A DNA stretch of 35,661 nt from a virus, in the IMG/VR virus record IMGVR_UViG_3300025237_000010, positions 1-35,661 of that record; one strand, written 5' to 3'. The notes beneath the pieces were generated by a model that saw nothing but the letters and a program-made list of their open reading frames with translations, searched no databases and was not told the origin of the DNA. Shown one piece after another: positions 1 through 35,661 of this stretch. The position numbers were made by a program, and so were the translations under genes. How positions within the stretch are numbered: the first letter of the stretch is position 1; each line of letters opens with the position of its first letter.

Positions 1-58
1 ATGTGATAATAATAGCTATTCGCGCTTCATTCAAAAAATTCATAATAAAATCTGTCAT
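1..58 (-). CDS. Partial copy, N-terminus of the two-helix membrane protein
   Basis: This is the left-end duplicate of the first 19 codons of the gene complete at 34987-35499. It starts with the ATG at 58-56 and runs off the window. The ATG overlaps the TGA stop of the upstream chaperone gene (ATGA), so the two genes are translationally coupled across the contig junction. It is not a second gene. Confidence 0.9.
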   Translation of the reverse strand, partial: MTDFIMNFLNEARIAIIIT

Positions 59-220
59 AGTGTAAAACCTGGTAGCCCTTCCTCATATTCTTCAAGCGTT
101 GGCTGTGAAACTTCACCCGCCAATACTTGAGCCATCAAATTGTTAGAGTGCTGCCATACGTTAGATCGATAAGCCCTAAGCGCTACAGCCTCATCGTTAA
201 ATCGTTTAAACGGATCACCA
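1..220. repeat. Terminal redundancy, left copy
   Basis: These 220 bases recur at 35442-35661 with a single difference (C at 93, T at 35534). It contains the start of the membrane-protein gene and the end of the tail-fibre chaperone gene, so the two contig ends join in frame. This is what an assembler produces from a circular or circularly permuted molecule. A true short direct terminal repeat is possible but would not normally sit inside two coding genes. Confidence 0.95.
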
Positions 221-456
221 ATATAGCTTATGCCTGTAAAAATGCTGTCATAGCCTAAAGACTGCGCTTGCGCATCCATTACACTTTGAGCTTTAGCCAT
301 GTATTGATCTTGTGTCGGCAAAGGCGGCGTAGGGTCAGTAAACACGCCATCCTTTTCTATCTGACCGCAGACAACATCTTTATCAGTCCAAATAAACCCT
401 TTTTGTGCTAAGGTCTGCTTTTGTATTACAACGTGATCTTTTAACAATATAAACAT
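55..456 (-). CDS. Small tail-fibre-associated protein, probable fibre chaperone
   Basis: A 133-residue soluble protein encoded 4 bases after the tail fibre gene. The middle (residues about 58-102) has a helical pattern ending in ALRAYRSNVW. This resembles the common phage motif in which an alternating Ala/Arg helix ends in xxAWRDAVW, found in short proteins downstream of tail fibres that act as assembly chaperones or fibre-tip proteins. There is no signal peptide or membrane segment. Its TGA overlaps the ATG of the membrane-protein gene. Codon 122 is GAA (Glu) here and AAA (Lys) in the right-hand copy of the terminal redundancy. The function is inferred from position and the motif only. Confidence 0.6.
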   Translation of the reverse strand: MFILLKDHVVIQKQTLAQKGFIWTDKDVVCGQIEKDGVFTDPTPPLPTQDQYMAKAQSVMDAQAQSLGYDSIFTGISYIGDPFKRFNDEAVALRAYRSNVWQHSNNLMAQVLAGEVSQPTLEEYEEGLPGFTL

Positions 457-460
457 ATTT

Positions 461-1774
461 TTACCCTATCTTCTCAATTGCAATTTGCGAGTAAACTTCC
501 GCAGCAAAGCCCGTTTCATTGCCGAATCCATCTGTTGATCTTGAAGATTGACACCTGTGTTGTAGTTTAAAACCTTTTTCGCTGGCTATAGTTAAAAAAC
601 CAACAATAAAACTTCTCGTTGTTAAGTTGTTGCCAGCTCCAGCCGATTCAGAAGAGCCTATCAAAGCGTCAGATGAGTCACTGTTGTTATAAAGTTTAAT
701 TTGATGACCGTCTACAACATAAGCGGGAGCACTTGCCATAATCTTATAAGAGCCAGCAGGTAAAGTGATAATATCAGATGATAAGCTAGCCCCAGCAATC
801 GTGTTTAATTTAATTGTATTTATTGTTCTGTCTCGCCAAGCTCCATTACTAAAACCACCGCTTGCCGTTCCTACGCTTTTTTCATCTACTGCTATAAACA
901 TACCTTTAGAGGCATTACTTTCTAATCTTGTAACGCTAACCGCTGCCCCGCTTGTGCGCCTTATTCTAAATGTAGCATTGCCATCGTTAATAATCATATT
1001 ACCGATTAAAGTTACACCTGATGCCGTAGCTATAGTTACATCAAAAGCCGCTAAATTAACAATTGTAAACTCAAAATTACTGTTATTAACACTACCAGAT
1101 AATGCGCTAATAATATTAGACGCTGTGTCTAAAGTCTGTATTCGTGCTGCTGTGGGCGTTATTGTAAATTCCCCACCAATTAATTGTGCTGCGGTTAGTG
1201 TTGCGGCCGCATCTGATAAAGCTGTATTAGATACAAGATTAAAGTCACCCGCTGTAGATCCCGCCGGCCCCGTTAATGTGCCGCCAGTTTTAGCATATTT
1301 TGCTGTATCAAGCGCAGCAATTGCTAAAGTATTAACGCTTATATTTAAAAAGTCTGTTTTTTTCCAATTAGAACCATCATTTAAAGATGGCTGATTACCT
1401 TGATTGAGGTTGGTAACTGACTGCCAATAGTCGCCATCATCACGCACCTGATCTGTTGCACTGTACGAAGTTGATGCAACCCAATCAGCGCCAAAAGTTA
1501 AGCTATCGCTACCACCTACAGGATCACGAGCTAGTAGCTGAGTGCCTGCCGAAGTACGTAAAATAACATTATATGTACCCGTCCCAAATACATTGGGGCA
1601 TCTACCATCACCACCAATGACAACCGGGTTAGTGTTTTCTATAGTCTCGGCAGCATCAGCATAGGTTTTCTTTCTAGTGCTAGACGAGCCAGACACAAAG
1701 AAGTCTAACAAGCCGCTTACTAAAGGCTCACCGTTGTCAAATATCTGCTCTAATGGGTCTATTAATCTTGACAT
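461..1774 (-). CDS. Tail fibre with head-binding-like N-terminus and C1q-like tip
   Basis: A 437-residue probable receptor-binding fibre at the distal end of the late operon, where P22-like phages carry the tailspike. The N-terminal 80 or so residues match the adaptor pattern of many podovirus fibres: a short strand, then KKTYADAAETIENTNPVVI followed by DGRCPNVFGTGTYNVIL, which usually anchors the fibre to the tail. Residues about 95-140 (WVASTSYSATDQVRDDGDYW and GNQPSLNDGSNWKK) resemble a small carbohydrate-binding (CBM5/12-like) module. The middle is Thr/Ala-rich and beta-structured. The last 130 residues have the pattern of a C1q/TNF-type jelly roll (LPAGSYKI, HQIKLYNNSDSSDALIGSS). A ribosome site (GGAAAA) lies about 8 bases upstream of the ATG. 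The host receptor cannot be deduced. Confidence 0.8.
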   Translation of the reverse strand: MSRLIDPLEQIFDNGEPLVSGLLDFFVSGSSSTRKKTYADAAETIENTNPVVIGGDGRCPNVFGTGTYNVILRTSAGTQLLARDPVGGSDSLTFGADWVASTSYSATDQVRDDGDYWQSVTNLNQGNQPSLNDGSNWKKTDFLNISVNTLAIAALDTAKYAKTGGTLTGPAGSTAGDFNLVSNTALSDAAATLTAAQLIGGEFTITPTAARIQTLDTASNIISALSGSVNNSNFEFTIVNLAAFDVTIATASGVTLIGNMIINDGNATFRIRRTSGAAVSVTRLESNASKGMFIAVDEKSVGTASGGFSNGAWRDRTINTIKLNTIAGASLSSDIITLPAGSYKIMASAPAYVVDGHQIKLYNNSDSSDALIGSSESAGAGNNLTTRSFIVGFLTIASEKGFKLQHRCQSSRSTDGFGNETGFAAEVYSQIAIEKIG

Positions 1775-1808
1775 TGTTTATTTTCCATTTTTAATACATA
1801 CTCGGTAC

Positions 1809-1919
1809 ATGAAAATATTACTAATCATCGTTTTAACCTATTTCGCGCCACCTTTAGGCTTATTTGTTGCTGCCTGCTATGCGTCAATTTACGCGCTTGC
1901 CTATTTTAGGGGCGGGTAA
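1809..1919 (+). CDS. Possible 36-residue hydrophobic peptide, Pmp3-like start
   Basis: A short plus-strand reading frame that fills the gap between two minus-strand genes and overlaps the end of the ejection-protein gene by 14 bases. The product is almost entirely hydrophobic and contains the YFAPPLGLF pattern, which recalls the first half of Pmp3/YqaE membrane peptides (usually about 50 residues). The ribosome site is weak and the strand is opposite to all neighbours. It could be chance: the complement of an AT-rich spacer often looks hydrophobic. Confidence 0.3.
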   Translation: MKILLIIVLTYFAPPLGLFVAACYASIYALAYFRGG

Positions 1920-3816
1920 TTTCAAGCAAAGATTTTAGCGCCTTTTCTTTAGTAATGCCTACGCTAGCCTTAACTACGTCAGCGCTTACGTCTATCGCAT
2001 TTTCAGTAAAACCTTTTCTAACCATATCCGCACCGCGCGCTATACTCTTGTCTAGGCCAGTGCTGCCTTGAGTTTCAAAAAACTCCTCTATACCGTTACC
2101 AATATTAACTTGGGTTAGTATATCATCTTTAAACTTAACGCCATTACTAGCTAATACATCTTGTATTTCTGTTAACGAATCAATCATTTTAGCGCGCTTT
2201 TGCGTATTGTTTGTAAAACCTCTGGCCGCAACTCCCAGCGCTTCTTTAGATTCTAGATTAACCTTTGAGCCTACAGACGTTTGAAAATTATCAATAGCTG
2301 TAATAGCCTTACTATATTTTAGGTTTGCTTTTTTGTACTCAGGAGATATTTCTCTAATGCTGTTATTTATTCCTGTGCGTAAATTTTTAATACTATTTTC
2401 TATTTGACCTGCTAGCCCCCCTTCTGAGCTACCAAAAGATACTTTTTGATCTATAAAGCGTTTAGCAAAATGTGCGTCAGTGGCTTTTATATTATCAGAT
2501 GTTAACCTTTTAGCTAACAAGCTAACTAAGTCTCTTGCTTGCCCACCACCTGAACCTTCAATAGCCGATCCAGTAAAATCAACAAGACCTGTTGATGTGT
2601 CATAGTTAACGCGCAAGTCATCTAAGCTTTGCTTAAACTGTGCTTTAGCCGGTGCAATGTTGACCGTTTTTCCTGATAACTTAGTTCTTGCAACACGGTC
2701 AATTTCTTTGCCTGATTGCTTAATAATATCAGATAGGGTTGATAATCGATTAGCTAAAGACTTGCCGATAACCTCACCAACTCTGACCCTATCTTTAAAT
2801 AAAGGGTCTTTCATGCCTTGGTCAACTATCTTTAGCATATCCCTAGTGGCAGACTGATCTTTTTTAGATGATGCTTTAATTACTGCAACCAATTCAGGCT
2901 TACCGGTTTGTCTAACGGCGTTTTTAAGGGCCGCAGTTTTTACAGCAGACCCGTTTTCAATAATAAACTTAGCAAAGTCTGGGTTTCTTGGGTTGTCAGT
3001 AAGCTCTTTTATTAGCTCGTTTTGTCGTCTGCTAGGGCTAGCATAATTAAACAGCTTACCAACGGCCACCTGACCTACCGGGGCAATCGCTCCAGCTAAG
3101 GCAACATCTTCTACATCAACATCGCCACCTGATACAGCCTGCGCAGCCTCAATGCCCCCTTGCGTAGCCGCTGACCTTGCAGCAAGCTGAGACAGCCCCG
3201 TGGTTGTGCTAGATGCGCCTCTACCGGCAGGAGTAAAAGCAGCAATCAACCCTAAGCTTTGAAGAACATCTATTTTTGAAAGGCCTGGCTTATTCAATAT
3301 AACTCTTGCGCCGGTTTCATTATTGCCTGCGCTTAAGTTGCCGCCGGCGTCTTCAGTTATCCCAATATTAGGAAAATTAGACTTTAATATATCGGCTATT
3401 TCTTGTGCGCTAGTTGTAGCTAACAAAACAGGGGCCAAAGCTGCAACTTTAGCTTGGTTTTCACCCGCTAATAATCCACCAGTGCCTAGCTCTGGTAATT
3501 GCGCTGCCCTGCCTTGTTCCCTTGTTAATGTTGGCTCTGTAATATTGGGATCAACAGCCTCATTAGACGCTTGCTCTGTTTCTAGCGCTTGCATTTCAAA
3601 AAGCAAAGGAGCTAGTTTTAAAGTGTCATTGCTTGACCGAGCAAGTTCTAAATCATTTAATACGTCTTGCCTGCCTCGTGAGCTAGGGTTAACAATAGGC
3701 TGCTGTGGTGCATCAACCTCAACTACAGGCGCAGAACTTGCCGACGCACGTTTAGCTTGTACACGTTCAATTAACCGCTTACGCTTAACTTGAGCTATTA
3801 GCTCTTGTCTTGTCAT
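1906..3816 (-). CDS. Ejection (internal virion) protein, gp16-like position
   Basis: A 636-residue protein, last of four consecutive large low-complexity proteins between the tail module and the tail fibre; this is the place of P22 genes 7, 20 and 16, whose products are injected with the DNA. The N-terminus is strongly basic (TRQELIAQVKRKRLIERVQ). Residues about 195-260 are Gly/Ala-rich and weakly hydrophobic, compatible with membrane insertion during ejection. The rest is predicted helical, with many Lys/Asp pairs. The start ATG overlaps the stop of the upstream gene (ATGA). No enzymatic motif such as a lytic transglycosylase signature was seen. The family call rests on order, size and composition, not on a residue-level match. 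Confidence 0.65.
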   Translation of the reverse strand: MTRQELIAQVKRKRLIERVQAKRASASSAPVVEVDAPQQPIVNPSSRGRQDVLNDLELARSSNDTLKLAPLLFEMQALETEQASNEAVDPNITEPTLTREQGRAAQLPELGTGGLLAGENQAKVAALAPVLLATTSAQEIADILKSNFPNIGITEDAGGNLSAGNNETGARVILNKPGLSKIDVLQSLGLIAAFTPAGRGASSTTTGLSQLAARSAATQGGIEAAQAVSGGDVDVEDVALAGAIAPVGQVAVGKLFNYASPSRRQNELIKELTDNPRNPDFAKFIIENGSAVKTAALKNAVRQTGKPELVAVIKASSKKDQSATRDMLKIVDQGMKDPLFKDRVRVGEVIGKSLANRLSTLSDIIKQSGKEIDRVARTKLSGKTVNIAPAKAQFKQSLDDLRVNYDTSTGLVDFTGSAIEGSGGGQARDLVSLLAKRLTSDNIKATDAHFAKRFIDQKVSFGSSEGGLAGQIENSIKNLRTGINNSIREISPEYKKANLKYSKAITAIDNFQTSVGSKVNLESKEALGVAARGFTNNTQKRAKMIDSLTEIQDVLASNGVKFKDDILTQVNIGNGIEEFFETQGSTGLDKSIARGADMVRKGFTENAIDVSADVVKASVGITKEKALKSLLEITRP

Positions 3817-5024
3817 TGATTTAACTCCGCTTCTAACTCTGCATCGGTCATATCTTCTATTGCTTTAATGCCGCCGGCTTGTGGCTGACTGCCTTGTTTA
3901 GATGCAACAAATTCAGCAACCGTATTACCTTTACTAAGAAACTGTATAGCTTCGTTCATATTAGCTATAACTTTGCTTTGTGCGTCTTTTTTCCTTACAA
4001 GAAAATCTCGCAATGCAGGCCCTTCTAGCTTAGTAGGTAGCGCAGTGGCTAATGCTAAATTAAGCTCCCCTGCTGACAAAGCGCCAAAAGTAACCGATCC
4101 AATAACATCTAAGCCCAGCTCATTCCTTAACTGATCTAGCTCAATACTGGCTGTTGTAATGCTTGGAAAGAGCGATTGAATTGCGCCAGTTTTTGCACCG
4201 TCATCAATTGCTTTAATAGCTCTATCAATATTGCCAATACTTTTTCTAGCTTTACCAATACCTGTAAATGAACTTTTAATAACTTCACTTGAAAGCTTAG
4301 TGTCTTCCACGGCTTTTGTAACTGCCGCCTCAACACCAGGCTTTTGCTCTAATTGTGAGTCTAGCTTGCCTGCTTCGCCTGCTGCGGCACTGTCTCTATC
4401 AAGCTGAACAGATAAGCGGGATAACTCCTCATCGGTTAAAATACGTTCACGACTTGTTAAGTTACCCGCGCCCTCTTCAAGCTTTAAAGCAATGCGCGCA
4501 GACTTTGCAACTTCTGGATTATCAGACTCTAAATCAGCTATTAATCGATCCCTGTCTTGGTTGCCAGACGTTTGCTCTTTACTCTTACTTAATACAGTAG
4601 TAAACCCTTGTATGTTATCAAAAGCCGCTTGTGGGCCTTCAGTATCATAAATGCTCAGTAGGTTATCGTGTATCTTTGTGCTAGAGCCTGCCATTGATGC
4701 AGTATCGCGGCTTTGCTGTATAAATTGACGACCTTGATCAAAATTGCCTTGTTTAAAGAAATTCTCTGTAATACTTGCATCACGTATAAAGTTGTTTAGT
4801 TCTTTGGCGCTTCTGGCTCCAATAGCTTCAGCTAAATTAAAACCGACTTCTGGATCTAGCCCAATAAGCTCTTGTAGTTTCTGACCGCCACCGGCTTGCA
4901 ATGCCTCGCCTGTTAATCGTTCAACTTGCTGACCTTTGGCAAACTCTTGACCCTCTCTAAAGCTGCCAACAATATCAGGAGCTTCTTGATTAAGTATTGC
5001 ACTTGCTAATGTTTGAGATACCAT
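3813..5024 (-). CDS. Ejection (internal virion) protein, gp20-like position
   Basis: A 403-residue, largely helical, Gln/Ala/Leu-rich protein in the ejection-protein cluster. I start it at the ATG at 5024, which has GAGGA nine bases upstream, rather than at a TTG six codons earlier. With this start it follows the preceding gene by one base and its TGA overlaps the next ATG. The C-terminal 40 residues are acidic and contain an Asp/Glu/Leu repeat. No catalytic motif is visible. It is assigned to DNA ejection from genomic position between coat/tail genes and the fibre, and from the alanine-rich helical composition usual for such proteins. Confidence 0.6.
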   Translation of the reverse strand: MVSQTLASAILNQEAPDIVGSFREGQEFAKGQQVERLTGEALQAGGGQKLQELIGLDPEVGFNLAEAIGARSAKELNNFIRDASITENFFKQGNFDQGRQFIQQSRDTASMAGSSTKIHDNLLSIYDTEGPQAAFDNIQGFTTVLSKSKEQTSGNQDRDRLIADLESDNPEVAKSARIALKLEEGAGNLTSRERILTDEELSRLSVQLDRDSAAAGEAGKLDSQLEQKPGVEAAVTKAVEDTKLSSEVIKSSFTGIGKARKSIGNIDRAIKAIDDGAKTGAIQSLFPSITTASIELDQLRNELGLDVIGSVTFGALSAGELNLALATALPTKLEGPALRDFLVRKKDAQSKVIANMNEAIQFLSKGNTVAEFVASKQGSQPQAGGIKAIEDMTDAELEAELNQ

Positions 5025-5025
5025 C

Positions 5026-5847
5026 TTAAAAATTCCTCGCAAGTGTACCGGCTAAACTTGCCAATTGAGTGTTTCTTGAATCCTGCTGATTAGCGCTTGA
5101 GATACCTTGTAAGCCTGACAATTCAGCACCTCGCTGTATAGATTCTATTTGTGGGGCCGTAGCACCTAATCTAACATTAGCTAATTGTGTGCCTAAGCCT
5201 GACTGTATTTGTGCCTCGCCAACTCGACCTTGCTCTGTCAATCCTGACATAGTTGAACGTATGCCTCGTGAAGCAGCCACTAATGGGCTTAACTGTGCCA
5301 ACCTATTCTGTATAAATAAAGCTTGCTGCTTTCCTGCCAGCTGTTGACCTGCTTGCAAAGAAGCACCGCTGCCGCCTTCCCCTTCAGCCGCCGCAATTCT
5401 CATTCGCTGCTGCTGCTGTCGTCTTCGCAATTCATTATCAAACTCTGACTCTGGAATGTTGCCAATTGCAAACTCTTGAGCCTCTTCCCCGCGCTGACCT
5501 AGCAAAGCTTGTTGCTCTTCAAAGGCGCGTAAATCATCAACCTTACGCAAGGGGGAAAGACCGGCTTCTGTGCCTAATCGTGCAAGCCTTATCTGCTCTT
5601 CTGAGCCTTCGTTAAGTATACCCATTGCCTCTGGGGTTCTTTGTCGAATAAGGTCGTCAATGCTTTGAAATTGTGGGCCAGATGGTGCAACTGGTCCTGA
5701 CTGAGCACTTACAGGGCCAAGCGTACCGGGCAAGCTACTTGCAACTCCACCCACGCCAAAGTCTGATCTGTTAAATCCGCCTGAGGGGGTTACGGGGTAT
5801 TGCAGGCCGCTAGCAGAGCCTCCTACACCAAAATCTGATCTATTCAT
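5026..5847 (-). CDS. Ejection (internal virion) protein
   Basis: A 273-residue protein. The first 60 residues are Gly/Ser/Pro-rich and contain an internal repeat: NRSDFGVGG occurs at residues 2-10 and again at about 26-34, each followed by a short Ser/Leu stretch. The remainder is helical and very rich in Gln, Arg, Glu and Ala. The start ATG overlaps the stop of the upstream gene (TAATG). The position second in a four-gene ejection cluster suggests a role comparable to P22 gp20 or gp7. The repeated N-terminal tag could be a docking sequence for packaging inside the capsid; that is inference. Confidence 0.6.
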   Translation of the reverse strand: MNRSDFGVGGSASGLQYPVTPSGGFNRSDFGVGGVASSLPGTLGPVSAQSGPVAPSGPQFQSIDDLIRQRTPEAMGILNEGSEEQIRLARLGTEAGLSPLRKVDDLRAFEEQQALLGQRGEEAQEFAIGNIPESEFDNELRRRQQQQRMRIAAAEGEGGSGASLQAGQQLAGKQQALFIQNRLAQLSPLVAASRGIRSTMSGLTEQGRVGEAQIQSGLGTQLANVRLGATAPQIESIQRGAELSGLQGISSANQQDSRNTQLASLAGTLARNF

Positions 5848-6659
5848 TAAAATGACCCCATGCTATCTGACAGGTTTCTATTCTGGCCTTGTCTTTGCCT
5901 AAATTCTTCATCTAAACTTGCCTGTCTATCACGGTTGGCTGTGAATTGCTGTGTTAGATTACCCGCTAAACCTGCAATTTCTTCAGCTGCACCCGTTCTA
6001 AAGTTTTGTCCTGCCACGTTAGATAATAAACGTGCATCATCTGCGCCGGTTTGCAGCCGTGCTAGTTCCGGGGTTTGCCCTATTAACACGTTTGATCGTT
6101 GCGATGCTTCACTGCCTGCAATGTCTGCTAATCGATTAAAGCCACGCTGTTCTATTTGTGCAACATCGGCAGCACCGGCTAAACCAGATTGCGCCGATTG
6201 CATTAAAGAATCTCTAAATTGTGGGGTTGCTGCGCTTACCGCTAAATCACCTTGACGGTCAATCTCACGCCCTACAGGTGTATCACCCATCATTGTGCTA
6301 AACTCTGGGCGGTTTCGCACAAAGTCTATTGACGATCGCTTAATTGAGTCCGCTATTGCACCGCTAACAGGTAAATTACCCATAAACTCATTAGTAGCTC
6401 GCTGAAATGCAGTAGTATCTGCAAATGGCTGTAATTGCTCCGCTGATTCAATAGCGGCAAGCTCTGACGTATGACGAGCTAAGGCATTCTGACGTTGTAT
6501 GTCGCCTTCGGCTGCTCGACCCGCCTCTGCCAGTAAATTAGCTGATTCTATTGAAGCATCACGAGATTGATCTGCGGCTCGCTGCTGTGCTTTTTTAGCA
6601 TCACGCTGACCTTTTACTGCAACCGCTGTACCAACCACTGCTGAAGTTATAGCTGCCAT
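5847..6659 (-). CDS. Ejection (internal virion) protein, gp7-like position
   Basis: A 270-residue protein. A short hydrophobic N-terminus (AAITSAVVGTAVAV) is followed by a Lys/Arg/Gln/Ala-rich helical region (KGQRDAKKAQQRAADQSRDA). This start is typical of podovirus internal virion proteins in which a Gly/Ala helix precedes a long coiled stretch. Residues 30-110 are probably coiled coil. It is the first of four ejection proteins and lies directly after the acetyltransferase gene. No signature of a peptidase or glycosidase was seen. Confidence 0.6.
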   Translation of the reverse strand: MAAITSAVVGTAVAVKGQRDAKKAQQRAADQSRDASIESANLLAEAGRAAEGDIQRQNALARHTSELAAIESAEQLQPFADTTAFQRATNEFMGNLPVSGAIADSIKRSSIDFVRNRPEFSTMMGDTPVGREIDRQGDLAVSAATPQFRDSLMQSAQSGLAGAADVAQIEQRGFNRLADIAGSEASQRSNVLIGQTPELARLQTGADDARLLSNVAGQNFRTGAAEEIAGLAGNLTQQFTANRDRQASLDEEFRQRQGQNRNLSDSMGSF

Positions 6660-7103
6660 TTATAATACCCTCGTATACAAAGATTCATTTTCTTTATATC
6701 CCATTGACTCGTAAATTCTTTTAATTGATTCAGGCATCGATGACTGCATATAGGCCATATTCCAATATTTAATATTTAACTCTCTAGCTCTGTTTTCAAT
6801 AGCTTTTAACAATTTTAAACCCGCGCTAGAATTTCTAAAATCTTTGTTTACCCACCATGCTAGCTCTGTGCCTACAGATACATCAAAGTTAGCCATTAGA
6901 TAGCCTTTAACGCCACACACAAAGCCCTGCACAATACCTTTAACATCGTAAACAATGCATAAATTATCTTCCATAGTAGCCTTAATCATTCCTTCTACGG
7001 CATCCTCTTGGAACTCTTCATCTTTGTATAAAGTGTATTGCCAAAAGGTTTTACTCATAGCAACTAGCGCTGGGATATCTTTTGTCTCGCAATCTCTAAT
7101 CAT
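6660..7103 (-). CDS. GNAT-family N-acetyltransferase
   Basis: A 147-residue protein with the GNAT fold pattern: an N-terminal strand-helix (IRDCETKDIPALVAMSKTF), a central strand, and acetyl-CoA-binding motif A at residues 82-112, where WWVNKDFRNSSAGLKLLKAI gives the R-x-x-x-x-G/A pyrophosphate loop and following helix. A C-terminal YESMGYKE segment matches motif B. The gene overlaps the preceding oxygenase gene by 8 bases and stops directly before the first ejection protein. A small acetyltransferase inside a virion operon suggests modification of a virion or tail protein, or of a host target late in infection; the substrate is unknown. Confidence 0.8.
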   Translation of the reverse strand: MIRDCETKDIPALVAMSKTFWQYTLYKDEEFQEDAVEGMIKATMEDNLCIVYDVKGIVQGFVCGVKGYLMANFDVSVGTELAWWVNKDFRNSSAGLKLLKAIENRARELNIKYWNMAYMQSSMPESIKRIYESMGYKENESLYTRVL

Positions 7104-7662
7104 AAAAGGCCGTTAATACTAATCGTGCATTTTGTGAGTTATCACCAAAGCCACCAATAGGCTCGGCCCTGTGCATTAAATTTGCGTCAAATATACAAGC
7201 TCGATTAGGTATCATCTGGCTTATATCTGTAATCTGCCAAGCATCAGGAGTATTTACGTCCCGCTGCCATATTCTAAATTGCTTATCATTAATCGGGGTT
7301 GAATTAATCAAACCTTCTTTATGAATAACAAGTGATGTGCCGCCTTCGCAATCTTCTAATCTGTTTAAATAAAGCATTAAACTAAAATTACCCATTAATG
7401 CATCCGTATGGGCCTGGTGGGGGCAAGGGGTAAACTGTTTACTTAAGCGCATAAAAATAGAGTTAAGTATTACCTTTCTACCCATCACCTCGGTAAGACT
7501 CTGGATCACCTCCTTTTGTACTGCGTCAGGGATGTCTAAAGTGACACCATCATAAAAAACATTATCTTCTGGATTCGTAACACCATCATAATTTACTTGA
7601 TCACAATAATCTCTTAAGCTATCAAAGTCTGATAAAAAGTTATCTACGATCTTAAAACCCAT
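7096..7662 (-). CDS. 2-oxoglutarate/Fe(II)-dependent oxygenase
   Basis: A 188-residue protein with the facial triad of the 2OG-Fe(II) dioxygenase superfamily: His85-x-Asp87 (PHQAHTDALMG, followed by a FSLMLYLN strand), distal His164 (ANLMHRAEP) and Arg180 (NARLVLTAFY) as the 2-oxoglutarate-binding residue. The spacing fits the prolyl-4-hydroxylase-like branch. Similar genes occur in many marine phages. The gene overlaps the small tail gene upstream by 19 bases and the acetyltransferase downstream by 8, so both enzymes are co-expressed with virion proteins. A hydroxylation of a tail protein is the natural hypothesis; nucleic acid demethylation (AlkB-type) is less likely because of the location. 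Confidence 0.85.
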   Translation of the reverse strand: MGFKIVDNFLSDFDSLRDYCDQVNYDGVTNPEDNVFYDGVTLDIPDAVQKEVIQSLTEVMGRKVILNSIFMRLSKQFTPCPHQAHTDALMGNFSLMLYLNRLEDCEGGTSLVIHKEGLINSTPINDKQFRIWQRDVNTPDAWQITDISQMIPNRACIFDANLMHRAEPIGGFGDNSQNARLVLTAFYD

Positions 7663-7895
7663 CCTGTATTGCCCTCGCCTGATTCTTTAAAGTATATGCC
7701 CGTTCCTGCGCTTGCGTTGGTGTCTACGTACCATCTTCCGACTGTAGCTATCACATTGCTTTGCGGTGTTCCTGACCCCGTTAAAGGGGCTTGTATGGCC
7801 TGTGTTATCTGCTGAATCCAAATGTAGAAAGCGACAGAAGGCACACCATTCTCAACTATTATATCATTAATTACAGGTGGTAGTATTTCATTCAT
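7644..7895 (-). CDS. Small tail protein in the needle position
   Basis: An 83-residue protein between the gp10-like gene and the oxygenase gene. It has a helix containing AFYIWIQQITQAI and then a beta C-terminus (VGRWYVDTNASAGTGIYFKE ending in GNTGWVLRS). The latter motif recurs in short phage tail proteins and in fibre or knob segments. P22 has its tail needle gene (26) directly after gene 10, so this may play a plug or needle-adaptor role, although it is much shorter than gp26 (233 residues) and lacks a long coiled coil. Confidence 0.5.
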   Translation of the reverse strand: MNEILPPVINDIIVENGVPSVAFYIWIQQITQAIQAPLTGSGTPQSNVIATVGRWYVDTNASAGTGIYFKESGEGNTGWVLRS

Positions 7896-9400
7896 CCTAT
7901 ATCTGCCTCAACTTTAATAATGGTTGATTTAGTCGGGCTTGATATTGTAAATTTTAAAACTCTAGACCTTGGAAACTCGCCCAATCTTGACCATGTAGGC
8001 CGTACATTATATTCGCCAATCTTGCCTAATGATCTAGGTATATGGCCGTAAAATATACGCGCCCCATCGTCAGACCAAGATAAAACTATTTGAGGATCTA
8101 CACCGCCTGAACCTTTAGTAATAACGCCTCTAGCTGTTTGCCCGGTCAACACAGTAACATCGTTAGATAGGCCCACGCCTGACTCTACAACCGCCTCAAT
8201 ACATGCCACGCTGACAGAATCGCCTTGATTATCAAAAGGTCTTGAAGTCACTGACCTAGGCGTTAAAATACCGTACTCGGTAAATAGATCCTCATCTAAT
8301 GCGCCAATGTTGCCGGTCTGTGTATCGCCTACTAAAATTCGCCCGTAAGCGTTAACCATATGTGTGCATCGATAACGATCTAATTTAAATTCGTCAATAG
8401 ATTGCCTTTCATGCCATCGCTCGTTAACTAAATCATAAACGTAACACGTACCAGGCACACTAATGCCCATCCAGTAAGCTCCAGATTCAGCGTAAACCCA
8501 TGAAAATACTTGCTCTGGTATTGTGTCAATCTTTAATCTTGAGAACTCGTTTTCTATTGAGTTGGTGCTAATCTTCTTTTTTTGACCGCCTTTGATGATC
8601 CATACTGCGGGTGACTCATTAACACCAGCACCAACAAAGCATAATCCACCGCCAAACTTAACAATAGTCTGCGGGGCAGTAACGCCAATATCAATAGTTG
8701 AGCCAACAATAGGCGCAAAAGGTGCTGGCACTCGGCCTATACTTCTGAATTGCTGTATTGTTTCTGAGCCAAATATATAGAGTTGGTCGTTTAATACACC
8801 TTGACCACGTATTTGATCGGGGTCTGATTCAGCTACGTTAAAATCTAAAGCGTCATAAGCTAAACCGTTATTAAGATTAGAATTAAAAAACTTTTTACCA
8901 TCTGATTTGTGAAAACTAAAATAGCCACCGGCATAAGCAACAGAATCAGCAGGCCCGTCAAAATCAGAATCAGTTATTTCAACTAATACACTGCTGCTTA
9001 ACGTGTAGATAAAACTTTTACCGGCTGTTACCGTATCAGGAATAGAGACTATACAAAGCTGCAAACCATTATCGGCCATGTAAACACGCTGTACGCCGGG
9101 TATTGTACCTATTACTGTTTTAGTAAAAGATTCATTCCCGTCAACAACAGATCTCACAAGTTTTACCAAGCTATTATTAATAACAAAATAAGGCGCTCCT
9201 GCAAATACATGAGCACCGCGACACCCCTCACCGTCAACCCCATCTATCAAGCTTGTAATGCCTGGAGTGCTAAATAAATTTGCGTCAGTTATTGTAGATG
9301 TTTGCGGCAAGCTAACGTAAAAATTAATACATTGTTGAGCACTAATAGGCAATGCATCAGATACGTAAAAACCCTGCGCTATATCTAAAGTAGTTCTCAT
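7892..9400 (-). CDS. gp10-like packaged-DNA stabilisation / tail hub protein
   Basis: A 502-residue protein matching the P22 gp10 family (Phage_stabilise), which forms the hexameric ring beneath the gp4 adaptor and closes the tail. The N-terminus has the family pattern (SAQQCINFYVSLPQ, then ATP-like blades beginning LFSTPGITSLIDG). Repeated strand pairs follow (VAYAGGYFSFHKSDGKKFF; DQLYIFGSETIQQFRSIG; FVGAGVNESPAVWIIKGGQ), as expected of its beta-propeller-like body. P22 gp10 is 472 residues. The stop lies at the start of the small tail gene, and the gene begins where the 519-residue beta-rich protein ends. Confidence 0.85.
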   Translation of the reverse strand: MRTTLDIAQGFYVSDALPISAQQCINFYVSLPQTSTITDANLFSTPGITSLIDGVDGEGCRGAHVFAGAPYFVINNSLVKLVRSVVDGNESFTKTVIGTIPGVQRVYMADNGLQLCIVSIPDTVTAGKSFIYTLSSSVLVEITDSDFDGPADSVAYAGGYFSFHKSDGKKFFNSNLNNGLAYDALDFNVAESDPDQIRGQGVLNDQLYIFGSETIQQFRSIGRVPAPFAPIVGSTIDIGVTAPQTIVKFGGGLCFVGAGVNESPAVWIIKGGQKKKISTNSIENEFSRLKIDTIPEQVFSWVYAESGAYWMGISVPGTCYVYDLVNERWHERQSIDEFKLDRYRCTHMVNAYGRILVGDTQTGNIGALDEDLFTEYGILTPRSVTSRPFDNQGDSVSVACIEAVVESGVGLSNDVTVLTGQTARGVITKGSGGVDPQIVLSWSDDGARIFYGHIPRSLGKIGEYNVRPTWSRLGEFPRSRVLKFTISSPTKSTIIKVEADIG

Positions 9401-10959
9401 TAATTAATTCTCATTACTGCGCTACTCACTAAAAGATTAACTGTTGACGAATCGTTGGCTACAAACACCTCAACATAATCGTCAGTTTCTGCGTTTATCT
9501 GCCAAGGCAAACTAATGACTTGTATAAGGCCACCAGATGCCAATGGTGCTGCTCGTCTTGATCTAGCTACAATACTACCATTAATTGCAATATAGGCACT
9601 CATGGCGATAGCTGCACCGCTAACAGGGGTTACTGTCAGATCAACCATAATCGGTAGCTTGGCATTCTTTGAGCCTTTGTATTGATAGCGTCCTGCGGTT
9701 GTACCCACCGATTGGCTAACTGTATCAACTTCCCATGTTCCTGCCACTAATACCGCTGTGCCTGCGCCTGCAATAGTTGTTGCCGTAGAGTTACCAATCA
9801 AAGTTAACAAGCCATCAGGTCGTGTATTAGCCACCTCATCATTGCCTTGAAATTCAAATCGAGCGTTATTTACATTAATATTAGAGCCAAGCAAGGACGG
9901 GCCTTTAACATGACAATTATTTAAAACACCAACGCCGCCTGAGTTAATGTTTGCGCTGTTTGCCGCACCATCTAAGAATTTAGCGCCGCTTGCCCCTCGC
10001 GTTACCATGTTATCAAAGGTTATACCGTCGCTAGTTGAGGTGACTAAGTTAAATAAAGTGCCGGCAGCAATGTCAGAAAAGCCATTAGTAATTAACATAT
10101 AACCCATGTCACCTGAAAATGTGAACCCTTGAGTAGCTACATCATAGTCACATCGGGTTAATCTGATTTGCTTTGTTTTAGCAATTGCGCCTAAGTTTTT
10201 ACAATCGAAATCAACTACATCGCAATCAAACTTAAAAGTAGAGTCTGTGGTATTTAATCCACTAAAGACTGTACCATTAGGAGTTTTAATGGTTATATGC
10301 TCTATATGCACATTGGCATTAACCCAAGTAAACATATTACCTGTGCCGGTGTAAGTCAAAGAGGTATTAACCTCACTATCGCCTTGCAATGATGAGTTAT
10401 CAGAAAACACAAATCGATTAGACGTTGTGATGTCTTTAACTTGTCGATAAGAAATGTTGGCCGCTAAAGTAATAACACCGCCAACAGCATCAGGAAAGTC
10501 TGCGATGGTACTCACTACCACATTTGTTCCTGATGTAACTGATAGAGTTATTAAGCCAGTAGATGCGACTGCATCAATACCACTACCGCCAACAATGCTC
10601 CTAAAAACCGCAGCAGATACAGATGCATTATCAACTAATCTTGCGCCTGTATTGTTGTAGCTAAAATTAGTGGCAAAAGTAATGCCGTTTTCTGAGTTAA
10701 TACTTGAGGTTATACCAAAGCCGCTTGTGATGTTTCTTATGCGGTTAATCGTACCCGATACATCTAAGACAGCACTTGCACCCGTTGCCGGGCCCGCTTG
10801 AACTAGTGTACCTGTAGCGCCTAACGCTGAAATCAAATCACTATCTAAAACTTTATAGTTAAGACCGTTAAAAGTGTAATCAAAGTACGCCCCTGAAGGT
10901 ATGCTTGCGCTAGCTGTAAAAGCGCTTTTTTTAACGCCCTTTGTTGTGTTATTGCTCAT
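9400..10959 (-). CDS. Beta-helix tail-associated protein, possible second spike
   Basis: A 519-residue protein starting at the ATG at 10959, which has AGGGG six bases upstream; an earlier TTG is less likely. It overlaps the gp4-like gene by 11 bases. The centre (residues about 150-380) shows the short-strand, Asn/Gly/Thr-rich periodicity of a right-handed parallel beta-helix (ITTSNRFVFSDNSSLQG, MFTWVNANVHIEHITIKTPN, INSGGVGVLNNCHVKG). The last 130 residues look like a jelly-roll tip (PIMVDLTVTPVSGAAIAMSA, QINAETDDYVEVFVANDSST). Such proteins are tailspikes, fibres or head decorations. Its place between gp4-like and gp10-like genes is not where P22 carries its spike. Confidence 0.65.
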   Translation of the reverse strand: MSNNTTKGVKKSAFTASASIPSGAYFDYTFNGLNYKVLDSDLISALGATGTLVQAGPATGASAVLDVSGTINRIRNITSGFGITSSINSENGITFATNFSYNNTGARLVDNASVSAAVFRSIVGGSGIDAVASTGLITLSVTSGTNVVVSTIADFPDAVGGVITLAANISYRQVKDITTSNRFVFSDNSSLQGDSEVNTSLTYTGTGNMFTWVNANVHIEHITIKTPNGTVFSGLNTTDSTFKFDCDVVDFDCKNLGAIAKTKQIRLTRCDYDVATQGFTFSGDMGYMLITNGFSDIAAGTLFNLVTSTSDGITFDNMVTRGASGAKFLDGAANSANINSGGVGVLNNCHVKGPSLLGSNINVNNARFEFQGNDEVANTRPDGLLTLIGNSTATTIAGAGTAVLVAGTWEVDTVSQSVGTTAGRYQYKGSKNAKLPIMVDLTVTPVSGAAIAMSAYIAINGSIVARSRRAAPLASGGLIQVISLPWQINAETDDYVEVFVANDSSTVNLLVSSAVMRIN

Positions 10960-11401
10960 CTTCAACCCCTAAGTATTCGCTGCGGCCCTGATCGTTTGTA
11001 TAGAAATCAGCACCATATAAACCGTTATAATTACCCGAACCCACTGGTAATGTCGCTGGGAATTGTGCAGGCTCAATAATGTTAATTGCTTGTGCTCGCA
11101 TTGAATTAAGCGAACGTTTGGCACTAAATTTAATTAGTGGGTTAACTGGCCCTATGTTGTATTGTGGCCATAATATTAGCGCTAAATTCTTGACCATACC
11201 CATAGCAACTGTGTCAGGTACGGTTACAAGGTCATCAGGGCTTGTTAGTGCTGTATAACCTAATACTATGCCTTGTGAGTCATACTTAGCCATCATGCGA
11301 TTTAAATAACGTAAGCCATCGATTAAATTGACAGGCTCTATCTTGTATTTAGATTGCACAACCTCAGCAAATGCAAAGGTAATTATATCTTTAGCTTTCA
11401 T
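10949..11401 (-). CDS. gp4-like tail accessory factor, copy B
   Basis: A 150-residue protein of the P22 gp4 family (portal-tail adaptor and DNA stabilisation). It has an N-terminal helix (AKDIITFAFAEV), a second helix with Asn/Met (LRYLNRMMAKYDSQG), a beta pair (VLGYTALTSPDDLVTVPD) and the family core MGMVKNLALILWP followed by a helix-rich C-terminus. The adjacent upstream gene is clearly its paralogue; the two share the GYT, TV-D and GMVKNLA blocks at identical spacing. Its ATG overlaps the TGA of that gene. Confidence 0.8.
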   Translation of the reverse strand: MKAKDIITFAFAEVVQSKYKIEPVNLIDGLRYLNRMMAKYDSQGIVLGYTALTSPDDLVTVPDTVAMGMVKNLALILWPQYNIGPVNPLIKFSAKRSLNSMRAQAINIIEPAQFPATLPVGSGNYNGLYGADFYTNDQGRSEYLGVEDEQ

Positions 11402-11868
11402 GCTGACTCAGGGGCAATATTGCCATTATTTTCTGTAAGTATTGGCGTATCTTGGTCGTTAAAGAATTGTGCTGTGTTCCAGTATTCGTTGCCCGATCCA
11501 ATCGGTAGATTACTAGAAAGCGGAGAATTTGCGGGACTTTCATAAGCTATCTGCCTAAGCGTATCTAAGCCAGTTACCGCTTGCTCAAATAGGTCAGTGC
11601 TTGTTAGTGTGCCTTTAAATAAAGGGCTTATTTCTATCGCTAAGTTTTTGACCATGCCTTCAATAGCTCCGTCATCAACCGTTATCGTATCGCCTAAACT
11701 ATTGACCGTGGTATAACCCAAGTTAACACCGACAGCGGATAGCTCAAACATCATTAAATTTAAATAAAATATACCTGCTTGGGCTTTGTAAGCATCTACA
11801 GCAGCCTCAGCAGGTATTGCAACTATTTCTTTTAGCGCATCAAGTATAAGTGTTCCCGCTGTTTCCAT
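11398..11868 (-). CDS. gp4-like tail accessory factor, copy A
   Basis: A 156-residue P22 gp4-family protein upstream of, and homologous to, copy B. Shared blocks are the N-terminal helix (AGTLILDALKEIV), YLNLMMFELSAVGVNLGYTT, TITVDDGAIEGMVKNLAIEI and a C-terminal Leu/Arg helix. In P22 a single gp4 species, present in twelve copies, binds below the portal. Two diverged copies suggest either a mixed ring or two stacked rings. The gene begins at the last base of the small gene upstream (TAATG). Confidence 0.8.
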   Translation of the reverse strand: METAGTLILDALKEIVAIPAEAAVDAYKAQAGIFYLNLMMFELSAVGVNLGYTTVNSLGDTITVDDGAIEGMVKNLAIEISPLFKGTLTSTDLFEQAVTGLDTLRQIAYESPANSPLSSNLPIGSGNEYWNTAQFFNDQDTPILTENNGNIAPESA

Positions 11869-12035
11869 TACCTTGACCTTTCATTGCGCTGCTTTTTTTT
11901 GGCTTTCTTACTTTCTTGACTTTTGGCTTCTGGTTTTTCATTTCTAACCCAACCTTGTGATAATGCAAAAGCCTCCATGTTCGGAGTATCTTGCAATGTA
12001 ATTAAAGATAAGCTTGGTCGCTTCCATACAATCAT
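11868..12035 (-). CDS. Small basic protein between coat and gp4 genes
   Basis: A 55-residue protein in the gap between the coat terminator and the gp4 genes. The N-terminus MIVWKRPSLSLITL is followed by ALSQGWVRNE and a C-terminal tail that is almost all Lys, Arg, Ser and Gln (SKKAKKKQRNERSR). Its TAA overlaps the next ATG, as is usual in this operon. The basic tail could bind DNA, RNA or the acidic capsid interior. No family was recognised. Position, overlap and start support a real gene. Confidence 0.6.
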   Translation of the reverse strand: MIVWKRPSLSLITLQDTPNMEAFALSQGWVRNEKPEAKSQESKKAKKKQRNERSR

Positions 12036-12044
12036 AATACACCT

Positions 12045-12070
12045 AAAAATAAGGGGGCTTTCTAACCCCC
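12045..12070 (-). terminator. Rho-independent terminator after the coat gene
   Basis: On the minus strand a GGGGG / CCCCC stem (12066-12070 with 12053-12057, eight-base loop) is followed by TTATTTTT. It lies 14 bases after the coat stop codon and before the small basic gene. Because the downstream tail genes have no evident strong promoter, partial read-through here would lower tail-protein expression relative to coat. Confidence 0.75.
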
Positions 12071-12083
12071 AAGGTAGCGAAGG

Positions 12084-13358
12084 TTAACCAAAGAACTGAG
12101 TTGCGAAAAACGGGTTCATCACACCGTATGCAGGTCTAAAGTCAATTCGAATCTTCTGCACGTTTTGCTCAAAGCCTACACCCTTCGAGATACGGAATTG
12201 CAAACCATCTTCAGTAGTTGCAACTGTATCAGTAGAGTATAGCTTTTCAATAGGCACTGAACCCATTGAGAACGCTTGACGATGCCATGCCAAGTTAGGC
12301 TGTATCAATGTAGTTGCAGCCCCGCCTAATGCAATAACGTCATTATCGGCAATTGCTTGAGACACTGTATTGTACTGACCAGAAGCCTCAAAAATTGCAG
12401 GGCCGGTAACAACTAAAGTTCCTGCGCCAGATCCGTTTAATGTAACCGTCTCAGTAACCGTACCAGTCCATAAAACCGGCGCACCCGCTGCACCAATAAT
12501 GGCTTGACGAGTAGATAAGTTGAATCGATTAATTGCACCGGATGCCGCAGTAACCGTAACAGTCTCACCAGCCGAAACAACTAAGTTAGCCTGGAACGCA
12601 TCAACTGTAATGCTTTGAGTCATAGTGTCCTTAGCGCCTAAGTAAGTCGCTGTAGGAGCACCATTGACCGCACCAGTACGATCTGCGCCTGTGCCAGTTG
12701 TAAAGCTTGCAAGAGTTGTACAAGACTTAACGTTCATGCCTGCAAAGTTATTGCTGATAGTTGCTTGCTTGTTAGCGCCACTCTCACCAGTTTCTCCACC
12801 TAATGAACGCTGATCGCTAGCTAAAGCAATCTGTACAAATGGGTTAACGGCTGCACACCATGGGGCATCCATAGGAACACCAGACGACTGCATTAAAGCG
12901 CCGGCTGCTGCTACATGATCCCAAGTTGTAACGGCTGTACCTGCTGTACCTGATTTAAGACCACTGTTAGCCATCATAAATCCAGCAAAGTCTAGCTCTA
13001 GGTCAGTTTTAATACGTGTTGCCATAGGTGCAAGCAATTGATCAAGCTGATCCATTTTAAGGGCTTCGTTAGCTTCTTTAAAGTCTACAAATACAGTAAA
13101 GTAGTTTTGTACCGTACCAGATGCTTTACCAGTTATAATGTCGTCTTTAGTCTCACCGGAAATATCACCGGCTGCTGTACGAATTGATTTGTAATCGGTA
13201 GGACGTTTAAAATCAACAGTCTCACCAGTAGACGGATCAAAGCGACCCTGTAAAAGTTGTGTGTCAATGTTTTTAGTAAGAACACGCTCACTATCGAATT
13301 TTTCAAGAAACACTTTCGCCAGTGGGCGCGTAATGTTCGATTCAAAGTTATTAGCCAT
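12084..13358 (-). CDS. Major coat protein, P22 gp5 family
   Basis: A 424-residue major capsid protein (P22 gp5 is 430 residues). It lies directly after the scaffold gene, as in P22. The N-terminal half has the HK97-fold features: an N-arm, an extended segment with GETVDFKRPTDY, a spine helix containing QLDQLLAPMATRIKTDLELD, then a long beta-rich insertion (residues about 230-330, Thr/Val/Gly-rich, with alternating strands such as ETVTLNGSGAGTLVVTGP) equivalent to the P22 I-domain. The C-terminus (YGVMNPFFATQFFG) is hydrophobic. A full GGAGG ribosome site sits seven bases from the ATG, the strongest seen in this window, consistent with high expression. The gene is followed by its own terminator. 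Confidence 0.9.
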   Translation of the reverse strand: MANNFESNITRPLAKVFLEKFDSERVLTKNIDTQLLQGRFDPSTGETVDFKRPTDYKSIRTAAGDISGETKDDIITGKASGTVQNYFTVFVDFKEANEALKMDQLDQLLAPMATRIKTDLELDFAGFMMANSGLKSGTAGTAVTTWDHVAAAGALMQSSGVPMDAPWCAAVNPFVQIALASDQRSLGGETGESGANKQATISNNFAGMNVKSCTTLASFTTGTGADRTGAVNGAPTATYLGAKDTMTQSITVDAFQANLVVSAGETVTVTAASGAINRFNLSTRQAIIGAAGAPVLWTGTVTETVTLNGSGAGTLVVTGPAIFEASGQYNTVSQAIADNDVIALGGAATTLIQPNLAWHRQAFSMGSVPIEKLYSTDTVATTEDGLQFRISKGVGFEQNVQKIRIDFRPAYGVMNPFFATQFFG

Positions 13359-13364
13359 GGTTGG

Positions 13365-13369
13365 CCTCC
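13365..13369 (-). promoter_or_regulatory. Strong ribosome binding site of the coat gene
   Basis: GGAGG lies with near-ideal spacing (six bases) before the coat ATG. Most other genes here have shorter AGG or GGAG sites, so this fits the demand for hundreds of coat copies per virion. Confidence 0.8.
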
Positions 13370-13450
13370 AATAAATTAAAATTAAGGTTAAATAATTAAC
13401 TGGTTGCTAAGGCCAATACTTTCTGTAGCTAAATATACTTGAACGGCTTG

Positions 13451-13465
13451 AGGCTACCGTAGCCT
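13451..13465. other. Perfect inverted repeat between scaffold and coat genes
   Basis: AGGCTA, loop CCG, TAGCCT. No T-run follows on the minus strand, so it is not a standard terminator. It lies in the roughly 110-base leader of the coat gene and could protect the coat message or slow read-through from the scaffold gene. Confidence 0.4.
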
Positions 13466-13470
13466 TAAAT

Positions 13471-14316
13471 TTATGTAAAAGTCGCACCACTTGGGCCACG
13501 ATCTTTTGCTGCTGCTGCCTTGCCATCTGTTCTATCGGCTGGAGGTGGCGCGTTACTTGACTTCTTTCTAAGCGCTGCTGCCTTTGTCTTAATACCTGAT
13601 AGAAATGATCCACCCTTTGTAGGGTTGGCATTATGTATATCAATTAAGTCGTATAGATCCATTGGGTTAGCTTCTAAATATAAAGCGATTAATGGCCCGT
13701 CATCGTCTTCTAGGATCTCAGAAGCTAAATAGCCACCAACGCCCGCCTTAACCAATACATCTTCAGCACGGCCTAGACTCTTCTCATCTACGCCTAATTT
13801 CTTGCCAGAATCAACAAACCTAGTCTGTAGTTCTTGCTGCTTTTCGTATGATTCACGCTGGGCTTTTTGTTGCGCTGTTGCTTCATCTTCTCTATCACGT
13901 TGAACTTGATAATCAGAATTAGCTTTGCGGGTTAAAGCTGCGTCTCTGTCTCGCATTTTCTGATCATAGTTTTCATCCCATGAATCAGGTAATGCAGGTA
14001 CATCAATACTTTCTGTTGCAGGGGCTTGCTTACTTTCGAACTCTTTAATACGTAGTTCTAAAGCTTGCCTGGCTCTCTGCTCTTCTCGATACTTGCGATG
14101 CTGTTTATCAATTGCTTTTTTAAACCCGTCCGGGCCTTCAACTTCAACACCATCTACTTTTGCGATTTGATCTGTATTTTCTTTACCCTCTTCAGGGCTA
14201 TCAGGTGCTAACTCTGATTCTTCGGCTGCTTCTGCTAAAACTTCTGGCTCAGTTACGTCGTCTTGATCGTCGCTGTCATATGTAATACCAATGCCGCCTT
14301 CCTGTAGCTCACTCAT
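13471..14316 (-). CDS. Scaffold protein
   Basis: A 281-residue, highly charged, helical protein between portal and coat genes, the position of P22 gene 8 (gp8 is 303 residues). The N-terminus is acidic (TYDSDDQDDVTEPEVLAEAA). The middle is rich in Lys, Glu, Arg and Gln (KAIDKQHRKYREEQRARQAL; QKAQRESYEKQQELQ), compatible with the elongated coiled helices of scaffold proteins. The C-terminus is basic and Ala/Lys-rich (GIKTKAAALRKKSS), which fits the positively charged coat-binding end of known scaffolds. It is followed by the coat gene after a 112-base leader. Function is assigned from position, length and composition. Confidence 0.8.
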   Translation of the reverse strand: MSELQEGGIGITYDSDDQDDVTEPEVLAEAAEESELAPDSPEEGKENTDQIAKVDGVEVEGPDGFKKAIDKQHRKYREEQRARQALELRIKEFESKQAPATESIDVPALPDSWDENYDQKMRDRDAALTRKANSDYQVQRDREDEATAQQKAQRESYEKQQELQTRFVDSGKKLGVDEKSLGRAEDVLVKAGVGGYLASEILEDDDGPLIALYLEANPMDLYDLIDIHNANPTKGGSFLSGIKTKAAALRKKSSNAPPPADRTDGKAAAAKDRGPSGATFT

Positions 14317-14361
14317 AATATTTACTCTTTAGACGCGAAAAGGTCACGTACCTATAAAAGC

Positions 14362-14389
14362 ATTATCACATAAGTAAAAGAAATAGAAA
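14362..14389 (-). promoter_or_regulatory. Candidate promoter for scaffold and coat
   Basis: On the minus strand an extended -10 (TGTGATAAT, with GATAAT at 14362-14367) is preceded after 16 bases by a weak -35 (TTTCTA). It lies in the 150-base gap between a terminator (14427-14447) and the scaffold start, where a new promoter would be required if upstream transcription ends. It could also be read by a phage-modified polymerase. Confidence 0.4.
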
Positions 14390-14426
14390 CCGTTTAACAC
14401 ATAAATAGTATTTATAGTGGGGGCAT

Positions 14427-14447
14427 AAAAAAACCCTCGAATGAGGG
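14427..14447 (-). terminator. Rho-independent terminator before the scaffold gene
   Basis: On the minus strand CCCTC, loop ATTC, GAGGG is followed by an unbroken run of seven T. It closes the three-gene cluster 14471-15591 and separates it from scaffold and coat. Confidence 0.85.
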
Positions 14448-14470
14448 CTTAGGGGTTAACTGGTTTGCTT

Positions 14471-14845
14471 TTAGTCGCAACATGGGCTCAGCTCTTTTTC
14501 TACCTCTCTCAACTTTGAAAATAGTTCGCAAATGCCTTCTATGTTTGGGTAGTATATATAACCGGCTTGATTTTCAGATTCACGATTGAATTCTAAATGC
14601 CTAACTCCATCAAAATATGCTACACAATTAAATAATGGTGTAACTGTAGCTTTCTCGCATGCCCAAATATCTCCATCTGACTCACAACCATTCCACTCTA
14701 AAGCAACGGCATAAAAGCAAGTAGGGTCTGTTTCTTTATAAATATATAAACGATAAAGACCGTGATTACATTCTAAAACCATATCGCAATCTTTTACCGG
14801 CGTGACATTTAACAACACATCTTTTAGTAAAATATCTTTATCCAT
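14471..14845 (-). CDS. Hypothetical protein, 124 residues
   Basis: I do not recognise this protein. It has no membrane segment or signal peptide, and is acidic, with eight Cys residues including GCESDGDIWACEKATVTPLF and a final ELSPCCD. A good AGGAG site lies eight bases before the ATG. It is the last gene of a three-gene cluster bounded by terminators (15631-15656 upstream, 14427-14447 downstream) inserted between portal and scaffold; these three are unlikely to be structural and look like a later insertion (moron-like). Confidence 0.7.
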   Translation of the reverse strand: MDKDILLKDVLLNVTPVKDCDMVLECNHGLYRLYIYKETDPTCFYAVALEWNGCESDGDIWACEKATVTPLFNCVAYFDGVRHLEFNRESENQAGYIYYPNIEGICELFSKLREVEKELSPCCD

Positions 14846-14854
14846 GATTTACTC

Positions 14855-15292
14855 CTAAGTAACAATGTATGGATTGTCTTTAGTGTTCACTATTTCTATG
14901 CCTTTAGTCGATGGCTCCCCCACATACCCAATAGGGTCAGGGTATTTGCATAAGCCGCCATGAAGATCACACAGCAACTCATTCTTCTCTGTAAGCCATG
15001 CAGCAGGCCTAAGGCAAGTAGTACCATCCCATACAATACATTCGCATTGTTTGCGCGGGTCGTTTCTTAGTTTTCGAGCTAAAGCCTCATTCATTTGAAG
15101 CATAGCTAAATACTTTTGTTCTACGCCCTTATGCCTTTTATTTTCAAGCCAATCACACATAGGAACCATTACGCATTCCATTTCTAATGTGCGATCACTG
15201 TGCTTATACTGCACTATGCAGCCACCATCTTTAACAGCCTGGCGTATCTCGCCACGTTTGCGGCCTAAGTCTCTAGCTGTGAATGTCTTCAT
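14855..15292 (-). CDS. Protein with Phd-like N-terminus and Cys/His zinc-like C-terminus
   Basis: 145 residues. The first 50 (MKTFTARDLGRKRGEIRQAV, then GGCIVQYKHSDRTLEMEC) match the small protein encoded at 15738-15917 almost position by position and resemble the N-terminal DNA-binding part of Phd/YefM antitoxins. The C-terminal half has CECIVWDGTTC and LLCDLHGGLC, a plausible zinc site. The ATG overlaps the TGA of the membrane protein gene upstream. A repressor or anti-host protein is possible, but no toxin gene is visible next to it. Confidence 0.65.
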   Translation of the reverse strand: MKTFTARDLGRKRGEIRQAVKDGGCIVQYKHSDRTLEMECVMVPMCDWLENKRHKGVEQKYLAMLQMNEALARKLRNDPRKQCECIVWDGTTCLRPAAWLTEKNELLCDLHGGLCKYPDPIGYVGEPSTKGIEIVNTKDNPYIVT

Positions 15293-15591
15293 AAAATCTC
15301 ATACCCCTCTATTTCATAAACACCAATAGACCCAATTCTTTTATTTTGCAGCTTAAGCTTTTCTATTTCTGCAAGCTCTAACGATGAGCAAACATCAATA
15401 ATTTCTCGGTTGTTGTCATCATTTGCGTCTATCAATATATAAATCATAAATCCTTCATCAACCTTGACAGGCTTAAACCCCGCCAAAAACCCTTTAAAAT
15501 AAAGTGCAGCTTTAGCAAATATTATAGCCATCACTACAAACACAAAAAAGCCAATACAAGTTAACAAAAATAAAAATAAAAAATCTTCCAT
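15289..15591 (-). CDS. Small inner-membrane protein
   Basis: 100 residues. One strong N-terminal membrane helix (residues about 4-30, FLFLFLLTCIGFFVFVVMAI) is followed by a short amphipathic part and a soluble alpha/beta C-terminus (EGFMIYILIDANDDNNREII) that would be cytoplasmic or periplasmic. It leads a three-gene cluster with the Phd-like protein. An AGGAG site precedes the ATG. The family is not recognised. A role in superinfection exclusion would fit a membrane protein in a moron-like insertion, but there is no direct evidence. Confidence 0.6.
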   Translation of the reverse strand: MEDFLFLFLLTCIGFFVFVVMAIIFAKAALYFKGFLAGFKPVKVDEGFMIYILIDANDDNNREIIDVCSSLELAEIEKLKLQNKRIGSIGVYEIEGYEIL

Positions 15592-15630
15592 TACTTACTC
15601 CTTAGTGTGTAACTGTGCCTCAGTATATAT

Positions 15631-15656
15631 AAATAAAAGCCCTCAATCAAGGGCTT
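15631..15656 (-). terminator. Rho-independent terminator downstream of portal region
   Basis: On the minus strand AAGCCCT, loop TGATTG, AGGGCTT is followed by TTATTTAT-type T-rich sequence. It ends transcripts from the terminase-portal block and isolates the 14471-15591 cluster. The remaining spacer (15657-15737) is AT-rich with two copies of GTCGAC, at 15660-15665 and 15727-15732, about 67 bases apart; I see no gene in it. Confidence 0.75.
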
Positions 15657-15737
15657 ATGGTCGACATACTTAAGTCATTGTATATTAATAGGTTTTAGTA
15701 TATTTAATGGTTATAAATGCTTAGTTGTCGACATTAG

Positions 15738-15917
15738 TTAAGAGCTTCTATCACATGCCGTAACAAGCTCTTCAAAGTAATCTAGCGGTATCATGACAGC
15801 CTCAAACTCTATCTTGCGATCATGGTGTTTGTATTGAATGATACACCCGCCATCCTGTATCTCTTCGCGTATCTCTTGCCGCTTCTCGTTTAAGTCTCGC
15901 GCTGTAAATGTTTTCAT
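15738..15917 (-). CDS. Phd-like small protein, paralogue of the 145-residue protein
   Basis: 59 residues (MKTFTARDLNEKRQEIREEI, then GGCIIQYKHHDRKIEFEAVM). It aligns without gaps to the N-terminus of the protein encoded at 14855-15292, with the same MKTFTARDL start, GGCI-QYKH block and VM-P end. The fold pattern (short strand, helix, strand pair, PLDYFEEL helix) is that of Phd/YefM antitoxin DNA-binding domains. Its ATG overlaps the TGA of the preceding small gene. No toxin is encoded nearby, so a regulatory role is more likely than a complete toxin-antitoxin pair. Confidence 0.65.
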   Translation of the reverse strand: MKTFTARDLNEKRQEIREEIQDGGCIIQYKHHDRKIEFEAVMIPLDYFEELVTACDRSS

Positions 15918-16084
15918 AGCTGCCTTTTTAACCTTAAATTTCGCTGCAATTCATTCCATTCCAAAATCCCTCCAGAAAACGGCTCTTCACCTTCTTTTAA
16001 ATTTGCTAAATACTCCTTTCTTTGCAACTCAAAGGCTTCTAAATAAACCTTTGCTAGATCCTTGTACTCTATAAAATCAGACAT
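15914..16084 (-). CDS. Hypothetical protein, 56 residues
   Basis: A small, charged, probably helical protein (EYKDLAKVYLEAFELQRKEY) directly downstream of the portal gene, nine bases after its stop, with an AGGAG site. Its stop overlaps the next ATG (ATGA). The family is not recognised. The gene is supported by tight packing, a good ribosome site and overlap, though it is only 56 codons. Confidence 0.6.
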   Translation of the reverse strand: MSDFIEYKDLAKVYLEAFELQRKEYLANLKEGEEPFSGGILEWNELQRNLRLKRQL

Positions 16085-16093
16085 TTCTTACTC

Positions 16094-18301
16094 CTATTGC
16101 TGATCAATCTCGTCTTGTTGCTCATCAATTTGCTCAACTTGCTGCCCTGCTATTACAGAGCTAGCGCCCATTGAATCAGTAATCAGCTTAAGTGTTCGTG
16201 CCTGCATATTTAATGCTTCGTACACTTGGCTTTGACCTTTAACATTAGCCTCAATAAACTCTTGCTGTTGCTTAGACTGTTGCGCTTGTTGGCTCATCAT
16301 CAGCTTAAGCTCTTCCATATCAAGCTTATCGGCTTTGTTTTGTGCGTCCATCAAATCCTTTTGCTCTTTGATTCTAAGCTCTTCTTGCTTCAGTACGCCC
16401 TTGTTCTGTACGTCCGCAGTCTCAGCCATTACACGTTCAACCTCTGCTTGTGCAATCTTCTCATCAGGGGTTAATTCTTTCTCTTGCCCTTGTGCCGCTT
16501 GCATAGCTTGCTGTAGTTGTTCTTTTTCTTCTTTGGTGTATTGCGACTCTGGTATTGCGCCACTTTGTAACATGCGATTACGCACACGCTCGGCAGCAAT
16601 CTCAACACCTGGAGCCGATATGTTTTGCAGCATAATATCTGCGGTCATCTCACCTAAGCCCGGCACTACTACTGATAACTCGTTAAGCGCTTTAACTGTC
16701 TCTTGCTGTCGGTTGGCAAACATATCACCCACTTCACAAGTTACATCATACTTACCCTGTGATAAATCATTAAGAAATACTGGTTGACCTGTTTTCTCGT
16801 CTACAGTCATCTCATTAAGCTCAATCATTTCATAGCTCCCATCTTCATTTAAGATGCGTTTCTGTGATGATGAGTCATAAAGATTAGGTATAGCATTGAT
16901 TAATACTTTAGCTGTGTAGCATTGTGCTATTTCACGAGACTTAAAATATTTAATGGTAGCAGTATCAGACCGGCTATTAAGTGCATTGATTGCCACGCCT
17001 GATAGGCTTTGCTCTATATCGCCATTCTGCAAAGGTGCTCGCGCTGAGCTGGTTTGTATATCGCTAAGGCTGTTTAATGCGGCCTGTTGCACTCCAGGAC
17101 TAGCAGTTGGGCCACCTGTCATCATTGGTGGTCCTGGAGATTCAGGATCTGGCGTATAAAGATAAACACGCTTTGCGCTAACGCTCATCTCTTCCGCTGC
17201 TTTACGGTCTGCAACATTGGTTAGCTGAACCCTTGAGGCCCAAGTAACAGCAGGTGGCGATAGTGCAACATCTTCAATCTCACGACTGCGAGCATAGTTA
17301 TAAGTGCGCTGTGCATCCATTAGCTTTTCAATAGCGCCACGATATAGAATCTTACCTTCTCTGACTTTAAAATTTCCAAATACCGGAGCGATAGGTAAAT
17401 CTTTAAACACTGTATCTTGTGCATCATTTAAAAATGCAGTGGCGTCAAACATACGGCTCATTACCTTATGGCCTTTCTTTTTACGCCTACCTTTCTCAGT
17501 TATGCCTTGCGCTGCTTTATCATCAACAACCTTTTTAAAATCGTCATTATCTTCAAACACTGCACCATCTGACATTAATACTAATTCAAGATCCATACTC
17601 TTTTTATAAAGTATGCGGCCTACAGTAATAAAATCGGGCTTATACTCGTAGCTTTCCCATGTTCTATTACTGCCTATTGATGCCTTTGATCCTTCAGGAA
17701 AGCGCTCATCATAATCATCTGGTGTTATGTTATCTAGAATGAACACATGATTAGCATCACTCATGTCTTGCATAGTTGCCGCAGTATCAAACCAGACTCT
17801 ATCCTCATAGTTAGAGATCCATTTAATAATGAAATCTTGATCAAACGAATCCGCATCAATATAGTCTGTGTAAATCTCCCAACCACCAAGACCGGCTTCA
17901 ACCATAGACCGGCTAGCAGAGTTATAAACATGGCTAGCATTGCTCATCGTCTGTATATTACGAATCAATCCGTCATAAGTCTTAGCAATCGGCTTTGTAG
18001 CGCTGCCGCCTGAAGGCATGACACGAATGCCAAAATCTGCGCCCTCAATCTCCCCGGCAATACCGTCAACAACAGGATTACATTTATCAAACGTATAACG
18101 AGGGCGACCCGTCATCTTGCGTATGATTTCAGGCTCCCATTGTCCATCACGCTTATCTAAGAAGTTATGACACTCACGAACCATATCACGCAGATCACTC
18201 TCTGCTTCTTTGGATTCGTCAAGTAGCTCGTTTACTTTCTTTATGTCATCGTATTTCACTTGATCACCATAAGGATTTATATTCCATTTCAAAGTCGTCA
18301 T
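16094..18301 (-). CDS. Portal protein, P22 gp1 family
   Basis: 735 residues (P22 gp1 is 725). The protein forms the dodecameric ring at one capsid vertex that binds terminase and the gp4 adaptor. The family pattern is visible: an N-terminal segment with RPRYTFDKCNPVVDGIAGEI (compare the RPVVRKLVSEM region of P22), EAGLGGWEIYTDYIDADSFD (compare EAGVGAWRLVTDYED), the PIAPVFGNFKVREGKILYRG strand pair (compare PIVPVFGEWGF) and a long C-terminal Gln/Glu/Lys helix (residues about 620-735) corresponding to the P22 helical barrel. The start overlaps the end of the large terminase gene by 38 bases; there is no strong ribosome site, so translation is probably coupled. Confidence 0.92.
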   Translation of the reverse strand: MTTLKWNINPYGDQVKYDDIKKVNELLDESKEAESDLRDMVRECHNFLDKRDGQWEPEIIRKMTGRPRYTFDKCNPVVDGIAGEIEGADFGIRVMPSGGSATKPIAKTYDGLIRNIQTMSNASHVYNSASRSMVEAGLGGWEIYTDYIDADSFDQDFIIKWISNYEDRVWFDTAATMQDMSDANHVFILDNITPDDYDERFPEGSKASIGSNRTWESYEYKPDFITVGRILYKKSMDLELVLMSDGAVFEDNDDFKKVVDDKAAQGITEKGRRKKKGHKVMSRMFDATAFLNDAQDTVFKDLPIAPVFGNFKVREGKILYRGAIEKLMDAQRTYNYARSREIEDVALSPPAVTWASRVQLTNVADRKAAEEMSVSAKRVYLYTPDPESPGPPMMTGGPTASPGVQQAALNSLSDIQTSSARAPLQNGDIEQSLSGVAINALNSRSDTATIKYFKSREIAQCYTAKVLINAIPNLYDSSSQKRILNEDGSYEMIELNEMTVDEKTGQPVFLNDLSQGKYDVTCEVGDMFANRQQETVKALNELSVVVPGLGEMTADIMLQNISAPGVEIAAERVRNRMLQSGAIPESQYTKEEKEQLQQAMQAAQGQEKELTPDEKIAQAEVERVMAETADVQNKGVLKQEELRIKEQKDLMDAQNKADKLDMEELKLMMSQQAQQSKQQQEFIEANVKGQSQVYEALNMQARTLKLITDSMGASSVIAGQQVEQIDEQQDEIDQQ

Positions 18302-19760
18302 TTACAGTAGAGTAAGGGTATAAGCACATCATTAATGAATCTGCTCCACCTGGCGACTCTATGCCATTCTTTTTCATATCAGCCTTAGCCATTATCTGTT
18401 CAAGACCGTTGTTGTTCTTTACTCGTGGCACTCTACAGACCTGAGATCTTAAAGCGTCCATGTCATCAACTCCGTCAGAGTCAATGCTTAACATTTCATC
18501 AGGGTCTATGTACTCTCCCCTTACTACACATCGATACGTGTTGTATATTCGTCGTGCTAACTTATCGATGTAGAACTGTGCCCGGTTGTTTTTAAATTGC
18601 TGATAATAATAAACAGCTTCAGCATTACCTTTAGCAGGTCTAAACTCTTTTAGTGCGTCGTCTTGGCCTCTACCAGACAAAGAGCCTTTAAACATATGAT
18701 AGCTAGTGGGCGTACCTTTGAATGCTTTGTCAATCTGACTCTTTGAGCCTGCGCCCATTCCATCGCCATCCCAAACAAAACAATCTGCACCTTCTGACTT
18801 AGCCAATGCTATAGCCCAATCAACACCTTCATCTACTTCACCCACATAAGACTCAACAACTCGCTTAACTATTGATCCTGTACGACTAGCAAAGCCTTTA
18901 GAGTCGCCGCCCATACCTGATAGGTCGTGTGCCGCTACTGTTGCGCCTTCCTCCCTAAATATGTTCTGCAAGTGAGGCCGCTTATGTGCATCAATGCAGG
19001 CGTCAAACCATTCAGGCTTAATAATAGAGCCGTCTACCTGATCGTAATACTTGCCTAACCACTTACTTTCATACTCAGCTAAACTTAAATGTTCTTTGTC
19101 GTCTAACCGTTCAACCTCTAAACCCGAGTCTGCAAACCATGGGTTATCATTATAATTGACCTCAATCACTATCATAAGGTCGTCTTCATAATAACCGCAT
19201 CTTGCTAACTCATTCTCGGCCCTCGCCAATAGCTTCTTAGCCACCGGATCTGACCTTGATCCTCTGTTCATTGTAACCCATATCTCAGGGGCTTCTATAA
19301 TCTCGCCTTTAAGCTTGGCTTCTTTAGCCTCTAAAGGGGTAACTCGTATCGATGCGGTCAATATCTTTAGTGTCTGCGCTGATAAACCTTCACCCTCTTC
19401 TATCCATAATCCATTAGCATTAACACCTTTCAGCGATGTTATGTTACGTGCTAGGCCTTTGTAAAATGCTCGTCCACCTGAGCTATGATCTATCTCTGTT
19501 CGCTTAGGCTCAAAGCCCGGTATCTCTAGTCGATCTATCTCATCTAATAATGTTTGGTGTACTGAATCATCAATAGAGTTTTGAAACTCTCTGGCACAAC
19601 ACCAACGCTGGCCTGCCATCACTTGCGACAGTACATAATCAGCAACAAATATAGTCTTAGTCGACGCACGGCCACCCACTAATACTTTGATGCGCTTTTT
19701 CTTTTGTAGTAGTACGCCTAATTTATCAACGCACTCAATCTTTAACAGTGACCCCGACAA
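18264..19760 (-). CDS. Terminase large subunit (ATPase and nuclease)
   Basis: 498 residues; the packaging motor. The Walker A variant GGRASTKT is at residues 29-36, Walker B LWIEE at 118-122, and a motif III-like VTMNRGS at 160-166. The RNase H-type nuclease domain follows, with acidic residues at Asp277 (AAHDLSG), Asp329 (VWDGDGMGAG) and around Asp433 (DDMDALRSQ). It fits the PBSX/Terminase_3 type used by P22-like and other headful phages. No ATG precedes Walker A; the frame begins with TTG at 19760, six bases after GGGGG, and overlaps the small terminase gene by 26 bases. Headful packaging would agree with the circular contig. Confidence 0.9.
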   Translation of the reverse strand: MSGSLLKIECVDKLGVLLQKKKRIKVLVGGRASTKTIFVADYVLSQVMAGQRWCCAREFQNSIDDSVHQTLLDEIDRLEIPGFEPKRTEIDHSSGGRAFYKGLARNITSLKGVNANGLWIEEGEGLSAQTLKILTASIRVTPLEAKEAKLKGEIIEAPEIWVTMNRGSRSDPVAKKLLARAENELARCGYYEDDLMIVIEVNYNDNPWFADSGLEVERLDDKEHLSLAEYESKWLGKYYDQVDGSIIKPEWFDACIDAHKRPHLQNIFREEGATVAAHDLSGMGGDSKGFASRTGSIVKRVVESYVGEVDEGVDWAIALAKSEGADCFVWDGDGMGAGSKSQIDKAFKGTPTSYHMFKGSLSGRGQDDALKEFRPAKGNAEAVYYYQQFKNNRAQFYIDKLARRIYNTYRCVVRGEYIDPDEMLSIDSDGVDDMDALRSQVCRVPRVKNNNGLEQIMAKADMKKNGIESPGGADSLMMCLYPYSTVNDDFEMEYKSLW

Positions 19761-20169
19761 ATTGAACCCCCGCTATTTCTATTGGCTTATCGCCACCGCC
19801 ATGCTTATTGTCAGTACGGTCAATCAATAATCCTGCAATCTTAGACTTACCCATAACAGCCGCAATATAAGGGCTTGGCTGCTCTAAATCCTTTGACATC
19901 TTCATTGCTATAGATAGATCGTCAATCGCCTCCCTAGCGCTGTATAAAGCGTCTTCCTCGGCCTCTCCTGTAATGCTGCTATGCAGAAGGTCAATCATGG
20001 ACTGTACTTGGACTAACTTATGAAAATGTTTAGCCTTTGTACTTAACGATGATGGCAATGCTTTTGAGTCTGGGAATGCCGCCCTTATCGCTTTAGTCTT
20101 ATCTCCATATAAAACAAATGATTCTGCATATTTAATGGCTTGCACCTCTGTAGGTTTACCAAAGCTCAT
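19735..20169 (-). CDS. Terminase small subunit
   Basis: About 144 residues, directly before the large terminase. The N-terminus has KPTEVQAIKYAESFVLYGDK followed by TKAIRAAFPDSKALPSSLST, a helix-turn-helix typical of Terminase_2-type small subunits that recognise the pac site. A middle helical oligomerisation region (AIDDLSIAMKMSKDLEQPSP) and a short beta end (PIEIAGVQFVGVTV) follow. I take the ATG at 20169, whose first bases overlap the upstream TGA; a GTG at 20181 is an alternative. Confidence 0.85.
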   Translation of the reverse strand: MSFGKPTEVQAIKYAESFVLYGDKTKAIRAAFPDSKALPSSLSTKAKHFHKLVQVQSMIDLLHSSITGEAEEDALYSAREAIDDLSIAMKMSKDLEQPSPYIAAVMGKSKIAGLLIDRTDNKHGGGDKPIEIAGVQFVGVTVKD

Positions 20170-20462
20170 TTTTTTAGCCACCTAGATACAACTTTATTAT
20201 CTATATAACTTACATTTATTGCAACATCAGGAACGTAAGTTAATGCTTCAGCACAAGAATAAGAGCCATCAGGGTTTGTTTGCTGAGTTGTTACTTGTAC
20301 AACACAGCCGCACCCAACATCCATAGCCTTAGTGCTTTTCATCCACCCTTCTTTTACGCTAGATGCCTTTGATATTAGCTTAAATGCATCTTCACCAAAT
20401 ATAACAACATCACTTACGTTTTTACGACATGCATCTTGATCAGTGTTACCTAATGTTTTCAT
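20166..20462 (-). CDS. Hypothetical protein before small terminase
   Basis: 98 residues, no membrane segment. It contains MDVGCGCVVQVTTQQTNPDG and SYSCAEALTYVPDVAINVSY, a beta-rich half with four Cys. The family is not recognised. It is coupled to the small terminase by an ATGA overlap. It is separated from the lysis genes upstream by about 160 bases that hold only a possible 29-codon frame. Confidence 0.6.
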   Translation of the reverse strand: MKTLGNTDQDACRKNVSDVVIFGEDAFKLISKASSVKEGWMKSTKAMDVGCGCVVQVTTQQTNPDGSYSCAEALTYVPDVAINVSYIDNKVVSRWLKK

Positions 20463-20520
20463 AATCTTTCTCTCTACTTAGCCGATCAATTAAGCCTGAT
20501 CGTGTGGCCCATATATCCTG

Positions 20521-20610
20521 TTAAGGCTTTAGCCCTATAGCCATCCAATTGAATGGCTGATCACCATCAACCGCACCATCACGGTTAATTGTGAACGTTG
20601 TTGTTGTCAC
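20521..20610 (-). CDS. Possible 29-residue peptide
   Basis: A GTG-started frame with AGGGG six bases upstream, encoding TTTTFTINRDGAVDGDQPFN and ending WMAIGLKP. The NRDG-V-GDQ-FNW-AIG pattern is like the last strands of phage fibre or tail-tip proteins, so this could be a relic of a longer gene. The remaining spacer bases (20463-20520) hold an imperfect GATCA inverted repeat and no gene. Confidence 0.3.
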   Translation of the reverse strand: MTTTTFTINRDGAVDGDQPFNWMAIGLKP

Positions 20611-20625
20611 TGCAACCCCTTAGCA

Positions 20626-20985
20626 TTAAGTGCCTGCTACTTTAAAATAATTGATTGCTGATAGTCCCGCAAATGCCATAAGCATTATCGGTACGCCGAA
20701 TTTATCCCAAAAGTTTTTGCTGTTCTTTTGATTAGTCTTAAGCTCCACTATATCAATTGACATATTGTGCTGCTTATCCTCAATCTTTGTAATGTCGTTA
20801 CTTAATCTAGAGTTTGCCTCTTCCTGGTGGTCAAACTTTTCTATGAACTTACCTATGTTGACGTTCATGCCGCTAATTGAGTCGGCAAGCTTATCCCATT
20901 TATCAATGACCTTCGTATTGTTATCGTCTATCTTTTTGCTTAGAAGGTCGACGGCAATTTGCAATTCTTCTTTTGTAACGCTCAT
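20626..20985 (-). CDS. Coiled-coil protein with C-terminal membrane helix (lysis-associated)
   Basis: 119 residues. A charged, heptad-like coil (residues about 5-90, with VDLLSKKIDDNNTKVIDKWD) ends in a single membrane helix (FGVPIMLMAFAGLSAINYF, about 97-115). The layout is the same as in XhlA-type haemolysin enhancers and other phage accessory holins. It lies at the end of a row of membrane proteins that includes a GTA-type holin, so a role in membrane lesion formation or as a spanin substitute is likely. No lipoprotein box was found. Confidence 0.55.
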   Translation of the reverse strand: MSVTKEELQIAVDLLSKKIDDNNTKVIDKWDKLADSISGMNVNIGKFIEKFDHQEEANSRLSNDITKIEDKQHNMSIDIVELKTNQKNSKNFWDKFGVPIMLMAFAGLSAINYFKVAGT

Positions 20986-20993
20986 ACAAAAAC

Positions 20994-21389
20994 CTAGCTA
21001 TGTAAATTGGGATTGGTGATAGGCTTAGGCATAACGCTATAAGCTCCGTGTTTGATTGTATCCATTCTATCATACCAGCTCAATATTATTAAAATTGCTA
21101 TTAGCGTGACCATAACATCCACATAGTTATCACTAATGATTCTGTCGCTTAGTATAACGTTAAATTCTACAAGAGTATCAAAAAATGCAAAAATCATGTA
21201 TGTCGTTGCAAATAATAGATAAGCGTACATTGATGTATAGTTATATTTACGAGCTAACATGCTGAATGCGATTGATATATAAGCGTATAGAATATACAGC
21301 CAGTTTAGATAGATGCCCTCTGTATGATTCTGAGCATAGGTTATACACTCAATCAATAGAATAAAGCAGATAGCTAGACGTATTTGCAT
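20994..21389 (-). CDS. Four-helix membrane protein in lysis cassette
   Basis: 131 residues with four hydrophobic segments: residues about 3-20, 26-45 (LYILYAYISIAFSML), 55-76 (MYAYLLFATTYMIFAFF) and 90-106 (VMVTLIAILIILSWY). The family is not recognised. Position and membrane topology suggest a holin or antiholin. Its ATG overlaps the TAA of a tiny Lys-rich frame. A ribosome site as such is weak, so coupling to that peptide is probable. Confidence 0.5.
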   Translation of the reverse strand: MQIRLAICFILLIECITYAQNHTEGIYLNWLYILYAYISIAFSMLARKYNYTSMYAYLLFATTYMIFAFFDTLVEFNVILSDRIISDNYVDVMVTLIAILIILSWYDRMDTIKHGAYSVMPKPITNPNLHS

Positions 21390-21460
21390 TACTTGTCTTT
21401 TTTCTTGTCTTTGTCTTTATCTTTGCGAGTCTTTTGCTTTTTTGGTTTACTGTATGCCAT
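21389..21460 (-). CDS. 23-residue Lys-rich peptide
   Basis: The product is MAYSKPKKQKTRKDKDKDKK followed by KDK: more than half Lys/Arg. The stop overlaps the ATG of the four-helix membrane protein (TAATG), and the frame starts just one base after the GTA-type holin gene ends. It may exist mainly to couple translation, or as a charged peptide acting at the membrane. It is too short for homology. Confidence 0.4.
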   Translation of the reverse strand: MAYSKPKKQKTRKDKDKDKKKDK

Positions 21461-21461
21461 G

Positions 21462-21848
21462 TTATTTACCTTTGTAACTGTTTAAACCATTAACGCCAAA
21501 GCTTGCTGTGACGATTGAACCAAATAATGCTGTGATTGGTGTAAACAAATCAGTAAGGCTTGTTACTGCTAGATCTACAGACCTATGCTCAACACCCTCA
21601 ATCACAACTATCGTGCTTATGTCGAATGCTTGAAACATAATTAGTATTGCAGTAATAACAATGTAGACCGTGTAAAGCCTACATACAGTCCTGCTTATTT
21701 CTCGACGCATTACCCCGTTTGGGTCTAATGCCTTAATCATAATTGTTTTGGCTTCTTCTGTTTCTTTCTTGGTTTGTATCCATTCAGATGCAATACGCTC
21801 AATGTTACCGCCTATACCGCCTGTTATTAAACTTGTAAACCAGCTCAT
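21462..21848 (-). CDS. Holin, GTA_holin_3TM-like
   Basis: 128 residues. The N-terminus has a short hydrophobic stretch, then basic residues (RREISRTVCRLYTVYIVITA) entering the first long membrane helix (residues about 58-75), followed by a second hydrophobic segment near 103-120 (LFTPITALFGSIVTASFGVN). The basic arginine-rich lead-in followed by two helices is the pattern of the 3TM holins of gene transfer agents and many phages. It is adjacent to the DUF5675 protein, sharing one base with it, so the pair forms the core lysis unit. Confidence 0.65.
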   Translation of the reverse strand: MSWFTSLITGGIGGNIERIASEWIQTKKETEEAKTIMIKALDPNGVMRREISRTVCRLYTVYIVITAILIMFQAFDISTIVVIEGVEHRSVDLAVTSLTDLFTPITALFGSIVTASFGVNGLNSYKGK

Positions 21849-22291
21849 TAGTCATTATCCCAGTATTCTATTGTAAGATCTTTGGCCTTAGCCGCTTCTA
21901 TTACTTTGCTGTATATCCGCTTGTAAGCTTTTAAGCTGTAACCTACTGACAAACTTGGCGATGTATTAGCATTGCAACCAGTAAGCAAACACCCTGCCGT
22001 ATCATCGTCTGTGTTGCCTACGTGTATTAGTATGTACTCAAAGTTTGGCACATCCATCACTTGCAGCATACCTTCATGAAATTGTGGAAATCTACCGCTA
22101 TAATTAGCGTGAAAGCCGCCTACAGTCCTAAGATTTATACTGTAAAAGCCTCTTGGTATTCTAGTTTCACCAGGTACTTTATCTATTCTATGCTCATTTT
22201 CTAAGCCAAAACACTCAAAAACACCATCAATACTTATCATTGATAGTGTCGCGTCATTGTCAGATGTAAATCGATTAACCGTAATTAGCAT
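21848..22291 (-). CDS. DUF5675-family protein, probable endolysin
   Basis: 147 residues. It has the DUF5675 signature: GETRIPRGFY at 41-50, a His near 72 in RFPQFHEGM, LQVMDVPNFEYILIHVGN (His90) and DTAGCLLTG with Cys101. The HxGN and GC arrangement resembles L,D-transpeptidase-like or other cysteine peptidase folds. These proteins are often encoded in phage lysis cassettes, where they are suspected to cut or remodel peptidoglycan. No other endolysin was found in this genome, which makes it the best candidate. There is no signal peptide, so release would need the holin. Confidence 0.7.
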   Translation of the reverse strand: MLITVNRFTSDNDATLSMISIDGVFECFGLENEHRIDKVPGETRIPRGFYSINLRTVGGFHANYSGRFPQFHEGMLQVMDVPNFEYILIHVGNTDDDTAGCLLTGCNANTSPSLSVGYSLKAYKRIYSKVIEAAKAKDLTIEYWDND

Positions 22292-22432
22292 TTAATACAT
22301 TTCATTAAATAAACCATGCTTATTGTATCTATCGCACTGAGCTAACAACCTGTTAACTGACCTTGTTACCCAATGCTTAGTTCTAAAGTATGCAACTTTA
22401 TGCTGCTTAACTTTGCCAAACCTGCTAGACAT
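22292..22432 (-). CDS. 46-residue basic protein
   Basis: The product (SSRFGKVKQHKVAYFRTKHW, then VTRSVNRLLAQCDRYNKHGL) is basic and probably helical. Its TAA is immediately followed by the ATG of the DUF5675 gene. The family is not recognised. The 72 bases upstream (22433-22504) are AT-rich and may hold a start site for the lysis operon, but I see no convincing promoter. Confidence 0.5.
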   Translation of the reverse strand: MSSRFGKVKQHKVAYFRTKHWVTRSVNRLLAQCDRYNKHGLFNEMY

Positions 22433-22504
22433 ATCTAATACCACAAATTAAGTTGATTTAATATCACTATTTTACTATGCAAGCACTATAGTAACAACCT
22501 CTAA

Positions 22505-23107
22505 TTATCTACAAGGTTTAATACCTGCATCCCTTAAAATCTTTCTGTATCTTTTAATCTCATCTTCAATGTCTGACCATGTAGGGAATTGATCTTTAAG
22601 CGGCTTCCCTTCAAGCGTAAGCTCGTCTAATGCCCATTGACCATATCGACCAATAATAAATTCCTTATACTCTAGCCGCATTCCTGAGCCGTACACGTTG
22701 CAATTTTGATTGCATTGCTTATGTATGTTCATAGTATTAAAGCGAATATCTGGCCTAGCTGCAACCGTATAAAAATGACCGGCATCATACTTAATATCAG
22801 GCTTACGAGTGCCACAAGTACAGCAAGCCTCATCAACATCGCGTACCTTTGTTACCCATTGATTAACTAGCGCTTGATATGTTGCGTACCAATCAGACCG
22901 GCGCTTAACGCTTTTTTTGTCTATCGCATGCTTTGCCCTTACTGCTTTACTGGCCTTATTGTCTAATCGCTTCCTAGCTGCCCTAGATTTGATTACAGCG
23001 TACTCTTTGCCACACTCAAACGAACAGAATATAAATAAAGGCGTTCGGATTGCTATGCTTTCGTCTACTACTGGGTTTTTGCATTGCTTGCACTTCTTAG
23101 CCTTCAC
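22505..23107 (-). CDS. ninG: NinG-family recombination nuclease
   Basis: 200 residues, matching lambda NinG (Rap), a structure-specific nuclease that acts on recombination intermediates. The N-terminal zinc site is CKQCK with FCSFECG (Cys6, Cys9, Cys28, Cys32). The middle is a basic helix (KSRAARKRLDNKASKAVRAK). The C-terminal HNH-like part has ACCTCG, DAGHFYTVAARPDIRFNTMN, and NIHKQCNQNCN. Start is GTG with AGAGGA eight bases upstream. It lies among other nin-region-type genes, downstream of replication genes as in lambdoid phages. Confidence 0.85.
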   Translation of the reverse strand: MKAKKCKQCKNPVVDESIAIRTPLFIFCSFECGKEYAVIKSRAARKRLDNKASKAVRAKHAIDKKSVKRRSDWYATYQALVNQWVTKVRDVDEACCTCGTRKPDIKYDAGHFYTVAARPDIRFNTMNIHKQCNQNCNVYGSGMRLEYKEFIIGRYGQWALDELTLEGKPLKDQFPTWSDIEDEIKRYRKILRDAGIKPCR

Positions 23108-23118
23108 TGTCTTATCCT

Positions 23119-23409
23119 CTACTGTGTTGTATGAATCTCTGCGTATTCTTGTTCAGTGTAATAAGTAAGCTCAAATATATCTGGCCTGCATGGGTAAAAT
23201 TCACCTTTAACGCCCTTGATTATGTAATCACCTTTATTAACGCTCATTGTTCCTTCTAATGTTTCTATGCGTAATTCACTACATAAGTCAGGGTAATTCG
23301 TGTGCCCTTCACTACTCATTAGATTGCAACCAATGCTAGCTAAGTTTTTTTTTGATTCGTCCCACAACCAAGCTTCAATTGTTACTGGTTTTTTTATATA
23401 CTTTGCCAT
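23119..23409 (-). CDS. PGDYG-type small phage protein
   Basis: 96 residues. It carries the conserved core of a widespread small phage protein: PVTIEAWLWD at the N-terminus, then TLEGTMSVNKGDYIIKGVKG and EFYPCRPDIFELTY. The GDYIIKGVKGE block is the identifying motif. The biochemical function is not established. It stands between NinG and a recombination-associated gene. Confidence 0.7.
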   Translation of the reverse strand: MAKYIKKPVTIEAWLWDESKKNLASIGCNLMSSEGHTNYPDLCSELRIETLEGTMSVNKGDYIIKGVKGEFYPCRPDIFELTYYTEQEYAEIHTTQ

Positions 23410-23435
23410 GCCTTTATCCTCTGTGTTGTATGGTG

Positions 23436-23909
23436 TTATTTGCGTTTTTTATCCTGTGCTGCTTTAAATTCACCGCATGATTCAAGCGGTAGATAGTGCT
23501 CGGTGGCGAAGTAATACTGCACTGATGTTAGGTATCTATTCATTTGATCTCGGCTCATACGCTGCGTAACGGGCCAATAATCCATAATTTTAATCTTATC
23601 TTCATACTCAAAATTCATTAAATACTTGTTATAATCTTCTCGGTATTTGTCAGACTCACCGCGAAGCATTGGCACGCCAAAATGTAACTTACAATAACGC
23701 CGGGCGTCACCTGATTCATGGCTGTCTAGCATCTTATCTGCAAACGCATACCAAACATGAGATAAAGCATTGCTTGATAAAGATCGCTCTGCCCCTATCT
23801 TTGGATAGTCAAACGTAATGTATTTATGCTCTTTACGTAATGCCTTAACCCACCCAATAAATGCAAGCTCTGTGTGATCGCTGTTTAATGTGTGTGACTG
23901 TCCAGCCAT
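23436..23909 (-). CDS. Nin-region protein, possibly NinB/Orf-like
   Basis: 157 residues. I start at the ATG that overlaps the methyltransferase stop (TAATG), with GGGGAG upstream, instead of one five codons earlier. Key features are ERSLSSNALSHVWYAFADKM, RYCKLHFGVPMLRGESDKYR and QRMSRDQMNRYLTSVQYYF. The Arg/Ser-x-x-Asn-x-x-x-x-x-Trp pattern is reminiscent of NinB, a recombination mediator in lambda, and the position beside NinG supports this, but the similarity is weak. Confidence 0.5.
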   Translation of the reverse strand: MAGQSHTLNSDHTELAFIGWVKALRKEHKYITFDYPKIGAERSLSSNALSHVWYAFADKMLDSHESGDARRYCKLHFGVPMLRGESDKYREDYNKYLMNFEYEDKIKIMDYWPVTQRMSRDQMNRYLTSVQYYFATEHYLPLESCGEFKAAQDKKRK

Positions 23910-24505
23910 TACAGTGCTCCCCATTGTGCAGCCATTGCGCTTGCAAACCCTTTATAAGTTGTGCTTCTTATTTTCCATCGATCAGGTGATGGCGGTAACC
24001 AGTGCATTTTTTGGCGCTCACTTTTTGGCAATAGCATCATCGCTTCTCTAACATTATTTGTTTCAGTCAGTAATGGCAAACCTTTAAGCCATAAGCAAGT
24101 AGCCTTTTGCTCGGTATGCCCAAACATCCAAGGCTGTATAACCTGGCTTTGCTGGCCGCATCCTATAATCTGTTTTGCGTATTTATGCATTATTGGGTTT
24201 TCAATAGCTATCTTTGGTATATTTGAATTAAGCAATTTTTTAAAGAACTCCGCGCCATCAAACAATAATGGCCACCTCGCAGCGTCCTTGTGCAAATGAC
24301 AAACGCCAGAATTTGATAAATAAGTGCAAGGCGGGTGGCCTATCATTAAATCAAAACCATTATTTATAATGTCGAATACATCGCCTCGATAGTGCGGGCC
24401 CTGTATTTCGCTAGGTAATAAATCACAACTAATAGCATCGTGACCCATGGCTATAAAAGCGTCCCGTACTCGTCCGCTATACTCGCAGGCTATTAGCACT
24501 TTCAT
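23909..24505 (-). CDS. C5-type DNA (cytosine) methyltransferase-like protein
   Basis: 198 residues. SAM-binding motif I is VLIACEYSGRVRDAF (residues 3-17), the catalytic motif IV is HPPCTYLSNSG with Cys60, and motif VI is IENP at 101-104. GHTEQKATCLWLKGLP follows, as in many phage-encoded members. It is shorter than restriction-type C5 methylases and seems to lack a separate target recognition domain. Likely roles are methylation of phage DNA against host restriction or a related base modification. Its ATG overlaps the stop of the winged-helix-like gene upstream. Confidence 0.75.
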   Translation of the reverse strand: MKVLIACEYSGRVRDAFIAMGHDAISCDLLPSEIQGPHYRGDVFDIINNGFDLMIGHPPCTYLSNSGVCHLHKDAARWPLLFDGAEFFKKLLNSNIPKIAIENPIMHKYAKQIIGCGQQSQVIQPWMFGHTEQKATCLWLKGLPLLTETNNVREAMMLLPKSERQKMHWLPPSPDRWKIRSTTYKGFASAMAAQWGAL

Positions 24506-24798
24506 TATGCAACCGCCTTAACGACTAATGACCAGGTCATACACTTAGTACCTTTGACCTCACATATACGGCCCTCTTTGCGTGTGCCGCTGCTTTTGAC
24601 TAGGCCCATTAATTCTAGCTCTGGCAATCTTCGATTAAAAGCATAAGAATCTAAATAATATGATTGACCTGATAACTCGGCCGCTGTTTTTGGTTCTAAA
24701 GATTTAGCCGCCCAGTATCTTACGCAGCGCATAACTTCTGATCGCTGGCTTGTGTCGTATGTGATCTGTCTTGCTATCTTGCTAGTTAATGCAATCAT
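24505..24798 (-). CDS. Winged-helix-like protein
   Basis: 97 residues. The pattern PKTAAELSGQSYYLDSYAFN followed by RRLPELELMGLVKSSGTRKE is a helix-turn-helix with the wing turn of a winged-helix domain. GTRKEGRICEVKGTKC gives the wing. The gene overlaps the methyltransferase gene by one base, so it may regulate it or bind replication intermediates. No known family name could be given. Confidence 0.5.
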   Translation of the reverse strand: MIALTSKIARQITYDTSQRSEVMRCVRYWAAKSLEPKTAAELSGQSYYLDSYAFNRRLPELELMGLVKSSGTRKEGRICEVKGTKCMTWSLVVKAVA

Positions 24799-24807
24799 GA
24801 TATTCCC

Positions 24808-25062
24808 CTAATCAATGTATTCATCATCACGCTCTGGCTCTTGTAGCTCCTCATCAAAGCTATCAAATACGGCTTGTGCTATAACGTCGATATACTCTTG
24901 CTTGATCATATCTTTAATATCTGCATCACCTACAAACACGGCGTTTATTGTCACGCCTTCAGCAACTGGTGGCGTTTCTTCATTACCTGATTCTTCTGGC
25001 TGATAATCGTAATCAACTAGCACCGGCAAATCTTCACCTATTGTCATAAATAATTCACTCAT
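24808..25062 (-). CDS. Acidic small protein
   Basis: 84 residues from the ATG at 25062, which is preceded by AGGAG and overlaps the stop of the upstream gene as ATGAGTGA; a longer frame starting at 25122 would overlap that gene by 68 bases. Very acidic, with DYDYQPEESGNEETPPVAEG at the N-terminus and EELQEPERDDEYID at the end. A middle helix (IKDMIKQEYIDVIAQAVFDS) could dimerise. DNA mimicry (anti-restriction) is conceivable from charge alone, but not shown. Confidence 0.6.
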   Translation of the reverse strand: MSELFMTIGEDLPVLVDYDYQPEESGNEETPPVAEGVTINAVFVGDADIKDMIKQEYIDVIAQAVFDSFDEELQEPERDDEYID

Positions 25063-25279
25063 GCTCTGGGTTCTCCTGTTTAAATATAACTTGAAATAGT
25101 GCAAAAAAGCGCTCTCGATCACCGCTGATATATGCCTTGTTAATCTCTAGCATATGGTTCTCTGTATCAATGCGGATAAACTCGGCGCGTGTGAATGGAT
25201 CGCCTGCTAGGTTTGGCTTGACTACTTGAAAATCGCTTATAGCGGAGGCTATAAAATCTGGTTCGTATAACTTTTTCAT
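25055..25279 (-). CDS. Hypothetical protein, 74 residues
   Basis: A small protein with an N-terminal YEPDFIASAISDFQVVKPNL and a C-terminal helix (RERFFALFQVIFKQENPEHE). Family not recognised. It is coupled to the acidic protein downstream by an 8-base overlap and follows the 72-residue gene after 3 bases. Confidence 0.55.
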   Translation of the reverse strand: MKKLYEPDFIASAISDFQVVKPNLAGDPFTRAEFIRIDTENHMLEINKAYISGDRERFFALFQVIFKQENPEHE

Positions 25280-25282
25280 GAT

Positions 25283-25501
25283 TTATTCCTTGTTGCTGAA
25301 TAATGACTGAAACCTAGCATTTGTATGATGCATCCCTAAGCCCGTTATACTGTTAGTAAGCTCGTGTTTAACTTCAAGCAACCTCATATTAAGCAATTGA
25401 GGCCGGTCATTACAATCGGCCATTATTGTGTTTTTTGCTGCTTTAAAATTACTAACCTTTAAAAATTCTACTGCTTGCTCTGTAACGTATGTTATAAACA
25501 T
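25283..25501 (-). CDS. Hypothetical protein, 72 residues
   Basis: A small protein with two helices (TEQAVEFLKVSNFKAAKNTI; LNMRLLEVKHELTNSITGLG) and a His pair near the end. Family not recognised. A GGGGT site precedes the ATG by about five bases. The gene is followed by the 74-residue gene after 3 bases, in line with the tight packing of this delayed-early cluster. Confidence 0.55.
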   Translation of the reverse strand: MFITYVTEQAVEFLKVSNFKAAKNTIMADCNDRPQLLNMRLLEVKHELTNSITGLGMHHTNARFQSLFSNKE

Positions 25502-25510
25502 GATCTACCC

Positions 25511-25708
25511 CTATTTAATTATTTCAGCAACTAAACGTACAACCTTGCCATCTATTACATATTTAGGCGGGCCCTCTAGCTGCCAATCTCTAAGCAACTG
25601 TCGGCTTACTTCCTTGCCCTTGTAAGTTAGCAGGCTATCGGCAAACGCTGCTTGGTTGCCATCTGCATGTGCGTCAATGTAATCTTTGATTGGTGTTAAT
25701 TCAGTCAT
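25511..25708 (-). CDS. Cro-like helix-turn-helix protein
   Basis: 65 residues. The pattern NQAAFADSLLTYKGKEVSRQ followed by LLRDWQLEGPPKYVIDGKVV is close to small Cro/C1-type or YdaS-type helix-turn-helix proteins: an N-terminal Q-x-x-F-A-x-x-L helix, recognition helix VSRQLLRDW, and a beta hairpin end. It would dimerise on operator DNA. Two hairpins lie just before its start. It could be the regulator of the operator at 26037-26052, 330 bases upstream in the same operon. Confidence 0.55.
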   Translation of the reverse strand: MTELTPIKDYIDAHADGNQAAFADSLLTYKGKEVSRQLLRDWQLEGPPKYVIDGKVVRLVAEIIK

Positions 25709-25718
25709 TTTATAATCC

Positions 25719-25755
25719 TGTGGTTTTTACCCACAAAGCCCCCAATTAAGGAGGC
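25719..25755 (-). terminator. Tandem hairpins (attenuator-like) before the Cro-like gene
   Basis: On the minus strand GCCTCC, TTAATT, GGGGGC (25738-25755) is followed by TTTG and then a second hairpin, TGTGG, GTAAAAA, CCACA (25719-25735), ending seven bases before the A-rich start region. The first stem is GC-rich but its T-run is short, so it is more an attenuator or processing site than a full terminator. Confidence 0.45.
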
Positions 25756-25778
25756 ACTTACATGAGGTAAGATTTTAT

Positions 25779-26009
25779 TTATATCGAATGCCTAACATTT
25801 AACTCAAAACAAGCTAATTCAGCATCGTCTTGAATTAAGCCAAAGCGCACTTGTGAATCAAAGTAGTTAGTTATTGTTGTATCAATAACCATGCAAGTGC
25901 CATCTTGCGCCCTGCTAGTTTTAAACCGTAACTCTCTAAATAATGGATTAGCAGGATTATTTGCAATTTCTTTTATTTTGTTTGCAGTTGTATTGCCAAG
26001 TAAAGTCAT
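25779..26009 (-). CDS. Hypothetical protein, 76 residues, first gene after the 26050 promoter
   Basis: A small alpha/beta protein (NKIKEIANNPANPLFRELRF; ITNYFDSQVRFGLIQDDAEL). Family not recognised. It is the first gene downstream of a clear promoter/operator (26037-26072), with a GAGAG site near the ATG. This location makes it a candidate early regulator or host-takeover protein, but there is no motif to prove it. Confidence 0.55.
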   Translation of the reverse strand: MTLLGNTTANKIKEIANNPANPLFRELRFKTSRAQDGTCMVIDTTITNYFDSQVRFGLIQDDAELACFELNVRHSI

Positions 26010-26036
26010 GATGCTTTGCTCTCTTTTGTTAGTTGA

Positions 26037-26072
26037 TGTAAAGTATTTTACAGCAATTACAGAGAATGTAAA
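26037..26072 (-). promoter_or_regulatory. Leftward promoter with palindromic operator
   Basis: On the minus strand the -35 TTTACA (26067-26072), 16-base spacer and -10 TAAAAT (26045-26050) match the sigma-70 consensus at five of six bases each. A palindrome TGTAAA-N4-TTTACA (26037-26052) covers the -10 and the probable start. The -35 is itself a TTTACA half-site. This is the expected form of a repressor-controlled promoter. The spacer 26010-26095 contains no gene. Confidence 0.65.
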
Positions 26073-26095
26073 GCTTTTAGGTTAATTAATTACAT

Positions 26096-26317
26096 TTAAC
26101 TTGTGGGGTCAAATTGTTTATCGGCTTGATGTATTGCAGCACTTAGCAAAATTCCCTGCTCTCCCATGCTGGCCTCATATCCTATGCTGTGCTCATCTGT
26201 TACAAAAGCTAACGCAATGTCAATAACTCGGCCTGATTCAATTAATACTATGTACTCCTGTAGCATTTGAATAGCGTCTTTATTAGTGCGCTTCTTTATC
26301 TGTACTATATCTACCAT
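26096..26317 (-). CDS. Small conserved-type phage protein, 73 residues
   Basis: A helix (NKDAIQMLQEYIVLIESGRV) is followed by a beta unit (IDIALAFVTDEHSIGYEASM) and a C-terminal Ala helix. The pattern of a 'leucine helix - SG-V - alternating strand - G' resembles small phage proteins found beside replication genes whose function is unknown. It lies upstream of the 26050 promoter, so it is read from farther upstream. Confidence 0.55.
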   Translation of the reverse strand: MVDIVQIKKRTNKDAIQMLQEYIVLIESGRVIDIALAFVTDEHSIGYEASMGEQGILLSAAIHQADKQFDPTS

Positions 26318-26329
26318 GATTAATCCTTA

Positions 26330-26512
26330 TTAAAAGCTTGTTAAGTTTGGCATTGTTGGGCTTTTGCCGCTCTTCCTACTTGGGGTTCCGCAATCATCAC
26401 AAGTTGGGTGTCCGCTCCAAGTATGCGTTGCTTTGTTGCTACAACCTCGACACCCACAAAGACTTTCTTTTGCTTTTTCTTCTTCAATAATTCTTTTTAT
26501 TAATGCGTCCAT
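26330..26512 (-). CDS. Small zinc-binding-like protein
   Basis: 60 residues. A Cys cluster, LCGCRGCSNKATHTW followed by HPTCDDCGTP, has enough Cys/His for one zinc ion. The N-terminus is a charged helix and the C-terminus is basic and Ser/Pro-rich (RKSGKSPTMP). Similar small zinc proteins occur in many phage early regions, but no function is known. A GGGGAAT site precedes the ATG. Confidence 0.55.
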   Translation of the reverse strand: MDALIKRIIEEEKAKESLCGCRGCSNKATHTWSGHPTCDDCGTPSRKSGKSPTMPNLTSF

Positions 26513-26522
26513 AATTATTCCC

Positions 26523-26672
26523 CTAAATTGCTTTCCATGTTTTTAATTGACCGCGCAGAGTATCTTCTTTGATGCCCCATACATGATACGCGATTGTTTT
26601 AAGCGCTATTCCGCATGATCTAAGCTCTAAAATCATGGCCACATCTGTTCTTGTTAGTTTTCTTTGTGTCAT
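26523..26672 (-). CDS. Helix-turn-helix small protein
   Basis: 49 residues from the ATG at 26672 (AGG eight bases upstream): RKLTRTDVAMILELRSCGIA, then LKTIAYHVWGIKEDTLRGQL. This is a Tn3/Hin-like helix-turn-helix, with IALKTIAYHV as turn and recognition helix. The frame is open further upstream to 26768, which would add 32 residues and overlap the previous gene by 11 bases; that start lacks a ribosome site. It is a probable DNA-binding regulator. Confidence 0.5.
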   Translation of the reverse strand: MTQRKLTRTDVAMILELRSCGIALKTIAYHVWGIKEDTLRGQLKTWKAI

Positions 26673-26757
26673 TACATCAACCTGGTTAGCGGTGTTATAT
26701 CTATCGTGAATATATAATAGATAATGATTGTGCTTAATACTAATATGCCGTATCTCA

Positions 26758-26946
26758 TTAAAGACCATTTTTATTGAATTTACTGTCTACTTTGGCTTCA
26801 TCATAACTTGAGTGACTGTCTGGCTTTTTATCTATCTTGCCTCCACCTTTTAAAAATGCTTTTGTTTGCGCGTCTATCTCCTCACGGCTCTCTTGGCGTA
26901 TCTTAATAAAACAATTGTTTAATGTGACTGTTGGTTGCTTATCCAT
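26758..26946 (-). CDS. Hypothetical protein, 62 residues
   Basis: A short strand followed by SREEIDAQTKAFLKGGGKID and a polar tail. The AFL-x-GGGKI motif occurs in many small phage proteins of unknown function. AGAGGAAT lies near the ATG. It sits 3 bases after the next upstream gene. Confidence 0.55.
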   Translation of the reverse strand: MDKQPTVTLNNCFIKIRQESREEIDAQTKAFLKGGGKIDKKPDSHSSYDEAKVDSKFNKNGL

Positions 26947-26949
26947 GGG

Positions 26950-27165
26950 CTATTCCTCTGATTTATAAATATAGCCAATTAATTTAAGGCCATCTTTTTT
27001 ATGAAGAGGCTGAACGCTAGCAAATATTTTAAAGCCATCTGCAATAATAACTTTGTTTTCTCCAAAAACTCTAGTGACCCCTTCGCTAAACAAACAAGAA
27101 CCAAAGCCATCTGCTTTATATTCATAAACATCAAATTTCTGTAATGTGTTTAATATATTATCCAT
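26950..27165 (-). CDS. Hypothetical protein, 71 residues
   Basis: From the ATG at 27165, which overlaps the stop of the preceding gene as ATGGATAA and has AGGGG ten bases upstream; an earlier start at 27195 would overlap by 38 bases. The protein is probably a small beta-rich domain (FDVYEYKADGFGSCLFSEGV; KVIIADGFKIFASVQPLHKK; LKLIGYIYKSEE). Family not recognised. Confidence 0.55.
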   Translation of the reverse strand: MDNILNTLQKFDVYEYKADGFGSCLFSEGVTRVFGENKVIIADGFKIFASVQPLHKKDGLKLIGYIYKSEE

Positions 27166-27538
27166 ATCTATAAAACCCCTTTGGTCCAAATTCATCAGCT
27201 AGCTTTACTGCTCTAGTAATTACCCTATAATCTACATCGTAATCTTTGCTTATTTTATATGTAGATGCGCCCGACTCTATTAATTTTTTTGCTTTTAAAG
27301 CCTGCATGTATGTAATTCTATTTGTTTTATTAAATAAACTCTTTGGCTTAATTGTACCATTTGCCCTTGCCTTCCTCACTTCCTCATCGTGTGTGCGTTT
27401 CTTAGCTATCTTATAAACTTCGTAATTTGTCTTGGTTGATGTTATCCATTCGCCGTTTACCTGCCAAAGCGCATACGTTCTCGGCCCTTGTCGATACTTC
27501 ACATAATCGTGCGGTACTTCGCCGTTAATATTATTCAT
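27158..27538 (-). CDS. Protein with C-terminal helix-turn-helix
   Basis: 126 residues from the ATG at 27538, which overlaps the upstream stop (ATGAATAA); the longer frame upstream is out of keeping with the next gene. The N-terminus is beta-rich (YRQGPRTYALWQVNGEWIT), resembling a small RNA- or DNA-recognition unit. The C-terminal 50 residues (MQALKAKKLIESGASTYKIS followed by KDYDVDYRVITRAVK) form a homeodomain-like helix-turn-helix. The combination resembles homing-endonuclease-associated or HNH-accompanying modules, but no nuclease residues are seen. A regulatory role is likely. Confidence 0.55.
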   Translation of the reverse strand: MNNINGEVPHDYVKYRQGPRTYALWQVNGEWITSTKTNYEVYKIAKKRTHDEEVRKARANGTIKPKSLFNKTNRITYMQALKAKKLIESGASTYKISKDYDVDYRVITRAVKLADEFGPKGFYRYG

Positions 27539-27710
27539 TATTATTATCCTTTTTATCTCTATCGATTTGTATGCTAACACCCCACTCATGAAGAAACGCT
27601 GCCAAAGCCTTTGGCGTTTCAAAAGCCCATTTTTTACCCAACATTCCACTACCATTGCCATCTCTAACAATAAATTCATTCTCAACTGATTCTATAATCA
27701 TGTCATACAT
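27531..27710 (-). CDS. Hypothetical protein, 59 residues
   Basis: Start taken at the ATG at 27710, because GGAG sits nine bases before it; a TTG five codons upstream contains that site and cannot be the start. Contains KKWAFETPKALAAFLHEWGV, an Ala-rich helix followed by a strand; similar short segments are found in phage proteins with unknown role. It overlaps the next gene by 8 bases. Confidence 0.5.
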   Translation of the reverse strand: MYDMIIESVENEFIVRDGNGSGMLGKKWAFETPKALAAFLHEWGVSIQIDRDKKDNNNE

Positions 27711-27761
27711 TATTATTTGCTCCAATCTGTGTTAGTTAGTCTTTCGTGCATCGTTGTATTA

Positions 27762-28238
27762 TCATTCGAATAGGGATAATAAGCTTTTGCATTGCTCTTT
27801 GCCTGCCTCGTATCTCTCTTCTTTTTTTGTGAGGTCTTCCACTGCTGTCGCTCGATCAAACGCTTTAAAACTGCGCTCCCCAATACCTGGTTCCGCATAA
27901 GCCACAATTGCCAGTGAACTTGGTGGCCAACTTTCCTTGCCCTCTTGCGCTGCTTTTTTAATATCGTGCTCAATGCGCGTATAAGCTCGCCGCCATTCTT
28001 TAGCGTCAAAGTGTGCAAGCTCGTTAGTCCAGCCTTTAAAATTCTCGGTATATTGTCCATCTTCAATGTGCGCCCCCTGTGCTGCTATAAACTTGAGTGG
28101 ATATAATTGAGCCATCCGAATCCATAACCGTTCCATTATTTCGAGATGCTTCTCGTTTGGCGTCCATTGCGGCTTGTTCTCGGTATAGTCCTTCGATTGC
28201 GCTTTCTTTGCGCTTAGGTTGAAATTGATTGGTTCCAT
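27762..28238 (-). CDS. Lambda P-like replication protein (helicase loader)
   Basis: 158 residues. The family core is visible: EIMERLWIRMAQLYPLKFIA (compare the 'iF..L...fP' start of P proteins), GWTNELAHFDAKEWRRAYTR and GKESWPPSSLAIVAYAEPGI (compare the W-PPS-EF-C motif). P proteins load the host DnaB helicase at the phage origin. The ATG at 28238 has GAGGGT eight bases upstream. With this start the gene overlaps the end of the ribbon-helix-helix protein by 176 bases in another frame. The rest of the spacer to 27710 holds only a 12-codon frame. Confidence 0.65.
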   Translation of the reverse strand: MEPINFNLSAKKAQSKDYTENKPQWTPNEKHLEIMERLWIRMAQLYPLKFIAAQGAHIEDGQYTENFKGWTNELAHFDAKEWRRAYTRIEHDIKKAAQEGKESWPPSSLAIVAYAEPGIGERSFKAFDRATAVEDLTKKEERYEAGKEQCKSLLSLFE

Positions 28239-28674
28239 TTTTGTTACCCTCAATGATTTTTTGGTTCAGGTATTCTTCAAACTTAGTAGCGTTAAACAAT
28301 GTTGACGGTCGCAAGTATCGAGCCATCTCCGTTCCTTTCCACTCGCCACACTTTTTATCAATAACATCACAAACCTCTGACGTGCTGTAATCCTTTAACC
28401 TTGCGTTAATCAGCTTTCGATTTGTGTCTGTGTGTCGATACTTAGTCTGAGCACAATCATTAAGATAATCAATTATGGCATCAACATCGCCGTTGTCATT
28501 TACTATCTGCTTATTAACCACTGGCTTGACCGGTTCAGGCTTTGCAGTCTTGTCAATGTATTCGCGCAATGCTTCGTTAATGTGATAAGACAAGTCGCCT
28601 CGACGTTTGCAGATATCTCTTATGCGCTGTAATACATCTATATCAAATCTAAATGTCTTTAATTCTGTAGCCAT
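28063..28674 (-). CDS. Replication protein, ribbon-helix-helix plus Phg_2220_C domain
   Basis: 203 residues from the ATG at 28674 (AGGGG ten bases upstream). Residues 1-42 form a ribbon-helix-helix (ELKTFRFDIDVLQRIRDICK, then GDLSYHINEALREYID). Residues about 64-140 match the C-terminal Phg_2220_C domain of phage replication initiators: IIDYLNDCAQTKYRHTDTNR, YSTSEVCDVIDKKCGEWKGT and MARYLRPSTLFNATKFEEYL. In most phages this domain sits behind a winged helix. The polar C-terminal tail is overprinted by the P-like gene. It is the likely origin-binding organiser acting with the P-like loader. Confidence 0.75.
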   Translation of the reverse strand: MATELKTFRFDIDVLQRIRDICKRRGDLSYHINEALREYIDKTAKPEPVKPVVNKQIVNDNGDVDAIIDYLNDCAQTKYRHTDTNRKLINARLKDYSTSEVCDVIDKKCGEWKGTEMARYLRPSTLFNATKFEEYLNQKIIEGNKNGTNQFQPKRKESAIEGLYREQAAMDAKREASRNNGTVMDSDGSIISTQVYSSTGGAH

Positions 28675-28738
28675 CCTGTAACCCCTGTTATGTGTGTATG
28701 TGTTACATTGTACTACTTGTATTACATTAATCAATGTT

Positions 28739-29382
28739 TTATTGAAATATATCTAGCTGCGCGGTTTCTTTGTCAAAACGTGCTTGTGCCGCTTTATAAT
28801 AATCAGCGTCTAATTCACAACCTACAAACTTAAAACCGCCGTAGTGCGCTGCAATAGCGCTTGAGCCGCTTCCTAAGTGCGTATCAAGTATCTTGTCGCC
28901 TTCTTTGGCGTAGTTGGCTAATAGCCATTCATAGAGCTTAACGGGCTTTTGTGTTGGGTGTATGCGTAATTCTTTTTTTTCATATCACCCTGCAGCATTC
29001 CAGACCACATAAACTTAAACTTTCTAACTGCAGACTTAAAGCTTGTATAAGCTAGCTCACAATCAGCAAAATCACTGCCTCCGGTTAATTTGTCCCAAAC
29101 TATCCAGCAAGGCGAGCCAAGATGCAAGTTTTGCATAAAGTGATTAGCGCCCCATATTATTTGATTTTTACTAACTCGCTGCAGTTCAATAAAATATTCA
29201 GGGCTTGGCGCTGACTTATCCCAATTCTTTTTTAAATAGTTATTAGTTTTTACTCTATTCCTTGATTCATTGCCTCCACTTTCACCTATACCATAAGGCG
29301 GATCAACTATAGCCAGCTCAAAAGCATTTTCTTCTAAGCCTTTCATATACTCCATACAATCTATATTTAAAAGCTTAATCAT
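28739..29382 (-). CDS. Beta-class DNA methyltransferase, two frames joined by a -1 shift
   Basis: The first part (29382 to about 28972) carries catalytic motif IV (DPPYGIG) and WIVWDKLTGG and FADCELAYTSF. The second part, in the -1 frame to the stop at 28739, carries ELRIHPTQKPVKLYEWLLAN and the SAM motif LDTHLGSGSSAIAAH with GGFKFVGCELDADYY. Joined, they give a 214-residue N6-adenine/N4-cytosine enzyme in normal beta-class order and length. Without a shift the product ends early at NGY and lacks SAM binding. The shift point is an A8 run with heptamer A AAA AAG. The start at 29382 has AAGGAAG upstream; an alternative ATG at 29442 also has a fair site. Confidence 0.75.
28972..28991 (-). promoter_or_regulatory. 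Putative -1 frameshift signal (slippery A AAA AAG with upstream SD)
   Basis: On the minus strand the heptamer AAAAAAG lies in the X XXY YYZ phase of the zero frame (codons AAA AAA AAG). AGGG (28988-28991) is nine bases upstream, the same arrangement as in Escherichia coli dnaX. No strong stem was found directly downstream. A sequencing or assembly loss of one A in the run would look the same. Confidence 0.5.
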
Positions 29383-29785
29383 AATGACTTCCTTTGCTTT
29401 AAGTATAAGGGGTCTATGATAGGGTCTGATGACCTTAGCCATTCAACCTACCTTGTATTATTATCGTATCAGCACATTAATCAATTCTTATCAGCGAATA
29501 GTTTATCGTCTTACCGGACGCCTTCCCTAATAAAAGAAATTTCTGTCATATGGTCGCTGTTTAATGCAATCAGTTGAGATACATACCGATTACATGCTCC
29601 CCTATTCATCCGTATGCCGTAGCATAGTTTGCCTTAAAAGGTTTCCCTTGTCTGGCTAGAGCAATTAATTAACGGTCGCGTGGCGTAATTTGCCATTTAA
29701 GATTTAAAGGTTTCAGGTAGGTTTCGTTTTGTTCGGTGTAAACCTGTACTGCTTCGAAGGAACCGAGCAGCAAAACGGGGGATAA

Positions 29786-29950
29786 GCTGTATTGAAAAGA
29801 GTGCTGGTTAGCTTGATAGGAGACTTTTACGGGGTTGAGAATGCGCTAACAATTCTTCCCACCTATCCAACAGCATTTATATCTGGTACTGCTAATCAAG
29901 CTTTGAGCCTTATAGCAGCTTTCAATAAACTTTACTCTTATCAATACAGC
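29786..29950. other. Three-way-junction domain with 16-bp closing stem
   Basis: Closing stem: 29786-29801 pairs with 29935-29950 in 15 of 16 positions. Arm 1 is 29802-29875 (TGCTG, GATAGG, GGG and GAGAAT pair in order with ATTCTT, CCC, CCTATC and CAGCA). Arm 2 is 29889-29918 (CTGCTA/TAGCAG plus AAG/CTT). The arms abut the closing stem, as in a folded RNA domain. Confidence 0.7.
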
Positions 29951-30028
29951 CTATGGGCTTTAGAAAGGTTGTGTCCGCGCTATCCCATTTCTGGCAGTTG
30001 CGGCCTGTAATTCTCACTTATCAGACAC

Positions 30029-30120
30029 AAAAAAGGGCTATTTAATAACAAGCCCAGTTGGTAAAGGCAGTTTAGGGGCTTGTAATTCCGAGCCTCTGAA
30101 CCTGTTATTGAATAACCCTT
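30029..30120 (-). other. Long bipartite hairpin followed by a T6 run
   Basis: Outer stem: 30033-30049 pairs with 30104-30120 (one mismatch, one G-U). Inner stem: 30068-30082 pairs with 30089-30103 (about 15 pairs with one bulge, loop TAATTC). Read on the minus strand the outer stem runs straight into TTTTTT (30034-30029). It could end the 30662-30198 transcript or be the first domain of the structured RNA. A D-arm-like stretch (30053-30068) is present, but no tRNA fold. Confidence 0.6.
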
Positions 30121-30170
30121 ACAAACCTCAAACTTTCTAAAGACGTTACCACGCGCCTTACTACAACTAC

Positions 30171-30176
30171 ATTATA
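30171..30176 (-). promoter_or_regulatory. Consensus -10 element before the structured RNA
   Basis: TATAAT on the minus strand. The -35 region 17 bases upstream (AACACA) matches only at ACA. The start would be near 30164, about 45 bases before the first long stem. Confidence 0.45.
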
Positions 30177-30197
30177 CTACAGCTAAATAATAATGTG

Positions 30198-30365
30198 TTA
30201 TTTATCTACTGGCTTAACGGTAACTTTAATAATATCAAAATACTTTTTACATTTAGCCCACTCTTCACCGGCTGCTTGGATTGCTATTTTTTTACATTCT
30301 TGCTGTGTTCGTTCAACAGTCCATAAAGTGCTGGCGTTGTATAATGCCCAATATTGTTTTTTCAT
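30198..30365 (-). CDS. Hypothetical protein, 55 residues
   Basis: Third gene of the ribbon-helix-helix operon. Product begins MKKQYWALYNASTLWTVERT, then QQECKKIAIQAAGEEWAKCK and a beta end (FDIIKVTVKP). A compact alpha/beta protein of unknown family. AGGTGAT precedes the ATG by about five bases, an excellent site. It lies 7 bases after the preceding stop. Confidence 0.6.
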   Translation of the reverse strand: MKKQYWALYNASTLWTVERTQQECKKIAIQAAGEEWAKCKKYFDIIKVTVKPVDK

Positions 30366-30372
30366 ATATCAC

Positions 30373-30501
30373 CTATTTGTTTTTGTGTACTCTAATTAAC
30401 CATGTGCCTTCATATTTTGCGGTTGTATCTCGAACCCAAGCATTCCATTTGCATAAGAAAGGCATTAATAAAAACCGTCTTAAACTTCCTATATATATCA
30501 T
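30373..30501 (-). CDS. Hypothetical peptide, 42 residues
   Basis: Second gene of the ribbon-helix-helix operon; its ATG overlaps the TAA of the first gene. Product: MIYIGSLRRFLLMPFLCKWN, then AWVRDTTAKYEGTWLIRVHK. An N-terminal hydrophobic-basic stretch and two Trp residues suggest membrane surface association. Coupled translation supports expression. Confidence 0.45.
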   Translation of the reverse strand: MIYIGSLRRFLLMPFLCKWNAWVRDTTAKYEGTWLIRVHKNK

Positions 30502-30662
30502 TAATATATCCCCCATTTGTTTTTACGTTTGTCTTTTTCCATTGCTGCGCGTAGTGCATCCCTTGCGATCTGGCTATAAGAGCTACCTGTTTCTGCTTTC
30601 TTGTCTTCTAACCACTGATCAAGATCATGGTTTAATTTAGTTGGTGCTAATGTACGGGGCAT
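30501..30662 (-). CDS. Ribbon-helix-helix (Arc/CopG-like) regulator
   Basis: 53 residues. RTLAPTKLNHDLDQWLEDKK, then SSYSQIARDALRAAMEK, is a beta strand and two helices in Arc/CopG arrangement, with a basic tail (KDKRKNKWGIY). Such proteins bind as dimers to short operators. It is the first gene of the leftward operon, and the divergent promoter region beside it contains AT-rich inverted repeats; autoregulation plus control of the rightward early operon is the natural hypothesis. Too short to assign to a specific family. Confidence 0.65.
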   Translation of the reverse strand: MPRTLAPTKLNHDLDQWLEDKKAETGSSYSQIARDALRAAMEKDKRKNKWGIY

Positions 30663-30691
30663 ATATTAGTGCTCGTCGTGAATTAGGCTTA

Positions 30692-30721
30692 ACTTTACCA
30701 CAGAATGATATATAACATCAA
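30692..30721 (-). promoter_or_regulatory. Leftward promoter for the ribbon-helix-helix operon
   Basis: On the minus strand TTGATG (30716-30721), 18-base spacer, TAAAGT (30692-30697). The spacer overlaps an AT-rich imperfect palindrome TGAT-N7-ATCA (30706-30720), a possible operator. Confidence 0.5.
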
Positions 30722-30756
30722 TATATAAAGTCATATGAATTTAATATAAATAATAG

Positions 30757-30785
30757 TTGACGGTAGCAGCACAAAGCTTTACTCT
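30757..30785 (+). promoter_or_regulatory. Rightward early promoter
   Basis: TTGACG (30757-30762), 17-base spacer, TACTCT (30780-30785). The -35 is near consensus; the -10 keeps the three most important bases. It diverges from the leftward promoter about 35 bases away. It would transcribe the operon beginning at 30918. Confidence 0.6.
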
Positions 30786-30812
30786 AGTTACAAGTCAAAA
30801 GGCTTTTTAAAT

Positions 30813-30886
30813 AAGAGCGATGGCGCTGCCGTATTAGTGAGGTTGCCATACAACGCGATAATCAGATTAACTACTGGCGCTCTTTT
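30813..30886 (+). promoter_or_regulatory. Structured leader or attenuator of the early operon
   Basis: AAGAGCG (30813-30819) pairs with CGCTCTT (30878-30884), followed by TT. Inside are ATGGC/GCCAT (30820-30824 with 30845-30849) and TAATC-A-GATTA. The closing stem with its T-run is terminator-like, so the leader may be an attenuator or release a small RNA of about 100 bases. The interval 30786-30917 contains no gene. Confidence 0.45.
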
Positions 30887-30917
30887 CTAAACAGCTTTAA
30901 TAATAAACGAGGCAATA

Positions 30918-31103
30918 ATGACAGAATTACAAATACAAGCTGCAAATCTAAAAGCTATTGCTAAAACTATTGAAGCTTTGCAGGCTGGCTACGTTAACAA
31001 TATTAAAGACGACAACCTACAGCGCAGGATAGATGGCTTATTAACATCTGCACGTAATATAGCGGCATTAGCTGCAACCGAAAACTACAATAATGAGGAC
31101 TAA
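30918..31103 (+). CDS. Small early protein, 61 residues
   Basis: First gene of the rightward early operon, with GAGG near the ATG. The product is an Ala/Leu/Ile-rich helical protein (ELQIQAANLKAIAKTIEALQ, then DDNLQRRIDGLLTSARNIAA). Family unknown. First position in an early operon suits host-takeover or anti-defence functions, but nothing in the sequence specifies one. Confidence 0.6.
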   Translation: MTELQIQAANLKAIAKTIEALQAGYVNNIKDDNLQRRIDGLLTSARNIAALAATENYNNED

Positions 31104-31106
31104 ATC

Positions 31107-31280
31107 ATGAACATGGCAACTAAAAAGCAATTTATTACCGAGGCTGCACCGGCTCTAATACTCAATGCTAACAAGCGCTTTGAGATAGTAGATAACCATG
31201 TAGCCAGTAAAGCCGATTATCAAAACAGCTATAGCGTTAAATTCATGAGACGTTATAACTTATTGAAGGGGCTAAAGTAA
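31107..31280 (+). CDS. Hypothetical protein, 57 residues
   Basis: Product MNMATKKQFITEAAPALILN, then ANKRFEIVDNHVASKADYQN and a basic end (KFMRRYNLLKGLK). The gene begins 3 bases after the previous stop with GAGGAC upstream, and its TAA overlaps the next ATG. No family recognised. Confidence 0.6.
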   Translation: MNMATKKQFITEAAPALILNANKRFEIVDNHVASKADYQNSYSVKFMRRYNLLKGLK

Positions 31281-31441
31281 TGATGACATTAGAAGAGCTT
31301 GTAAAAGAATCCTATGAATTTGTACGCGGGTATTTTGATTGTTTTTATGCAGCAAAGCACACAGAAAAAGAAAACGCCGACTATGACCGAGGCTACAACA
31401 CACGCTATCAAGAAGAGCAAATAGCAGGGGCTAAATCATGA
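31280..31441 (+). CDS. Hypothetical protein, 53 residues
   Basis: Product MMTLEELVKESYEFVRGYFD, then CFYAAKHTEKENADYDRGYN; probably one long amphipathic helix. Coupled to its neighbours: start overlaps the previous TAA, stop overlaps the next ATG (ATGA). GGGG lies upstream of the start. No family recognised. Confidence 0.6.
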   Translation: MMTLEELVKESYEFVRGYFDCFYAAKHTEKENADYDRGYNTRYQEEQIAGAKS

Positions 31442-32136
31442 GCAATATATTATTAGAACCATACCGCGAAGTTACAACAGAGGCCGTTTTAATCGATCTG
31501 GAGGCTGATGCACAAAAACACATAGGTCTATGGGTTGATATGAACAATGGCCCTGAACGCAAGTATGTGAAAGACAAGGCTGCATTAGGTAAGTCATTAA
31601 TCAAAAAGCTTGATAGATCTCGCATAGACCAATCAACAGCGCATAAGTTAATGCTTGATACTGAGGCAGAAACTATACGCATTAGACTTGAGAATATAAT
31701 CTCACCTTATACCGTATTGATTAATTTACATGCTGACGAGCAAAAGGTTATACGCGATAAAGCCAAGGCCATCCAAGATGCTAAAGATCTGGCATTTGAG
31801 ATTGAGCGAGATCATGAATTTGCATTGCTAATGGATAACCAGGTGATGCAAGACAAGGCCGCCGCTAAACAGGTGCAAATAGACCGTGACGCTGCGATAG
31901 CAACTCAAGCGGCAGAGTTAGCAAGGGCAGAGATGTTACGCCAGCAAGAGGCTAGTGCAAGCGCTGAGGCTGTACAGATGGCAGCAAGAGCCGCTGATAA
32001 AGTTAGTGTTAGTAAAATACTACGCGCTGCCAAAGAAGATCTAATGTTGATAGAAGGTGTTGACGAAGCACTAGCAAAAGATATAGTGTTATCAATCCGC
32101 AATAATAATATTAGAAACACAACAATAAACTATTAG
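31438..32136 (+). CDS. Coiled-coil protein linked to recombination genes
   Basis: 232 residues. An N-terminal alpha/beta part is followed by a long Ala/Glu/Arg/Lys coil (residues about 100-185). The C-terminus has ILRAAKEDLMLIEGVDEALA followed by KDIVLSIRNNNIRNTTINY. The 'AKEDLM - G - A - IV - I - I - I-Y' ending is a recurrent signature of phage proteins encoded just before single-strand annealing proteins. Their role is unproved, perhaps as a partner or accessory of the recombinase. The arrangement here, directly before the Rad52-like gene, fits. Confidence 0.6.
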   Translation: MSNILLEPYREVTTEAVLIDLEADAQKHIGLWVDMNNGPERKYVKDKAALGKSLIKKLDRSRIDQSTAHKLMLDTEAETIRIRLENIISPYTVLINLHADEQKVIRDKAKAIQDAKDLAFEIERDHEFALLMDNQVMQDKAAAKQVQIDRDAAIATQAAELARAEMLRQQEASASAEAVQMAARAADKVSVSKILRAAKEDLMLIEGVDEALAKDIVLSIRNNNIRNTTINY

Positions 32137-32144
32137 GATCTATC

Positions 32145-32837
32145 ATGAGCGAATCAATTACAGACGGATTAAAACTATTACGTGCGCCTTTTGCAGCAAA
32201 CAAAATAAGCAAGCTGCCAAAGCCAACCAGACAGCAAACCGAGACAGTCAAACAAGACTTTAAGCAGGGTATGCGCTGCCCTCTTTGCGGTGCATGGCAT
32301 CATAAAGATGTGATCCATCTTGATTACGTTGGCCACGCTGCATTGACTGACAGGCTTTTGGATGCTGACAGCGCATGGAGTTGGGAACCACTAAGCTTAA
32401 ATGATCACGGACTGCCAGCCATGGACGCAAACAGGGGTATGTGGATCAAGTTGACAGTGTGCGGCATTACGCGCTTAGGCTATGGCGATGCCGGTGACAA
32501 GACAGGTGGCAATGCTATCAAAGAGGTTATTGGCGACGCTCTTAGAAACGCTGCTATGCGCTTTGGTGCTGCTTTGGATTTATGGCACAAGGGAGATCTG
32601 CATGATGAGCCTGAAGAGGTCGAGCCAGTTATAACTAAAAAGCAGTGTGACGAGCTAAACTTTTATTGTGCTGGCACAAATGGCAATTGGTCGCCTACAG
32701 GTACGGCAATGCTACATGCCTACAACATTGGTAACATTGCAGATCTACCCGCAGTAAGCTTTAAAGAGGCTTTAGAGCGAGCACAACAACACGCAAACTT
32801 AACGAACAAAAAAGAGAGTAAAGAAGATGCTAAATAA
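32145..32837 (+). CDS. Rad52-family single-strand annealing protein
   Basis: 230 residues. A Cys/His pair (RCPLCGAWHH, Cys45, Cys48, His52, His53) precedes DYVGHAALTDRLLDADSAWS, with the family's YV-x-x-A-x-x-x-R-L-x-x-x-x-x-W core. MWIKLTVCGITRLGYGDAGD and AIKEVIGDALRNAAMRFGAA provide the conserved strand and the 'A-K-x-x-x-x-DALRNAAxxFG' helix of the Rad52/Sak group. It anneals single strands in phage recombination, working with the adjacent SSB. The stop overlaps the SSB start by 11 bases. Confidence 0.8.
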   Translation: MSESITDGLKLLRAPFAANKISKLPKPTRQQTETVKQDFKQGMRCPLCGAWHHKDVIHLDYVGHAALTDRLLDADSAWSWEPLSLNDHGLPAMDANRGMWIKLTVCGITRLGYGDAGDKTGGNAIKEVIGDALRNAAMRFGAALDLWHKGDLHDEPEEVEPVITKKQCDELNFYCAGTNGNWSPTGTAMLHAYNIGNIADLPAVSFKEALERAQQHANLTNKKESKEDAK

Positions 32838-33246
32838 ATTAGTCAGATTAGGCAAAGATGCCGAGTTACGATCATTAGCTAACGGCACTCCGCTGTTAAG
32901 CTTTCCGGCTGTATATGACATAGGGTACGGACAAAACAAAAAAGCCCAATGGCTAGACTGTGTAATGTTTGGAGAGCGAGCTACTAAGGTTGCTGAACAT
33001 CTAACAAAGGGTAAGCAGGTTGTTATCTATGCAGAAGATCTTTGTATTAATGAATGGGATAAGCCAGATGGCAGCAAGGGCTTTAAATTAGCGTGTAAGC
33101 TCGTTTCGTTTGACTTTGTTAGCGATGGCACTGGTGGCCAACAACAGGCACCACAACCACAAGAGCCGCAATATCAGCCGCCAGCACAAGCTAATCCAGC
33201 GCAAGCTATGCAAGATGATTTCGATGTAGATAAAATACCATTTTGA
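32827..33246 (+). CDS. ssb: Single-stranded DNA-binding protein
   Basis: 139 residues. OB-fold pattern (NKLVRLGKDAELRSLANGTP, AQWLDCVMFGERATKVAEHL, KGKQVVIYAEDLCINEWDKP) is followed by a Gln/Pro-rich linker and the acidic C-terminal tip DDFDVDKIPF that recruits partners in bacterial SSBs. It coats single strands in replication and in annealing by the Rad52-like protein. The typical bacterial SSB is slightly longer. A 6-bp inverted repeat (33257-33274) lies between this gene and the HNH gene. Confidence 0.9.
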   Translation: MLNKLVRLGKDAELRSLANGTPLLSFPAVYDIGYGQNKKAQWLDCVMFGERATKVAEHLTKGKQVVIYAEDLCINEWDKPDGSKGFKLACKLVSFDFVSDGTGGQQQAPQPQEPQYQPPAQANPAQAMQDDFDVDKIPF

Positions 33247-33278
33247 CATATACCGTTTAGCTGTGTTAAGCTAATAGA

Positions 33279-33716
33279 ATGAAAAAATGTAATCAATGCA
33301 AAACAAAAAAGCCTTTCGAATTATTCCAAAAGCGCAAAGCTTCATTAGATGGGTTAACAGCAAGATGCAAGCAGTGTCTTTCTAGTTACGATAAAGAAAG
33401 GGCTGACTTGCCTCATCGCGTAAAAGCTAGGCTTGACTATGCAAAAACAGAGGGAGGTTTAAAAGCTGGCAGCAAGGCCAAAAAAGCATGGTTTAATAGA
33501 AATCCAATAAAAAGAGGGGCAACACAGATAGTTGCAAACGCCGTTAGAGACGGCAGATTAACAAAGCCTGATAGCTGCGAAGATTGCGGCAGCACACCAA
33601 CAAGGTTGCATGGTCATCATAAAGACTATGCATACCCGCTAGTCGTTAACTGGCTTTGTCCAGGCTGCCACAACAAGTGGCATAAATTAAACGGTGAAGG
33701 GCTAAATGGCTCTTGA
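33279..33716 (+). CDS. HNH-type endonuclease-like protein
   Basis: 145 residues. N-terminal zinc ribbon CNQCKTKKPFELFQ with CKQC, as in many phage HNH proteins. C-terminal HNH unit: CEDCGSTPTRLHGHHKDY, then VVNWLCPGCHNKWHKLN. The HGHH, N in VNW, and H in CHNKWH give the three catalytic positions and two CxxC zinc pairs. It lies outside the terminase area, so a homing or recombination nuclease is more likely than a packaging nuclease. A weak ribosome site suggests low expression or a separate promoter. Confidence 0.75.
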   Translation: MKKCNQCKTKKPFELFQKRKASLDGLTARCKQCLSSYDKERADLPHRVKARLDYAKTEGGLKAGSKAKKAWFNRNPIKRGATQIVANAVRDGRLTKPDSCEDCGSTPTRLHGHHKDYAYPLVVNWLCPGCHNKWHKLNGEGLNGS

Positions 33717-33892
33717 TAGATTCAGGGTTGGCGCGATTCCTTAGCAGTATGATCCGGTCTGAAGGTGGCCGCTAAAACTAACGCTGTACTTATACAATAA
33801 ACCCTATTTTTTGAATTATGTATAAGTATCAAAGCCTGCGCTGTAATCATGAAGGGCAAAGCTTAGGACCAATTAATTAACAGGTGGTTGAT
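33717..33892. other. Intergenic region with inverted repeats
   Basis: No gene seen. It contains TTAGC/GCTAA (33741-33776 approximately) and a perfect 10-bp inverted repeat TACTTATACA/TGTATAAGTA (33787-33796 with 33819-33828, 22-base loop). Neither is followed by a T-run. They may be an operator or a leader for the small genes downstream, which start after 33884. Confidence 0.4.
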
Positions 33893-34057
33893 GTGTATAA
33901 CTTTATATTTACTGTATGTATATTACTAGCATCAGTATATGGGTTATCTCATCATCACAATAAACCGATAATAGATGAGCATGTGTACTGGACTGATTGC
34001 AGCCCGGCAGAATGCCAACGACGACAAGGTAAGATTAATTATGATAAGCCAAAATAA
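33893..34057 (+). CDS. Small membrane-anchored protein, GTG start
   Basis: 54 residues from the GTG at 33893, six bases after AGGTGG. An N-terminal membrane helix (YNFIFTVCILLASVYGLS) is followed by HHHNK and a polar tail (WTDCSPAECQRRQGKINYDK). Cysteines in the tail suggest an extracytoplasmic side. Small membrane proteins in early operons often mediate superinfection exclusion or host inhibition; nothing more specific can be said. Confidence 0.5.
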   Translation: MYNFIFTVCILLASVYGLSHHHNKPIIDEHVYWTDCSPAECQRRQGKINYDKPK

Positions 34058-34181
34058 TCCAACTAAAACAAAAATAGATTTACGTATTGATGATTTGCAG
34101 AATTTAATAAAGTTGCATGAAGATACGATTAATAAATATAAACGCGAATTAGAAGAACTTAAACCAACCGTACATTATTAG
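34041..34181 (+). CDS. Short coiled-coil protein, 46 residues
   Basis: From the ATG at 34041 (AAGGT upstream); an in-frame start at 33975 would overlap the previous gene by over 80 bases. Product contains TKIDLRIDDLQNLIKLHEDT followed by INKYKRELEELKPTV, a clear leucine/isoleucine heptad. Probably a dimerising helical protein. It overlaps the preceding gene by 17 bases. Confidence 0.5.
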   Translation: MISQNNPTKTKIDLRIDDLQNLIKLHEDTINKYKRELEELKPTVHY

Positions 34182-34188
34182 GTGATAT

Positions 34189-34659
34189 ATGAAAACATTA
34201 ATAACAGTATTATTATTAGCAGTATCTACAATCGCATTAGCAGAGCGATCTACAATAGTTAAAGGCAATATTATAACTGAATCACAATGGATCGAAGCAA
34301 TGCCAAGGGTAGCCAGTAGTTATAGTGCCAAGCTTCCATCGATGATTGACAGCGTTACAATGCTAATGTCAATACGGGCGCATGAAGATACGTTTACTTA
34401 TGTTTACAGGTTAGATCGTGCGGGGTATTCGGCAATAATTTATGGTGAAGAAGCAGAGCTAACACAAGAGGCAATTAATTATGGCAAGAACATTCAAAGC
34501 GAAATACTTGTTAACATTTATTGCACTAATCCATCCCTCAAGCATTGGCGCAAACTAGGTACAAAGCTTAAACACGTTTATTCAGATACAGTAGGCAAGC
34601 ATATAATGACAATCAATGTTGACCCTGATACTGATTGCCCTATGGAGGGTGGTATATGA
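34189..34659 (+). CDS. Secreted (periplasmic) protein, unknown function
   Basis: 156 residues with a classical signal peptide (KTLITVLLLAVSTIALA, cleavage before ERST). The mature part is alpha/beta, with DTFTYVYRLDR, NIYCTNPSLKHWRKLGTKLK and DPDTDC, a two-Cys pattern seen in small secreted proteins of bacteria and phages. A phage protein in the periplasm encoded early is a candidate superinfection-exclusion factor, but the family function is not known. AGGTGATAT precedes the ATG. Confidence 0.65.
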   Translation: MKTLITVLLLAVSTIALAERSTIVKGNIITESQWIEAMPRVASSYSAKLPSMIDSVTMLMSIRAHEDTFTYVYRLDRAGYSAIIYGEEAELTQEAINYGKNIQSEILVNIYCTNPSLKHWRKLGTKLKHVYSDTVGKHIMTINVDPDTDCPMEGGI

Positions 34660-34841
34660 GCACTACAGTATTAGACGCATTATTGAATGCACAAGCAAGC
34701 TTTGAAACAGCAAAGCAATTGCCCCAAATATTCCCGCTAGCAATGGACCAATTAAATAATGCTATTGAAGCGATAGAAAACGGCAAAGGGGCCAATGATG
34801 TTATTCAAGATAATATGCTTGGCGAGGTAGATACAGGTTGA
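34656..34841 (+). CDS. Small helical protein, 61 residues
   Basis: From the ATG at 34656, which overlaps the stop of the secreted-protein gene (ATGA) and has GGAGGGTGG upstream; an in-frame start at 34635 is less likely. Product contains LDALLNAQASFETAKQLPQI and NAIEAIENGKGANDVIQD. Unknown family; last gene of the rightward operon. Confidence 0.55.
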   Translation: MSTTVLDALLNAQASFETAKQLPQIFPLAMDQLNNAIEAIENGKGANDVIQDNMLGEVDTG

Positions 34842-34946
34842 CGCTGTAGAAGATAAGCTTTAATATTTAGGTGTGTTAACTATACTGTTAACATTTAATT
34901 ATGCTTTTAGTTTTGATATTTTTTATTAACGTTTATTATTGTGTTT

Positions 34947-34977
34947 GCCCAAGCGTAAAAACCTTGGGCCTTTTTTT
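34947..34977 (+). terminator. Rho-independent terminator of the rightward operon
   Basis: GCCCAAG, nine-base loop, CTTGGGC, C, then seven T (34971-34977). It separates the early operon from the convergent late gene ending at 34987. The spacer 34842-34946 is AT-rich and shows no gene; it includes GTTAAC twice. Confidence 0.9.
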
Positions 34978-34986
34978 GTCTGTAAT

Positions 34987-35499
34987 TTAACGCCTAATCA
35001 GGGTCCAATTATATTTAAGGCCAAGCCCATCATATCCGTTTCTGTCTTTGCCAAAGACGCAACTATGGTGCAAATACGCTAAACTAATATCATGCACTTT
35101 ATTATAAGATTGCCAGATATTTTGAGTAATCCCAAGATTGCTAGTCAAACGATCATCAGTACCACCCTCTACACATTGCGGTGACACCTTAAAAGTGTGA
35201 TCGATACCTAAAGACACGCTTGTATAATTAAAAAACGTGCCATTCATATCTGTATCAGCGTTAGCATTAGATGAGCCAAATATAGCCCCTACAACGCTTA
35301 TTAAAAAAGCTATTACGATTATACTTCCAACGCCTAAAAGCGCACTGGCAGCAGCACCTCGCCCTTCCTTGACCTTCCACCCTGCAAATGACTTCCCCAA
35401 ATAGACAAATACATAAATCATACCTGCAACAATAACAAGTGATGTGATAATAATAGCTATTCGCGCTTCATTCAAAAAATTCATAATAAAATCTGTCAT
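34987..35499 (-). CDS. Two-helix membrane protein with outer-membrane-like C-terminus
   Basis: 170 residues. Membrane helices at about 13-34 (RIAIIITSLVIVAGMIYVFV) and 51-74 (ASALLGVGSIIVIAFLISVV). Then SSNANAD, resembling a signal-peptidase site, and an amphipathic beta C-terminus: TSVSLGIDHTFKVSPQC, LTSNLGITQNIWQS, and DISLAYLHHSCVFG followed by NGYDGLGLKYNW. These strands look like two or three hairpins of an outer-membrane barrel. HHSC (144-147) recalls the His-x-Ser of PagL lipid A deacylases, but the following Asn and Glu are not conserved. It is coupled to the fibre chaperone gene (ATGA) across the contig junction, so it belongs to the late operon, perhaps in tail passage or lysis. Confidence 0.6.
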   Translation of the reverse strand: MTDFIMNFLNEARIAIIITSLVIVAGMIYVFVYLGKSFAGWKVKEGRGAAASALLGVGSIIVIAFLISVVGAIFGSSNANADTDMNGTFFNYTSVSLGIDHTFKVSPQCVEGGTDDRLTSNLGITQNIWQSYNKVHDISLAYLHHSCVFGKDRNGYDGLGLKYNWTLIRR

Positions 35500-35661
35500 A
35501 GTGTAAAACCTGGTAGCCCTTCCTCATATTCTTTAAGCGTTGGCTGTGAAACTTCACCCGCCAATACTTGAGCCATCAAATTGTTAGAGTGCTGCCATAC
35601 GTTAGATCGATAAGCCCTAAGCGCTACAGCCTCATCGTTAAATCGTTTAAACGGATCACCA
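35442..35661. repeat. Terminal redundancy, right copy
   Basis: Repeats bases 1-220 with 219 of 220 identical; the only difference is T at 35534 against C at 93. The contig is therefore closed at a unit length of about 35,441 bp. The mismatch indicates sequence variation in the phage population or an error at a low-coverage end. Confidence 0.95.
35496..35661 (-). CDS. Partial copy, C-terminus of the fibre chaperone
   Basis: Right-end duplicate of the last 54 or so codons of the gene complete at 55-456. It carries AAA (Lys) in place of GAA (Glu) at codon 122. It is incomplete only because the window ends. Confidence 0.9.
   Translation of the reverse strand, partial: GDPFKRFNDEAVALRAYRSNVWQHSNNLMAQVLAGEVSQPTLKEYEEGLPGFTL

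Follow-up and report, generated by a model that had tools for sequence, protein, structure and literature searches.

The window, that is, the whole stretch of 35,661 nucleotides analysed, is a linear virus record of 35.7 kb that carries Sf6/P22-like terminase, portal, and capsid genes. A gap at positions 29443-30197 separates a DNA methyltransferase gene from small early genes, and the absence of a credible gene on either strand of this gap, already pointed out in the initial annotation, was borne out. The minus strand of the gap reached a folding energy of -218 kcal/mol (z -4.33), which none of 20 shuffles matched, compared to a plus-strand fold no better than its shuffles (z -1.26), indicating that the RNA is encoded on the minus strand, where it spans about 700 nt from approximately 30164 to 29450, possibly to 29400. 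The interval first proposed (29443-30197) stood as the gap but not as the limit of the conserved region, as sequence kept in relatives continues beyond the left edge to approximately 29404. This conservation made the ATG at 29442 an unlikely start for the methylase, a better one being 29380, behind AAAGGAAG. The methyltransferase frame that follows the RNA (28918-29442) stops early near a T run and is longer in relatives, reflecting either gene disruption or a misassembly. The features of the element, in 5' to 3' order, are:

30171-30176, minus strand: perfect -10 box TATAAT seen in the sequence, 12 nt upstream of P0
30141-30158, minus strand: P0 hairpin AGGCG-CGUGGUAA-CGUCU, its loop holding P1a (30146-30152)
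30133-30142, minus strand: P6a, CUUUAGAAAG, seen in the sequence as complementary to P6b
30119-30127, minus strand: P2a, GGUUUGUAA
30101-30118, minus strand: P3a, GGGUUAUUCAAUAACAGG, 5' arm of a long stem
30077-30085, minus strand: P2b, UUACAAGCC, within the P3 loop, from comparative pairing tests
30057-30064, minus strand: P1b, UUACCAAC, pairing with the P0 loop as pseudoknot P1, with one bulge in the window member
30029-30052, minus strand: terminator-like 3' arm, comprising P3b CUUGUUAUUAAAUAGCCC (30035-30052) and a run of six U (30029-30034)
29971-30028, minus strand: P5 hairpin, GUGUCUG/CGGACAC
29958-29967, minus strand: P6b, CUUUCUAAAG, seen in the sequence
29782-29954, minus strand: P7 long stem, AUAGGCUGUAUUGAUAAGAGU/ACUCUUUUCAAUACAGCUUAU, with an exchangeable apex, found in many members
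29404-29775, minus strand: 3' domain of type A
29718-29752, minus strand: core of the type A 3' domain, GCAGUACAGGUUUACACCGAACAAAACGAAACCUA
29662-29673 with 29476-29487, minus strand: long-range stem within the type A 3' domain

The family occurs in many marine phages, those of Vibrio and Pseudoalteromonas among them: about 24 contigs of environmental phages share the architecture, as do 18 phages cultured on Vibrio or Pseudoalteromonas, nearly always in unannotated gaps; in the cultured phages the element usually lies in several hundred bases where only tRNAs are annotated. A search of phage DNA using the window's own RNA gave no match, and the one contig with a 20-base stretch in common with the window was an identical copy of it; divergent relatives provided the way in. 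The loci L084 and L087 were reached via the neighbouring replication protein and proved 96% and 65% identical to the window over portions of the RNA, while loci located via the recombination protein included no homologue. Two DNA patterns derived from these sequences added some 20 virus contigs, BLAST searches with the environmental contigs led to the cultured Vibrio and Pseudoalteromonas phages, and one further pattern added four loci (L152-L155). A gapped-pattern scan of one genome per species (84,980 species) returned five hits that were rejected as ordinary terminators or unrelated sequences, and no member was detected in a sample of 369 gammaproteobacterial genomes searched under stricter filters and without a positive control.

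A covariance model (R1) was built from eight members including the window, which scored 146.6 bits as part of the training set. Outside the training set, R1 gave 38.9 bits for L084, 51-52 bits for L152-L155, and 26.6 to 70.5 bits for 14 of the 18 cultured phages. The low scores included BS5 (29.9 bits), Pq0 (26.6 bits), 1.131.O (20.1 bits), and HS5 (14 bits), and R1 found no match in 1.177.O or 199E37-1. Unrelated terminators reached up to 30.1 bits under R1, overlapping the weakest members at 26-30 bits, such that membership below about 33 bits or without an R1 match rests on how the element is laid out and on resemblance in its other parts.

Among the membership features tested was a sigma-70 -10 box immediately 5' of P0, which the window has in the perfect minus-strand TATAAT remarked upon initially. 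An exact TATAAT occurred no more than 13 nt from P0 in 20 of 36 members (0.47 expected). The predicted transcript start in the window is approximately 30164 on the minus strand; a consensus promoter scan of the window found no -35 element for this box. Separately, the sequence CACATTATTATTTAGCTGTAGTATA was observed at window 30171-30207, L084 8870-8895, and L088 5650-5680, where it precedes different genes as well as the RNA and resembles a repeated promoter cassette.

The 5' domain in the window also met the membership layout of pairing between the P0 loop and the P3 loop (P1), a crossing P2, and P3 followed by a U-run. P1 and P2 both cross P3, since their downstream strands P1b and P2b are located in its loop; P1b comes first in one subtype and P2b in that of the window. 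The GC-rich base of P3 is followed by approximately six U in nearly every member, the run being lost in HS5. The constancy of the U-run and of GUGYCUG in the pattern-found set is by construction, because both belong to one search pattern, a bias that does not affect the BLAST-found phages.

The helices were evaluated by comparing the best stem formed with a member's own partner region to those formed with the partner regions of other members, using 26 members less than 85% alike. Pairing with the own partner won for P1 (z 5.4), P2 (z 9.7), and P3 (z 12.2), with 0 of 20000 permutations reaching the observed value in each case, and the outcome was the same for P5 and P7 (0/20000 each). In a pseudoknotted alignment of ten members 98.2% of cells were paired and 12 pairs had changed on both sides; P0, P1 (seven pairs, three compensatory), and P2 were paired in 100% of cells and P3 in 96%. 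The covariation score of this alignment was reached by 0 of 500 shuffles and pairing dropped to about half when the structure was slid. A separate eight-member alignment agreed with it, including 94.6% of cells paired in P0 and two of its five pairs changed on both sides. Covariation in P6 was scant because the helix is near-invariant in close relatives. The sequences are kin and the domain starts were picked by eye; the covarying RNA structure is well demonstrated. Compensatory changes among the relatives gave strong support to the proposal of a large, multi-domain structured RNA. Three of the four stem systems drawn in the initial annotation were confirmed by comparison, as P3 with pseudoknot strands in its loop (30033-30120), P5 (29969-30030), and P7 (29786-29950), and the fourth (29725-29777) was partly conserved, its CGUUUUG/CAAAACG clamp being absent from relatives.

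Downstream of the U-run, P5 is usually a stem of at least 7 bp or is replaced by real tRNAs: its position is the acceptor stem of tRNA-Val in L112 and holds tRNA arrays in Seahorse, H2, and 1.085.O. The P7 apex position carries a tRNA or tRNA-like unit in L100, L111 (read from the sequence), and L117 (Rfam match). In total, ARAGORN placed one to three tRNAs within the element at nine loci and none outside it in the stretches scanned at the same loci. These comprised environmental loci (L106 Arg, L112 Val, L120 Leu, and L100 with an odd anticodon), cultured phages with single tRNAs (1.110.O Met and 1.240.O Arg), and cultured phages with arrays (Seahorse Trp/Arg/Gly, H2 Met/Arg, and 1.085.O Trp/Arg). 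No tRNA was found in the window, where the P7 apex is a GAGUAAA...ACUCUU unit also present in L101, L114, and L119; the L101 copy retains the flanks that enclose the tRNA in L100. The unit embedded in L100 (2184-2283) scored 37.8 bits with the Rfam tRNA model, and its swollen anticodon arm together with the lack of an amino acid assignment by ARAGORN raised the possibility of a tRNA mimic. After P5 in L107, L114, L115, and L118, the plug-in stems TATATGTGGTG...CCCTTCATATA and GATGAGAGTAAA...CAGCACTCTCTTC recur and can stand in succession, like interchangeable arms.

Several unlike 3' domains follow a common 5' domain among the members. In the type A domain of the window, 20 of 80 pairs had compensatory changes, a count based on five sequences of which two are nearly alike in this region. 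A short conserved reading frame in the core (GGTTTACACCGAACAAAACGAAACC) was considered and rejected, as a 2-base shift in L100 breaks the frame, which then ends at once. In L140 (Vibrio phage BT-1011) the 5' domain alone is left, leading into an incomplete tRNA and on to a gene, the 3' domain having been lost.

GOLLD and ROOL rank with the largest structured RNAs of bacteria and phages; both form cages, and to our knowledge no function has been assigned to either. The GOLLD (RF02032; E <= 10) and ROOL (RF03087) models had no match in 13 genomes, although no record known to carry GOLLD was included as a positive control and no positive control matched for ROOL. No Rfam 15 family, including introns, riboswitches, and tmRNA, was reached at the gathering score apart from the embedded tRNAs, and matches of the window at gathering and relaxed thresholds were chance hits. 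No earlier description of the RNA family was found in the literature searched, most subscription journals being outside its scope. Among member, remote relative, and new class, the possibilities raised initially, the lack of a match to either model made a new class the best fit, and the element appears from these searches to be a previously uncatalogued class of large phage RNA belonging to neither GOLLD nor ROOL.

The element resembles GOLLD as a large, highly structured phage RNA with variable modules and with a linker, able to hold tRNAs, between two structured parts. Carriage of tRNAs in the linker, as in GOLLD (PMC12286853), was examined and observed in the new family, and these insertions together with the phage setting suit a GOLLD-like mode of working. 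In contrast, the 3' region of GOLLD is universally conserved and its 5' region less so (PMC12286853), the reverse of the shared 5' and varying 3' domains described here. Similarities to ROOL include a size of about 600-700 nt, carriage by phages, association with tRNAs, and pseudoknots, but the tRNAs lie inside the new element and beside ROOL. Vibrio phage ICP1 lacks tRNAs and encodes an approximately 800-nt ncRNA between gp139 and gp140 that is its most abundant phage transcript (PMC7567579). It too is large and lies where a Vibrio phage genome has no ORF, but it was rejected as a family member as R1 had no match in the ICP1 stretch.

The favoured interpretation, to which a probability of roughly 0.55 is assigned, is that the minus strand encodes a structured noncoding RNA of about 700 nt from a new phage RNA family, acting as a trans scaffold of the GOLLD/ROOL kind with tRNA slots. 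The RNA would be transcribed by the host RNA polymerase during infection and fold into a compact, perhaps multimeric scaffold acting in trans like GOLLD and ROOL, with a linker carrying tRNAs or tRNA-shaped units that might be freed by RNase P and RNase Z. As the tRNA sites in the window hold non-tRNA hairpins, the RNA there would be scaffold only. Transcription is inferred from the promoter box alone in the absence of transcript data, and a function as either a tRNA-carrying scaffold or a regulated leader is also inferred, without an experimental structure or multimer. The varied first downstream gene is as expected for a free-standing RNA. In 9 of 35 members it encodes a DNA methyltransferase, from one or another of three dissimilar classes, and in three of 35 a calcineurin-like phosphoesterase; HNH and unknown genes also occur downstream.

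Further points against the favoured interpretation are that the U-run could stop transcription at approximately 135 nt, that the methyltransferase directly downstream in the nine members would also be explained by a cis-acting leader, and that R1 scores of the weakest members overlap those of ordinary terminators. Such a 5' leader, the main rival, in which a P3-U6 attenuator tuned by the P1 and P2 pseudoknots controls the downstream genes (the DNA methyltransferase in the window), or which is an antiterminating RNA of the HK022 put kind, is unlikely without being readily dismissed. It is favoured by the GC-rich P3 base with its U-run and by an element that always reads into a same-strand gene, but the mixture of downstream genes and the location in the middle of late operons in Pq0 and H105/1 speak against it, and the hundreds of nucleotides of structured RNA with covarying stems beyond the U-run are too much for a simple attenuator. 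The confinement of tRNAs to the element at nine loci and the mostly acceptor-like P5, with a true tRNA in L112, would also suit a tRNA precursor in which the tRNA slot is shielded and displayed by the 5' and 3' domains and which RNase P cleaves after the U-run; this is improbable, many members including the window keeping the whole scaffold without a recognizable tRNA. A replication origin with the stems as DNA elements, the alternative named in the initial annotation, is favoured by the replication and recombination genes and the switch point of coding strand and GC skew near the element, but was left very improbable by a search that found no iterons, by widely differing neighbour genes between phages, and by helices that keep G-U pairs and compensatory changes, such that base pairing and not sequence alone is conserved.

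For the preferred trans-acting scaffold, a more extended and only tentative proposal is a giant RNA widespread in marine phages that forms an RNA-only particle, bears tRNAs on exchangeable arms, and has a pseudoknotted 5' domain that is also a controllable terminator. A tRNA-in-the-middle plan without covariance-model kinship to GOLLD or ROOL suggested that the design either had more than one origin or is very ancient, and that tRNA handling may be central to GOLLD/ROOL-like designs. The presence of members in cultured Vibrio and Pseudoalteromonas phages makes expression, deletion, and structure directly testable.

A second gene-free stretch was observed in L088 (6540-6709), upstream of a replication gene, with strong inverted repeats (TAGCCCCTTTGG...CAAGGGGGCTA) that possibly represent a second small structured RNA.
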